This document shows, piece by piece, positions 1-64,000 of a stretch of 64,000 nucleotides of DNA. Numbering within the stretch: position 1 is the stretch's first letter; each line of letters starts with the position of its first letter. The stretch is from Schizochytrium sp. TIO01 (taxonomy: Eukaryota > Sar > Bigyra > Thraustochytrida > Thraustochytriidae): positions 4,345,040 through 4,409,039 of the forward strand of contig SMSO01000035.1 of NCBI GenBank assembly GCA_004764695.1. The letters are read 5' to 3'. Position numbers and translations under genes: made by a program. Under the pieces are notes generated by a model that saw only the letters and a list, made by a program, of their open reading frames with translations, did not search any database and was not told the origin of the DNA.

Positions 1-1993
1 AATTGATGCTCGGACTTCGCGCCCGACCTCGTTTCCAAGGCTCGAGAGCTGCTAAGACGTCACCCAGGACCGTCCTAGAGATAATTTCTCCCAAATATGT
101 CCAAGCACGCGCAAGATTTCTCCTGCGCAGCCTGACCACCGCGCGAACCGAGGCCAAATCAGCTCTGTCGCAGTCTCTTCCACTCCTCACGATCCGCATG
201 GACTCTTACCATCGCTTATACTATTCATGCTTCTACCATTTTTCTTAGACAGGCCTACTCCCTCTTATCTCCAGGCGCTTAATCTGAGACGGACGGAGGC
301 AGTACTGGAGTATACAATAGGAGGTCCCTAGTAAAGGGTGTTAACGTATTTGAGTAGAAGTAGTAGCATTGGTAGTTGTAGTAGGACATGGCTAGCAGTT
401 AGAAAGGTAAGAATTTGATAGAGTTAAGAAAGGCTAGTCAGAGTTTTTGGTCAAGCGATCTGAAGTAGAATGAAGAGCGAAATTGGGATTGGTGAGATGA
501 CAGGGTTTCATTAGGGAGTTAGTTTAGAACTGGTGCGGCACGTGGCATAAGTAACGATATGTAGGTTGTTTAAAAGAGAGATGTTGCAGGGATAAGATCA
601 AACGCCACGGTTGAAGGAATGAATACATGCGAGAAAATAGTACGTGAAGTTAAGCAGAAACTCTAATTTACGACTCTCTTTCCCTCTATTGAAATTTGCT
701 CGTAGATGCTTTGAAGCTTTATCGTGCCATTTACTTAATGTTGCAGAAAGCAAAAAGTATATTCAAACATATCAAACAAGTGAGTTGTGTACAGAATGCA
801 TGAAACGGAGGGGGGGAGAAGAATATGTTAAGATTCTCTCGAATTTGCCTGTTCCACTCTTAGTGCTTTCTAAAGAAATCAGGAATGACTGGATGTCCAA
901 CATGAAAATTCTATCGAGATAGTATTACCCGCTCTAATGCATGATTTTGGCCTTTCACTTGTGTTCTGCAATCTTACTGTTTATATAAGAATTTAGTTGT
1001 ACTAGCCTTTTTGAATAGTATAATTGTTATAGCTCTGTTTACGTTCATAGATTTCAGCTGTCTGAAGAGCAATCAACGCACTCAAATTATGCATTTTAGC
1101 AGCTGTGTCGTAACAACTGGCAGTCACCGCACGTATTCGCGAGCACTGGTCGTAGTCAACACACAATATGATATCTTGCTTACAATGCCTGTACGAATAG
1201 ACGACCTAGAGGAGCATTAATAGACTTATCTGCCACCTTTGCTCCCAGGAATCTGTCAGCTCATCACAAGTGACTCATTGATCCGTTCGCCAATAAGCTT
1301 TTATACACCGTCCTGTGCACACCCTGTCCGCGCCAGTCGCCCAATATCTCCCCTGCAGAATCTAGCTGCTTCTTATTAATAAACAAAATCACGCCCCCCC
1401 CCCCCCCCCCCCACTTGTATATCTCTAATTTCTTGTTTATACTGGAGCTTTGTTCTAAGTGCACACACACCCCCCTTTTTTTTTTAAGTACCCCCAAATG
1501 AGCGCAGACAAAACTTATCAGAATCAGATAAAACGAAGCCTTTACTTAACCGTACCTGCTGGTTAGCATGAGAAGAGCACTTCTAGGCGCCTTAGATCTT
1601 TTCCAAATACAACGCTATTCTTGGAGGTACTCACTATGTTTTCTCTCGCACTGCCCTGAGGAGTCTCTCTGCCGTATTTTCATTAATTACTCTAGTACCC
1701 TCTTAGAACGCTCTCAAAACCTTCAACGGATCTCCGCGCTGTGCACAGCAAGAAAAACTTTGGCCTGAGATACCCGGCCCGCAACTCTCAAATTATGCTC
1801 AAGGCGCTGAGCATATTGATGGTGCTGCCTGCCCGCCCGCTTCCCTCCAGCGCTGCTAAGACTGACAGTCTTTTGAAGGAAGACTTGTAAAGCTGCAACG
1901 AGGCGCTTTGCGCTTGGATTGAGATTTGCTGATCGTACAGCGCGTGCCGCATAATTTAACGCAAAATCCTCACGAGGTCCACTTCCACATAGG
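1..1993. other. left-edge intergenic DNA
   Basis: No gene could be supported here. A short open frame on the plus strand runs from the left edge to a TAG at 246-248. It could be the tail of a gene entering from the left, but it has no recognisable domain. The stretch holds a run of 19 C at 1394-1412, a CA/C/T homopolymer patch at about 1462-1485, and otherwise AT-rich sequence. The GC content rises from about 1800 towards the next gene. Confidence 0.4.
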
Positions 1994-3163
1994 ATGGCAG
2001 CAATGGCCAGCGCGTGCCGTGATGCTGCCTTCTCGAAGGAGGCATGCGCCCGCGAGGAGGTGGAGGCGCCTTGGACAAAGGCTGCTTGCCCGGAGCAACG
2101 AAGGGAAGCTCGTGAGCAGGCCCGAGTGGCCAGAAATTTTCGTCGTGCATCTAATGCTGCCGTAGACCGCGAGGCACGAGCTGCTGCCAACATTGAAATG
2201 CGTGAGATTGCTTCTCGAGGGTCTGCGTGGCGAGCTGCGAGGCGCTCAGCAGCGCACAGCGAGTGTGAAGAGTCCTGCGGTGCACGGGGAAATGGCGTGG
2301 CCAAAACGCAACGCGAAAGAGCTCGACTTGCGGCCGAAAAACGGGCTTTGGAGCTTGAAGGTCGGGAAAAGGCTCGCGCGGAAGCGGCTCAGGCACTACA
2401 AGATAAACATGAGTGGGCAGCGAAGCGGCGAGAACATCTGGCGGAAGAGCGTCGAAAAGCTGTGGAGAAGGGAATCGCTAGGGCTCAACATAAGTCTCGA
2501 GTGAAGACGCAGGCGAAGGAAACCATTCAGAGGGAGCGACAGGTGTTCTTCGAGCAACATGAGGCGCGAGCAAGAGTCTCAGCAGAGCTACGCAGGAAGG
2601 AGAGGATTGCAGAAGAACGCCGAGCAAAAAATATTCGAGAAGAGCATAGACAAAGACATTCTGTACGAGCAGCTTGGATGGTCGAAGAGAAGGAGGAGCA
2701 ACAAATGCATCACGCAGAGCTCATCCGTGAGAAGGCTGAGAGATTTGCCCAAAGAGGCGCTATGGAAGCACTCAGGCGAGAGGAGCAAGCTCGTGAAGAG
2801 CTTCGACGAAAGCAGGAGATTGAGCAAAGGGGCTCTCGGCTTGCGGAGGTCAGAGCACAGGATAAGGAACATTGGGCACAGGACCGCCGCCAAAGTCGCA
2901 ATGAAGCTAACCGTCAACTTGAGTCCCGTCACCTCAATGCTGTCGAACGGAAAAATATTGCTGACGAAGACTTCCGACGCCGCAACGTTGAACCACTTGA
3001 GCGCCGCACTGCAGTTGCCAAAGCGCGAAATCTACATGAAAAGCAAGAACGCGAAGCACACCTTATGCGCGTTCAGAGTGAGGTTCAAGAACGTCATGTT
3101 CGGAAAGCTCAACTCAAGGCTCAACAACGACACCTTGAGACTGGGCCACTTATTCTTGGTTGA
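1994..3163 (+). CDS. Arg/Glu/Ala-rich coiled-coil protein
   Basis: A 389-residue reading frame made almost wholly of charged helix-forming residues (Arg, Glu, Ala, Gln, Lys), with heptad-like spacing from about residue 30 to the end. It resembles trichohyalin-like or TPH-type coiled coils, some of which sit in cilia and the cytoskeleton, but no specific family is identifiable. The ATG at 1994 is the first in frame after a TAA at 1952. No membrane segment or signal peptide is seen. The stop TGA at 3161 is followed at once by GTAAAT, which looks like a splice donor, so a further exon cannot be excluded. Long antisense frames over the same DNA are composition shadows. Confidence 0.6.
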   Translation: MAAMASACRDAAFSKEACAREEVEAPWTKAACPEQRREAREQARVARNFRRASNAAVDREARAAANIEMREIASRGSAWRAARRSAAHSECEESCGARGNGVAKTQRERARLAAEKRALELEGREKARAEAAQALQDKHEWAAKRREHLAEERRKAVEKGIARAQHKSRVKTQAKETIQRERQVFFEQHEARARVSAELRRKERIAEERRAKNIREEHRQRHSVRAAWMVEEKEEQQMHHAELIREKAERFAQRGAMEALRREEQAREELRRKQEIEQRGSRLAEVRAQDKEHWAQDRRQSRNEANRQLESRHLNAVERKNIADEDFRRRNVEPLERRTAVAKARNLHEKQEREAHLMRVQSEVQERHVRKAQLKAQQRHLETGPLILG

Positions 3164-4129
3164 GGTAAATCGCGTAGTCGACATTGGTACTTGGATAGCA
3201 TCTGCAAGTGGATGTACTCGCGTTTGATTCTAGAGCCATGACAAAAGTCTTGCCTTCGAGAACAAACGGTACTTTCCACCCATGTTCCTTCCACTCTAAG
3301 ATTTTTCCCTTTTCACTGCAAAAGCAAGAATGGTACTAAGATCGAGCCTAGTTATTCGCGTACAACACATCAATTAATACAGATGTATGCATTCTTGTAT
3401 TGTCTCTCTCGCCGTGAACCCAGCCTCAAAATTGTTTGTTAATACATAATCAATATGACATTAATATCTTGACATGTCGAACATTTTAAAGAATACAACC
3501 CATTTGCTCCTCGCGAGGGGCTTTCACCGAATTTCTTACAGAAGATATTTATCATTTACACTGGTTCAGAAGAACCAATACTTATTCCTAAGCTATTAAT
3601 GCCAGATATTTCTACCAGAATTAAAACTTGGAAATATCTATATATCCAAGTGTCAAACTTAACTGCTTCTTAAATGAAATATCTACAGGGAAACTTTATT
3701 CGCCCGTGCCTCTCAAACGAAAATTCATCGCCCTAGAAATAATCATTCCATAAAGTCAAATTCAATCTTCGACCTCACCCCATCAACCAAACACTCGACA
3801 GCATCTAGCAGCCAACTCTCCGCTCTCTCTATCCCCTCCGAGTCTTGCTTCGCTCCTCAGTCAACTATTCACTGCACTTACCCATTTCTAGATAATCTAT
3901 TCTCCTAGAGCTCCAAGAACTGCCATTTCATTTGCCCCAAACGAAATGAAGGTTAACCTTCCTAGGTGAGTCCTACGCTGGTTCTGGCCCTTGGCACGTG
4001 GGTCCCTCCGTCCTATAGTTTTGGTTAGTAGGTTCTATTGCTGCAGCTGCTGCTGCACTGCATCTGAGACCTAGCTTTGGGTAAGGAGACTGCCAAGACG
4101 AAGGCAATTCCTTCATCACTGCAGGAACC
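3164..4129. other. intergenic region upstream of NF-YC
   Basis: AT-rich DNA with no coding signal, turning pyrimidine-rich from about 3770. A TAGTAGGTTC-like element near 4025-4035 belongs to a motif type that recurs upstream of other genes in the window. Confidence 0.5.
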
Positions 4130-5056
4130 ATGGAGCGGGCCAGCGAGCAGGAAAGTGGGCTTCTGAGCCTGCAAGAGAATACGAAACGTGAGAAAAATGA
4201 AGTTCCTTTAACAGAGTCGGCGCAAAAGCTCAGCCCAAGAGAGGAAACCGCTTTAGGGAGGCCTCAGCCGCACGTACAGGCACCTGAAGCCAAGGTCTCT
4301 GGACAAGAACTGGTACCTGAAGCCTCAAATGCAGAAGAAGAAAGATCTGGGGCAGTTCGAAAATCGAACCGATTAATTGTGCCTCGAAATGCTAATGTCG
4401 TGAAGGACTCTGGCTTGAAAGTAAATCCAACTTCTGGGACGCCTCATAAAAAGAACAAGAGTCATGCAGGCAATGGAGTTGTGAAGGTTGTGTCCCAACC
4501 CCAGCGTGCGGCAACTCCCTCCTCGTTACCAAGGCCAGTTTCTACACCAATAGCAGAAGCTCCGGTAAATCAAAATTTCTCACAGCGCGCCCCAGATTTG
4601 ATCCCAGCGCCGGTACAACCTGCCCCCAAAAGGCAATTAAGTGCAGAAGCTGAAATCAGTCGCATCTTCTTTGAGCAGGAACGAGAAATCCTTGCACTGG
4701 AGCCAACCACATGCGACTTCAAGACTTACAGTGATCTTCCTCTGACTCGCATTAAACGCATCATGAAGGCTGATGAAGACGTACGAATGGTTAGTGCTGA
4801 GGCACCAATAATCTATGCTTGTGCTGCTCGTCTCTTTATCCTAGAAATGACAACTCGAGCATGGCTCGAAGCCTGCAAAGGAAATCGCAAAACAATTCAG
4901 AAAGAAGATTTTCATGCAGCAATACGAAGTACAGATTGCTTCGATTTCCTGGTTGACGTTGTGGATGGAACAATTAGGGAGGAACAGAAACAGCTTCGTC
5001 TCGAGCTACAGCGGCAGCAGCAGCAACAACAACAGCAACAGCAACAGCAGCAGTAG
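4130..5056 (+). CDS. NFYC: NF-YC (HAP5) subunit of the CCAAT-binding factor
   Basis: The histone-fold domain lies at about residues 180-285. It carries the NF-YC signature: LPLTRIKRIMKADEDVRM, then SAEAPII and FILEMTTRAWLEA, ending with IQKEDFHAAI and FDFLVDVV. NF-YC pairs with NF-YB and then NF-YA to bind CCAAT boxes in the nucleus. The N-terminal 170 residues are low-complexity and rich in Ser, Pro, Glu and Lys. The C-terminus is a polyglutamine run coded by mixed CAG and CAA. This frame stops at a TAG at 5054 inside the CAG/CAA tract; after it the same frame codes 13 more Gln, then PKPEKPF, and ends at TGA 5117-5119. The TAG is one transition away from CAG. The start has an A at -3. Confidence 0.9.
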   Translation: MERASEQESGLLSLQENTKREKNEVPLTESAQKLSPREETALGRPQPHVQAPEAKVSGQELVPEASNAEEERSGAVRKSNRLIVPRNANVVKDSGLKVNPTSGTPHKKNKSHAGNGVVKVVSQPQRAATPSSLPRPVSTPIAEAPVNQNFSQRAPDLIPAPVQPAPKRQLSAEAEISRIFFEQEREILALEPTTCDFKTYSDLPLTRIKRIMKADEDVRMVSAEAPIIYACAARLFILEMTTRAWLEACKGNRKTIQKEDFHAAIRSTDCFDFLVDVVDGTIREEQKQLRLELQRQQQQQQQQQQQQQ

Positions 5057-5098
5057 CAACAGCAACAACAACAACAACAGCAACAACAACAGCAACCT
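5003..5098 (+). repeat. CAG/CAA trinucleotide tract
   Basis: An imperfect (CAR)n tract encoding polyglutamine at the end of NF-YC, interrupted by the single TAG at 5054-5056. The CAA interruptions are of a kind that slows pure-repeat slippage. Confidence 0.85.
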
Positions 5099-5119
5099 AA
5101 GCCTGAGAAACCTTTCTGA

Positions 5120-5885
5120 CGCAAAAATAGGTGATAGCTGCATCTACCCAAAAACAAAAGAGGAGAAATGAGGTACCATCCAAATCATGAAACAGGGTAT
5201 ATGGCTGGTCGGACTATGGCAAAACAAGCGCATATTCTCAACAACTCTTGTGTTTGACTGGCAAAACCAAAGCAAAATACAAGCACAGCATTATTGGATC
5301 TGACTCTCAGGAAAGAACATGTGCAGATTTTGTGGTGGATGAATAGAATGTTGACAACTACTTTCTCTGGTACTTTGATTCAGGATTTGCGTCAAATAAG
5401 ATATTTAAACATGCTCCATTTGAGCCAAATACAAGGGTGGAATATCTTAAATGTGGATTTGAGAGAATTTAGCATTACTGAATCCATGCAAAATAAACAA
5501 ACAACGCCCTGGAACAAAGATATGCTATCAGGTTTTGTGTCCTCGAAGTTGCTAATTTACTATTTTGCGGCTCTCAAACTACATGGCGGCTCTCCAATTC
5601 GATACAATGATCACTATTCACTTTTATCAAAAACCTAGGCGTTGTTTCCTTTTTTAAAACAATCCGTTAAAATTTAACATCATCGCATTCGCTTCAAGAA
5701 ATTATCGAACTACTGCCTCCTATGACCTATAACCATCGCAAATTTATTCATTTAATCACTACCCATATACAGTTCTTTAAATCACTTCCTATGTTTTAGT
5801 TTAGGCTAGTGACAACAAGGGCCATTATCTATCAGAAGACCTTTTTACTAGTTCTGAGCTCGCGACATAGGCTGCCTCCTTCACA
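5120..5885. other. convergent intergenic region
   Basis: Lies between the converging NF-YC and TBC-like genes and should hold both 3' ends. An open frame at 5294-5638 has no ATG start and no recognisable domain, so it is not called. Confidence 0.45.
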
Positions 5886-8159
5886 TCACGCTTGAAAGCG
5901 CCCAGTCCGCAAAGAATGTAAAGCATCTGCAAGCTTATGCACCATTTGCTCCAAGCTTTGCACTTCTTTTGATGCTGTTTTTACCTTTCCATCGAGTTTA
6001 GCCTTTGCTTTAGAAAAGTGCAATAGATGCTTGATAAGTGCATTTATTTGGTTTCCATCAGCCTTTTCGTTAGCACGTTCAAGCTCACATGATATAATTT
6101 CTTTTGCCATGTCTTGCGACTCGTCAGCATCCAATGCACGAAAATGGCAGACAGTCTCGCCAACTTTCGTTCGTAAGACTGGAGCATCGGGATTTTGGTC
6201 TGCAAAACTAGGTTCCTCCGAAATAAGTTTGCTTTTTACAGCTGATTCAGGCGCTCTCGGGTTCAGCTCTCTGGTTCTCTTTAGCATGTCAGCAAAACGG
6301 TGAACCTTGAGATTGATTTTTGGTACTAAAATGCTGTCACTATCTTTGGATGTCCAATTTGACGAATCTTCAGAACTTTTTAACTGTGCAGCCCCTGTTC
6401 TGGTGGAGCTTTTATCGTCTGATAATTGTTGATGCTCAATCGCCCGCTTTTCAAGCTTAGCTTTGACTTCCTCTGCAGATTCTGAAGTATTTGATGGTGA
6501 AGATTCCCTCAACACATCTAGCTCGCTTTCAGGACGCGTTGGGACATGTGAAGTCAAAGCTAAGTCTTTAAGATCATCATTCTTTTCGAGATCATCACGG
6601 CTCAGCGGCTTTACAGGAGCACTATTCCAGTGCGTAGACGTTTCATTTGCCACACCAAATTCTGCTCGAATTGAAGAAAAAAAACGTGACTCCATGGTAC
6701 GTGACAATTGTCTACAAGTAATGCCCTTGGCTTGGTGCAAAACAACCTGCTCCAGCCCTGCCATCGATGATTTATCGAGAAGCTGTTCTCGCAGTAAAAG
6801 CAGAATGCAGCACGCAATTCGAAGTGCAAGACGGTCAAAACCAACAATAAGGCACTGATCCCAGACAAACAAGCAGCTTTCCATTTGCAAAGTTCCTACA
6901 AACAAATTGTTTAGAGGATCTGCAAAGAGAGTGAGTAGTCTACTTTGAGGACTCTGATGCTGGAATCCGAGTCGTGAAGGCTCGTCTGTATCATCTGAGT
7001 CTATATGTTTCTGAATGACCTCCATGAGGTGCTCGTGCAACTGGTTGTCTACTGTTCTCAGAAGCTTTGCCAATTCGTCGGAATATTTGACGCGTCGCAG
7101 ACTATCTTGTACATCCATTGGCCCGGTGCTTACCTGAATCTTAGGAAGTCTTGTCAATGCGTGCATCGCTTCAACCACTCGAGGTAAATCGTTGTATGAC
7201 TTTGCAAACACAACTAAGATAGGAATCAACCAATAGAAATGAGCTTTATCAATATCTCCGAAAGCTGTTGCACGGTATGACAAAACAGTCTTGCCAAGCA
7301 TAATAAGTGAACTACTGTCAACTATCTCAGGAAATTCCTTCTCGAAGATCTCCTGGCAGCGTTCTGTCACTTCTGTATCTGTCGACGCAATAGTTGCCAT
7401 ACGACGAGCATTGACTCTATTCCGAAACGCTTTAAGTGCCTCTGCATCTTGTAGATATAACTCCCACACTTGCTCTCGAAGTGTGTCCGGAAGCTGACGA
7501 TTCATAAGCATTCGAATTGCTGCTACTTTGCTTGGCATCTTATTTAACATGCGGTTTACCCCATGCGAGGCGAGCTCCACGATGGCCTCTGCAGAGGAGA
7601 ATTTCTCAGTTAAATTTGCAGGTCGGCGCGAGAGCTGTTTCAGCAGGCCGTCCTCAACCTTTTCTGAGAGAACCTTCTCAAAGTTTCGATATACTGATCC
7701 TTCGCTTAGGCTTTCCTCAATATCGTCTAGCATTAGCATTTTCTCGTCTTCTGAAAGGTCACCGAAATAAACAACAGTGTGCTTTTCAAGAGAACGTTGA
7801 ACATGCTGATAAATCTGTCTTGTCAGAGTTTGCCACTCTGTAGATGCATTCGCCTCTTGACGTACATCGTCAAGCCAACTCGTATCTTGAGTTGACCAAA
7901 TATCACGATGGCGGAAACCATCTCGATGCTTTCCAGTAGATGGCGACTGGGGCGACTGGGGGCTAGAAATTGCACCATCATCTTGCTCAAGAAGCCATTT
8001 GGAGGTCGCCTTTGCAATCGCTGATGCCTCTTGGCTAAGGTGCAGAGACGATGTTGAATGTGAGATGTTTAGCCCACTTGAACGGTCCTGCCAAGATGAC
8101 GATACAAGAGAGGGTTCGCCCAGGCGCGGGGGCTTCTCAAAAACCTTTGCCCCAATCAT
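5886..8159 (-). CDS. degenerate TBC (Rab-GAP-like) domain protein
   Basis: A 757-residue protein. The middle (about residues 205-480) looks like a TBC domain: it opens with RQLPDTLREQVWELYL, has a helical core, and closes with ESCLFVWDQCLIVGF followed by a hydrophobic helix, matching the end of TBC folds. Active TBC proteins stimulate GTP hydrolysis by Rab GTPases using an Arg finger (IxxDxxR) and a Gln finger (YxQ). Neither motif is visible, so catalysis is doubtful and a scaffold role is more likely. The N-terminus is Ser-rich and disordered. The C-terminal 250 residues are acidic and end in a coiled coil at about 700-745. The ATG at 8159 opens the frame. It converges on NF-YC. Domain assignment is moderate; the exact subfamily is not recognised. 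Confidence 0.65.
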   Translation of the reverse strand: MIGAKVFEKPPRLGEPSLVSSSWQDRSSGLNISHSTSSLHLSQEASAIAKATSKWLLEQDDGAISSPQSPQSPSTGKHRDGFRHRDIWSTQDTSWLDDVRQEANASTEWQTLTRQIYQHVQRSLEKHTVVYFGDLSEDEKMLMLDDIEESLSEGSVYRNFEKVLSEKVEDGLLKQLSRRPANLTEKFSSAEAIVELASHGVNRMLNKMPSKVAAIRMLMNRQLPDTLREQVWELYLQDAEALKAFRNRVNARRMATIASTDTEVTERCQEIFEKEFPEIVDSSSLIMLGKTVLSYRATAFGDIDKAHFYWLIPILVVFAKSYNDLPRVVEAMHALTRLPKIQVSTGPMDVQDSLRRVKYSDELAKLLRTVDNQLHEHLMEVIQKHIDSDDTDEPSRLGFQHQSPQSRLLTLFADPLNNLFVGTLQMESCLFVWDQCLIVGFDRLALRIACCILLLLREQLLDKSSMAGLEQVVLHQAKGITCRQLSRTMESRFFSSIRAEFGVANETSTHWNSAPVKPLSRDDLEKNDDLKDLALTSHVPTRPESELDVLRESSPSNTSESAEEVKAKLEKRAIEHQQLSDDKSSTRTGAAQLKSSEDSSNWTSKDSDSILVPKINLKVHRFADMLKRTRELNPRAPESAVKSKLISEEPSFADQNPDAPVLRTKVGETVCHFRALDADESQDMAKEIISCELERANEKADGNQINALIKHLLHFSKAKAKLDGKVKTASKEVQSLEQMVHKLADALHSLRTGRFQA

Positions 8160-9659
8160 GACAAGGGTCTATGTCAACGAAATTAAATTAAGTGAGTATT
8201 TGAGATATCGCAGAGCTTGCAAAGCCCAACCCCACAAAAAGTGATTTCTATGTAACAATATACAAACAAGCAGACTCAAAGAGACCAGTAACCCAGGAAA
8301 AGACAAACCTCTTGAAGACAGAGATAAATCAACGAGGTCGGTTTACACCACGCCCCTTGCGTCTATTCCAAGACAAAGAAGGATGTGGTTTGTAGTGGCC
8401 TCAGTGCTTCTTTGCGCCAGCGAATCAGATTGGGCTCTGCCGAAAATGTTCGGAGCCCATTAGTACTATATAGCATTCTTAATTTTTTTTTCTTTTTATT
8501 ATTTGACCGGTGCGAACTTTCAGAACATTTAGAACGTGTGGTGACTTGGTTCTTTCAGGTAATTTGGTGCCCCTATGGAAAGGTAAGCGAGTTGGACCAA
8601 AGCATAATCGTCAATTGTTTCAATTTTTTTTAATCAAGATCACCAATAGATCTGCGCTAGCTTCTACAAATAATCACTGGCTTCTTATAAGACCCCAAGA
8701 CATCAAAACTCACAACCTCTCGCTCGAGTTGAGCTTAAGAAGATATCTCAAGTGAGTGTACTAAGCACTTTATTGCTGAGTACTTCTTTGAGGGAGGAAA
8801 GCTCTTCGAAATGACTATTTAATAATATATGAGGAAGTTGCACTTATCTTAATATCTTCTTCTTATTCAACCCATTACAGCATTAAGTAAAGCATGGACC
8901 TACAGTGGAGTAAAATAGAACGGCCAGGTGTTCCTCTGAGAAGTTATACAAATATACGACTTTCTATTTAAACTTGAATTAGATCCGCTTAGACATTACC
9001 TTGCAGGTACATGTGTGTTGTAAGGCATCATGTTGCGTCGTCGTCAAAAAATGAATGAAAGAGCACTCAATGAGATCTAAATATCAGCATGCGTGCTACT
9101 CTCGCCACCTAAACTAGTCACAGGCCACTCTAACATATTCTTTCACCCGGTTAAAGACGCAGGTCAAAGCAAATAATTCACTCATGACTCTCGCTGCAGC
9201 AAGGCACTGTGTACCCATGGGCTTCCTGTGTAACATGGTGGATTAAGAGCAAAACTTGTACTGACCAGTGCTGCTTAGACAATTCTCCATAAGCTACGCT
9301 TCCCTGAGACTTTCCCCTGGACGTCACAACCATCCCTTCGCGTACCAACGCCGACCAAACCATTCTCCCCAAGATGCCAAGATAAATCTAACTTAGATTG
9401 CTCTTTGGGCGACTGAAAGCCAGGTGTGCTTTGACTTGAGAGAGGTTCTACCCAAGTGGAAGAGGTTGGCCCTGGTTCTTCTTTTAGTAAATCTCCAACT
9501 AGAAACTAGACGTTTTTGAATACAAAACGATGAGACAAGGAACCCAAATGAAAGCAGGGCCAGGAAGGCGCACTTCAGGCTCGTGCGTTGCTGCTCGCCT
9601 AATGATTTATATAAGTGAAAAGTTCAAACTCAAGCACTACATAGTGTGATTACCAAGCT
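8160..9659. other. intergenic region, no gene seen
   Basis: AT-rich DNA between the TBC-like gene start (minus strand) and the 3' end of the kinase-ARM gene. Short frames here have no coding character. A T-rich run lies near 8483-8500. Confidence 0.45.
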
Positions 9660-11960
9660 TCACTCGAGCATCCTTAGAGCCTCTTTACAAATTGACAAAC
9701 GCGGATGCAGTTCGCTCGCTTCACGAACTACCTCCAGAGCTCCCAGGTCGATCAAAGTCTGCCTAGTTTGAAAATTTGACGCCAATTCTTTCAGTGCTGC
9801 GCATGCTTGTCTTTGCAGATCTGCGTTCGTTGAATGTGTGCGCATGGCATTCACGATATCCTCGCCCACGTTCAGATCTTGTCCCAGAATCTCTTTGTTG
9901 CGGTTATTTTCTGCAAGATTCCGTAGTGCTGTGCATGCGCATCTTTGCAGTTCTGCGTCTGTTGGATGTGCGCGCATGGCATTCACGATATCCTCGCCCA
10001 CGTTCAGATCTTGTCCCAGAATCACTTTGTTGCGGTAATTAATAGCAAGATTTGCTAGTGCTGCGCATGCTTTTGTTTGCACTTGTGCGTTCGTTTGATG
10101 TGCGCGCATGGTATTCACGATATCCTCGCCCACGTTCAGATCTTGTCCCAGAATCTCTTTGTTGCGGTTATTGGCAGCAAGATTCCGTAGTGCTCCGCAT
10201 GCGTATCTTTGCAGTTCTGCGTTCGTTGGATGTGCGCGCATGGCATTCACGATATCCTCGCCCACGTTCAGATCTTGTCCCAGAATCACTTCGTTGCGGT
10301 TATTGGCAGCAAGATTTGCTAGTGCTGCGCATGCTTGTCTTTGCAGTTCTGCGTTCGTTGGATGTGCGCGCATGGCATTCACGATATCCTCGCCCACGTT
10401 CAGATCTTGTCCCAGAATCTCTTGGTTGCGGTTATTAATAGCAAGATTCCGTAGTGCTCCGCATGCGTATCTTTGCAGTTCTGCGTCTGTTGGATGTGCG
10501 CGCATGGCATTCACGATATCCTCGCCCACGTTCAGATCTTGTCCCAGAATCTCTTGGTTGCGGTTATTAACAGCAAGATTCCATAGTGCTGCGCATGCGT
10601 ATCTTTGCAGTTCTGCGTCTGTTGGATGTGCGCGCATGGCATTCACGATATCCTCGCCCACGTTCAGATCTTGTCCCAGAATCTCTTTGTTGCGGTTATT
10701 AACAGCAAGATTCCATAGTGCTGCGCATGCGTATCTTTGCAGTTCTGCGTCTGTTGGATGTGCGCGCATGGCATTCACGATATCCTCGCCCACGTTCAGA
10801 TCTTGTCCCAGAATCTCTTTGTTGCGGTTATTTTCTGCAAGATTCCGTAGTGCTGCGCATGCTTCTGTTTGCAGTTCTGCGTTCGTTGGATGTGCGCGCA
10901 TGGCATTCACGATATCCTCGCCAACGTTCAGATCTTGTCCCAGAATCTCTTTCTTGCGGTTATTAACAGCAAGAGTCCAAAGTGCTCCGCATGCGTATGT
11001 TTGCAGTTCTGCGTTCGTTGGATGAGCGCGCATGGAATGCACGATATCCTCGCCAACGTTCAGATCTTGTCCCAGAATCTCTTCATTCCAGTCATTGACA
11101 GCAAGACCCCAAAGTGCTGCGCATGCTTTTGTTTGCAGTTCTGCGTTCGTTGGATGTGCGCGCATAGCATTCACGATATCCTCGCCCACGTTCAGATCTT
11201 GTCCCAGAATCTTTCGGTTGCGGTTATTAATAGCAAGATTTGCTAGTGCTGCGCATGCGTATCTTTGCAGATCTGCGTTCGTTGGATGTGCGCGCATGGC
11301 ATTCACGATATCCTCGCCAACGTTCAGATCTTGTCCCAGAATCACTTTGTTGCGGTTATTAACAGCAAGACTCCAAAGTGCTCCGCATGCGTATCTTTGC
11401 AGTTCTGCGTTCGTTGGATGAGCGCGCATGGAATGCACGATATCCTCGCCAACGTTCAGATCTTGTCCCAGAATCTCTTCATTCCGGTCATTGACAGCAA
11501 GATTCCAAAGTGCTCTGCATGCTTGAGTTTGCACTTGTGCGTTCGTTAGATGTGCGCGCATGGAATTCGCGATATCCTCGCCCACGTTCAGATCTTGTCC
11601 CAGAATCTCTTTGTTGCGGTTATTTTCTGCAAGATTCCGTAGTGCTGCGCATGCGTATCTTTGCAGTTCTGCGTCTGTTGGATGTGCGCGCATGGCATTC
11701 ACGATATCCTCGCCCACGTTCAGATCTTGTCCCAGAATCTCTTGGTTGCGGTTATTAACAGCAATATTCCGTAGTGCTGCGCATGCGTATCTTTGCAGAT
11801 CTGCGTTCGTTGGATGTGCGCGCATGGCATTCACGATATCCTCGCCCACGTTCAGATCTTGTCCCAGAATCTCTTTGTTGCGGTCATTGGCAGCAAGATT
11901 CCGTAGTGCTGCGCATGCGTATCTTTGCAGTTCTACGTTCGTTGGATGTGCGCGCAGCAT
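9660..11960 (-). pseudogene. C-terminal half of the kinase-ARM protein, out of frame with the first half
   Basis: An uninterrupted 766-residue frame of about 17 armadillo-type repeats of 44 residues (132 bp), ending with a diverged cap from about 9660 to 9780 and a TGA stop. The repeat core reads like NLAxNNRNKEILGQDLNVGE followed by DIVNAMRAHPTNAELQ. It is the direct continuation of the kinase-ARM frame at 12014-15931 but sits in another frame, because the repeat unit at about 11950-12070 carries small deletions. Its first ATG is inside a repeat and is not a credible start. Either the gene is truncated here, or the deletions are assembly errors in a repeat array, or RNA processing restores the frame. 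The repeats are cleaner here than near the kinase domain, which suggests recent homogenisation by recombination. Confidence 0.7.
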
Positions 11961-13975
11961 TCGCGATATCCTCGCCCACGTTCAGATCTTGTCCCAGAAT
12001 CTCTTGGTTGCGGCTATATTGAAAGCAAGTTTCCAATAGAGCTCGCATGCTTTGTTTGCACTTGTGCGTTCGTTCGATGTGCGCGCATAGCATTCACGAT
12101 ATCCTCGCCCACGTTCAGATCTTGTCCCAGAATCTTTCGGTTGCGATCATTAACAGCAAGACTCCAAAGTGCTCCGCATGCTTTTGTTTGCAGTTCTGCG
12201 TTCGTTGGATGTGTGCGCATGGCATTCACGATATCCTCGCCCACGTTCAGATCTTGTCCCAGAATCTCTTGGTTGCGGTTATTAACAGCAAGACTCCAAA
12301 GTGCTCTGCATGCTTTTGTTTGCAGTTCTGCGTTCGTTGGATGTGTGCGCATGGCATTCACGATATCCTCGCCCACGTTCAGATCTTGTCCCAGAATCTC
12401 TTTGTTGCGGCTATTATTGAAAGCAAGAATTGCTAGTGCTGCGCATGCTTGAGTTTGCAATTCTGCGTTTGTTGGATGTGCGCTCATGGCATTCACGATG
12501 TGTTTGCCCGCGTTCAGATCTTGTCCCAGAATCTCTTGGTTGCGGTTATTTTCTGCAAGATTTGCTAGTGCTCCGCATGCTTTTGTTTGCAGTTCTGCGT
12601 TCGTTGGATGTGTGCGCATGGCATTCACGATATCCTCGCCCACGTTCAGATCTTGTCCCAGAATCTCTTTGTTGCGGTCATTTTCTGCAAGATGTTGCAG
12701 TGCTGCGCATGCTTGTGTTTGCAGTTCTGCGTTTGTTAGATGTGCACTCATGGCATTCACAATATTCTCACCCACGTTCAGATCTTGGACCAGAATCTCT
12801 TGGTTGCGGTTATTAACAGCAAGATTCCGTAATGCTGTGCATGCTTGAGTTTGCAGTTCTGCGCTCGTTGGATGTGCGAGCATGGCATTCACAATATCCT
12901 CGCCCGCGTTCAAATCTTGTCCCAGAATCTCTTTGTTGCGGTAATTAACAGCAAGATTTGCTAGTGCTCCGCATGCTTGTGTTTGCAGTTCTGCGTTCGT
13001 TAGATGCGCGAGCATGGCATTCACAATATCCTCGCCCGCGTTCAAATCTTGTCCCAGAATCTCTTTGTTGCGGTAATTAACAGCAAGATTTGCTAGTGCT
13101 CCGCATGCTTGTGTTTGCAGTTCTGCGTTCGTTAGATGTGCGTGCATGGCATTCACGATATCCTCACCCGCGTTCAGATTTTGTCCCAAAATCTTTTGGT
13201 TGCGGTCATTGGCAGCAAGATTTGCTAGTGCTCCGCATGCGTTTGTTTGCAGTTCTGCGTTCGTTGGATGTGCGCGCATGGCATTCACGATATTCTCGCC
13301 CACGTTCAGATCTTGTCCAAGAATCTCTTTGTTGCGGTAATTGGCAGCAAGATCCCAAAGTGCTCTGCATGCTTGTGTTTGCACTCCTGCGTTCGTTAGA
13401 TGTGCGCGCATGGCATTCACGATATATTTTCCCACGTTCAGATCTTGTCCTAGAATCTCTTTGTTGCGGTCATTTTCTGCAAGATTTGCTAGTGCTGTGC
13501 ATGCTTGAGTTTGCAGTTCTGCGTTTGTTAGATGTGCGTGCATGGCATTCACGATGTATTCGCCCACGTTCAGATTTTGTCCCAGAATCTCTTTGTTGCG
13601 GTCATTGGTAGCAAGATTCCGTAGTGCTCCGCATGCGTATGTTTGCAGTTCTGCGTTTGTTAGATGTGCGCGCATGGTATTCACGATATCCTCGCCCACG
13701 CGTAGCTCCTGTGCCAGAAACTTTGAGTTACGATCATTGATAGCAAGTTTCCATAGCGCGCCACAAGCTTGAGTTTGCAATTCTGCGCTTGTTGGATGGG
13801 TGCTCATAGCATTCACAATGTCCTCGCCCACATTCAGCTCCTGTCCTAGAATCTCAGCATTGTGATCATTACACACAATAATTCGTAGCGCTTTGCATGC
13901 CTGGATCTGCACCCCCGCGTCTCTTGGATGCGCACGCATGGCTCTCACGATGGCATCACCTGAAAGCAGTTCTTG
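9765..13975 (-). repeat. 132-bp tandem coding repeats, about 33 units
   Basis: The sequence CGTTCAGATCTTGTCCCAGA and its neighbours recur every 132 bp on the plus strand, coding on the minus strand for one 44-residue armadillo-like repeat per unit. About 14-16 units lie before the frame break and 17 after. Units near 13.9 kb are most diverged, while those at 9.8-12 kb are nearly identical. One unit near 12.41 kb has an extra codon, and the one at about 11950-12070 has three small deletions. Confidence 0.92.
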
Positions 13976-15931
13976 ACACAAGCTTTCTCGGTTACCTTCT
14001 CCCAAGCGAGCCAGCATCGAAATACAGGCACAAGCGGCCTCTTGGACCATGGCTTCATCTAAACCATCCTCCATAACACGAAGAACGAGAGAACCTAGAT
14101 CGTAGACTTTAAAAGCCACCTCCATGTACTCTAACGAAGCATCGTCAGAAAATGCAAATGTTAGCGTCCACAAAGCCTCACACATTACCCCAGCATCGGT
14201 GTGATCATCCTCGAGCACCAGTTTTAATAAAACCAGAATTCCACGTGAACGAACGTTGGCACGCGCCTGATTTCCCTCATCACCAGCCAGAAGCTCCTTT
14301 TCCAGGATACTGTGCAAATCCTTCAACGTTTGCAAAAGTAGGTCTCGCTTGCCGCGCTCGCCAAGATCATAAACAAGACTCCTAAGTGTTTCTTCATCAG
14401 CAAACTGTATCATGGACTGTTTACGATTCCGCCTCGAAAAGCTAGCGACAAGCCCACGAATAATACGGGTCGAACGTCGGATCACGCCATGGGACTCAAA
14501 ACTCTGGAGAATTTCCCGTGCGCTAGGACGTTCCTCTGGGTCATGTGTCCAGCACCTTTCCATCATACGAACAATCCATAATTTGATTGGGATTTCGTCA
14601 GACATAACCGGTCGCTCTCCCGTAAGAACAACCCTGACAAACTCGTCACGCCCACACTGTAGGTGCGAATATGGACGTTCTTTATTATAAACCTCCCAAA
14701 TTACCATCCCGAGAGCGTATATATCTGCTTTGGTCGTCCAGCGAGATGGGGGCTGTAGTGTCTCGGGTGCCATGTAAAGTACTGGCTCGGGCTCACACTC
14801 TGAGTTTATCATAATCATGCTAGAATCTATCTGCTCTCCAAGTCCAAAATCTGATAGCTTGACTCGTCCTAGATCATGACTAAGTAGGACATGCGCTGGT
14901 CTGAGATCGCCATGAATCACATTTTGGCTATGAAGATAGCGCAGACCACGAGATATGCCTCGTACGATAGTCTCTTTGTCGTCCAGATTGGGTCTCGTGA
15001 CTACCGATTCCTCATATAATAGATCCTTCAGAGATAGATCGCACTGGTCCAGGATCAAATGGAAGCGATTTTGTAGAATGCATGTCCCAAGAAGACAGAC
15101 AATATTCTTGTGCTCCAGCCCTTTCCAACACTGAGCCTGGAAAATCAGTTCTTTTTGCTCGCCAAATTGAAGTCGACCAGGAATAGGACGAACTCTCTTT
15201 ACTGCAACTGCAACATCTTTGCCTAATTTTTCGTGCAATATTCCTGCCAGTACTTGTCCGAAGGAGCCTTCGCCGATGATATGTTCGGGGAATAGTACCT
15301 CAACCATATCTTCTGATAGGGTTGCCATCTCTGTCTCTTGAGTTTCTTCTAAGAATTTCAAGAATTGTTGAACTACCCATCTCTGATTTCGAGTGCCTGC
15401 GTTACCAACTTGGAATTCTAGAAGGGAGACTTCAGGATGCTGATTCAACAGTGCCAATATAGCTCCTACCTGGTCATGGCCTTGACTTTGATATTTCTTG
15501 AGCATCTCCTCAAGCTTGGCATGATCCTCTTCGGCATCAATTACATCCATTTCTTGAGCAGATTTCTCAGGTGACGGTAAGACAAACTTTATCCTTCCTG
15601 CCTTTACTAGAGTTTTCAATCGTTCTTCGGCTTGTTCGAGAGCTTGAGCCGCGCGTCTGTTATCAATGAGTCTTAGAATGAAGGATACCTCGCTGTCCGT
15701 CGGTTGGAAGTGCTCACGCAGCAGAGTAAGGATCCCGCGCATGCTAGATTCAACCTGGATGAAGTTCACATCTGCATTTTCCATGGGCTCAAAGAAAATT
15801 GCCAGCTCACTGAAGACATTCTGAAGGTATGCAGCTCGCTGTTTGCAAGTTTCTGGATTTTGAAGGAGCGTCGCACCTTCCCGTGTGAGCTGCAGCGCAC
15901 AAGCAAAGCTCGTCGTGACGTCTTGAGGCAT
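12014..15931 (-). CDS. protein kinase fused to armadillo-type repeats
   Basis: A 1305-residue frame. Residues 1-210 are helical and unassigned. The kinase domain spans about 212-470: Gly loop GEGSFGQV (about 217), VAVK lysine (about 243), catalytic loop HGDLRPAHVLL (about 340), DFG in SDFGLG (about 360) and APE in MAPE (about 386). The catalytic loop departs from HRDLKxxN: Arg is Gly and the metal-binding Asn is His, so activity may be weak or lost. From about 560 the chain becomes armadillo/HEAT-like, then regular 44-residue repeats. The frame ends early, at TAG 12014, in a damaged repeat; about 17 further repeats continue in another frame. ARM repeats bind proteins through a superhelical groove, so the kinase is probably recruited by a ligand or partner. 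The ATG at 15931 opens the frame. Substrate unknown. Confidence 0.85.
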   Translation of the reverse strand: MPQDVTTSFACALQLTREGATLLQNPETCKQRAAYLQNVFSELAIFFEPMENADVNFIQVESSMRGILTLLREHFQPTDSEVSFILRLIDNRRAAQALEQAEERLKTLVKAGRIKFVLPSPEKSAQEMDVIDAEEDHAKLEEMLKKYQSQGHDQVGAILALLNQHPEVSLLEFQVGNAGTRNQRWVVQQFLKFLEETQETEMATLSEDMVEVLFPEHIIGEGSFGQVLAGILHEKLGKDVAVAVKRVRPIPGRLQFGEQKELIFQAQCWKGLEHKNIVCLLGTCILQNRFHLILDQCDLSLKDLLYEESVVTRPNLDDKETIVRGISRGLRYLHSQNVIHGDLRPAHVLLSHDLGRVKLSDFGLGEQIDSSMIMINSECEPEPVLYMAPETLQPPSRWTTKADIYALGMVIWEVYNKERPYSHLQCGRDEFVRVVLTGERPVMSDEIPIKLWIVRMMERCWTHDPEERPSAREILQSFESHGVIRRSTRIIRGLVASFSRRNRKQSMIQFADEETLRSLVYDLGERGKRDLLLQTLKDLHSILEKELLAGDEGNQARANVRSRGILVLLKLVLEDDHTDAGVMCEALWTLTFAFSDDASLEYMEVAFKVYDLGSLVLRVMEDGLDEAMVQEAACACISMLARLGEGNRESLCQELLSGDAIVRAMRAHPRDAGVQIQACKALRIIVCNDHNAEILGQELNVGEDIVNAMSTHPTSAELQTQACGALWKLAINDRNSKFLAQELRVGEDIVNTMRAHLTNAELQTYACGALRNLATNDRNKEILGQNLNVGEYIVNAMHAHLTNAELQTQACTALANLAENDRNKEILGQDLNVGKYIVNAMRAHLTNAGVQTQACRALWDLAANYRNKEILGQDLNVGENIVNAMRAHPTNAELQTNACGALANLAANDRNQKILGQNLNAGEDIVNAMHAHLTNAELQTQACGALANLAVNYRNKEILGQDLNAGEDIVNAMLAHLTNAELQTQACGALANLAVNYRNKEILGQDLNAGEDIVNAMLAHPTSAELQTQACTALRNLAVNNRNQEILVQDLNVGENIVNAMSAHLTNAELQTQACAALQHLAENDRNKEILGQDLNVGEDIVNAMRTHPTNAELQTKACGALANLAENNRNQEILGQDLNAGKHIVNAMSAHPTNAELQTQACAALAILAFNNSRNKEILGQDLNVGEDIVNAMRTHPTNAELQTKACRALWSLAVNNRNQEILGQDLNVGEDIVNAMRTHPTNAELQTKACGALWSLAVNDRNRKILGQDLNVGEDIVNAMRAHRTNAQVQTKHASSIGNLLSI

Positions 15932-17522
15932 CCTCTATCAGCAGTAGTATGGTCTACAGCCCTTGCCCTCGATGCGTGAAAGACGAAGGGCACCCCTGCT
16001 ATTAATCGTTTGCTGGGCTCTATCCGCAATATGAAATGGAAGAGCACGTGCATAGAGTCCTCGAGTGTGTAAGGAAGGGCCCTTATTTGTCATTGTCAGT
16101 CTTGACGGATCTATCACGAGTACTCCTTCCTTCCTTCTTGTGCTCCTCAAGAGTAACTAGGGAGATATCAAGGAGGTTGGGTAGTCCTACGTAGTCCCTG
16201 CTGTATGTCTTTTCAGGGGGGGGGGGTGTGCGCATTGTGCACTGGTGGGCTGGCAAGATTTTGCAAATCAATGGTCGTGGCCTCCAGTTCGATTCGGGCT
16301 CCTGACTGGACTTGTTAATCTGCAGGACCATGAAGGGTGTGAAGTAGCCCTGAGGTAATGCTCCGGCTGTGAGCAGACTCACTTTCAAGTCTTCACGTCC
16401 TGGCACGTCTGCTCACGCTGCAGCAAGCAAGCCGAAGCTCTGGAAGTTCGCAGATGCCAAGAAGCGGAAGTGTCCATACGAACCTGCAGGCAGTGTGGTT
16501 GATCAGCTTACCCCATGGGTCTAGGTAGGCCTTGCACGGGGCTGACGATGCAGTACGTAGCCGCTGCTTCTTCTCATTCAGTTCACGACTGAATGGTGAA
16601 TGAAATACGGCGCTGGGATAGAAGAAATTAGATTCTGAGGTTGTTAGTCATATGTGCTAGTCGCCATGGCCTGATAATACTGGCGGATGGAATTCATTAA
16701 TAGTTGTAGAGATAAACATAGTAGACGCCTGTGCACACGTTTTCCAGAAATGAAGCACCTTTCATTGTTCTTCTTTTCGTGTCTTTTTGCGCTCAGGCAA
16801 TAGAGTACGTTGCGTGTAGTACTTGAGACCTGGAATAGTAGGTAGGTAAATACCACCTATGTACTAAGGAGACTCCATGATATGTTTGATTCAGTTGCTT
16901 GAGTTTTTACCCAAGTAATAAGATTGATACGAATAGCATCTGGCTGATTAAAGTGGTCTTGAGAAAGTAAAAAAGATATATATTAAAAAAGCGCAAATGA
17001 TGTGGCATTAGTAAGTAGAAGAAGCGCAGTGGCCTTGCTTTTGCAGCTAACGGCCCACTTTTGAACGTTTCAACCAAAGGTCCTTTTAAGATGAGTTCAT
17101 GCGCTCTGATTACAGTTCATCCAAATCAAGAACTTATTAGTGTCATTAAGAAGAATCGTCACGACGCTAAATCTTTGAGTTACGAATTAAAACAAAATCT
17201 CTTTCTGCTAGAATCAGTTTCTCACCTAGAAGTACATTCTTCATACCAAACTTAATATGTACCTTCCTATTCAAAGCTATTGAAACTCCATATCTTCGGA
17301 TTCAATCATTGCATCCAATCTCATAAGATTGGGCGACGTTTACTACTCCGACTTCCATACGCAATTATAGTTTTTTTCACTGGGTTTACGATATAATACA
17401 ATTGCAAGCACCTTGAAGGCATTCAGAGAATGAGTGAAAGATCTCTCCTGAACGTGATCATTTTGTTAAATACATAATACTCTCTAGCATTGAATACATG
17501 TTACTTGCCGAGGTGTACAGCT
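15932..17522. other. intergenic region with a coding-like relic
   Basis: Mostly AT-rich. It holds an 11-G run at 16216-16226, a tRNA-like remnant (listed separately) and an open frame without an ATG at 16354-16524 on the plus strand, rich in Lys, Pro and Ala, of coding-like composition but no known family. A TAGGTAGGTAA-type motif lies near 16838. Confidence 0.4.
16226..16305 (+). other. degenerate tRNA-like remnant
   Basis: A box A-like TTGTGCACTGG (about 16234) and a box B-like AGTTCGATTCG (about 16286) lie about 50 bp apart on the plus strand, the spacing expected in a tRNA. The acceptor and T stems do not pair well, so this is more likely a decayed tRNA or tRNA-derived short element than a working gene. 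Confidence 0.3.
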
Positions 17523-18485
17523 CTACTTGTGGTACGCATCCGCGAGTTCTTTGTATGGCGTCAATCGTTGTTCTTGGGTCATTACTGCCCGCCCGGACGA
17601 AGATGGCAGAACCCAGATCCGGGTCGATGGTGGGAAAGGCCAACCCGACGGCATTTTTTGTTTCCACTCACCATGATCAACCTTACCGACGTCCTTCGGA
17701 AAAATCATGCGAAATTGCCGTTTGCCAGTGAAAGCCACAAGATCTGGAGCGGCCCCGGCACGTTTCTGATGAGCTGAGAGTCGCTTGTAGAGCCCGGAAG
17801 CCCACTCAATCATCTTTCGCTTAGAATAATCTGCAGCATTGTTACCGGGCTCAAGGCCAAGATCTGTGAGCCCAATTCCATATGTTCCAGGCATAATATT
17901 TTGGGCTTCTATTGGGGTCCCATGGGGCAAAACCCCTCGATATGGCGGAGCGTTTTTCCCAATAGACTCCCCAGTGAGAAGACGCATCATGCGGTTCGTC
18001 GGGTTGCTATACAAGTATCCACTTTTCCAAGCATGCTCTGATGGATTATGTCCAAGCAACAGCAAGCGCAGAGGTTTCTCTGGGAAGTGTTGACATGGAA
18101 GGCTGTTGTTGAAGCATTCGTCGCAGACATTTCTGTATCGCTCACGATATTTTGCAGGCGCAGATGCCACAAATATGTCCATCGTTGCATCTGCTTCACC
18201 TTGCTCTGTTAGTACGTCATGACCAACTGGTGCCTCCTCAATCTGCTGCTTATTATCTCCAGTTCTAGCCGAGGGATGTGCCTCTTTGTGTGCTCGATTG
18301 GCGCGAGGTCTTTTATTTAACGATTCATCTCCCCCAAGGCCTGGCATAGCAGCCACGGTCTTCACTTCGCTTTTCAGTGTAGGAAGATCATCCTCTGAGA
18401 ACTTAAAAGCCGCAAAGCTGCGTTTCGCCATTGAACTCGTGGAGAACAAAAATCGTCTCGCCCCGCAAGCAGTCTGTGCGATCAT
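17523..18485 (-). CDS. mismatch-specific uracil/thymine DNA glycosylase (MUG/TDG family)
   Basis: A 320-residue protein. The first catalytic motif reads LLLGHNPSEHAWKSGYLYSN at about residues 142-160, matching the GINP motif of MUG/TDG, with the key Asn kept. The second motif, WVLPSSSGRA at about 289-298, matches the VxPSSS active-site loop of TDG. The family removes uracil or thymine from G:U and G:T mispairs in base-excision repair. The N-terminal 110 residues are not conserved: the first 20 are Arg/Ser-rich and could be a mitochondrial presequence, and a basic stretch near 58-70 could be nuclear. Met20 is a possible second start, so dual targeting is plausible. The ATG at 18485 is used because the upstream in-frame codons are TTG. 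The stop is TAG. No intron seen. Confidence 0.85.
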   Translation of the reverse strand: MIAQTACGARRFLFSTSSMAKRSFAAFKFSEDDLPTLKSEVKTVAAMPGLGGDESLNKRPRANRAHKEAHPSARTGDNKQQIEEAPVGHDVLTEQGEADATMDIFVASAPAKYRERYRNVCDECFNNSLPCQHFPEKPLRLLLLGHNPSEHAWKSGYLYSNPTNRMMRLLTGESIGKNAPPYRGVLPHGTPIEAQNIMPGTYGIGLTDLGLEPGNNAADYSKRKMIEWASGLYKRLSAHQKRAGAAPDLVAFTGKRQFRMIFPKDVGKVDHGEWKQKMPSGWPFPPSTRIWVLPSSSGRAVMTQEQRLTPYKELADAYHK

Positions 18486-18984
18486 CAACAACGCAACGCA
18501 GCCCTTGATTCTCTACGTACTACCTCGACCAAGTCGCAGAAGCTTGCGTATGCGTGTGGGTACCCAACGATAAACTTCAGGGAGCCTGTTCGAGGTTTGG
18601 AGGCGCTCCCAAAGCAAGACTCAGATTTTGTTCGCCGCTTCAGCTAACTAAAAAACCATTACCAGATTCGTCGTGTGAAGAATCGGAACAGATCAAGTTC
18701 ACACAAAGTCGCTGCTTTGCATCTGAGAGTTTGGTCTGTGCTAGCTAACAGCACCCATCTGCACCAACGATGATGCCTGCCCTACAGAGCTTTCGCAGAA
18801 GCTGCTTCAAGTATGGCATATGGTCGTATCATTACTGTAGCCAGAATCAACAAAACCAAAGTCTGAAGTGCAGAATAACATAGTTGTAATTTGAGAATGT
18901 AAGAGTCATACTGCTAAAAACTTCGCAAGCTTCGACTAATAATAAAATAATAGGATGCCGAAGAAAACAAAATAAAAAAATATG
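18486..18984. other. spacer before the tRNA-Gly cluster
   Basis: No gene seen. It contains the promoter side of the glycosylase gene and, at its right end, the A-run (18974-18980) that serves as the oligo-T terminator of the first minus-strand tRNA-Gly. Confidence 0.5.
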
Positions 18985-19079
18985 AGCGCATGGAGGGACT
19001 CGAACCCCCTTCATCAGCTATCATGCCTACCGAATCTGGTAGATGGAAGGCTAAGATAATACCCATATACGACATGCGC
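18985..19079 (-). tRNA. tRNA-Gly(UCC) with intron, copy 1
   Basis: The acceptor strands GCGCATG and CATGCGC pair 7 of 7, directly next to a T-arm with GGGGG, loop TTCGAGT and CCCTC. The anticodon stem TTAGC/GCTGA encloses CTTCCA, giving anticodon TCC at 19045-19047. The weak D-stem and the GCCTTCCA context match eukaryotic tRNA-Gly(UCC). A 24-nt intron (19020-19043) follows position 37; its GGTAGGC can pair with the anticodon region GCCTTCC with one mismatch, as in known tRNA precursors. The mature tRNA is 71 nt before CCA. An oligo-T terminator follows. A conserved 24-nt leader (19080-19103) and a TATA-like element at 19125-19130 lie upstream. Confidence 0.82.
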
Positions 19080-19103
19080 GTCGTATCACTCCAACTGGAG
19101 ATG
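19080..19103 (-). other. conserved 5' leader of the tRNA-Gly genes (copy 1 of 5)
   Basis: A 24-bp block directly upstream of tRNA nucleotide 1, shared by all five copies (others at 19970-19993, 20677-20700, 21386-21408, 21775-21797). In the transcript it would form a small hairpin (CTCC-AGTT-GGAG), and its last seven bases, ATACGAC, are a perfect complement of GTCGTAT at tRNA positions 7-13. In copy 3 the change to ATGCGAC keeps pairing by a G-U wobble. In copies 4 and 5 the hairpin is CTCC/GGGG, still pairable. Flanks beyond the block are unrelated. Confidence 0.7.
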
Positions 19104-19124
19104 GAACGGGGAGGGGAGCAAAGG

Positions 19125-19130
19125 TATAAA
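19125..19130 (-). promoter_or_regulatory. TATA-like element upstream of tRNA-Gly copy 1
   Basis: TTTATA on the minus strand, 46 nt upstream of the first tRNA base. Copies 1 and 2 share the longer AAGGTATAAAA context (plus strand) although the sequence between leader and TATA differs. Initiation about 25 nt downstream would fall at the edge of the conserved leader. Confidence 0.45.
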
Positions 19131-19874
19131 AGCATCATGTCACGAGTAGAATAGAAATTAGGTTTGATTCCAGAGCTTAATAGCACAACTCTGATCAGTC
19201 CGAGACTGCTCCATTCAATTCTTTTGCTTGAGAAAATAGTGAAAGTATATTTCTTGTTAGCTTGATAAGAAGGCACTTCAGATGCTGAAAAACACTCCAA
19301 AAGCAAAACTCTGTATTTGGCTTTGGCTCCAGGTTCCCCCTACTGTTCTATACTCAGCAGCAATCAGATCTCGGGCATTATTAACTATTTGTATTTGTCA
19401 CATGATATTGGTTCATGGAAAAAGGATTAATGCACGTCTCTGCGCGATCTTTGGTTTTAATCATCCTTACATTCTAATTAATCAAGAGAAACCCTGTACA
19501 TTATCAGAGTAGTACAACATGAGACACCTTTTCATGTACGCTCTTTCCCAGTGCGTCATGAGCGAAACCTTTACTTTATGCCAGAACGAGGCTCCTCTGT
19601 GATTCTGAAGTTATGTGGAGTTGCTCAGACCAACATTAAAACTTCAGAAATTATGAGACTATCTAGGCATCAAAAGTAGACTTGTCCGAGATCATTACAA
19701 AAAAGAACATGCACACAAAAACGTTTTATTTCCGCAACTGGCAGGGTGGGCAACAGCTGCACGACAGCTGCACGGGTGCAAAGAGCTGTAACTCACATCG
19801 AGATTACATGATGAATGGCCCAAAAATAAAACAACAGAGAGATAGACACACAAAAACAAAGGTAAAAAATTATG
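19131..19874. other. spacer between tRNA-Gly copies 1 and 2
   Basis: AT-rich, no gene or repeat seen apart from the terminator A-run on the left of copy 2. Unrelated in sequence to the other spacers. Confidence 0.45.
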
Positions 19875-19969
19875 AGCGCATGGAGGGACTCGAACCCCCT
19901 TCATCAGCTATCATGCCTACCGAATCAGGTAGATGGAAGGCTAAGATAATACCCATATACGACATGCGC
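19875..19969 (-). tRNA. tRNA-Gly(UCC) with intron, copy 2
   Basis: The mature sequence is identical to copy 1. Anticodon TCC at 19935-19937, 24-nt intron at 19910-19933 with one substitution in the intron loop. The leader is at 19970-19993. Confidence 0.82.
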
Positions 19970-20014
19970 GTCGTATCACTCCAACTGGAGATGCATTGAA
20001 ACTTGGTACAAAGG

Positions 20015-20020
20015 TATAAA
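20015..20020 (-). promoter_or_regulatory. TATA-like element upstream of tRNA-Gly copy 2
   Basis: TTTATA on the minus strand, again 46 nt upstream of tRNA nucleotide 1, the same distance as in copy 1. Confidence 0.45.
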
Positions 20021-20581
20021 ACCTTTCGGGTTTGGAAGCTAGTTCGACCAAATCTGATGTTGCCTTTTTGAAAAACAAAGAAGCCTCCATACCTAGTATA
20101 CAATGGTTTCAAGAAATTGTTAAGTTTCTGCTCTTTATAAAACAATGCAGTCTTGTCAAATATCTGGTGAATTGAGTATTCTCCCGGTTTTTTTTTTCGG
20201 TTTTTTTCACACCATTATGTTTGCAGAATCGTTTTACCTAAAGACTTCGTTTATCATGATGGTTCATTCAGAAAAGTTCGTATGGAGTTTTTAGCAAAGT
20301 CATTCAAGACAAGAAATACCTGCCTGGACCTCGCCACAAGCACGATCGAGGTTACATACCGACAAGGCTTAAATACCAAAAAGGAAGGTCCGCGATAATT
20401 AGAACAAGCACCTTTTTTAATTAAATAATAAGTTTTTGTAGGATTAATTCGTATCTCATACCTCGAGGCAAGATCTATAATATTCTTCAAACAAAACGAA
20501 ATCTACACGACAATTGGGTTGTGTTTTTTTGAAGTTGCTGCTGCAAAAAGTAAAGAATTAAACTAAAGAGAAAAAAATATG
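20021..20581. other. spacer between tRNA-Gly copies 2 and 3
   Basis: AT-rich with T-runs near 20190-20207. No gene seen. Confidence 0.45.
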
Positions 20582-20676
20582 AGCGCATGGAGGGACTCGA
20601 ACCCCCTTCATCAGCTATCATGCCTACCGAATCTGGTAGATGGAAGGCTAAGATAATACCCATATACGACATGCGC
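20582..20676 (-). tRNA. tRNA-Gly(UCC) with intron, copy 3
   Basis: The mature sequence and intron (20617-20640) are identical to copy 1; anticodon at 20642-20644. The leader (20677-20700) has one change that keeps pairing with the D-arm as a wobble. No clear TATA at the -46 position, only an A-run. Confidence 0.82.
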
Positions 20677-20700
20677 GTCGCATCACTCCAACTGGAGATA

Positions 20701-21289
20701 CAGAGAATCTGCTTTCACCTCAACAAAAAGCTTGGCAAATCCAACAAAACAAAATTACTCCTGAATAAAGTCAAACAAAGTTACTGAGTCGTCGTACCAT
20801 CGATACATAAATAACGGCAACATAGGTTGACTATGCTGTATGAATTGATCAGGGCGCACTGTAACACCTAGGTGCTCTTGCTGTCAAATTTTGTCGAATA
20901 GAAATATGCTAAACCCGGAAACTATAGCCAGCTTTAATTAATAATGGTAAGAAAACATGAGGTCATCCAAATAATATATCATTTTTATTATTTCCAAGTT
21001 TAATCTTTGATAATTTTTGCTTTTTGCTTTTTTCAAATGAAAAATAATAATCTTGAAGAGCAGCCTTAAATTTAATAGATAAATAAACAAACAAATAAAA
21101 ATTAAAAATTATATATATAATGAAGGTTTTCCTATAAACGAAGTTTACGATTACTTGTTCTTACAGTAAACATTAACAGCTGCAACCCCTGTAAGATATC
21201 AGCACAATTAATGATACTATTTTCACTTCATTGAAGTGACCAACTTGAAGTGAAAAATAAAGAAAAATTTTAGTAGAATAAAAAATATG
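20701..21289. other. spacer between tRNA-Gly copies 3 and 4
   Basis: Strongly AT-rich (notably 20935-21120). No gene seen. Confidence 0.45.
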
Positions 21290-21385
21290 AGCGCATGGAG
21301 GGACTCGAACCCCCTTCATCAGCTATCATGCCTACCGGAATCTGGTAGATGGAAGGCTAAGATAATACCCATATACGACATGCGC
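21290..21385 (-). tRNA. tRNA-Gly(UCC) with intron, copy 4
   Basis: The mature sequence is identical to the other copies; anticodon at 21351-21353. The intron (21325-21349) has one extra base, 25 nt in all. The leader (21386-21408) is the GGGGAATACGAC variant shared with copy 5. Confidence 0.82.
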
Positions 21386-21431
21386 GTCGTATTCCCCAAC
21401 TGGAGATGACTATAGTCAGCGAACACATCCT

Positions 21432-21437
21432 TATAAA
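21432..21437 (-). promoter_or_regulatory. TATA-like element upstream of tRNA-Gly copy 4
   Basis: TTTATA on the minus strand, 47 nt upstream of tRNA nucleotide 1, close to the 46 nt seen in copies 1 and 2. Confidence 0.4.
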
Positions 21438-21679
21438 GGATAATTTAAGAAACCACTAAGAATCATTATAAAATTAAAAACTATCTGACATACTGGCCGG
21501 GTTTAAATGCGTTTAAAAAAAAGGAAAAGTAAAGTCATTGGTTTTCTCCTAAGATTTCTTTTTTCATCAGATTTTTTAAAATGCTATGAATTGATTTACA
21601 AATTAAAAAGAATCCAACTTCTAAGAAGTCTTGGCTTGATTACAATAAAATAAAATAGAAAAGGGAAGCAAAAAATATG

Positions 21680-21774
21680 AGCGCATGGAGGGACTCGAAC
21701 CCCCTTCATCAGCTATCGTGCCTACCGAATCTGGTAGATGGAAGGCTAAGATAATACCCATATACGACATGCGC
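21680..21774 (-). tRNA. tRNA-Gly(UCC) with intron, copy 5
   Basis: The mature sequence is identical to the other copies; anticodon at 21740-21742. The intron (21715-21738) has one substitution. The leader (21775-21797) matches copy 4, so copies 4 and 5 are the closest pair. Confidence 0.82.
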
Positions 21775-21797
21775 GTCGTATTCCCCAACTGGAGATG

Positions 21798-22154
21798 ACT
21801 CAGATACAGCAATACTTGGTCTTAAACCTTGTTTTGTTAGCTATTCTCCTGTATGGAAGTAATCGCTTTTGTTGTGGCGGATGGATTTAGTTTTGATTAA
21901 CAAACTCAAATTGAGACGAAAGTGATGAAATGCAAGATGATGAAGGGAGAAGAATTGCAGAATTTTATGGAAGTAAGATTTATGGCATGACAAACTGAGT
22001 TTCATTTCTTATACTCCAAGATGTGTAATAATCGAGAAAGAAGTTTCTGCAAGGCCGCTCCTACTTGTATGGCGTTGGGCTCGACGGGATGATGACCAAA
22101 GCAACTAGCGACGCGAAAAAACTAATGCGGTTGTCTTGAATGGGGATATACTGA
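21798..22154. other. spacer, no gene seen
   Basis: AT-rich to about 22050, then more mixed composition. A possible splice acceptor (TTTGCAG) lies at about 22178-22184, just before the coding-like frame that follows. Confidence 0.4.
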
Positions 22155-22532
22155 TTGCTAGCGCAGAGCATTGGGGTTTGCAGGAGCCCGAGAAGCGCAC
22201 AAACGGCTTTGCAAATTGATGAAGTAAGAAGAATTCAGAAAGCCAGATTCGAAGAAGTAGACCTTTCAGGTGAGTTGGGCACTGCAAAATATAAAAAATT
22301 ACTTAGAAAGCGTGGCTCTCATAAAGATACTCCTATAATCCACAAACAAACTATCCAAAATCACCCGGAAGAGAATTTGGATACTGTTGTATACTATTAT
22401 AGCTATCGTTATTGGTGGCACGAATGGATGATGTCGCTAGCTATCGATATTCTCGAGGTTGTTGATGTAATAGAATGGCAACTAGCATGGCAGGGTGAAG
22501 CAGCGGATGATGAGACAAGAAGCTTTTGCTAA
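22155..22532 (+). CDS. possible exon of an unidentified protein
   Basis: An open frame of 125 codons with protein-like composition but no ATG near its left end, so it would be a 3' exon joined to something upstream. The product would be charged at first and later contain an aromatic cluster (VVYYYSYRYWWHEW) in a helical setting. That is loosely reminiscent of the end of SANT/Myb-like domains, but not enough for a call. A strong donor-like AGGTGAGT at about 22269 inside it makes the exon limits uncertain. It converges on the DUF2252 gene, whose stop is only about 70 bp away. Confidence 0.3.
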   Translation: MLAQSIGVCRSPRSAQTALQIDEVRRIQKARFEEVDLSGELGTAKYKKLLRKRGSHKDTPIIHKQTIQNHPEENLDTVVYYYSYRYWWHEWMMSLAIDILEVVDVIEWQLAWQGEAADDETRSFC

Positions 22533-22598
22533 ACCAGATAGATGAGATCCTCCAAGAGACTACCAATTCCATCCGGCCTTGGTCAGGAAATTTGGCGA

Positions 22599-24446
22599 TC
22601 ATGAGCAACTATGCGGCCTCTCGCCGCCATTGAGGAGATGCCAGGATGTTTTAGTGTCGCGGCGTGGGTTCACATAACCTCTCACCATGCTCCACGCCTT
22701 GGTTTGGCGCTTTGTCTCATCCATGGCAAACTGGTGAACTTGGTTAGTAAAGTTCTGAATACCGACCGAGTGACGCAAGTAGTTTTGGATTTGACTGCAG
22801 ATCTCCAGATCGACAGCAGACTCCTGATCCGGATCACAAAGGTGGTTGTTGCATCTAGCCCGCATGTGATAGAGGGCAAGTGCGCGACCACCATGCGCAG
22901 AGTATTGAAGGTACTCGTCTTTGGTGAGCTCTTCGAGATCAACACCAACATTGTGCTTTGATTTCTCTCGAACGATGTAAGCCTTTCCACGAAAGGTGGT
23001 CCATCCGTAAAAGAGGTTTGTGTAGGGCCATGAGGAGCGCTCGGCATCAACAGCACGCTTACCCTCTTGCTGCGCGGTGTAAGAGTAGCGAAAGAAGACC
23101 TGAAGGACGGAGTTAACCTCTTCTTTCATCTCGAGGATAATATATCCATACTTTTGAGATGCGTAGCGTCCTTTGATAAGGATGTAAAATCTATTGAGTC
23201 CAATCGATCCGGTGCCGCTACCTTCCTTACGGGCCACAGCGACAACTTTGTAGAACTTCCCATCATTGGGGAACTTGGCAAGCGCTGCGACACCATGGTA
23301 TAAGTAAGCATCGATGGATTCTTGGAACTCAGGGATCAGCTCTGTAGGTAGTGGGGTGATCTGGTCGCTCTGAATGAACTGATCAGTCTTCAGGTCGATC
23401 ATCATCTTCTTCTCGAGAAACTTGAGGGTGTTCTTAGTGGTCTCAGTGTCTCTGGACTTCAGAAAGAGTGTCTGAATGAGCGGTGCGTGCTCGTTCACAT
23501 AAGATCCATTCTCCGTAAAGCGCTCCGAGTTGGTAAAGTCACAGTTTGGGTGGTCCACGAATGTTGATACATACGCCTCCACAAAAGCCCGAGCCGAGTT
23601 TGAGTCATCCTCCTCGGCCCATGCTCTCGATCTCGAACCCAGCGCGAAACCTGTTGCGCCGCGCTTTACGTCCCAGCTAAACGGTGTTGTAAACGACTGG
23701 TCAAAGTCATTCACACCCCATACTAGCGCACCATTTGCCTGAACCATGACACCAAAGTTCTCAGGGTGACAATCACCGTTTGAATACACGCGCGGCATAC
23801 TGATGCGCTTTGCGGCGAATTGAGGGTCCGAACACATCATGTTGTAGTCGAACAGGGCCGCGGCACCGCGGAAGAAGACAAAAACTGTGTTGTCGGCTAG
23901 CTTTTCGATCTTACTGTTCACCGCCTCCAGGCTTTTTCCACCCTGTAGTGCCGCAGCGCAGTTCTCAATCTGGAATGCTGTGCGGATTCGAGGCATGCCG
24001 CGGTGGTCACACTCCACAAGTGGCAGGTACTGGCCGGAACACCAACCTGAACACAGTGTTCCGTTCAGCCGTGTATGGTTATTCCCACGGTCACCTGCGC
24101 CATACGCGTCGATTCCTTCGTAAGCATCTAAGTCTACCTGGTCCGCGTCCCGCGTGGCAAGAGGCGCTTTTGAAGATGGAGACGAAGCTGATGCTTTCGA
24201 ATCTGCCGCAGAGGACGACGGCGACGGTGAGGAGGAGGAGGCCTGCATCTCGACGGCCAGCTCAGCGAAGCCGTCGGAGAGGGCATCAGGAGCAATCCCG
24301 CTGTCACGCTGGACAACGGCGGATAAAGTCGAGGGAGGCTGCGAGCTGATGGCGAGGCATGCCAGCAGCACCATCACAGCGAGACCAGCCACCGTCAGGC
24401 TTCGCGAGGACCGCGCAGAGCCCACGGAGGCATAGGATCCCGACAT
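22599..24446 (-). CDS. membrane-anchored DUF2252 family protein
   Basis: A 615-residue protein. The DUF2252 core covers about residues 150-560 and shows the family's conserved blocks: FVFFRGAAA, SNGDCHPENFG and GVNDFDQSFTTPFSWDVKR. DUF2252 is distantly related to kinase/phosphotransferase folds, and the GDxHxxN and NDFD motifs resemble their catalytic and metal-binding loops; its substrate is unknown. A hydrophobic segment at about residues 19-35, after a short basic-Ser start, acts as a signal anchor or signal peptide, so the domain probably faces the lumen or outside. The chosen start is the ATG at 24446; the frame is open 87 nt further up but only through a TTG. The gene is GC-richer than its surroundings. 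The family is common in bacteria and scattered in eukaryotes. Confidence 0.8.
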   Translation of the reverse strand: MSGSYASVGSARSSRSLTVAGLAVMVLLACLAISSQPPSTLSAVVQRDSGIAPDALSDGFAELAVEMQASSSSPSPSSSAADSKASASSPSSKAPLATRDADQVDLDAYEGIDAYGAGDRGNNHTRLNGTLCSGWCSGQYLPLVECDHRGMPRIRTAFQIENCAAALQGGKSLEAVNSKIEKLADNTVFVFFRGAAALFDYNMMCSDPQFAAKRISMPRVYSNGDCHPENFGVMVQANGALVWGVNDFDQSFTTPFSWDVKRGATGFALGSRSRAWAEEDDSNSARAFVEAYVSTFVDHPNCDFTNSERFTENGSYVNEHAPLIQTLFLKSRDTETTKNTLKFLEKKMMIDLKTDQFIQSDQITPLPTELIPEFQESIDAYLYHGVAALAKFPNDGKFYKVVAVARKEGSGTGSIGLNRFYILIKGRYASQKYGYIILEMKEEVNSVLQVFFRYSYTAQQEGKRAVDAERSSWPYTNLFYGWTTFRGKAYIVREKSKHNVGVDLEELTKDEYLQYSAHGGRALALYHMRARCNNHLCDPDQESAVDLEICSQIQNYLRHSVGIQNFTNQVHQFAMDETKRQTKAWSMVRGYVNPRRDTKTSWHLLNGGERPHSCS

Positions 24447-26418
24447 GGCGTCCAACTTGGTACGATCCCGAACTGTCGCGGCCCGTCTTCGCGCGAGCCT
24501 GCCCCTGATTCGGTACTGAGCGCCAAGATTCAATCCCAGTCAATCCTCGAATTCCAAGGAATCAAATCATGGAAGCCAAAGGCCTCTCGCACTTAAGGTG
24601 GATGGCGCCCTATTTCCATGCAAAGTGGGCACTCCGAACCATGCACCATATTACGATCCCAGAGCTTTTGGGAGCACACTTTCATGGCAGCGCTTCAGAA
24701 CTATAAACCCTGTCAAGAGGAGCATAGGGCAGACTAGGGAGGGCGTGGACACTGCATTGGCACCTTAATGAGGATTGGGAAGCTGTGGAGTACTACTGTG
24801 CCAAGCGAGAGCAGGGGAGCTTGAGAAGCTGGCGTCGAGGCGTTGAAATGCCTGGCAACGTAGCAAGCAAAGCAAATGCATCAACGCGTTATGATGGCTG
24901 TTGAAGCATGACGTGTGGGTTGAGGGGTTGTGGACTGTTGCAAGTGCTTCGTGAAGGACTTAAATGCGGGAACGCTTGACCAATTTGGGAAGAGTACCTG
25001 GCTTGGATGTGACTCTGTTCTACGCATGCCAGGCAGAAGATCTGCTACCTATGCACCTTAAGTGTGCAAGGTGATTGACAAGCTCACCTATTACATGTTA
25101 AAATGTAGTGCTGTGCCCATTTGGGAAAGGCCACCAGCTTTCTGCAACGGGGTCTCTCTCTCTCATGGTCTGGATCACAAATTCATTCTTTGGTTTTGAG
25201 AAACTTTAGTGCATCCTTCCCTGGAAATGGAGGCAAATGGCAGTCTAAACCGCGACATGTAAGAGTGGAGATATTGGAGTCTGGAGATTCTATCTAGTCT
25301 CTACCTGGGACATGTTAGCCACGATCCAGAAGTTTACAGTCTTGATGGGAAAGTGGTTGCTTTGCTATCTATTTTCATAGCTGTTGACTTTAAAATGAGG
25401 CTAGAAGATGAGATTGCTCCTAGGTAAAACACTATTGATAGATAGGAGAAAGGGGGTATCTACTATACTTTAGACGCACCATTAATTTAAGTGTGAATGA
25501 GAGACTTGTACCTCTGTTGACGGAATTATACGCCCAACAAGATAATTTGACTCATTCAAGACCTGTCTCTATTCAAGACCGAGGCGACAATTTACAAGAG
25601 GAGTAGTGCATGCATGCCCTCCTTCGTTTTTATTCAAGATATTTGCCAGCATCGGCTAAGATATGTCATCAACACTAGTTCAGAGCATAGTTCTTAAAAT
25701 ACTAAGCGTGAGCTCGCTTTCAATTTTACGCTTTGACCGAGTTTAATTTAGGGACACATCACTTTCTTGAGAAGTGATGAGTTACTCGACATCAAGTGTC
25801 TTGGCTTCCAAATCGCGCGAAACACTTCTCGTGCATCATGGTCACGGTAAACTAGGCGTGTCTTCATTTTCTTAACTCTTAAGATTCCCAACGAAGGATT
25901 CCAAGAGCAATGGCAATTGCCAAATTTACCTGATAGATCTAAAACACCTCTGTAAATCACAATCCTGCAAAGAATGCCTCTCTCGACAGCGCAGAAGCCA
26001 CAATGTACTACGCCATCCATTCTTCCCGTTAGGTCATCCTAGGAAGGAGCAGAACAGAGAACAACGAAAGAACTGCTTATCATGATAAGCGCCTTCAGGA
26101 AACCTAGGAGGTAGGTAGCATTAGTAGTAGTGCCTAGTTCAGTAGTAGCTGTATATTGATTAATATGTGCGGCTTTTTCTTCTCTCTTCTTCTTCGGTGT
26201 TCTTATTTTCTTCTTTTTCTTGCACGGTTCGCGCTGACCCTCATCGCAGACCTGCAATCGGCATCTTGGAGCGCATCGTGCATCTGGCGAAACTCTCTCT
26301 GGGAGTCGCTTGCGAGCTTTGCGGGGTTTGTTGATAACGACTGTCTGGTTGGACTGTCTGAGCGTGAGACTCTCCGGTTCGGTGACTGAGATTGAGCATT
26401 TGGAGCATCGATCACATC
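24447..26418. other. intergenic region, divergent promoters
   Basis: Separates the divergent DUF2252 and SEC14-like genes. An open frame on the minus strand at 25748-26020 starts with ATG but has no recognisable domain and is not called. A TAGGAGGTAGGTAGCATTAG element at about 26104 lies some 315 bp before the SEC14-like start. Confidence 0.45.
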
Positions 26419-28177
26419 ATGGCGACGCAAGACGCTCAGCAGCAGCAAGAACAAGTGGACGAGCTGTAGGTTTTGAAATGACGAAGAATCGTGATACCAG
26501 ATTAGATAATGGGAAAGTGAGCCACTGACGAGGTTTCTGTTTGATTATTTTCTAATGTTGGGAACTCATGCTATACGTGGAAAATGCCCGGCACTCTTCG
26601 AATTACTTTGGCTTCTTGGGCATCTTTCTGGAAATTAATGGATGCTATTTTCTATATGGTTGTGTCAACTTTCGGGAACGCTATACGAAAACAACAACTT
26701 ATGCTTTCTTTTTTAACTATTTATGTTGTGATCTCTATCTCGATTGTTGAGCAATTTTCACTGCTACAATGGTCCCCGCAATGATTTTGGAAATGCAATA
26801 TTCTGTTCATAAACAGAAAGGCAGCCATCAAGGAGCGTGCCGAAGCACAGCAGCTGGACTTAAATGTTATCTGCTTCAAAGATGAACCATTGGACGAGGC
26901 CCTGCAAAGGTTTCTGCAAGCACGCAAGTTTGACCTCGAGGAGACCCTGAAATGCATTTCTTCTGCTATTACCTGGCGCAATGAGAACGCATCCAAGTGG
27001 GTGGCTGAAGGTAAATCTGCTTGCCTACAGGCTGATGAAACCGAAGTGAAACAATTCTACAAGGGTGGGTACGCTGGTCACTGTAAAATTGGTCGTCCGT
27101 AAGTTCTTGTTATTTTGAACCACCTGTCCGCAAATCAGCTACTCCGCGATTGGACTAATTTACTCCTACATCAGGGAGTTAAATATCTAGATTGGTTTGA
27201 ATCCTTTCAATCTTGACCTGATCTGTGTGAAAATCATCAAGGCCTACACATGAAAAAATTCAGCACTAACATTCTATTGTGCCTTGACTACATTCGCAAC
27301 TAATTTCTTCATCGGACGCATATGGGAATTGATGCGGAATTGTACAATCGATATATAATTTAGCATTTGGTATGAGCAAACTGGCAACGCAGATATTAGT
27401 GCCTTGCACTGTCTTACAACAGATCAACGTTTTACCAAATACCACGTATGCCTGATGGAGGAGCTCCAGGATAAGTATGCTGAAAGCAGCAAGCTCTTTG
27501 GACGTACCATCAACAAAACTCTTTCTATCCTTGATCTTCAAGGTGTCACCATGGCCAAGTTGAACTCGGAGACTTTGAACTTTGTCAAATGCATTGCTCA
27601 GGTTGACAGCGATAACTACCCTGAAACAATGGGTCTCATGCTTATTATCAACGCCCCCGGCATCTTTCAGGTTGCGTGGAAGATGATTAAGGGATTTTTG
27701 GATCCCCGCACTGTTAGCAAGATTGAAATTTTTGGTGATAAGTCCACCTGGAAGCCCCGTCTCGCTGAGCTTGTCGACGATGACCAGCTTCCTGCCGAGC
27801 TCGAGGGAAAGGGTCCTCCGTGCCTCTCTGCAGAGGTCCCCTTCATCGAAAAGGACATGGCAAGTGGAGATCAAGCGATCGTATCGCTTGCTGTTGATGA
27901 TGGTGACAAAGTCACATACCGTTTTTTTACGCGCCCAGCTGGCAATATTGTCTTTAAGCTGGTTTTCAAGCCTGTGGGAGATGACAGTAAGGCTGTTGAG
28001 CTTGTCCCGTCTAAACAATACTCTGAAGCGGAATGCAGTAACAATAGCCTTGTTCATGGAACCGTTACTTGTCCTGGAGAAGGTCTAGTGGAAGCTATTT
28101 GGGAGCACCCTAACTGGTGGAGCCGTACTCTCCTCTACCGTGCGTTTAAGGAGATTCCAAATGCCGACGAGGCTTAA
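26419..28177 (+). CDS. SEC14-like lipid-transfer protein with GOLD domain, three exons
   Basis: Exons at 26419-26465, 26817-27098 and 27364-28177 join in frame to give 380 residues. Introns are 351 bp (GTAGGT...CAG) and 265 bp (GTAAGT...TAG). The junctions restore typical family text: DELKAAIKERAEA across the first and GRPIWYEQTGNADI across the second. The N-terminal CRAL-TRIO helices (LQRFLQARKFDLEETL) are followed by the CRAL-TRIO lipid-binding domain (YHVCLMEELQ, SILDLQGVT, NAPGIFQVAWKMIKGFLDP). A C-terminal GOLD-type beta domain follows from about residue 265. This is the layout of SEC14L and patellin proteins, which move phosphatidylinositol or other lipids between membranes. No membrane segment seen. 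Confidence 0.9.
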
Positions 28178-31100
28178 GTAAGCCTGGTTTGCGTTGAATC
28201 TCCTCGTACAAGGTTGCATACTTAAACTTGGAGGTATTACAGACAATAAGATGTGGAATGGGTTGGCAACTACTTTTTACATATGGGGAATCTGAGTCAG
28301 TGGTAAGGCAAATATAATGGAACCGTCACTCCACTTGATAGATGCTCCAAGTTTTCTTTCGTTTTACAGGTAGAATAGTCAACACCAGCTTCTTCTTTGT
28401 TACTTTCTCACATTGCAAGCCTAACAAAACAATCAAGAGCTAGAAGGAAAAACCAAGGTGACTGAGTACTGTAGTAGTGCATTAACATTATATTAGATAA
28501 GAAAAAATACTCAAATAGTTTCAGCATTACACTATAGCCTAGATTCTCCCTCCTTCGCGTTTTCAACAACCTTTGTACGTCAAATTCACTCCGATATCCC
28601 TAAGTACTTGTGTTTTTCATCCTTTACCTGCCAGTTGCAAGCCCAAAACTTATCCGGGGGCACCATATTTCCCAAAGGTTGTAGAGGTTTGTGAAGGAAA
28701 TTAAAGCACTTCAAAAGTATCCTGCGGCCTTCCTCTCCTGAAGGGAAATGTATAAATGGTCTGTTTTAGATTTGAGAGTAATCATTAGCACCGACCCAGG
28801 TCTAGTTAGCACCGATCCAACAATGAATGTATCAGAGTTTTCCAAGTTCTTACTGCCGTATGAAATAGTCTAAAGATCCGAAGAGGTGTTTGATGTACTA
28901 CTCAGGTCCTATTCAAATATCAAAGTAGGATCACCTCACGTCAGTTTATTATCCTTATAAATGACTTCTTCAGTGTTCTATAGAGTTTAAGAAGAAGGAG
29001 TTACAGTTTAGATTCCCAAATTTGTGGCAAGCGACTACATAATACTTGCACAGTTGGTTGTGATATTAATTACTAATTTTCCAAGAACCTAATGCCATCC
29101 ATGTTTGAGCGTTGAAAGGTGAGGCTGGTCAGCTAGAGGTCGACTATGAAGATGGAGGCAAAAGACTAGATAAGGGCTCTTCTAAGGGGAGTTAAGAAGG
29201 CATGATAATATGCAGTTTAAGAGATAGAGATCTGTTGTTTGTGGAATCCAATGCCAAGGCAGACTGCCCTTTGTTGTCATTATGAGGCTAAGACACACTT
29301 GGACTGCGTTAGATACAATTGACGAGGTTAGGTTAGCTCGTCTCTTTAACCATCAATTCAGCTTCCATCATTGGTTCTAGGAAAACTGTACTTTTGATTC
29401 TTGACTTCATAAACACTCAAGTCTGATTGTCAAGTTCTATTCTTTTGTAAACATCCTGTTCATGAATTCTTAATAAGAGATGCCTATAACTCATGCAATG
29501 TTTTGTAACTGATTCCTTCGATTGGGGATCTCATCATTGAGCTACGAAGAGCTAATCTACAGAGAGCTTGATGCAGTACACTTCAAGGCAATTTGATGAG
29601 ACTAAAGGAACCGGCATTTTGGTCTCCTATTAACATATAGATACTTGTAAGGAGTATCTTATATGAAGTAACACATAAACTTTATTGTACCCTTCTTGCA
29701 TTATGTACTACCGTGTATACAACATGAAAGTCCTCATAAGGCAATAAAGTGACACTTTAGTGTTGTCGTTACTGCTGAGACTACCCAATCGAACGTCCAT
29801 GAGGGCAAGACATAAGCAGAATCATTGGCAACTATTTTGTAATTCCTAAACTATTAGGACTTGTATATGATGAGGATGTGACTATCAAATGCGAATGTGT
29901 GAGGCCAAGTATACTCAAGAGTGAACGTATAGTATAATCCATAATCAAAGGATTTTGTAACGAAAATCTAAATTAGTCGATGAAGAAACAAGTTAACCTA
30001 AGATCTCCGTAAAATCAGATGAAGCCTGACATAGTCTCTTAATTAGAATATCAAGTTAACCTATCCTCATGAATTCTCAGTAAAATCAGATGAAGCTTGG
30101 CATATTCTCCTAGCTAGAATATCAAGTTAACCTATCCTCATGAATTCTCAGTAATAATAGATGAACCCTGTCGTAGTCTCCTAAATAGAATATGAACCAG
30201 CCCACCTGGGTGTCCATCTCAAGGTTGGCAGATCACTAGCTCTATAACTATAAGTATAAGATGTCTTCTGCCACTTATCATGCTTTCTGATCAACCTCTG
30301 GCTGCTCAGAGATCAGCTTCCGGTAGTTCTGCAATTTAAACAAAGATCTACAATATAGTACTTCTGCTCTCCAACAAGGTTTTGCTTCTACATAAGTTGA
30401 GCTCCATCACTACCTGGAAGAGAGACAGTGGAGTATTTTAGAGGCAATTGGAAACTAAATCTGCCCTGATGCAGAACGCCCATAATGAATAAGAGGCACT
30501 ATATCAGACTGAAAGATGATGAGGTAGAATTTCAAAATAACTAGGCCTGATGAACATTCACTCTCCACACCGACAACCACTCAAGGCGTAGATGAACCAA
30601 GTATCGAGAGAAGGACAATGCCAGACCACAAAATACTTTTAAAACTAGGCTGTAGGCTCGAATTTGCAACAGTTTAGGCTTACCATGTTTTCTAAAAGTG
30701 AAATGTCTCTACAATAGCAATCACAAAGCCAATGTTTGCTTACAGAAAGGGATCAGAAGTTGCGCAATGCCGAGGAGTACTTTATGTTTCGTTCACGTAG
30801 CATTTGTAGAAGCTCTCTATCAAGTTTGGCTGACCTGAATATTACATGGTGCTATCATGAGCTGAGTGAAATTAAGATGGGGGGCTGGTCAACCTTATGA
30901 TAATCAGTATATTGTCAACAATAAGCAAGCCACTATCTCCGGTAATCACGTGTTGACCTATGCGGGGGCAGTTGCTCAACTTTTTGCTAACCACCAAGGG
31001 ACACGCCAACATGTAAGGAGATGTTTATGATGTTACTTTCCAAATATCATAACTGCCCAAATGAACCACAGACATCCACTATTACTTTCTATTATCGAAA

Positions 31101-32360
31101 GATCATACTTGAAAATAATAATGCTTATTCGGAGGGATACTCGAGTATATCCCAGCAAATCACCTTTTGCAAGACAACTGGTATAACATTATAGCATCAT
31201 GCTATTGCTGTTGAATAGTGTTGTGCATTAAAATCTGACCTCCATGTTATCAATCTACAGGATTTCTAATCCTATACCGCTGACTGAAGGCCTATGTGTA
31301 GACTTTTGGAGCGCCCAAACACATTCTAAGACAGCTAAGTTTCTTTGGTTTGACAATCACACTTCAAATTCTCTTTTATCTACCTCCTTTTACTTGTTAT
31401 TCATATCGATAGTCTATCTCCCTAAAGTCACTTTGATTTTCTCCTTGGAGTTGTCTCACATACTGCAAGCCCATCCTCCAAGCAACTCACATCAGATTGC
31501 CATTCTTACATTTTCCCCAATAATAATAATAATCATCATCATAACAACAATCAATGAAGTGTCAAAGCCAAACAAAAATTAATCAAACCTTTCCTTCCTC
31601 TGGATGGCTTCTCGGGCCTTTCCCATGCCAAACCTATCATGCCAAGCCAGCTGCGCCTCCAATTGGCCAATCGCTTTCAAGAATCGTGCCGCGGCATACC
31701 TCGAAATTCCGGGACTAGGGCCTGGCGCTCTCAGATGAGAAGAAACGATAAAATATATGAAACACCAAAAAAGAAAAGAAAAGAAAAAAAAAAAAGAAAA
31801 AAACCAGCATAGAAAAAAACAGCAGTTACCTTAATAAACGAAACAAAATACAAAATATGGGTAACAGGTAACCACGTACCTGCCGCAGCGAAGACAGACT
31901 AGCGAGCAAACTCCTGAGACCACGAGCCAGCCGGTGGGGCGAGCGAAGGGTAAGCGGGGCTGGGGCCTGCCCCCCTTCTACTCTGTGTCTTACCGCCACA
32001 GGCATAGATAGGCACAGAAAGCATCGGCAGGTCCGGTTGGGCCTCTCGAGGGTGTTCTTGAGGCGCTATAGCCTACTTAGCTGCCGTATACTTTAGTGTA
32101 TTGCGCTTCTTTCTCTATTTGAGAGGGCTATAACTCACTGTGGAGCAACGCCTACTATAGGCTAAAGGGCACTTGCAAAGGTTAACATGAATTAGTATAG
32201 TCCTAAATTGAGAACAAGAGCAGTCAGTCAGTCAGTCAATCAATCAAACCAACAAGCCTCTCGCGCGCTGTGGAGCTTGCCGTGGAGCTCGTTCGCGAGG
32301 CGGCTCGCCGCGCAGGAGCTGTGTTGGCGGCCGAGCTTCGGTTAGAGGGGGCCGATCAGC
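28178..32360. other. 4.2-kb gene-free region
   Basis: No supported gene on either strand. It is AT-rich, with a three-copy tandem repeat near 30 kb, a trinucleotide run of AAT/ATC at 31521-31553, an A-rich patch at 31760-31805 and TCAG/TCAA repeats at about 32221-32247. The last 300 bp become GC-richer and include CCTACTATAGG near 32151, likely part of the DOT1 promoter. Confidence 0.5.
29989..30195. repeat. three imperfect tandem repeats of about 63-72 bp
   Basis: Units start with AAGTTAACCTA at 29990, 30052 and 30123 and share GTAAAATCAGATGAAGC and TAGAATATCAAG. They are imperfect and non-coding. Confidence 0.75.
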
Positions 32361-34460
32361 ATGGCGCCTGCGGAGACCGGCACGGCGAAGGAGACTTCGA
32401 ATGGACACTGTGCAGCGAAGACAAGCGATGATGAAAGCGACGATAAACAAAACAAACGAAGCGCTGGCGATGAAGGGGAAGTGATGGTGTTGGATTTGAC
32501 ATCAGACGAGGCAAAACAGCTGATGAAGGTAGCGAGTTCATCGGAGTCTCCGGCTCCGATTACAAGATTGGCCTCCTCATCTTCGGGTTCGCCGATATCA
32601 GCATCTGAGGAAAGCCTTGCATCATGTGGAGTGGATGAAGACATACTGAGCGAACGGGACTTTGATAAGATATTTTCTTTTTTGCGGGAGAAGGAAGGAT
32701 GGATTGCAGTAGAGGACGCCAAGATGGGTTTAGTTTATATCCGTCCATCAAACATAGTAAAACAGATTGGCTTCAAGGGCAAGCTTCACAAGCTTCACGC
32801 AAACTTGGACTACTTCACCAGTAAACAGAAAGTTGTTGATTGGGTGAGTTCTAGGGAGAACATGCTCATTGGCTTTGCAGCTTACGAATCGTTGTGTTCC
32901 TTAAGCAATTCTCAGACTCTATCGACTTCAACTGCGCCGGCACTACTCTACTCACCAGATCTTGTAGAAGATATAATTTCTAATACTTCAACACAAACCA
33001 ATGCAAGTCCATCTACACAAACATCTCAATCACCCGATCTCCTAGAAAACTCGCAAAAACGCAAAGCAGAGTCGGCAAAGAATGACACTGCGATTCGAAA
33101 AGGCAAGCGCAAATCGATTGACCTTGCAGAAAGTTCTGGGAATGACCCAGGCAGTGATATAGATACCCTATTTGTCGAAAAGGAGAGTGATTCATCTCTC
33201 ACGACTCTAGCCTCATTAGCCATGAATATTGAGCACGATAAAGAGTCTGTATCGCGTGAAAGCCATCACTCTAGCACAAGCTCGAGCTCTGACACTCTAC
33301 GAGGTCTTTCAGATCTTGAACATCGGCATTTTGAAAGTGAAAAGGACTATCAGGCATCATCTAGGTCTAGGTCCCGCAAAAAAGCATCTGCTCGCTTCAC
33401 TGTGATGCAAGACAAGTTTGCAAAAGAAATCTCTTGGGAAAATGAAACAGTTTTGGACATGCGAGACCAAAATCAAAAAAGACTTAGTTACGAAGGCTGG
33501 AACATCTGGTTAGACAAAACTTTAGATGCTTTGGGTGGATGGAAGGCTGTGGAATGCTCATCTGTGCGTTTAGGGTCAAATGACTTCAACCGTGAAAGTG
33601 TCTGCAGCAACAGGGCCTCTACGAAGCAATTTCGGGCTCAGTACGGTCGCGCGAATCCACATCTTGTGCAAACATGTATTCGAGAGGCCAAAATCACAGA
33701 AAATGACAAATTCATTGACATTGGTTCTGGAATTGGGCAAGTAGTTTTCCAAGTTGCATCTTGCGTGGGCTGTCCAAGTATTGGAATCGAATTGCTTAAA
33801 GAACGCCACGGCACCGCTGTGGCACTCAAACGCCTGCACGACAAATTTTGCGAGGATCATGGAATTCTCTCTGGCGCAACCAAATTTTTTTTTGATGACT
33901 TTACACGGCCCGATCGACGCGATCTACTCAAAAGCGCAACAGTATTCTTTGTAAATAATGCACAAGGTACATTCGGTGTACGATGTGTCGAAGCAGGCAC
34001 AATGACACTTGATATGCACGTTGCTGCAATCGCTCGTCGAGCAATGATAGGATCTCGATTCATTTGCTTTGATCCAATTTATGAACTTGAATGTGAAGAG
34101 CTGTTTGCGGCTTTCCGTGTCCGTAGGTTTCGCACCCTGCAATCTGCGACAGACTGGTCAGCAGATCCCCTAGAAATTACCATCTATGAGAAGATGTTAA
34201 ACACATGGACTTGCCCAAGGTGTACCTTCGTGAATGAACTGACGGATCCACTAGGCGAACCATTCTATTCATGCGGTGCGTGTAGCCAAGACCCGCATGG
34301 TATGCAACGTGAAAGCTACTCAACCCGTTCGAAAAGAACTAGCGTTCGCCTTGGTCTTCAGTGTAGCAATAAGCCTATCAAAAAAGTGGTTGACAATAAT
34401 AGAAGAACACCAAACGTCAAAGCTTCGTCAGCCTCTGACGATCCCATTGTCCTCAACTAA
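32361..34460 (+). CDS. DOT1: DOT1-type histone H3K79 methyltransferase with C-terminal zinc finger
   Basis: A 699-residue protein. The DOT1 domain lies at about residues 370-610. The SAM-binding motif FIDIGSGIGQVVFQVA (about 450) matches the DLGSGVGQVV motif of DOT1, and FFVNNAQGTF (about 528) matches its FVNN block. DOT1 methylates lysine 79 on the core of histone H3 in nucleosomes. At about 617-645 there is a RanBP2-type zinc finger: Cys pairs CPRC and CGAC around a short loop, a fold that often binds ubiquitin or RNA. An N-terminal module at about 103-165 (FLREKEGWIAVEDAKMG, LHKLHANLDYF) recurs in the style of small unnamed protist domains. The rest is Ser/Asp/Lys-rich and includes a basic patch near 245. 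The ATG at 32361 opens the frame. No intron. The DOT1 call is firm; the zinc-finger role is inferred. Confidence 0.88.
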   Translation: MAPAETGTAKETSNGHCAAKTSDDESDDKQNKRSAGDEGEVMVLDLTSDEAKQLMKVASSSESPAPITRLASSSSGSPISASEESLASCGVDEDILSERDFDKIFSFLREKEGWIAVEDAKMGLVYIRPSNIVKQIGFKGKLHKLHANLDYFTSKQKVVDWVSSRENMLIGFAAYESLCSLSNSQTLSTSTAPALLYSPDLVEDIISNTSTQTNASPSTQTSQSPDLLENSQKRKAESAKNDTAIRKGKRKSIDLAESSGNDPGSDIDTLFVEKESDSSLTTLASLAMNIEHDKESVSRESHHSSTSSSSDTLRGLSDLEHRHFESEKDYQASSRSRSRKKASARFTVMQDKFAKEISWENETVLDMRDQNQKRLSYEGWNIWLDKTLDALGGWKAVECSSVRLGSNDFNRESVCSNRASTKQFRAQYGRANPHLVQTCIREAKITENDKFIDIGSGIGQVVFQVASCVGCPSIGIELLKERHGTAVALKRLHDKFCEDHGILSGATKFFFDDFTRPDRRDLLKSATVFFVNNAQGTFGVRCVEAGTMTLDMHVAAIARRAMIGSRFICFDPIYELECEELFAAFRVRRFRTLQSATDWSADPLEITIYEKMLNTWTCPRCTFVNELTDPLGEPFYSCGACSQDPHGMQRESYSTRSKRTSVRLGLQCSNKPIKKVVDNNRRTPNVKASSASDDPIVLN

Positions 34461-35880
34461 GCTACTGCCAAAAATACTTTCAGCTCGCTAGACTCTTGGA
34501 GTTGCTGCGGGCAGTCCATTTATTCTTTCTGTCTTGTTAAAGAGTCCTAGCGTTGCTGATGAGGTTATTTCTGGTGGCTATGTAAGTTCATAATTTCTTT
34601 TAAATGTTGAAGACAGAAGAAATACTTGTTAATCTGGATTAGATAGCATGTTGTCCCGCTTCATGTTCAGACCTCTCAGTTACCTATATTGAAACTAGAA
34701 TTAAACTGATTTCCACGATACTCTCTTTTTTTGTGTCATTTGCCGTTTCCAGCTACTGCTTAAACTTGCATTTATACCAACATATCACTTAGCCGGTTGT
34801 GCTGTACTTCTCTTCTCTTTAGAATGATCTAGAAATGGAAACGTTCTTTTAATTTATATATATATATATTTAACGCACATATATAAAGCACGTAGAATAG
34901 CTTATACAATGTGATATTTGTTTCCAGCAACAAAAAAACGCAAATCAACAGAGTTCCTTTTGTATCATATTAAACTTACATATCAAGCAACATGAGGCAT
35001 ATCGTTAAAAGCAAACATCAGTTAGCCTGTGAACTCGCCTTGTAGTTTAGGCGATTCCTTGATTCCTTTTATCAATGCAATTTGTACAATGAATGTGCTG
35101 AGCACAGAAATCACGTTGTCATTAGCATTAGGCAATACAAAGTCGTACGTGCCCCCCTGTCCAGCTGATTAGCAGCCCCCATTATCTCAGTTGCTCTCCT
35201 CGTGACTGCCAACTAGTACTGCTGTCTACTATAGAGGTAGAGCACAAAGTCACTAGAATGGAGTACATAGTCTAAAAGTCTAAAAAAGCGCTCTCATCTT
35301 TCGCCACTTTCTCATAAGCGTTCGCTTGATCCCTTGTCTTGAAACATTTGCCCCCAATAATTAGTCATAGAAAGTAATTACTGTTCCCTTTTTCTCTAAT
35401 AACAAACTACGCGCACATTTCAAATTCAAGCCAAGCCGTTTTCACCTTTTCATTAAAATTTTCGGTAGAAACCCACTATCACCACATTTCTTGCTTCGTT
35501 TCTAAAAAGAATAATGTATTCTATTTAGGCAATTATTTCTCATTTAGCTCTCTACTGTATTGGAGAGGTCCCAAGTTAGTTATTCTGTAAATAGTTCACT
35601 GTAGTGGTTCCTTATCACCTTTGCGCGTATTTTTTGCTTGAGTTGCAGAGAAATGAAAATCGTTGTAAAACGGAGAGAAAGAACTTGCAATCAATTGCTG
35701 TTCTTTGAAGAGCTTGCTCGCTGTGGTTCCAGCCTCGAGCGAGGAACTTCGCGGCAAACACTTGGGAACTAAACAAGGGGACCTCTGACCTGCTGATAGC
35801 GCCTGCTGCGGTCAGGGACCCGTCCACAGGTTCGGGCGGCATTCTCAACATCGGCGGTTGTACACTGAGAGGCAAGCAGC
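34461..35880. other. intergenic region
   Basis: AT-rich, with a TA repeat at about 34855-34869. A CTACTATAGAGGTAG element lies at about 35226, some 650 bp before the MAD3 start. No gene seen. Confidence 0.45.
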
Positions 35881-38517
35881 ATGGGCGGCGACACGCAGCA
35901 GGATGCTGTGGCAGATTGGGAGCAGTGTAAGGAGAATGCGATGCCAATCAAACGAGGACGCGATGTGAAAAAACTTCAGCCTCTCGGTGGTAAACGTGAT
36001 ATCTCAAGTCGCAAGGACAAGCTTGAGCGTGAGCGTGAGTCCTTTGAGGAGGCCTTGGTCTCCGCAACCAGCGACGGTGACATGGAGGACCCTCTAGCGG
36101 TCTGGATCAAGTACATTAAATGGCTTCAAGACAACTTCCCTTCTGGTGACACCGAGCTCCTTGCGCTTCTCGAGCGATGTACCCGAGAGTTCAAGGACGA
36201 CGAGCGGTATCGCAACAACGAAAAGTATCTCAAAGTCTGGATCGGCTATGCAGACCGCCTCCACAACCCTACAATGGTTTTCAAGTACCTTCGCGAAAAC
36301 AAGATTGGCGACAAGCTTGCACTCTACTATGTTGCAACTGCATGGGCTGCGGAGCACCGTGGGAATTTCTCCATCGCCGACAAGGCCTACACTGTTGGGC
36401 TTGAGAAAAAGGCCGCGCCACTAGAGTTGCTGAAGAAGCGGCAGCGCGAATTTCAACGCCGCATGAGCCGGCGCTGGCTAGACCAGGCTGAGAAAGAACG
36501 CAATGGCGAAGTCGACCCCGACCAAGATGAACAGAGAGCAGACGCCGAGGCATCTAGAGCGAGGTCTTTGCAGCCTATCTCCAGGAGCGAAGCAGCTTCG
36601 ATGCATAGACCGATCGGAAACTCAAGAAGAACAGAAATGATGCATCCGAATGTCTCGGGACGTGCAGTCCTTGGAGGAAATTCGAACTCCAACGAGACGA
36701 ATGCTCAAAAAGATAAGGCTTCGCGATTTGAGGTGTTTGAGCAGAGGTCTGCACAGACAGAACCGTGGCGCAAAGACGATTGGGGCGACGAGAATGACAA
36801 CGATGAGGGCAACGATGATGAAAATCGACGAGGCACAGCCTGGAAGAACCTTGCGGGAGTCAAGGAACTCCAGAAAGAGAACAGCATTGACCCGGCACCG
36901 TGGACCCATCAAGGATTTGGACCTGGTACTGTGGCACCGAGGCGACAGGAACGTACACGAGGACAAGACGGAAGTGAGGAAGGAGAGCAAACGGCGTTTG
37001 ATGTATATGTAGAGGAAGGAGCCGGAGGCATTCGGTCCCCGCGTGCGATAGAGAAAGGAGAGTCCAGCGCAGGAGGACTCAAGATGCGATCGAAGGTTGA
37101 TGAGTCTGAGACGGAGATGCTCATGAAGAAACCTCTTCAGAACTTTGGCAAAGAACGCGCTCCACAGACGACTCGCACTCCTGCTGTCAAGAGCAAACCC
37201 TCTGCTGTTCCTGGCGAAAAGCTACCTGTATTAAGTGCTGTGAAGTCAGAAAGGGGCGCTGAGAGGGAGCGCGCATGCCCTGAGGAAAAGAAACAATCGA
37301 ACTCACAATCGCAATTGCAGTCGATGGGGGAGCGAACCCCGGCGCAAGGCAACTCTAATGCTACAGCACCAAACGGTTTGGACCGAGCTGACCAGGAAGA
37401 CATGACGATTAATACTCGACTTGCGCTGGATGACATGTTTGAAATGTTTGGGTCCCCAAGTATGAAGTCTGGTTCTGATGAAAAACAGAAAAAGAGTGTC
37501 GGAGTGCCTGCAGTCTCAGTATCTACTGTTGACACTCACAACGAAGACAGTAGTGATGATGAGAATGACGATGATGAGAGAAACTGTAGCCGTGGAGGAA
37601 GCGACAATCAGTCTCGCAACAGTGGCGGAGCGGGTGTACCATTTTCCATCTTTAACGCTGAGGAATCTCCAGTGCCAAAGCACGAATCCTCAAAGCCTTC
37701 TAAGCCCTTTAGTGTTTTTGACAACACGGACGAGGGAGACCTTGACGTAGTAAAGGATGAACCTAGACCATCCAAACCTTTCAGTATCTTTGGTGCGGAA
37801 GATGAAACCGAAGCCCCCAGCAAGGCCGCTGCCAAGCCATTCAGTATCTTTGGTGCAGAAGATGAAACTGAAGCCCCCAGCAAGGCCGCTGCCAAACCAT
37901 TCAGTATCTTTGGTGCGCAGGATGATGTTAATGAGGAAGATGAGCAAAGCAACCGCATTGGCGGCTCTTCGGCAGCAACAAAACTAATGTTTAAAGATGA
38001 TAGTGAAGATGATGAGAGTCCTTCTCTTCTGGGTGGTGGTATCACAACTCGTAAGAAGCCCTTTTCAATTTTTCAAAGCGATTCCCCGTCTAAGCACAAA
38101 GAGGATGCGCCTAAGGCGCGCAAACCATTTCAGATGTTTGGTGATGATGACGATGAGGATGACGCACCGGTCGTAAGTACTGGTGGTCGTAAGCCTTTTA
38201 GCATTTTTGCGGAGTCGTCAGATGATGACAGCACTATGTCTGCGTCTCGGAATAAGTCAGCCTCAAGCAAACCCTTTTCCATCTTTGGTGATAGCGAAGA
38301 TGCTGAGGAAATTAAAGGTGCATCCTCCAGAGGAGACTCCAAGGCGCGCAAACCCTTCAGTATCTTTAGCGGAGACGATGCGCACGATTCAGAAAACTCT
38401 GCATCTGGAGCTCACGATGACTCGACCTTATCGTTTGCTCCGCTTGAAGCTATTCTCGAGGCAAACGGCGAAACAGACGAGTCTGTGATGTCTTCTATGT
38501 CCCGAACATATAATTAA
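35881..38517 (+). CDS. MAD3: MAD3/BUBR1-like spindle checkpoint protein with an array of ABBA-like motifs
   Basis: An 878-residue protein without a kinase domain, so MAD3 type. A first KEN box is at residues 17-19, in the usual place before the TPR-like Mad3/BUB1 domain (about 45-200; DPLAVWIKYIKWLQDNFPSG, YLKVWIGYAD). A second KEN box is at 332-334, followed by a canonical ABBA motif FDVYVE at 373-378. A conserved TINTRLALDDMFEMFGSP block lies near 508-525. The mitotic checkpoint complex uses KEN and ABBA motifs to hold Cdc20 and block the APC/C. The C-terminal third is unusual: ten copies of a PFSIF-type motif followed by acidic residues, with Phe at 588, 610, 634, 654, 674, 728, 750, 773, 799 and 826. 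These resemble Fx[ILV][FHY]x[DE]. No clear Bub3-binding GLEBS motif was seen. The frame starts at ATG 35881; no intron. Confidence 0.9.
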   Translation: MGGDTQQDAVADWEQCKENAMPIKRGRDVKKLQPLGGKRDISSRKDKLERERESFEEALVSATSDGDMEDPLAVWIKYIKWLQDNFPSGDTELLALLERCTREFKDDERYRNNEKYLKVWIGYADRLHNPTMVFKYLRENKIGDKLALYYVATAWAAEHRGNFSIADKAYTVGLEKKAAPLELLKKRQREFQRRMSRRWLDQAEKERNGEVDPDQDEQRADAEASRARSLQPISRSEAASMHRPIGNSRRTEMMHPNVSGRAVLGGNSNSNETNAQKDKASRFEVFEQRSAQTEPWRKDDWGDENDNDEGNDDENRRGTAWKNLAGVKELQKENSIDPAPWTHQGFGPGTVAPRRQERTRGQDGSEEGEQTAFDVYVEEGAGGIRSPRAIEKGESSAGGLKMRSKVDESETEMLMKKPLQNFGKERAPQTTRTPAVKSKPSAVPGEKLPVLSAVKSERGAERERACPEEKKQSNSQSQLQSMGERTPAQGNSNATAPNGLDRADQEDMTINTRLALDDMFEMFGSPSMKSGSDEKQKKSVGVPAVSVSTVDTHNEDSSDDENDDDERNCSRGGSDNQSRNSGGAGVPFSIFNAEESPVPKHESSKPSKPFSVFDNTDEGDLDVVKDEPRPSKPFSIFGAEDETEAPSKAAAKPFSIFGAEDETEAPSKAAAKPFSIFGAQDDVNEEDEQSNRIGGSSAATKLMFKDDSEDDESPSLLGGGITTRKKPFSIFQSDSPSKHKEDAPKARKPFQMFGDDDDEDDAPVVSTGGRKPFSIFAESSDDDSTMSASRNKSASSKPFSIFGDSEDAEEIKGASSRGDSKARKPFSIFSGDDAHDSENSASGAHDDSTLSFAPLEAILEANGETDESVMSSMSRTYN

Positions 38518-40727
38518 GATAACCAACATTTGATTCTTTCTGTGCTATCGTAAATGTAATCTTCAAAAATCCCTTGAGAGGTGCAATCATAAATTCTGCT
38601 TACAACTACCGAATTAAAATAATATATGCTAGTCTAACCTAATATGAAGTCCAAGCAACATCCTTTTGGACTTACCCAGTTTTTCTACAGTTGCTTAAAA
38701 GGATTAATGGAGACAAAGAGTTCTATCCTGGTATTTATTATTTATCGAGATTGTTTTCATGAGCGTTTTATACACAAGAATGGGACGCAACAAACAGACT
38801 TTTCAAACTGATATGGAAAAGGGGCCTAGAAAGTACAGTTGTATTCAAGCATGCGTAGTATGTCTAGGCCTAGCCCAGCATATCAGAAGTTTAACTATCA
38901 TTGTTCTTGATTCAATCATCTGAAGATACTATAGATTCATCGAACGGAACTGACTTATTAACCTATATATTTTATTGGAAGTCAACTATGTTGGTTCACT
39001 AATATTAGAGCACTGGTTAATAAGGTGGTCTCTCTTTCACCGGTGACAGGTTCTGATGACACCTTAACTTTATTATTGTTTACATTCACCCTTTTAATAT
39101 TTTTTAAAGTCATGATGATAGTGCTTGAGTGGATTTTCCAATCCTGATAAATATAGTCTGAATAGATATGCAACCTTTAAGGAGGCTCCCGAGAGAGAAC
39201 AGCAAACTCACTTGTTCAAGGTTTTAGTTTCTACTTGGACTAATTTTTTATTGCAATCAAGAAGATGTTTTTTACGAATGTTACATCTTCGTTCCTTAAC
39301 TGGAAGCAACAGTGATGGGCGCTGAGTCGAAAGCTGGCCAAGCTACACAAGTATAAAGCTTCGAATCGTATGTCAAATGATGCAAGTTATGCAAGTTAGC
39401 TTGAGGAGGTCGTATGCAAATATTTGACTGGCTTGTTACGAGTCAAACTCTCGCGAATAGTAAAGGTATCCAAAATGTCTGAATGCAAGACCATGGCCTG
39501 AGCAACAAAAGGTCGTAATTATGTGAGAAGATCAATGATAGGATTATAGAAATCAACAATAGGGATACTATATAGGCTAGGAGAACTTTTTTTCCCATCT
39601 AATATATTCTACTGGAAAAGAAATATCACAAAATTTTAAAAATAGGATTTTGGAAACAGGAAACTTAAGTCAGTAGCGCTAGAATGTCATTGCAAACTTG
39701 ACAATAATTACGTGGAAACATGCTATTAAATATAAGAGATTCTGCCGGTACTATTAAGTTCAAGATTTGAGCAGATTCTATGGAGAAATCCGATGAAAGT
39801 ATATATGCTAGATGATCAAAGTTAAATTAAAAAGTCCAATGCTTCATCAATTATGGTAGTGTGATTGGAAACTTTAGCTTTGGAGACGTAGGTGGTGATA
39901 AAGTTATTGCTAATTTCCTTTTTTCCAGGTAGCACTAAGTGAACTCTGAGAACAACCGGAAATTCAATCCTTGAAATTATTTGACCCATACTAATTTCCC
40001 TATTACAATGCGTAGATTGAATGAATCACCAGAAGGGGATGATTACATGGATGTTTGGAACTAGGTTCACTACAGAGATGCCTATTTTCACTCCCAAGTA
40101 TGTTAGACATCCCGAAATCGCGTAAGATGGCATAGTAAAGACACAAAAAATATTTTTATTTGTTAAAAACAGGCACAGTCTACCGCTCACAAACTCACTC
40201 AAATTCGAACAAAACAAGGAAAGAATTTTTTTTAAACTGTATGCTCCATTTACAATAAACACATCGAGACTTGCTCGGGTTCATAGCTTTTAACGAAGCT
40301 TCAAGGGAATTAAGTTGATCAGAAGTCGCTTTAAAAGACATGTCATCTGTACTATTATTTCCCCCTCTGTGAGAAGCTGGAAATAGCTAATCAAGCAACG
40401 GATTACCTGATAATAAATTAGTAGTAGGAACTTTTGCTGTTTAAAGTGGGAAAATTGAAGACGTTAATTGTGGGATGTAACTTTTGTAAAAACAATGCTT
40501 TTATCTTAAAGTTGTACAGAGAAAAATTAATGACAGTGGTAGGTTTGAATGAGTGTCTAGGCAGCGGTGTGAGAGCACTCGTGAACGTAGCCGGGTTTTA
40601 GAATTGTTGGGAGACTAAATCTAATTCTGGAAGATTGCGCTGGATAAGTCGATAAGGAAGTTCACCCCAAGCTAAGTTCCACAGCGCGACAGAACCAAAC
40701 GAGTACGTTCTCGCTTAGGAGTCATGG
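38518..40727. other. convergent intergenic region, no gene seen
   Basis: 2.2 kb of AT-rich DNA between the converging MAD3 and sideroflexin genes. Only short frames without recognisable content. Confidence 0.5.
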
Positions 40728-41909
40728 TTACAGTCCCTTGTTAAAAAACACCTTCTGAGCTTTCCCATGCAGACTAGGCTCGAGCATTGATGTTGATACT
40801 ACCATTTCTTGGCGGAACATGCCGAAGGTGACTGGAACAGCCAGTTGAATCATAAGTCCAACGGTGCACAACATAATAGGCATACGGAGAAGCGGGGCGT
40901 GGCGTGCAAGTGGAGCTTCAAGGGCTTCCATAATGAGTGGCGTGCCTACAAGGATGGGGAATGCAGCAGCGACGCGAGCTATAATGCAAGATCCTGTCGC
41001 AAGGAAGCCTGCGCGGCGGCTAGTGCCGATGTACTCTCCAGATTTTGTGTCAAAAACATCCACGCCCTGCAGGAACTCCGATTTACGCATGATAGACAGA
41101 TTGAATACGTCTGCAGCAGCAACAGCACAGAATGGGGCAAATTTGCTAAGACGGGGAAACCTGCCACTGGTTAAGAAGAGAGCCATTGCAACTGAGGATG
41201 CCGTGGCAGCCAAGTAAGCCATGGCGCGCTGGGAGAAAGATTCCTCGTTGGTGGTGTTGCGGTTTGCGTGGTAGTGAAGTGCGTTGTAGGATTGATTTAG
41301 CCACTGTGCAAAAATTGTTTGCATGGGCCCTGATGCGCTAAGCATGACAGCATCGAGCATCATATTCATGGGCACAATCATGCTGAGACGAAGTGGGGCA
41401 AAGATCGGTTCGTGGGTCTGGGGGTGAATGACTGCGTTACGCATTCTTTCCAATTCCTCCCTACGCTGCTTCTCAATGTCTGTAAGAGCTCGTTCTTCAG
41501 CTCGCTCCTGAAGAAACTTTAGCTCGTGCATGGCGCATTTTGCCTCTTCAGCAGTTACAAAAGCGAGCCTAACGTCAAGCATGAAGAACATTCGCGCCAC
41601 TCGAGACCAATCTGAATTCAACAAAAGGAATTAGTACAGTAATTTTTGTGTTTACGAGCGAACACCATGGGCCCCATGGTCAGCGCCCCGGCATATGTAT
41701 GGTCACCGTATGAAATAGTTTGGTAAATATGTAAACGAGTTCGTTAGTTCGGGTCTGTATTTTATCCTTTCTTTTTCAGGTCTGTTCGAAGCAGTCAAGA
41801 ATTGAAACTTACATGAATCTTCGTGCTGCTGTACTGGTTCATGGTTCTCGTTGGGGTCCCTGACTTCTGACGGCGGCACTGCCGAGGGCGAGCCTTCCCA
41901 CTCCTGCAT
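40728..41909 (-). CDS. sideroflexin (mitochondrial serine/amino-acid carrier), two exons
   Basis: Exon 1 is 41813-41909 and exon 2 is 40728-41611 (minus strand), giving 326 residues. The 201-bp intron has donor GTAAGT, acceptor CAG and a TACTAAT branch site 17 nt before the acceptor. The junction produces DSYWSRVARMFFMLDVR, matching the STYWGRxxHFxxVTDPR start of sideroflexins. Further family marks are IHPQTHEPIFAPLRLS, then NMMLDAVML, MQTIFAQWLNQSYNALHYHANRN and about four to five hydrophobic helices. Sideroflexins sit in the inner mitochondrial membrane; SFXN1 and SFXN3 carry serine for one-carbon metabolism, but the substrate here cannot be told. The family HPDT motif reads HPQT in this protein. 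The N-terminal 30 residues are Glu/Pro-rich. The ATG at 41909 opens exon 1. Confidence 0.9.
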
Positions 41910-44432
41910 TGATGTATATAGGTGTATCTATCTTTCTATTTATCTACCGTTCAATCCGTCGATCAATCTCCCTGTCCCGAGGGGTTCTCGTGACCAACTT
42001 TGCCGATCCCGATCTGCTTGTCAGGTTTCCAGTGCGTCAGACAGTCGCCGGCTGGCACCCTAACGTTAAAGCTCTGCGCTGTGGCTCCTTGGTCTCTGCG
42101 TCATCGTTATCATTGAAGTCAAGAATCCCAATCGACCGCCTTATTTTTCTTCTTTCTCATCTGCTTATATGGCGAATTGTTATAGGACCTTATTAACAAA
42201 AAATAAAAGGAGGCGTTTCCAAGCGCATCTGACGTCAAAATCATGATCAGAGTAGCACCTACCTAGTCACTCATTTGAGCGTTCGCATGTTCTGGGTAGC
42301 CCCGTGTCTTTTTCATCTAAAGCTCGAGCAGAGGTGGCTAGCTATCCAGCTGTCGGAAACAAGCGAACAATCTTGATCAGCTTGAGCTGACCAACACCTC
42401 GTGAAAATTCATCTTCGAGGATGACTGAGTGTGTGTATTTATGTAGGTACTATTACTGTGGGGAAAGGCACTGATGATCGAGCGACGACGGAGTTGAATT
42501 TGGAGAGCAGAATGAAGACTCGTTGGCGAAGACTGCGATGATTGATGGGGTCCTGTGGTTTGCTGCATATGCTATAGGAGCTCAAACGATCTCGAGAGCA
42601 ATATCTTACGGGTGGTGTGGAGGATAGGAGCAAAGCGAAGGCTCCCCAATGAGGCAAAAGATACTCCTGTACGTGATAAGCTGTGGCATTGCTTCTTGCT
42701 TCTGTGCTTTTTGTTTGGGTTCTAGATTTTAATATCTTGTGCTCACAACTTGATCTTACAAGAGACAGCGCCAACACCATGCTTCTGTACTTTATGCAGG
42801 TTCATGAGTTTGCAGTCAGTCTCAGTGGCACTGCTCTTTTTGTACAGTGTGCAAAGTCCAGTATTCGTCAACATTCTTCAATTCATACTTTTCTTTGAGT
42901 TGGCTTCGCTTATCGCCTGCATCTAAAGCTGCACCCGGCGATCGTAAATAACTGACTACTCACATCATATGAGCTCGCTTCAAGCTGTTTTTCTCCAGCT
43001 CAAATCCCATTTCAGTCCCAATCCTAGTTCAGCAAGCCGGTCTGCAAGCGCCTGCGACCGTGTGTATTTATGCATTCATTTGGACATTCATTCATGCATG
43101 CATGCATGCATTTAGATTCATAAATTAGTTAGGTCCTGCTGCTCCTGCAGAAGAGGGTTGTTCGAGCGTAGTGCCACCTACCGAGGTACCTGCCTACTGT
43201 ACCGCCCTTGCTCGGTACGTAGTTCGCTTTCCCGAGCAATGTCCCAACCAATCGCTCTCACATATCAAAACCTGCTCCCAGACTTTAGCCAGCTAGCATA
43301 CCTGCACTCGTGGGTACCCACCCACTTTCCTACCTCCAACTCGTGTCTTCTGCCGTGGCCCATAGACCCTTCAACTTCCTCACCCACCCAGACGAATGTA
43401 GCTGAGTAATGTCTGCAAGTCATCGCTCGACGCAAGCTGAGAGCACCAAGAACCACAAAGACTCCTCATCTCCTCCACTCTGGTACGACGAGCCACGACT
43501 TGTAGTCCAGCTCCTCGCACGCTCCTGGCCAGCCAGGTGTATCTGGCTAGGCGCTTCCAGCTACCCAGGCCCAGGTAGATGGATGGAGACCCTCCAGGGT
43601 ACCAAATCGCAGTTTGTTTGTTTGTTTGTTTGTTATTTGTGTGCATGTGCATGCGTATCGTGCCCCACTCCATCTAGCGTTGGTGCTGCCTATGCCTACC
43701 CGGGCTGGAGCAGGAGCAGGAGCCTTGCATTCCGGGCAGCAAACGAGCAAACAACAAGCAGACAGCGAATGAATGAATGAGTGCATGAACGAATGAGTGA
43801 ATGACCTGGGACTGTCTACCTCAGAGGCGCAGATCTGCAAAGCAAACAATATATTGTAAAATCATAACTAATGAAAGCACTCAATAACATAATATAATAT
43901 AATATAATATGTATGGGAGGAAGTTCTTGCAGAGGTGTGCACGCTCCTGAAGAAGTTCGAGTAGTTCAAGCTTCGGTGCGACTCGAGCCGGCTCCGGAGA
44001 GGGGTCGGCAGCACTCCTGCAGACGTTTGAAGGCAGGTCGAGACGAGGGCCTCTGCGCGACGGCCTGAGCCAGCCAGATCTTGCGGCCTCGGTTTCCAAG
44101 GGTTAGTTTGGTGCATCTTTTATCTTTTATTTTTTATTTTTATAGACGTTGCTCCACGTTTACACGTGCTGTGTCAGGCTGGTACTGCTATAGTTTAGAG
44201 TAGGTGGGTGGCTAGGTAGTACACGCCTTCTTCGCTGTCTCCTGAGCACAACAGAAGAAGAAGAAGGAGGAGAGGAGGAGTGCCCAGACTCCCTTCCCCG
44301 CTTGGCATCCTTCTAGCATGCGAATCGGAGGCGGGCTCAGTTCTGACTCACTTCCAGCCTTCGTACATCCTCTCCGCGCCCGCTCGACGAGCCTGGTCTT
44401 GGCAGTCTCCGCGCGAGGTTAGCTTGTGGCGG
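41910..44432. other. intergenic region rich in simple repeats
   Basis: Between the divergent sideroflexin and MORN genes. It holds an ATGC repeat at about 43091-43111, TTTG repeats at about 43612-43634, GAATGAAT-type repeats at about 43765-43802, an AATAT repeat at about 43889-43911, and CACCTACCTAG at about 42256. Several open frames reflect this composition; none has a recognisable domain. The MORN frame is open left to 44280 but without an ATG. Confidence 0.45.
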
Positions 44433-45738
44433 ATGAAGATGCGCAGATCCCGCTCAGGGCGCACCGTGTCTGCGTGGGCGGACGCGAGCGGAGGGTGCTT
44501 TGCGGGCGAGTGCGATGAGTCTCGTGGCATACCAAACGGACTCGGGGCAGCCCGCGTGGCACGAGAGCGTATTGTTTACCGTGGTGAATGGCTGCTTTCG
44601 CGCCGCCACGGCCTTGGCGAGGCGGTCTTGGAGGGCGGCGGCGGCGTCTTCGAGGGCCACTTCGAACAGGACGCCGCCGTAGGGCCTGGACGGCGTCTTT
44701 GGCCGTCTGGAGCGTCTTTCACTGGAGCCTTCGACCGCCGTGGTGCACCTTCGGGCCAAGGCGTGTACCAGAACCTTGCCGGAGACACAACCTGCGGCGC
44801 GTTTCGTGAGGGCAGATGCGAGGGCCTTGGAAAGACCTTCTTTGCGAACGGAGATGTCTTCGCGGGCCAGTTTAGGCGTGGAAAGCCGCACGGACTCGGA
44901 GAGAGGACAGAAGAAGGGGTCACTGTGGGTAGAACTCGCACCCTCAAGGGCACTTGGAAAGAGGGCAAGCTCGTGGAGGAGCTTCGTGAGGGCGCCGACG
45001 AGGAGCAGGAGAAAAGGCTGCAGAAAGTCCTAGAGGATGCTGACACCGTGGTTGCCAAGGCCATGGAGTTCTGTGACCACGTCCAAAGGGATGTGCTCAT
45101 GCAGGTGCGTGACGTCAGATTTAGAACCAACGCTGTCTGTGTAGAGGCCAAAGAAGATCTTGGACTCGACGTGGACCCCTTCCTCTACGACCTATGCAGA
45201 TCCTCGCAAAATGCTGCGCGGAGAACTCCAGAGGGTGCCGCTAGGAAGACTTTTTCAGAGGCATCACCACCAAAGGACTCAACAGATCGCCTTTACATCA
45301 CCTCACAACCTCATTCTTCGTTTCAGGAACAAGATAATAAACAAGAGTTTGAAGATATTAATAACGATGGTCGGCGTGGAGGTGTGGCAGACGAAGATCC
45401 AGCGCCGTTGCTGCCTCCGAGGCGAGCGAAGGGCAGCTTTAAGCACGGTGGAAGCACAAAGGTACCACGCAGGCCAGCACCGAGAGCCCCTGCGGGAGCC
45501 GAGGAGGAAGAGGCCAGCGAGACCATGTCCTTCGCCACAGCGACGTGGCAGGAGAGCCTTGCGGAGGAGGACATGACTTACACTGCCGAAGGAATCCACG
45601 ATGATTCCGACGGTGAGATAGATGGTGAGGAAGGGTACACCATGGACAATGGAAGCACCGTGTTTGGTGGTGGTGATTACGAAGACGAGGACTCTCAGGA
45701 CGAAGGTTTCGATGATGACGAGGAAGATGAAGAGTATT

Positions 45739-45772
<34 letters not shown>

Positions 45773-47471
45773 ATTATCTGACGACGGCATGAGATATGGA
45801 AAGGCACCAAAAGGCAGATCTGTGGAAGACGAGTCTCGGAGCCCAGCAGGACGTCTTAAGCTTCAGGTGAGGTCTCAGCAGCGGCAGAACTATGAGCGCC
45901 GTTTCTCTGGAAGCCAGAGCAGCACAGACAGCAATCTCACTCCTGTTCCTCACTCTCAGTCAAAGCCGCAACGGCATCGAAAACCCGATACCCAACGAAA
46001 AGTCTCGGCTACGAAGAATGCTGCTAAAAGGGCCATCAAGCCGCGAAAAGCCTCCCCGGAGGTGGATTGGGAATCTGCCTCGGAGACTAGACCATACTCT
46101 TCGCAAGGTGGATCGGAGGACGGGGAAGAAAGCCTCCCTTCGGGACCCACGGCAGCACCGGCAGCTACAGCAGACCCAGAGGCTCTCGCTGTAATGCAAA
46201 AGTCCATCTCTCGCCTCCGCGAGCGCGCTGGAGCGTACTTACCCAATCCGTTCGCAGAAGGAGGTCGCGGAGGTGGGGAAGATGAAGACGACGACGATGA
46301 CGAGGAGGAAGAGATTGGCGAAGGCTTCGTTTCATCAAATAGACCGGGATCGGCACCGACTCTCGCAGGGAGTAAGGTCATGGCCATCCGAGGCTTCATC
46401 TCAAATAAATTTGCAGGCCAGCTTAAAGAAAGAAACAAAGGTAACGGAAGCACCAACAGTGCTGCGAGCGTATCCAGCGGCCACACAGGAATGCATCATA
46501 AGCCGGGAAAGTACAGCGATCTTACGGAAGAAGAGATTGGTGTGCTTCAACGGTGGCGCGAAGACTCCTCGCGCCATCCTGCAGATGCACTTGAAGAGCC
46601 AACTGGCGCTGAAGACGGAGAGGACACCGTCCTCAGCGCACGGCAATACGCGCTTTTGTGGAAAAGCCTCAACCCGGCGCGAGGCAGCTCCGTAGGTCTA
46701 AGCTCGCCCTTGAGAAGCCTGGAAAAGTCTTGGGAGAGTGAAATACAGGCGATTGGAGCCACATCATCGGCAGCGTCTTCCCTAGGTTCGATTGAGGCGA
46801 AAAGCCAAACAAGCCAACACGCTACAATCCAGCGTCAATCCAGCGTTGCTGGTGGATATGGCCCAGAGAAATACGATCGCGCCAATGGAAACCAATTCCG
46901 CAACAGTGGGCAATATCCTGACGCTAAAAATGATCCATACATACAGAAGCTGGGTTTTGAAAGTTTACCTAATCCACCTCCTGAATGCATTAGTACGCTA
47001 TCGACTGCTCGAAGAAGTGCAAAGAGCCCGGCACGTCCTCCTCTTCCTCCCCCTGATGACCTTTCTTCAATTGGAACTCACGATCTGCATCCTCCATCAC
47101 ATCCTCCTGCATCCATTTCAGGAGGTAGCATTTCAGGATATTTCACAGCGAGTGGATTTGCTCAACAAATTTCTTCAGCAGCGAGCGAATCAGGTACAAC
47201 TATGTCATATTTACCTCCTCCGTCATACCCCCCTCCTAGCGTGGCAGGGTCAGAGATGACCTGGGACTCTGAAATGCCAGGACTCCCACATCCACCTGCA
47301 TTACCAAACACGCCATCACCTTCGCGGACACGTCATCGTCCTGGCCACATCCACATGGGAATGCAACCTCCTTCACGTCCTCTCACAGCACCTCCGTTAG
47401 CACCTCTTCGCCCCCCATACCCACCAAAAAGGCCACCATTCCCGCCTCAGGCGCCAGCTATCATGGGATAA
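44433..47471 (+). CDS. MORN-repeat protein with acidic and proline-rich tails
   Basis: A 1012-residue protein from the first in-frame ATG; the frame is open 51 codons further up without ATG, so an upstream exon is possible. About six MORN-type repeats lie at residues 20-185 (for example YRGEWLLSRRHGLGEA, FEGHFEQDAAVGPG, FAGQFRRGKPHGLGE), a fold that binds phospholipid or proteins at membranes and the cytoskeleton. A short helix follows (about 200-260). The rest is disordered: Glu/Asp-rich including a run of ten Asp at about 434-443, Ser/Arg-rich parts, and a Pro-rich C-terminus (PPYPPKRPPFPP) that could bind SH3 or WW domains. No enzyme domain is attached. Third-position GC is high and produces many shadow frames. 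Cell role unknown. Confidence 0.75.
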
Positions 47472-49427
47472 CTTCCTTGGTGACACTTGAACAGAATCAT
47501 GATCAAATTTATAACTTACTTACATAGTGATAGTAGTAGTAACAATAATAAGGACGAGCCCTCATTTAGGATCTTCATTTTTCTGACTTCACGAAATGCA
47601 TGACTTTCTGCGCACAGAATAACGGGCCGTGGGATCGACAAATACGTAGTGATTAAAAGAAGCAGGCTTGGTATTCTAAGAGGTGCGTTTGACCATCCAA
47701 TGCAAATATTCCCCAATGGCTTGCTTCCATGGCTTCTAGTTCAAAGAGGCAAATTGAGATTAGGGAATATTTGGCTTCTTTGAATAGTTCTTTGAACACG
47801 ATACTCATAACGTAAATATACGCAAAAATGAAGCATACAGCACAGTTTGCCTCGTTGAAATGTTCGAAGTGTATAATCCGTTTCACATTCGTGGCTCTTT
47901 GTGCTTTCCAAAACAAGGAATAGTACAAGCCTTTCATGATGCATAGAAGCTGTGTTGCAAGAAATCCTGGCAGGTTCTTAAAGATTACAATTTCATCATA
48001 AAAGTGTTAAATCACGCTCCAAGTGTAGTCAATTCATATTGGCCATTCGCAGTGTATGCTCAGAACACACGAGCCTTTACTTCTTACCTTTCGAAATAGT
48101 ACTTACCACCTGTTATGCTGCGAGTGATTTCGTTGTTCCTGGCATTGAGCAAATCCTTTTTTGTAATGTTCAGGAACGGTAGTTGATAATGATTGGAGAT
48201 CTCATGTGCGAGCAAAGGCTTGTGCAACGCTAATATTATAAATCCCCCCGTGTTTCATGGTTTCACACAAAAGCTGGTTGTGCAAAGCTTCCATTCGTCG
48301 GACTTTCTTCGTCATTTAAAGCTCCCTTGCAAGCAATTCTTCGAGTAAAGTAGTGTGCCTTCTATATGCTATCACTGTCAACACATTGTGAAGTTCTCTC
48401 ATTGAAATGTCAGAATTAATTACCATCTTACACACCTGTGCGAATCAACCAACACACAGCCAGCATCACAGAGCCTTGGACCACCAGACCTCATCGGGTT
48501 CAAACTTAAAGCAGCCATCTGTAGTCTTGCAAAGTTAAAGTTGTCCAACGCTTGCCAGTTTGCACGATCCAGCTTGGTGTAAACATTTCTTTGTTCACAT
48601 CTTTGGTTTATAAAACCAGACGGACACAGTTTTCACGAGCGAAAAAAGTTAAGCAGCCGAACACTATTCTTGGATCTTGGAAGCGGGTCATTTGGGTGCA
48701 GAATGCACGAATGAAAGCTGACAACGAACGAGTTCGGGCAGTGAAGTACGGACAGCCGCCCGAATTATTGCTCGGCAATGGACCTTAACGGCGACAATCT
48801 TCTTTGCGATCTACGAACGCACGGACGTACCTACTGTTTTCGATGTATTAGATGCCTTTGGAGGGGGTGTGCTTTACCTAAAGGAGGTACCTAGACATTG
48901 TTTGTATCTATGAAAAAAGAAGAAGAATAAAAATGAAGAAGAACATGCTTATAGATAAATAAACCTGAGTATGATATTATATTATCGACCCTACGAGTGG
49001 ATTTTTAAAATGTAACTTTTTTTTATTATTTATTATTTATTATTTTTTAAAATAAGGCTAAAACAAAAGCCGAATACATATAGGATTACCTTAAAACGGT
49101 TCTCTTTAAGATAATAACTTTGAATATAAAAACATTAAAAGCAACTTTTCTGAATTGAACATTTGTTTTTTTAATTTAAAAAGAAAGAAAAAAAGGAAAC
49201 GAATATTTAGTAGTAGGCTTAATTATGTCTCGAGGTAGTACCACCTAGGTATCAATAGTGACAACTTCCAAAGGAAGCAAAACAACAACCTGAAGAAAGT
49301 TGCCCTCGGACGGCGCTGCTCCATCCGGCAGGCCTAGCTTTGGGTTGCAGAGATCTGGATCCCTTGGCCTTTGAAAAAGCAGAACTCTGCTTGAGATTCA
49401 TTACGTGGTAAGTTCTGGGTGACAAGG
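47472..49427. other. intergenic region
   Basis: An ATG-started frame of 94 codons on the minus strand at 47653-47937 has protein-like composition with one hydrophobic segment but no known family; it is not called. AAGGAGGTACCTAGAC at about 48880 and GGTAGTACCACCTAGGTATC at about 49233 lie upstream of the P450. AT-rich tracts fill 48990-49200. Confidence 0.4.
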
Positions 49428-51167
49428 ATGCTGCTGGAGTCTATCTGGCAGGATGTCGCTCAGAACTTGGGTCCAAAGCTAAAGCCGCTCTTGAAGTATT
49501 ATGCGATCTTTGCTGTAGGCCACTCGCTGTGGAAGATCTGCTGGCGCTTGCACAAGTATCTGAGGTTTTTACGGTTGACTTGGCACCTTCCGAACAATAC
49601 GCCTGATTTGCTGGCAAAAGGCATTCGGATGAACTCACATCGCATCAATGAGTGGAATTATGAGATCCTCGCACCTTTTGAAGGCAAACCTCTTGTGCAC
49701 AGGCCGGGTATTGACAATGTACTGTGCTGCAATACAGAGGAGTCGATCAAGTGGATGCTCAAGGATGAGTTCGATAACATCACTAAACCTGACGCTAGTA
49801 ATGACCCGATTTTCTCGCTCCTTAATGAGTTCATCGGACCAGCGATCTTCGTCCTGCGCCATGGCGATAAGGAATCTGCTGAGCACCTCAAGTGGCTTCA
49901 CCAACGTAAAACAGCTTCCAAAATTTTCACGAGAAATAGCGTTGAGATTGATATGTTTCCTACGTTTGTGCAAAAGTCAAACATTCTGGTTGCAAAACTT
50001 CAGCAAACAGCAACACTGAATGAAAGCGTGACATCAAATGCCGCAGCTGAGGGTGCACACCAGATTGACATGCAAGGCAAATTCTTTCAATTTACATTTG
50101 ACTCGATTCAAAGAATTTTCATGGGTCGCGAGATTGACACAGTTGGCACGGACGAAGAGGATCCTTATGCAAAGGCATTCGATGGAGCACACCGCTCCAT
50201 GCTCCTTTATCTTTTCAACCAAATTCCTCTTGTTCTTGTCTCACGTCTTCTTTTGCCATACCCATTTGGAGAGCTACATCCACAAGGCTTTGGGACGAGT
50301 GTGCTTTTGAAATTGTTTCGCTATTTCAATCCGCACTACAATGACTTCCAGGAAAATCTCACCTTCCTTCGAGAGGAAACAATGCAACGTGTTCGTGAGC
50401 TCCGGACAGATCCGAACATGAAATCCCGCAATGATTTGATGGCAAAGTTCCTCCAAGTGGATGCAGCGGAGGGGGGGCGACTCAGTGACGATGACCTGTC
50501 TGCAATTATCCTGAACCTGGTTATTGCAGGCCGCGACACCACTGCATGCTTGCTCAGTTGGTTGTTCTACTATCTTTCGATTAACCAAGAAGTTCAGTCC
50601 AAGCTGATCGAGGAACTTGAGACAGTCCTTCAGGGGCGTGAGCTGGAGCCCGCAGACTTACGTGGCGATCAATTGCCGTACTTGAATGGGTGCATCTTCG
50701 AAGCTGTTCGTCTTGCACCGCCTGTACCGATGAACATCAAAATCGCTTCCCAGGATGTTCAATTCCACGAAACAACTATCCCTGCGGGTACAAAGCTACT
50801 CTATAGTCCATACGTTATGGGCCGTCGCTCTAGCAAGTACGATAACCCAGAGACTTTTGATCCAAGCCGTTGGATCCCGTTTCAAGAACCTTCCATGTAT
50901 GATTTCCCTGCGTGGCAAGCCGGGAACCGGTTTTGCCTAGGCGTACAAATGTCTCGCTTTGAAGCAGCATGTGTAGTTGCGAGCGTTTTCAAAAAGCCGA
51001 AAAATGGTCGTGGACTCCGTTTCTTTCTTGAAGAGTCACAACACGGTAAAATCACGTCCTCTGTGATGCTTACCATGTCCATCCGAAACGACAAGGATCA
51101 GGAGTCCAACTCTGTTGAACACACCCACAATCTTTATCTCATTCCTCGCTTTCGTGATGAAAAATGA
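49428..51167 (+). CDS. cytochrome P450, CYP86/CYP4-clan-like
   Basis: A 579-residue P450. The N-terminal part has a hydrophobic membrane anchor (about residues 20-45). The I-helix oxygen-binding motif is AGRDTT (VIAGRDTTACLLSW, about 365), the K-helix ExxR reads EAVR (about 423), and FDPSRW is the PERF-like motif. The heme-binding loop is WQAGNRFCLG (about 497-506) with the axial Cys; the usual first Phe is Trp. The layout and the NLVIAGRDTT wording resemble plant CYP86/CYP94 and their protist relatives, which oxidise fatty acids at the omega end on the ER membrane. Substrate here is inferred only. The ATG at 49428 is the first in frame; no intron. Confidence 0.88.
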   Translation: MLLESIWQDVAQNLGPKLKPLLKYYAIFAVGHSLWKICWRLHKYLRFLRLTWHLPNNTPDLLAKGIRMNSHRINEWNYEILAPFEGKPLVHRPGIDNVLCCNTEESIKWMLKDEFDNITKPDASNDPIFSLLNEFIGPAIFVLRHGDKESAEHLKWLHQRKTASKIFTRNSVEIDMFPTFVQKSNILVAKLQQTATLNESVTSNAAAEGAHQIDMQGKFFQFTFDSIQRIFMGREIDTVGTDEEDPYAKAFDGAHRSMLLYLFNQIPLVLVSRLLLPYPFGELHPQGFGTSVLLKLFRYFNPHYNDFQENLTFLREETMQRVRELRTDPNMKSRNDLMAKFLQVDAAEGGRLSDDDLSAIILNLVIAGRDTTACLLSWLFYYLSINQEVQSKLIEELETVLQGRELEPADLRGDQLPYLNGCIFEAVRLAPPVPMNIKIASQDVQFHETTIPAGTKLLYSPYVMGRRSSKYDNPETFDPSRWIPFQEPSMYDFPAWQAGNRFCLGVQMSRFEAACVVASVFKKPKNGRGLRFFLEESQHGKITSSVMLTMSIRNDKDQESNSVEHTHNLYLIPRFRDEK

Positions 51168-51511
51168 ACCCATCAATAAATTTTACTTGTTTTGTCCAAA
51201 AAATCACATCTTAAAGCTCCACTCTCACGCATCCTGCACCAATACTGTGTCTTTCTGTTGGAAGCGTTCATTTGTTTTAAAATCATGTCTGAAATAGAAC
51301 AAAGAAAGTTGCGCTTTTCTGCCTAAAAGGAGAACTTAAAAATGCATATAGTTATTTCAAATGAAGAATATTATTGTCAAATTTATCGGGGTCATGTGGC
51401 CAAAGGACATTTGATAGAAGTACCAAACTTCTCTTTAGACAAATATACACTGAGCAAGGAATAGCTGCCGCGAGGGACGAGCAAAACATCTTTTCTTAAG
51501 CTTTGCCTTTC
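51168..51511. other. short convergent spacer
   Basis: 3' flanks of the P450 and the small membrane protein. Nothing else seen. Confidence 0.5.
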
Positions 51512-51727
51512 TCAGCGCGGTGCCAAATAGACGTAGATTAAATAAGCAAACACTGTAAAGCTGAGCAACGCAGCATTCGCATATCGATCCACATCGGTCC
51601 AGTGGCTGTTCGTCAGCACAATATACAGACATCCTACATAAACGATTAATGCCAACAGGAACTTAACAACCCTTTCAAGGGTTGCTGCATCCTCTGTGTT
51701 CTTTTCAACACGCTTTGCAACAACCAT
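51512..51727 (-). CDS. small two-helix membrane protein, VMA21-like
   Basis: 71 residues with two hydrophobic helices (about 19-40 and 50-68) joined by a short polar loop, a charged N-terminus, and an in-frame TAG upstream of the ATG. The second half, DRYANAALLSFTVFAYLIYVYLA, resembles the second helix of VMA21 (D-x-Y-x-AA and a YVY-x-A end). VMA21 is an ER chaperone for the V-ATPase membrane sector. Length fits VMA21 (about 77-101 residues) but the Pro in helix 1 is missing and no ER-retrieval signal is seen. It could also be another small ER membrane subunit. Confidence 0.5.
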   Translation of the reverse strand: MVVAKRVEKNTEDAATLERVVKFLLALIVYVGCLYIVLTNSHWTDVDRYANAALLSFTVFAYLIYVYLAPR

Positions 51728-53090
51728 TTCAGCTGCAATCCCCTAAAGTTTCTGCCTTGCCACGGTAGTGGACCTTGTGCACGTCAAATCTTGAATCTCC
51801 CTGCAGCTCGTTTTTCTCCAAGCAGGTAGACCTTGCTAACTGTTCACGGCCCCAAGTCCACGCCACTCCGCTTCGTGCAGAAAGTTCGCCAGTCTTTAAT
51901 CAGAGCTCTCGTTTGGCCGCACGTTCTGCAGCTCACAACACCGCAAGGCCTGCGCAAGCGGTACTCTTATTCAGAGCGCTTAGATGCTCATCCATCTTTG
52001 ATATTCATGCACGCTCGCGAGCGTGCACACTTTTAAAGGCCTAAACAGCGCAAGTTAAGTTAGGCCATTTCCCATCAACAGTCGCTCGCGCGCCAGCGGA
52101 CCATCAAGTAATTCCTCCACAGCGCAGATGTCCCGCCCGACAGCTGGCTGCTCAACCCGTGCCTGGACACGCGGCACTTCTTCAGGGCCTCTCCGTCATC
52201 GCAGTTCCTGGTATCCCAGGGGCTCCAGGCCCAGCCTTGGCTCTGAGCTCTCTCTCGCGAGAGGCCAGACTGAGCGAGTTCTCAATTCCAGTTCTTCGTG
52301 AGCAGGTCTGAGAATGCGCGGTGTCTTGTATCATACTTATGCTCTTTGAGGTCCTCTTTTGCATTGAATGAATGAATGAATGAATGAATGAATGAGAATG
52401 AATGAGAATGAATGTGTTGTATTTGGAGGGCGGAAGATGAATTGAATTGGAGGTCTGACTTCTCAAGGATGCTTTCGCCTCGACACGCCGCTGCTTCTGC
52501 CTGCAGAACGCCACGGCGGGCGAGAGGGAAGGCACCAGCGTGAAGGCCTGGCCAGCCAGGATGCACTCTCTCGCGTGCGAGAACTTTGCCTTTGCTTTCT
52601 CCAGGGATTACATGCCTAGAAAGAGGGCGACCTTGGATTTCCAAGTATCTTGAAACTGGAAGGGACCCCACGAAAGCGAGATTGCGGTCTTGAGGCTTGA
52701 CTCCTTGTCGTTGTTGTTGTTGTTGCTGTTGTTGTTGTGCGAACGCAGTTTCCTGAAGACACGCACGCGGCCGCCTTGGCAGTCCGCGGTGTATGGCAAA
52801 GCAAGTTTGACTTTGCGTAGATGAATCAATCTGAAAAGATAACGTTCTCAGATTCGTAGTACAAGACACGGACAAAAGGGACCCAAATATCCGAATCAAC
52901 TTCAAGCCAGAAAACACCAATGGATTCCAGAGCAAAGCCAAATTTGCAGCAAGCAACCCTCGTGCTTGTTGGTTAGCTGGTAGGGGCCAGTTCGACGTGG
53001 CGAGCCTACGTTTGGGCTCCTGCGTGCGCGTCCTTAAAGTAGAGTGGAGTAGAGCAGTAGATTGCCAGTTCTACGTAACGTCTTGGCAGC
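51728..53090. other. divergent intergenic region with simple repeats
   Basis: Promoter side of both the VMA21-like and YccF-like genes. It has an ATGA/TGAA repeat at about 52362-52414 and a GTT repeat at about 52706-52735. A 224-codon minus-strand frame at 52282-52956 crosses both repeats, starts without ATG and is not called. Confidence 0.45.
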
Positions 53091-53744
53091 ATGGGCTACG
53101 AAGAGGAGGCCGTGCCGGTGGCGGCCGTGGCTGCTCCTCGCGTTACGACGGAGACTCGGACACGGAGGTTCAAGACAAGGCGAGACGAACGTGGGGCAGT
53201 GTCTTGGCTAGGAAACCTGCTGTGGATTTGGTTTGCTGGAGGCGCGGTCATTGCAGTTATCTACGCGATTTTGGGCCTTTTGCTCATGGCAACTATCGTG
53301 TTATTTCCTTTCGGATTGCAGCTCCTTAAACTTGCGCAGCTGTCGCTTTTCCCCTTTGGCATGTCTCTGGAGTCAGAATGGGATGAGTATCGCTGCTCAG
53401 GTATTGGGAACGTTATTGGCAATATTCTGTTCCTCCCGATCGCTCTTGTTCTCGTCGCCTTTCACATCGTCGCAGGTTTGCTTTGTGCTTGCACCTGCTA
53501 CGGTATCATATTCACCTTTCAACATTTCAAGCTTGCACAGATGGCACTTTGTCCGTTCGGGTCTCATGCAGTCTTTGGTCAAACTTCTGAAAGCGAGGAA
53601 ACCACCACCTTGAGACAAGAAATGTATGACCAGGATAATCTCTATGGTGATCGTTTCAACAACGGTAACTCATACACCACCATCCGCGTTGATACGGATC
53701 CTGGCCATGATGGACAATACGCAAAGTCTGCTGCTTATCATTGA
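53091..53744 (+). CDS. YccF-family (DUF307) membrane protein
   Basis: A 217-residue protein with two YccF-type halves. The first has GNLLWIWFAGG, a hydrophobic helix, FPFGLQLLKLAQLSLFPFG; the second has GNVIGNILFLP, two helices and FKLAQMALCPFG. The repeated GN...PFG...KLA...PFG pattern is the YccF signature, about residues 40-170. YccF is a membrane protein common in bacteria with no settled function. The N-terminal 38 residues are charged and the C-terminal 50 are polar, both longer than in typical bacterial YccF. The ATG at 53091 opens the frame. Its bacterial-style family suggests an old transfer or scattered inheritance; this is inference. Confidence 0.82.
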   Translation: MGYEEEAVPVAAVAAPRVTTETRTRRFKTRRDERGAVSWLGNLLWIWFAGGAVIAVIYAILGLLLMATIVLFPFGLQLLKLAQLSLFPFGMSLESEWDEYRCSGIGNVIGNILFLPIALVLVAFHIVAGLLCACTCYGIIFTFQHFKLAQMALCPFGSHAVFGQTSESEETTTLRQEMYDQDNLYGDRFNNGNSYTTIRVDTDPGHDGQYAKSAAYH

Positions 53745-54295
53745 TATCGATAGTGCGTACAGAGGCCAAGGTCATCCGCCAATTCAAGTCAAGAACCACC
53801 AATGTACCTCTGTGTATTATCAGAACAGTTACAAACATAGTCGCTAGCTCTACTAAAAGCGCCAAGGCTAGGCGCTGATAGGTATATGTATACCTAATGA
53901 AGCTTGACAATATCAAGAAGCACTGATCATGCAAGTGAGTGTCTTAGAACCTTTGCATGGCCTATTTTCTCAATATAACTTATGTTGTCTCCACAACAGC
54001 TACGACTCCGCATTTTCTAACAAGCGGTCATTCAAAATTAAACAACCCAGAGTCGAACCCTGCATCAATGGCATATTCGCTATACAGTAAATAACGAAGC
54101 AACGCAGCCTGTAAACCTCGAATTCCTAAACATACATGAGCTTACTTCACCTATTCGGTTTCTTTCATAAGTTTCTAATCTAAGTGCATAAAAATAAATC
54201 TTGCCAGAAAAGATTGACAAAAAAGTCTGTAGTCAAGCAGAAGTGAGAATTGGAAAGGATATAAGGAAAAAAAATCATTAGGAGTGCTGTCTAAA
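53745..54295. other. convergent spacer
   Basis: 3' flanks of the YccF-like and POLA2 genes. A GAGTCGAACCC sequence at about 54051 resembles a tRNA T-arm on the minus strand but has no paired stems or acceptor. Confidence 0.45.
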
Positions 54296-56583
54296 TTAAA
54301 TGCGCACAATCTCGACACGGGTTCTGGAGGATACATTATTGGGCACCAGCGGATCTTCTTCGCCATCACGCTTAGTCACAGTTGCTTGGAGCTCTTCCGC
54401 TGTACGCGGTTTGACAAGGACTCTTGCATACATTCCACCAGTGCGACCACGTGTGAGTTTACCTGGATTGACACAAAGTGTTCCTTCAAGGTCGTGAGCA
54501 AAATGCATCAACTTCGAAGTGACAAGGAGGAAATCGGGTTGGACATTGAGCGAAATATTGTGACGCTGTGTCAACTCAAGCTCTGCACCTTGGCCAGGAG
54601 GGAACATAGGATAGAAAGAGCGCTGCTGAAGCATGTGTTCGGCAAGGCGTTGAATACGTTTTCTCTTGGGAGCAGTTTTGTCTACCTTTGCAACATCTTC
54701 TTGTGCCAGATGGAGGATTGTATCTTGTGTGTTGACAGCGACTGTGTACTGATTTACCTGGAGAACACAGGGGTTTGGCGCGAAAATAATTTGGCCAGGG
54801 TCTGCAAGCTCTACATCTGCAAGCAGAGCCCGCGGTAGAGGGGGCTGCGGGTAGGCTACGTCGTGGGTAATATCATCAAGAGCAGGGACAATGACAACGC
54901 GAGTAGGGCATTCATCCAGAACGGAGGCAATGCGTTGCAGGACAAATTCCATAACATCCTTAAAAGTGAGATGGAGCGTCTCGCCAGACTCAAGCGTCTT
55001 CTTACACTTTCCGGAAGCTACATGGGGGTGCTTGGCATCCACAAAAGGACCCATAAGAATAAGTACGTCCGGCTTAGCCTCCACAACGTTGGCTAACAAA
55101 TCCTCCAAAGGCTCATACTCAAGATCATCGAGAGTTGAGAACGGACCTGCTGCAGTCATCATAGACAACGGCTTTGTCTGACCCGCCTCTTGGCGAGAAG
55201 CTCGTGAGAGCGGCACAGTGACAAGAGGAGGCTTGGCTGACGTGTAAACCTCACGGACATGAAATGTATGTCCAGAGGGACAAACACCACGTAGTGCAAC
55301 AATTTGGCCGGGGAAGAAGCTAAAAGAGGGAATCTTGGCGTCCAATTCGAGCTTTACTCGGACACCATTTGCCTCCGCGCGAGAACCTTCGAGCAAAAGA
55401 GAGTTCGCATTGAGTTTTCCGTTCGGCGCTTCGCAACAGATACGACCCACGACGAGGACCTCATCCTGACCAGTGTGACTTACAGGCGCAAAGTCTTCAT
55501 CATTCCAGCCGTGAGCCTCCTTAAAGTATTCCTTCATTTCCACAATTTGATCCTCTAGTACGTTGGCGCGTTCCGGAATTGTGGTGTACATGTACTGGTA
55601 TGGCTCGCGTAATTCACTGACCAATTCAACCTTAGGAGCGGCAGATGCGATTGTTCTCTCCTGGTTCTCTGCACATACAGTCTCCCAGGAAAGTCCAGTG
55701 TTACCCATATCCTCACAGAGTTCAACCTTACCCATATCGGTTCGCTCTGCATATCCAGCTGTCGAACAAATTGGCGATGATGAAGTGGGGAGCTTCATTT
55801 GTCCACTGTCAGCCTTTGTTGGTGTTTGCGGAGCTTCAAGTTTGACACGTTTCTTTTGCCCAGAAAGAAGCATGGACCTCGAGCCAGCCATATTGGAATT
55901 GCCCGCGGATCGTTTCTGAGAAGGCGAGGAAACACCTTCGCCGAGATCAAGGCCGAACTTTTGCGAGAAGTCATCAATGCGACGACTTTGACCCGCCATT
56001 TTGCTTACTGTGCGCTTGGTCATCACTGGCGATGAGTAGCCTGCAGCCTGGACGCGCCCTCCCTGGGCATCGAACTCCTGACGTGGGGGCTTCTTGCCAT
56101 AGACTTTGCGGCGCTTTGCATCGTCACGTTGACGATCCTTGGCAATAGACTCTCCAAGCTTTTTCATGAGCTTGTCAGACGAGAAGTTGGGGTGGTTAAG
56201 AGCGAGGACCTCCCACTTGGTCACGAGATCACTAGCACTGACAGCATTTTGCCTCATGAGGTCCGTGCCTGTTTTGTTGTTGAAAATGTCCAAAAGAAAT
56301 CCAAAGAATGTGTGTAGTGTAATCATATAATATTGAGCAAGCACATTTGCAAGATGTCAGTCTTCATCAGCCTTCCCCTAATGTTTCCACAACGAGAAGC
56401 AAGTACCTAGGATCTAGGCCTGCTTGCCCATACACCCTGAGACGATAAATCAATTCTCATTGGGCAAATAAATACATTGACTTACAAAATTTGACAAAGC
56501 CTTCATTTGTCACGTCTACGTCGCCGACGCCCTTGAAGGCACGGCGCACGTCCTTCAGCGCTGGTTTCCATATCGACCGGCAT
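54296..56583 (-). CDS. POLA2: DNA polymerase alpha subunit B (POLA2), two exons, apparent frameshift in exon 1
   Basis: Exon 2 (54296-56268) codes about 650 residues of the polymerase alpha-primase B subunit. It has an N-terminal helical region, a disordered linker, an OB-fold part (EVLVVGRI, FFPGQIVALRG) and an inactive calcineurin-like phosphoesterase fold (LILMGPFVDAKHP, TRVVIVPALDD, FAPNPC, LLVTSKLMHFA). It tethers and regulates Pol alpha-primase at replication origins. A 217-bp intron (GTAAGT...CAG, 56269-56485) leads to exon 1, whose 3' part in the joined frame reads GFVKF + CTDLMRQN, fitting the family. That frame has no ATG. The ATG at 56583 is one base out of phase: deleting one base at about 56551-56556 would join them. 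This may be a sequence error, or there is a further 5' exon. Confidence 0.85.
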
Positions 56584-57399
56584 GGTTTTGTTCTTCACTT
56601 CTCAACCTAGGGCCTAAGCCAAATCTGGTTTGTGAATCTGCGGCGAGTTCAACCGAGACTGCCAAACTCGGTCGGCGGTGCAGCCAAGAGCTCCTTAGGC
56701 CCTTCGGGTGCTCCTCACGACGGTCAGCTTGGCCGTCGTTGGAGATCTGCGCTTGAGTCAACGCAACAACAATGACCACGTGAACAGTGGAATGACTTTA
56801 CTTTCCATACCTACTTAGTTAGTTAGTTAGGATTCTTTTGCTTTTTAGCACCAATCGGTCGTTAGAGAAATAGAGAACTAACCACCACCTGGGAGTTGCT
56901 TAAATAATCAAACTAAATGTAAAGTCTATGTGCTGGTATTGGGAAACCACATGATGAATTATGTTACAAGACTAAGTAATATATTATATGCGCAACCCAT
57001 TATGAGCCTTCAACCTAACTCAATGTTATTAGGGTTGAAGGTGGATAACAGAGTTCTTATGGCTTGTCACGATGCTAGAGGGTGCCAAGTCGAGGGATAC
57101 TCATGGGCCATTGTTAAGATTGGGCAAAGGCAAGACAAATTCATTGATACTGGTTTAAACCATAAAAGCTGAATTAGATCTACTAATATTCTAGAAAGTA
57201 GAAAGGTTTGATGGCACTCAGACAGAAACTTCGTCGTAACAAGAAGGTATAGCAAGGTTTGTACTCATTAAATGTCTGAGAAACTTTGTTATTTACTTGA
57301 GATTTGAATCTTTATTATTATTAAGTCCAAAGCTTCTTAGACATTAAAATGCACAATTCGTCGAGTGGAAAACTGCACCATTGTAAACATAACTTGGAT

Positions 57400-57955
57400 A
57401 TCGCTAGATCAGAGTTAAATACCTTCTATCAAATTGAAAAAAAATTCATGATTTTATGGTTCATTAGAATCTAAGCCTGAGCTTAGGGCTTTTTGTCTTG
57501 ATGTTCTCGCAGCATGAGGCCGTACGGGACGCACTCATAACATTGAAATCACTGCTTTGATCTCGCTAGACCAGAGTTAAATGCCTTCTACTAAATTGGT
57601 TTTATGGCTCATCAGAATCTTAGCCCGAGCTTAGGGCTTTCTGACATGGTGTTCTCGCAGCATGAGGCCGTAAGGGACACACTCATAACATTGAAATCAC
57701 TACTTTGATCTCCTTAGACCAGAGGTAAATGCCTTCTACTAAATTGGTTTTATGGCTCATCAGAATCTTAGCCCGAGCTTAGGGCTTTCTGACATGGTGT
57801 TCTCGCAGCATGAGGCCGTAAGGGACACACTCATAACATTGAAATCACTACTTTGATCTCCTTAGACCAGAGGTAAATGCCTTCTATCAAATTGAAAAAA
57901 GTCATGATTTGGTGGCTCATCAATAGCTCAGTCTAAGCTTGGAGCTTTCTTACAT
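57400..57955. repeat. 148-bp tandem repeat, about 3.7 units
   Basis: CAGCATGAGGCCGTA recurs at about 57510, 57658 and 57806, exactly 148 bp apart. The two central units are almost identical and the outer ones more diverged, the usual pattern of a small satellite. The units are non-coding. Confidence 0.88.
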
Positions 57956-59576
57956 GAACTACTTGCCACTTAGAGAGTTGTAAGGCCCAACGCCCAAAGA
58001 GAACAAGAAGATGTTCAACTAAGCGATTTAGAGCAGAGATATAGTTTCGACTAATGCGAATAGTTAATATCTCGTGGCTAACAAAAGCTAGAACATCTCG
58101 ACACGCCACGATGCCAACCTAATATTTCAACAGCTTGGCGTAACATAGACGGCATTAATCTGAAGAGTTTGCCGACTCTTCTTTTGCGACCATCGAATAT
58201 GTTTTGTTAAAAGGAATGATATAGCGTAAAAGAATAATCTGGCTGAAATGGATTACCCGCATTTCAGTCATCGTTTACTCAAGAAGATAACAAAATGTAT
58301 CTATTTCTCCACCTCTGCTTTCTGTTCCTACATTGGTCTTCCCATCTCTCAAATGATATTGCTTGGTACTTTAAAGCAAGATTGGTATGAAATAAGAGAA
58401 TACTTAGTAGCTGCAATGAGCCTGTGTGGATCAGCGATCTTCTGGATATCTTCAAAAGTAGGCGGCGCACGGCAACCGCGACAGTTGTTTTGTACAAGAA
58501 AATCAATTCCCTCACAAGCATGAACTGTAAACAATCAATCCTGCACTTGTATTGTGATATTGCACAAGGGTGCCAGCTATGTTATTCCTGGAATGCCCAC
58601 TTGCAGGGAGAGGCGCTCTCATATAACACAGGTTTGTCTGTCTATCCATCAAATCGAAACTCTTCCGTACGCGTGCCCGAGATGTTTATTTGGTTCCTAG
58701 TACCTTCAAGGAAACTCGCTTGTTTGGAACTCGGAGGATTGATAGAAAATGAGGTCGTCTTAACACTGCACGCTCAAGACGTAGTGTTCGCGAAGCCGAG
58801 GATTAAAAAGGTAATTCATTTGATGGCTCGGCCTTGGAAGGTCTATATACTTCCATGCAGGTATAAGTTTGTGCAATAATAGTGTTTATATGATGCTCTC
58901 AACTTCTAAAAAAAAAAAGAAAAAGAAAAAAGAAGGAATAATAGAAAAATCAGTGGTAGAAGAAATGGACACTAAAAAAATAAAAATAAAGTAGCAAAAA
59001 TGCCACTATAGAGGGTAGGTAGGTTGGTAGGTAGGTAGGTACTTCCTACTTTCCAGCTGCCAAGAATGCTTCTTTCTTTCTTTTCTTTGTCTATGGCCAA
59101 TGGTTGCCGCATGCTGAGCATGAGCTTACCGAACGCTGTAATTGCAAAAGCTTTGAAAACAAACAAAGGAACTTGAGAAAAGAAGAAGAAGCAAGGGGTA
59201 ATCTTCCAGTTTCTGCATGTATTCCTAGAGCTACTTAAGGTCAATTCTGAAACCTTGGCGATGTCTACGGTGCCGTTCTCAATTTGGGGTCGGTTGACGT
59301 GTGTCCTCATCCTATCAGCGGCTGCACTTCTTACAAGCCCTTTGCATCATCAATGAAACATTAGCACATCGATCTTGGCGTCATGATTCGGCACTATTTA
59401 CAATACCTGGAATGAGTCCATGGGATAATGAGATGAGCGCGCGGCTTTTATTTGTCTTTTATAGAATTTGGTGCAAATGAATCTGTCGCGACGAAGACCA
59501 CTCGCCTATTCTCGATTCAAGAAAGAAAAGTTAGTCAGTGGCGCCTTCACTTAGTAGCCGCGATGCCAGCTAGTGG

Positions 59577-59975
59577 TCAGGAGAGCATTTCTGGATCTCT
59601 AGACCGTACCTTAGCGTTTTGATGCAATGCGTCGCAATAATTGAGGAGGATTTTCTTTGCTGCAGAATTCAAGAAGTTGTTGCGGTCGGGAGGTCCTCCT
59701 CCATCAATCGGCCTCTCCACAACTGCTCGAGTGCATACAAAAAGGTCAATGCCCATGCGACTCCTGAGGCCATGCATGGGCTAAAATGATTCTGGTCTCA
59801 TTGTCATGTCGCTAACTTCTTGGGAATTTGGTCTCCGCCAGTGCAACTCAAGACCCCGATATCTTGCCAAACCTGCGTCCTTGCTTGATTGCAGACACAG
59901 CCAAAGGGGAAGATAATTTTGGCGAAGACGCTTAGCAGCTAATACGCGTACTCGATGCCAGCAACCTCAGGTCCC
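59577..59975 (-). other. coding-like patch, possible exons of an unidentified gene
   Basis: A minus-strand frame from ATG 59777 to about 59606 has balanced protein-like composition (ending LLNYCDALHQNAK) and stops at a GTACGG donor-like site. Just upstream another open frame, without ATG, runs from about 59971 to 59785 (KRLRQNYLPLWLC, ARYRGLELHWRRP). They overlap possible plus-strand frames. A multi-exon gene is possible, but no family is recognised and the exon joins are not determined. Confidence 0.25.
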
Positions 59976-61075
59976 AATCATCAGCCCAGGGCTGGGTTCA
60001 TCCACTGAGTCTGGCTCAGCGAGTCTCGATGCACTCTTCAAAGAACCGCGTGCGCCAAAGTGCTGATCGATCCAGTGCCTCTGCTAAGATGCTCGTCTCT
60101 AAAAGCACCCGAAGCAGGGGTTTACTGGTAGGTTAACGTTCTTGTGATTCCAAATCATCTTGCTCTGGACGGCAGGAAACACGCGAGCCTCCTGGTGCCT
60201 GCAGGATCAGTGCGCAGGTGGAGGCGGCGCCAAGCCTGCCACAGCAATGAGCAGGACAAAGCTCCCTCTGGCCTTTTAACTAATTATCAATTACTGATTC
60301 ATGATCATCTTGAATTCTTTCAATTGCTGTTCTATAAAAATGTTATCATTATACGTATATACATACCTTTAAAAAATGTTTTTTACTTCTAATTTTAATT
60401 TTATGAAATTTGATTTATAAAAGAGTTAAAGTGAAATTAAAAATGATGTTGGCTTTTAAAATTTTATTCAAAACAAAACAAAACCAAACAAAACCAAACT
60501 TGAACAACTTGAAGGTGATGACCTTTTTATTTAATTTCTATATATAATTTATAAAAAATGAACAACAAGAAGACGAAGAGAAGAATCGTTGAAACTCTTG
60601 CTTGATGATACCAATGAGTTCAACAACAACCAGCAAAATGACGGAGGGAGACTATGAGTAGAAAAGAAGGCCTTTCCCAATCATGGCTATCACCACGTTT
60701 CAAACCAATGAGCAGAGCTGGAGATAACCTGTCTTGAGTCAAGCTTAAACCTTCATCGCACAGGCCCACGGGGCACGCCTACCTAGCCTCTAGCACCTCC
60801 TATGCACCTACGCCTACTGTCTGGACTATCCACGTGCTACCAGTCCATCAGTCGCCGGAGATTCTCCTGAAAACCCCCTTCTCATTCCACCATCCGAAGT
60901 TCTTCCGAGACACGGAAACGTCCAAAGCCGTCGTTAAGTCCGCACGACAGGCGGCACTTCTCCCTCTTGTCCCCTCTCTCTCTGCCGCCCCTTCAGTCAT
61001 TCATACCATCACATCGCGCCTCCGCAGAGTTCGAGACAGAGAGATAGAAAGATTCAAACGTTCATTGCAATAAAC

Positions 61076-61126
61076 ATATATATATAAACATATACATATG
61101 TATATATATATATATTTATAAACATA

Positions 61127-61157
<31 letters not shown>

Positions 61158-61200
61158 TTATAAACATTTATATTATATATAAACATATTTATAAATACAT
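61076..61200. repeat. TA/TATAAA-rich tract
   Basis: About 120 bp of ATATAT with TTTATAAACAT interruptions, low-complexity DNA with no coding signal. Confidence 0.85.
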
Positions 61201-63740
61201 ACATGCATTCGCGCCGCCTAAGCCCTCCTATCGCGTCGCTAGCAGTGCCCAGAGCGAAAGCTTTCACGGATCGACCAACTTCGCTGTATCTTGAGGCGCT
61301 CCATTTCTCTCAACAACCGTGTGTCTTTAAAGGCGCTGATGATCTTCTTCTCTTTTCTTCACTCTTCTTCACTCTTCGTCGATGTTGTTATTGTGTTGGT
61401 TGGGCTTCAAACTGTGAGGGGGTTGATTGGAGCGCTTCTTAGTTCATTCAGGATTGCAGAAGAGAAAAGGCTTTGAAGGCGAAGGTAAAGCTCAATACAC
61501 GGAAAGCAAAGGACTGTGCAGAGCAGATACAGCAAAAAGAGATCTCGCAGAAGGCGAAAAAGAGGAGAGAGGAAACGCGAGCGATGCCCTGTAGCACCGG
61601 CACTAGCCGTATCGGTAACACTCGCTCCAGCTAGATACTTTGTTTCTCCGTTTAAAGTTATTTCGTTAATAAAATAATCATAAAATAACTTTAAAAATCA
61701 ATAACTTCAAATAAAAAGAATCAATAACTTCAAAAGAGATTAAAAACAAATAAACAAATTCATTAAAAATGAGAAACAGCTTAACTTGAAAGAAACGATT
61801 GCGCGATTTGCTTGGAAAGAACAGATGGATTAGAATAGAGGCGGCCGCTCAAGAGGCGAGGAAAAGAGGGCGTTAGGCCTCAGCAGAGTCCTCTTCGGAC
61901 AGGAGGGGCACGCGTAACCTGTGGCGGAGCTGATCGAGGGCTGCGAAAGGAGAAAACAGATAGATAGCAGGCACCGCCGCGCACTGCTACTGCGCTGCTA
62001 GCGAGGAGCCTAAGCGCGAGAAAGGATATCCCATTGGGCTGGTGACAGTTGGAAGCGCAGGCACGCGCAGAGAGAGACGAGAGAGACGAGGCGCTCGGCC
62101 CCGCAGCGTGGGCGCCGTAGGAGGGGCCCGGCCAGTGGAAAGAAGTGTTTTATTGCGCCTCACAGAGTTGAAGCTATCCACTGAGGTTCAAATTCTCAGT
62201 GGGGTTGGAGGGGCTAAATTAGTAAAATTGAAGGGGACAGAGGGAGGTTTGGTGAGAGGAAGATTATCCCGTTACGACTGAGTAACACTGATAAATATTA
62301 TTTGTGCCTTTAGGAAGTATGTATAGGAGATTGGTGAAGGGATTTTAGCATATATTTTATTTCACCGTATGAGGTACCACTGTAACCCATTACACTAAGT
62401 GTTCGTGCAGTAGTATGGTTATGTTAAACTACTAATTGGTCGTGATTAACGATATAATTATTGAGCTTGTGTCGAGAAAAGAAAAAGTAAATATTTAATT
62501 TAGTATAGTCAACTTGTTTTGCCGAACAAAGGAAAAATAAAGCTGTGGGACATACAAAGCTCCGTGAGGTGACATGCTGGTAGTGTGCTTCCAACTCCTG
62601 CGTTTATAAAAGAGACTAACATCAAAAGGGTTCTCTGGAGAGAACGGGAATGAATACCCTCCCACTGGGCATCCCCACTCATCAATTTTGTCTCCACACC
62701 TAGATTTACCTCTTAGCTTGGCCCTAGAAACTTTACTCTGCACACCTCTAATTTTGAAAAATATTTATAGATATGGAGGGATTGACATAGCTAATATAAT
62801 AAAAGCTCCCAGTGGAGTTTGAGAGGGGGTACACTGCCGTTATCGGTTGCCTCACGCTTAGAGGGGAGATACACTGAGCAATAGTTTGTGAGGACGGCGG
62901 GAGGTTTTTGGGACGCGGTGAAAAGTTGGGACGAATTGTAATAGTATCCAGGAACCGAGGTCCCCAAAGAACTGGGACCGCGCCCGCCGCTGCGTGAAGT
63001 TCTCTCCAGCAGGGCTCTGAGAGGTCTCTGCGCTCGGGGGTTCCTCAGACCCCTTTGCGTGCTGTCCACCTGCCCCGGTTTCCGCCCCGGTGCCCAGCTC
63101 CGGTGCCCTTTTCCACGCCCTTCTTCGCGCGAGCTAAAGCAGCGCGAGCGCCCGTGGCTCGATAAGAACCGTTACCCACTGCTAACCCGTAGCCCTTCCT
63201 AGGCGGCGGTAGGTCTTTTAGTACCGCGCTTCGTCAATAAAATACGTTGGACTGTATGAAATGAATCAATGAACGAACGAATGAATCCATCAATGAATCC
63301 ATCGATGCATCAAACAATGAATCAATGAATGAATCAATCAACCAATACCGCGGAGACGCAGGAGGCGAAGGAAACCGCTCCGCCTTGGAGCTCGGGAGCA
63401 GCTCTGCGGAGACCGGCGTCGGTCCCAGAGGGTCTCTGCGCAAGGCGTCGTCGCTCGCGGCGCTTCAGAGCTCCTGCAGAGGCAGGTCTCCTGGCGGGGC
63501 TTCTTGGCAGCCATTCTTGGCGTTCTCGTTCTCGATTCTTCTGCTGCAGGTTCTGCGTGCGTCCAATCTCGAGCCGCGGACTCCTCTCCAGCACCAGCGC
63601 AGTGCGGCGAGCGCCTCGGTCGGCCTGGGCCTGCCTCTCCTGCCGCTCTCCGCGCTACGGCGTCTGCTTCGATGGCTTTGTTTTGGCGCCCTCCGCTCTA
63701 TCTTTGCGGCGGCCGTCTTCAATGATTTAAAAGTTGTTTA

Positions 63741-63801
63741 TCTGATTGATTGATTATTGATTATTGATTATTGATTATTGATTATTGATTGATTGATTGA
63801 T
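63741..63801. repeat. TTGATTGA/TTGATTA simple repeat
   Basis: Seven- and four-base units of TGAT/TTGATTA, about 85 bp upstream of the gene that leaves the window. Confidence 0.85.
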
Positions 63802-63883
63802 CGAATGTTTAGAGCGGAATTGATTGATAGATTGATGGTTTGTTGGAGCGATTTCATCGAAGAAGCCGCAGCTCCGTGGAGCG

Positions 63884-64000
63884 ATGGAGACGCTCTTGGG
63901 CGAAGGAATGAACTCTTTCTTTGCGGAATCGAAGAACGCCACTGAAGGATTCAAGTGTGGTGGGTTCCTCTTCGCACCGGACCTCGAATCGATGGATCCA
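63884..64000 (+). CDS. 5' end of an unidentified gene, cut by the window edge
   Basis: An ATG at 63884 opens 39 codons to the end of the window with no stop. The last in-frame stop upstream is TGA at 63833. The product begins METLLGEGMNSFFAESKNAT and continues with a Gly/Cys/Phe patch. Composition is coding-like, but too little is present to name a family, and it may be spliced further on. Confidence 0.45.
   Translation, partial: METLLGEGMNSFFAESKNATEGFKCGGFLFAPDLESMDP

Follow-up and report, generated by a model that had tools for sequence, protein, structure and literature searches.

A Mad3/BubR1-like protein of Schizochytrium with ten repeated ABBA-like motifs, a predicted multivalent tether for Cdc20

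Tromer et al. (2016, PMC5204127) described repeat arrays of ABBA motifs in MAD proteins from stramenopiles, basidiomycetes and Physcomitrella, and we found no functional test of such an array in the literature. The human motif most similar to the array described here is a single one of BUBR1, ABBA-528 or ABBA3, of which the peptide binds Cdc20 more strongly than ABBA1/2 and which recruits Cdc20 to kinetochores (PMC5179498), although arrest depends on it little or not at all (PMC5179498, PMC5204127). The published ABBA consensus is degenerate, and joint mutation of positions 3, 4 and 6 abolished the binding of human ABBA peptides (PMC5179498).

The window (the whole stretch of 64,000 nucleotides that was analysed) carries a gene with the layout of this family. 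The main features upstream of the repeats are the following.

35881..38517, + strand: Mad3/BubR1-like gene, single exon, 878 aa, without kinase domain (ORF, Pfam and PDB matches)
35929..35937, + strand: KEN1, residues 17-19, within DWEQCKENAMPIKRGR, matched in the alignment to KEN1 of human BUBR1 (EWELSKENVQPLRQGR) and to S. pombe Mad3
36031..36402, + strand: Mad3/BUB1 region I TPR domain, residues 51-174 (Pfam PF08311)
36661..36687, + strand: probable D-box RAVLGGNSN (residues 261-269), RxxLxxxxN, between TPR and ABBA1 (regular expression; assigned from consensus and position)
36727..36744, + strand: ABBA1 FEVFEQ, residues 283-288 (motif search; placement relative to KEN2)
36874..36891, + strand: KEN2 KENSID, residues 332-337, with W321 and W341 on either side (motif search; paired tryptophans as in PMC5204127)
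36997..37014, + strand: ABBA2 FDVYVE, residues 373-378 (motif search)
37438..37455, + strand: isolated ABBA-like FEMFGS, residues 520-525, outside the array (motif search)

The ORF is intronless, and an in-frame TGA closely precedes its ATG. Its sole Pfam match is the Mad3/BUB1 region I TPR domain (PF08311, E 5.8e-37, 126.8 bits against a cut-off of 31.4), and among solved structures it is closest to human BUBR1 and S. pombe Mad3, with an alignment that covers the KEN1 helix-turn region and the TPR (residues ~12 to ~225). Given this domain match and these best PDB relatives, the 878-aa protein is by its sequence of the Mad3/BubR1 spindle-checkpoint type. KEN1 lies upstream of the TPR domain, and the protein sides with MAD rather than BUB in that a kinase match is absent; Pfam found no kinase domain in the ORF, and no ORF of at least 80 aa follows directly downstream on the + strand. 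The GLEBS motif serves Bub3 binding and is optional for MAD proteins. A search with PF08171 returned zero GLEBS matches in Mad3 or in the rest of the genome, a profile that divergent GLEBS motifs can escape.

The original prediction had named the gene MAD3/BUBR1, a call borne out by the TPR and KEN matches, and the KEN1, TPR, KEN2 and canonical ABBA motif FDVYVE that it listed are all present according to Pfam, the PDB alignment and the motif search. It had omitted ABBA1 FEVFEQ, the D-box RAVLGGNSN, the tryptophans W321 and W341 and the isolated FEMFGS at 520. With these the ABBA1-W-KEN2-W-ABBA2 cassette is complete (FEVFEQ 283, W321, KEN 332, W341, FDVYVE 373); FEVFEQ is non-canonical, as is ABBA1 in human. 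The ABBA motifs lie 49 and 41 residues from KEN2, which is longer than in human, where we take the distances to be ~32 and ~36 on the basis of the residue numbers of PMC5179498 and an assumed position of the human KEN2. The paired tryptophans around KEN2 are a described signature, and ABBA-KEN2 spacing was found to be very variable across species by Tromer et al. (PMC5204127); its conservation was stressed by Di Fiore et al. (PMC5179498).

What sets the protein apart is its C-terminal part, in which a motif search located ten, and only ten, instances of PF[SQ][IVM]F (residues 587, 609, 633, 653, 673, 727, 749, 772, 798 and 825).

37639..37653, + strand: array copy 1, VPFSIFNAEES (motif search; the PDB alignment shows the same VPFSIF in segment 521-533 of human BUBR1)
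37705..37719, + strand: array copy 2, KPFSVFDNTDE (motif search)
37777..37791, + strand: array copy 3, KPFSIFGAEDE, in the 60-bp tandem duplication (motif search, TRF)
37837..37851, + strand: array copy 4, KPFSIFGAEDE, in the 60-bp tandem duplication (motif search, TRF)
37897..37911, + strand: array copy 5, KPFSIFGAQDD, in the 60-bp tandem duplication (motif search, TRF)
37981..37992, + strand: possible decayed copy, KLMF(KDD) (our interpretation)
38059..38073, + strand: array copy 6, KPFSIFQSDSP (motif search)
38125..38139, + strand: array copy 7, KPFQMFGDDDD, position 6 acidic (motif search)
38194..38208, + strand: array copy 8, KPFSIFAESSD, position 6 acidic (motif search)
38272..38286, + strand: array copy 9, KPFSIFGDSED, position 6 acidic (motif search)
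38353..38367, + strand: array copy 10, KPFSIFSGDDA (motif search)

The cores span residues 587-829 at spacings of 22, 24, 20, 20, 54, 22, 23, 26 and 27, eight of the nine thus falling between 20 and 27 residues, which confirms the predicted number and regularity of the motifs. Such a count is far from what composition would give, as shuffling the entire protein 20,000 times yielded a mean of 0.0006 and a maximum of one. Near the centre of the one wide gap of 54 residues lies KLMFKDD (701-707), possibly a decayed copy. The proline and both phenylalanines of the motif are unvarying in all ten copies, and outside the cores the 318-residue tail contains two Phe, one Tyr and no Trp, next to 67 acidic residues and 54 Ser/Thr. 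This is as expected for a disordered tether carrying hydrophobic stickers, where the presumed disorder is read from the composition.

The fit to the ABBA consensus is graded. When Fx[ILV][FHY]x[DE] is relaxed to allow Met at position 3, three copies comply (FQMFGD, FSIFAE and FSIFGD). These are copies 7, 8 and 9, to which the acid at position 6 is confined, so that it is absent in seven of the ten. The first acid stands at position 7 in half of the copies (1, 3, 4, 6 and 10), whereas copies 2 and 5 have none at either position. The earlier statement that some motifs fit the consensus and that others carry the acid one place later therefore holds for FSIFGD, FSIFAE and the five shifted copies, but not for copies 2 and 5. 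Since only three copies have the position-6 acid, the copies probably differ in affinity, and some may be weak.

Copies 3 to 5 form a 60-bp tandem duplication (TRF 37772-37925, 91% matches), which by its similarity is recent, and only one of them was included in a comparison between eight copies. Synonymous differences approached saturation in the core as well as in the flanks (pS 0.75-0.83), while non-synonymous differences amounted to 0.17 in the six-residue core versus 0.62-0.65 in the flanks. The resulting pN/pS was 0.21 for the core and 0.79 and 0.87 for the flanks, values that derive from small counts and presume descent of the copies from one unit. Across copies, Pro is encoded by three codons, the first Phe by both of its codons and Ser by both families (TCN and AGY). 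Saturated pS together with a low core pN/pS points to selection at the protein level that holds the cores. Hence the cores are under purifying selection and not merely young, with linkers that drift.

The array also seems to be a singular feature of this genome. A degenerate DNA pattern covering the codons of K-P-F-S-[IV]-F, whose Ser codon also admits some Cys, Thr and Trp codons, hit 17 sites in the 64-Mb genome, eight in the Mad3 gene (all in the array) and nine elsewhere. The latter are single and lie in short frames without acidic context, and as the reversed control pattern gave 14 sites, their number is at chance level. The DNA pattern thus revealed no further array in the genome, and the tail used as protein query matched itself alone; no relatives of the Mad3 protein were found in viral_contigs.

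Other loci merit a brief record. At 9660-15931 of the window (- strand) a protein kinase is followed by a long array of ~42-residue armadillo-like repeats (ILGQDLNVGEDIVNAMRAHPTNAELQ...), in which two reading-frame changes at ~11.9-12.05 kb split the array into two ORFs; either the locus is a pseudogene or the near-identical repeats were misassembled. A single ORF at 32361-34460 (+ strand) joins a DOT1-like methyltransferase (PF08123, E 4e-22) to a weak C-terminal match to an NZF-type zinc finger, to our knowledge an unusual combination. The gene at 22599-24533 (- strand) encodes a DUF2252 protein (PF10009, E 8e-58); the family has been described from bacteria and lies here in a eukaryotic chromosome. 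Elsewhere in the genome (G000 C4:608161-617209), a PfaA-type PUFA synthase with tandem repeated internal matches occupies two open frames (1031 and 2172 aa) that part near the repeated middle, owing to an intron, to a frameshift or to faulty assembly. Its presence, the genome size of 64 Mb and a GC content of about 45% suggest a thraustochytrid (Labyrinthulomycetes, stramenopiles).

If the motifs are of the ABBA type, their receptor should be recognizable in the same genome. One Cdc20 (L003) and one Cdh1 (L004) exceed the family cut-off with full-length matches; a third match over the cut-off, a 1132-aa WD40-repeat protein, was discarded as it reaches the threshold merely by summing neighbours. 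Compared with human Cdc20 at the eight ABBA-pocket positions that could be placed, the Cdc20 has kept Y240, L261, R262, W276, I280, V295 and R296 and carries Y279H. The human counterparts of L217, W233, V252 and R253 were assigned by a mapping of our own. These four residues come from the list of ABBA-pocket residues in PMC9357983, which also has a His at the 279-equivalent of Arabidopsis CDC20. The same His is found in yeast Cdh1 (WNNHVL), which binds the ABBA motif of Acm1 in structure 4BH6. At the equivalents of 279 and 280 the Cdh1 of the organism has N/Q (WTSNQL) and human Cdh1 has E/Q (WNAEQL), the very residues that are brought into Cdc20 by the mutation Y279E/I280Q. The pocket positions were taken from the list in PMC9357983 and from the human Cdc20 pocket mutants R262S and Y279E/I280Q (printed Y179E), the second of which lowers ABBA binding (PMC5179498). 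As the Cdh1 of this organism shares with human Cdh1 the Gln at the I280 position, we predict that Cdc20, and not Cdh1, is the likely receptor of the array.

An ABBA motif is thus the best reading of the repeats, and they most likely serve to grip Cdc20. The ABBA likeness that had been proposed from the consensus gains from three sides: the identity of VPFSIF to the human ABBA-528 core, the purifying selection on the cores and the conserved ABBA pocket of the Cdc20. On these grounds we consider it probable that the protein is a Mad3/BubR1 whose array acts as a multivalent tether for Cdc20, with Cdc20 rather than Cdh1 as its predicted receptor. KEN1, the TPR domain, the D-box and the ABBA1-W-KEN2-W-ABBA2 cassette, which elsewhere assemble the mitotic checkpoint complex (MCC) and lock it onto the APC/C, would do the same here. 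Docking of each array motif would take place on the WD40 propeller of Cdc20, where a groove separates blades 2 and 3; motifs with a position-6 acid are expected to bind best, and the array as a whole would raise the local concentration of Cdc20 and its rate of rebinding around Mad3. It could engage MCC-bound and APC/C-bound Cdc20 together, or capture extra Cdc20 molecules. Such an array need not strengthen the checkpoint, considering that ABBA-528 adds little to human arrest; it could serve recruitment, buffering or silencing besides inhibition.

The array may be meant for recruitment to the kinetochore or for silencing, as was proposed for human ABBA-528/ABBA3, instead of for inhibition of the APC/C. 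The array motifs are closer to ABBA-528 (PFSIFDE) than to ABBA1/2, and ABBA-528, unlike ABBA1/2, is needed for the recruitment of Cdc20 to kinetochores (PMC5179498). Moreover, ABBA3 may act in silencing, and the class 'ABBA-other' co-segregates with kinetochore features (PMC5204127). However, with no GLEBS found by PF08171 in Mad3 or the genome, a route to the kinetochore is not evident, and we regard this role as a tentative possibility.

Alternatively, one Mad3 might hold several, up to about ten, Cdc20 molecules, so that few checkpoint proteins titrate much Cdc20. Every motif is a complete short peptide, the ten cores are under purifying selection, and disordered linkers of 20-27 residues would, if extended, be long enough to separate the propellers. 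Nevertheless, the non-consensus position of the acid in seven of the ten copies suggests weak sites, which favours avidity or rebinding, and the recent duplication of copies 3-5 suggests a drifting copy number. Such stoichiometric capture seems unlikely to us, and the array is explained just as well by a raised local avidity towards a single Cdc20 or a pair of them.

MAD1, a MAD2-type HORMA protein (211 aa) and MPS1 are encoded in the genome, in favour of the main reading. A second HORMA gene (L015/L016, G000 C34:183979-184799) has nine stop codons in its main matched frame, by introns or as a pseudogene, and is perhaps of the meiotic HORMAD or Rev7 type. The search for Mad3/BUB1 region I revealed no second MadBub gene in the genome. 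A candidate BUB1 (L002, G000 C31:7168336-7171581) was rejected as it proved to be MPS1/TTK, with a TPR remnant and a kinase nearest to human TTK; its N-terminal TPR matches region I with E 3.6e-5, below the cut-off, a score consistent with shared TPR ancestry of MPS1 and MadBub. Neither was a BUB1-like kinase found in the genome with the human BUB1 kinase domain as query, which returned only general kinases of 25-30% identity and which a divergent or intron-split gene could escape; the best match (L036) is an ordinary protein kinase. As no second MadBub, GLEBS or BUB1-like kinase was found, a MAD-only repertoire is suggested, although divergent or intron-split genes could be missed. That in such a checkpoint, with a sole Mad3/Bub1 protein and without Bub1 kinase or GLEBS, the ten-site array replaces the kinetochore Bub scaffold in concentrating or titrating Cdc20 is an improbable extension.

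The repeats might also bind another partner, such as a phosphatase, a kinase, SUMO or a pore protein, and resemble ABBA by chance. The position-6 acid is missing in most copies, and hydrophobic-plus-acidic motifs of other kinds exist, SUMO-interacting motifs being an example. Yet the core P-F-S-I-F recurs unchanged in a known ABBA motif of the orthologous protein, and the genome's Cdc20 has kept its pocket. None of the array motifs fits the B56 pattern LxxIxE, and docking of B56 was dismissed in view of LxxIxE matches that fall outside the array. A partner other than Cdc20 is therefore quite improbable. Finally, the tandem repeats might have expanded neutrally and without function in a disordered tail, for which the recent 60-bp duplication of copies 3-5 speaks. 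This is very improbable, since the cores of the other copies have a pN/pS of 0.21, equally old linkers reach about 0.8, and Ser has been retained across two codon families.

We thus return to the multivalent Cdc20 tether and its place among known proteins. The original prediction had presented the array as an unusual checkpoint design. As ABBA arrays in stramenopile, basidiomycete and moss MADs were published in 2016, its central idea was already an existing observation, and the gene is a further example of these arrays, not a new kind of system. New are the present instance, the signature of selection that it bears, the prediction of a Cdc20-specific array and a genome in which a sole Mad3/Bub1-type protein was found. 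By itself the array calls for no revision of how the checkpoint works. It does offer an unusually clean case for asking whether the strength of a checkpoint follows the number of docking sites for Cdc20: the ten sites are near-identical and graded in the position of the acid, the pocket of the one Cdc20 is conserved, and that of the single Cdh1 looks disabled.

With S. pombe Mad3 the protein shares a KEN1-TPR region aligned over residues 14-205, and neither has a kinase domain; we know of no C-terminal ABBA array in S. pombe Mad3. It resembles human BUBR1 (BUB1B) in its TPR domain, KEN1, KEN2, ABBA1/2 and a PFSIF core identical to that of ABBA-528. However, human BUBR1 combines one motif of the ABBA-528 type with a GLEBS and a pseudokinase, neither of which was found in the Mad3 described here, and, in contrast to ABBA-528, seven of the ten array copies lack the position-6 acid. 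Closest are the MAD proteins of PMC5204127, which likewise combine KEN1 and ABBA1-KEN2-ABBA2 with a repeat array of additional ABBA motifs, and to which the present protein adds ten regular C-terminal copies documented together with a selection test.
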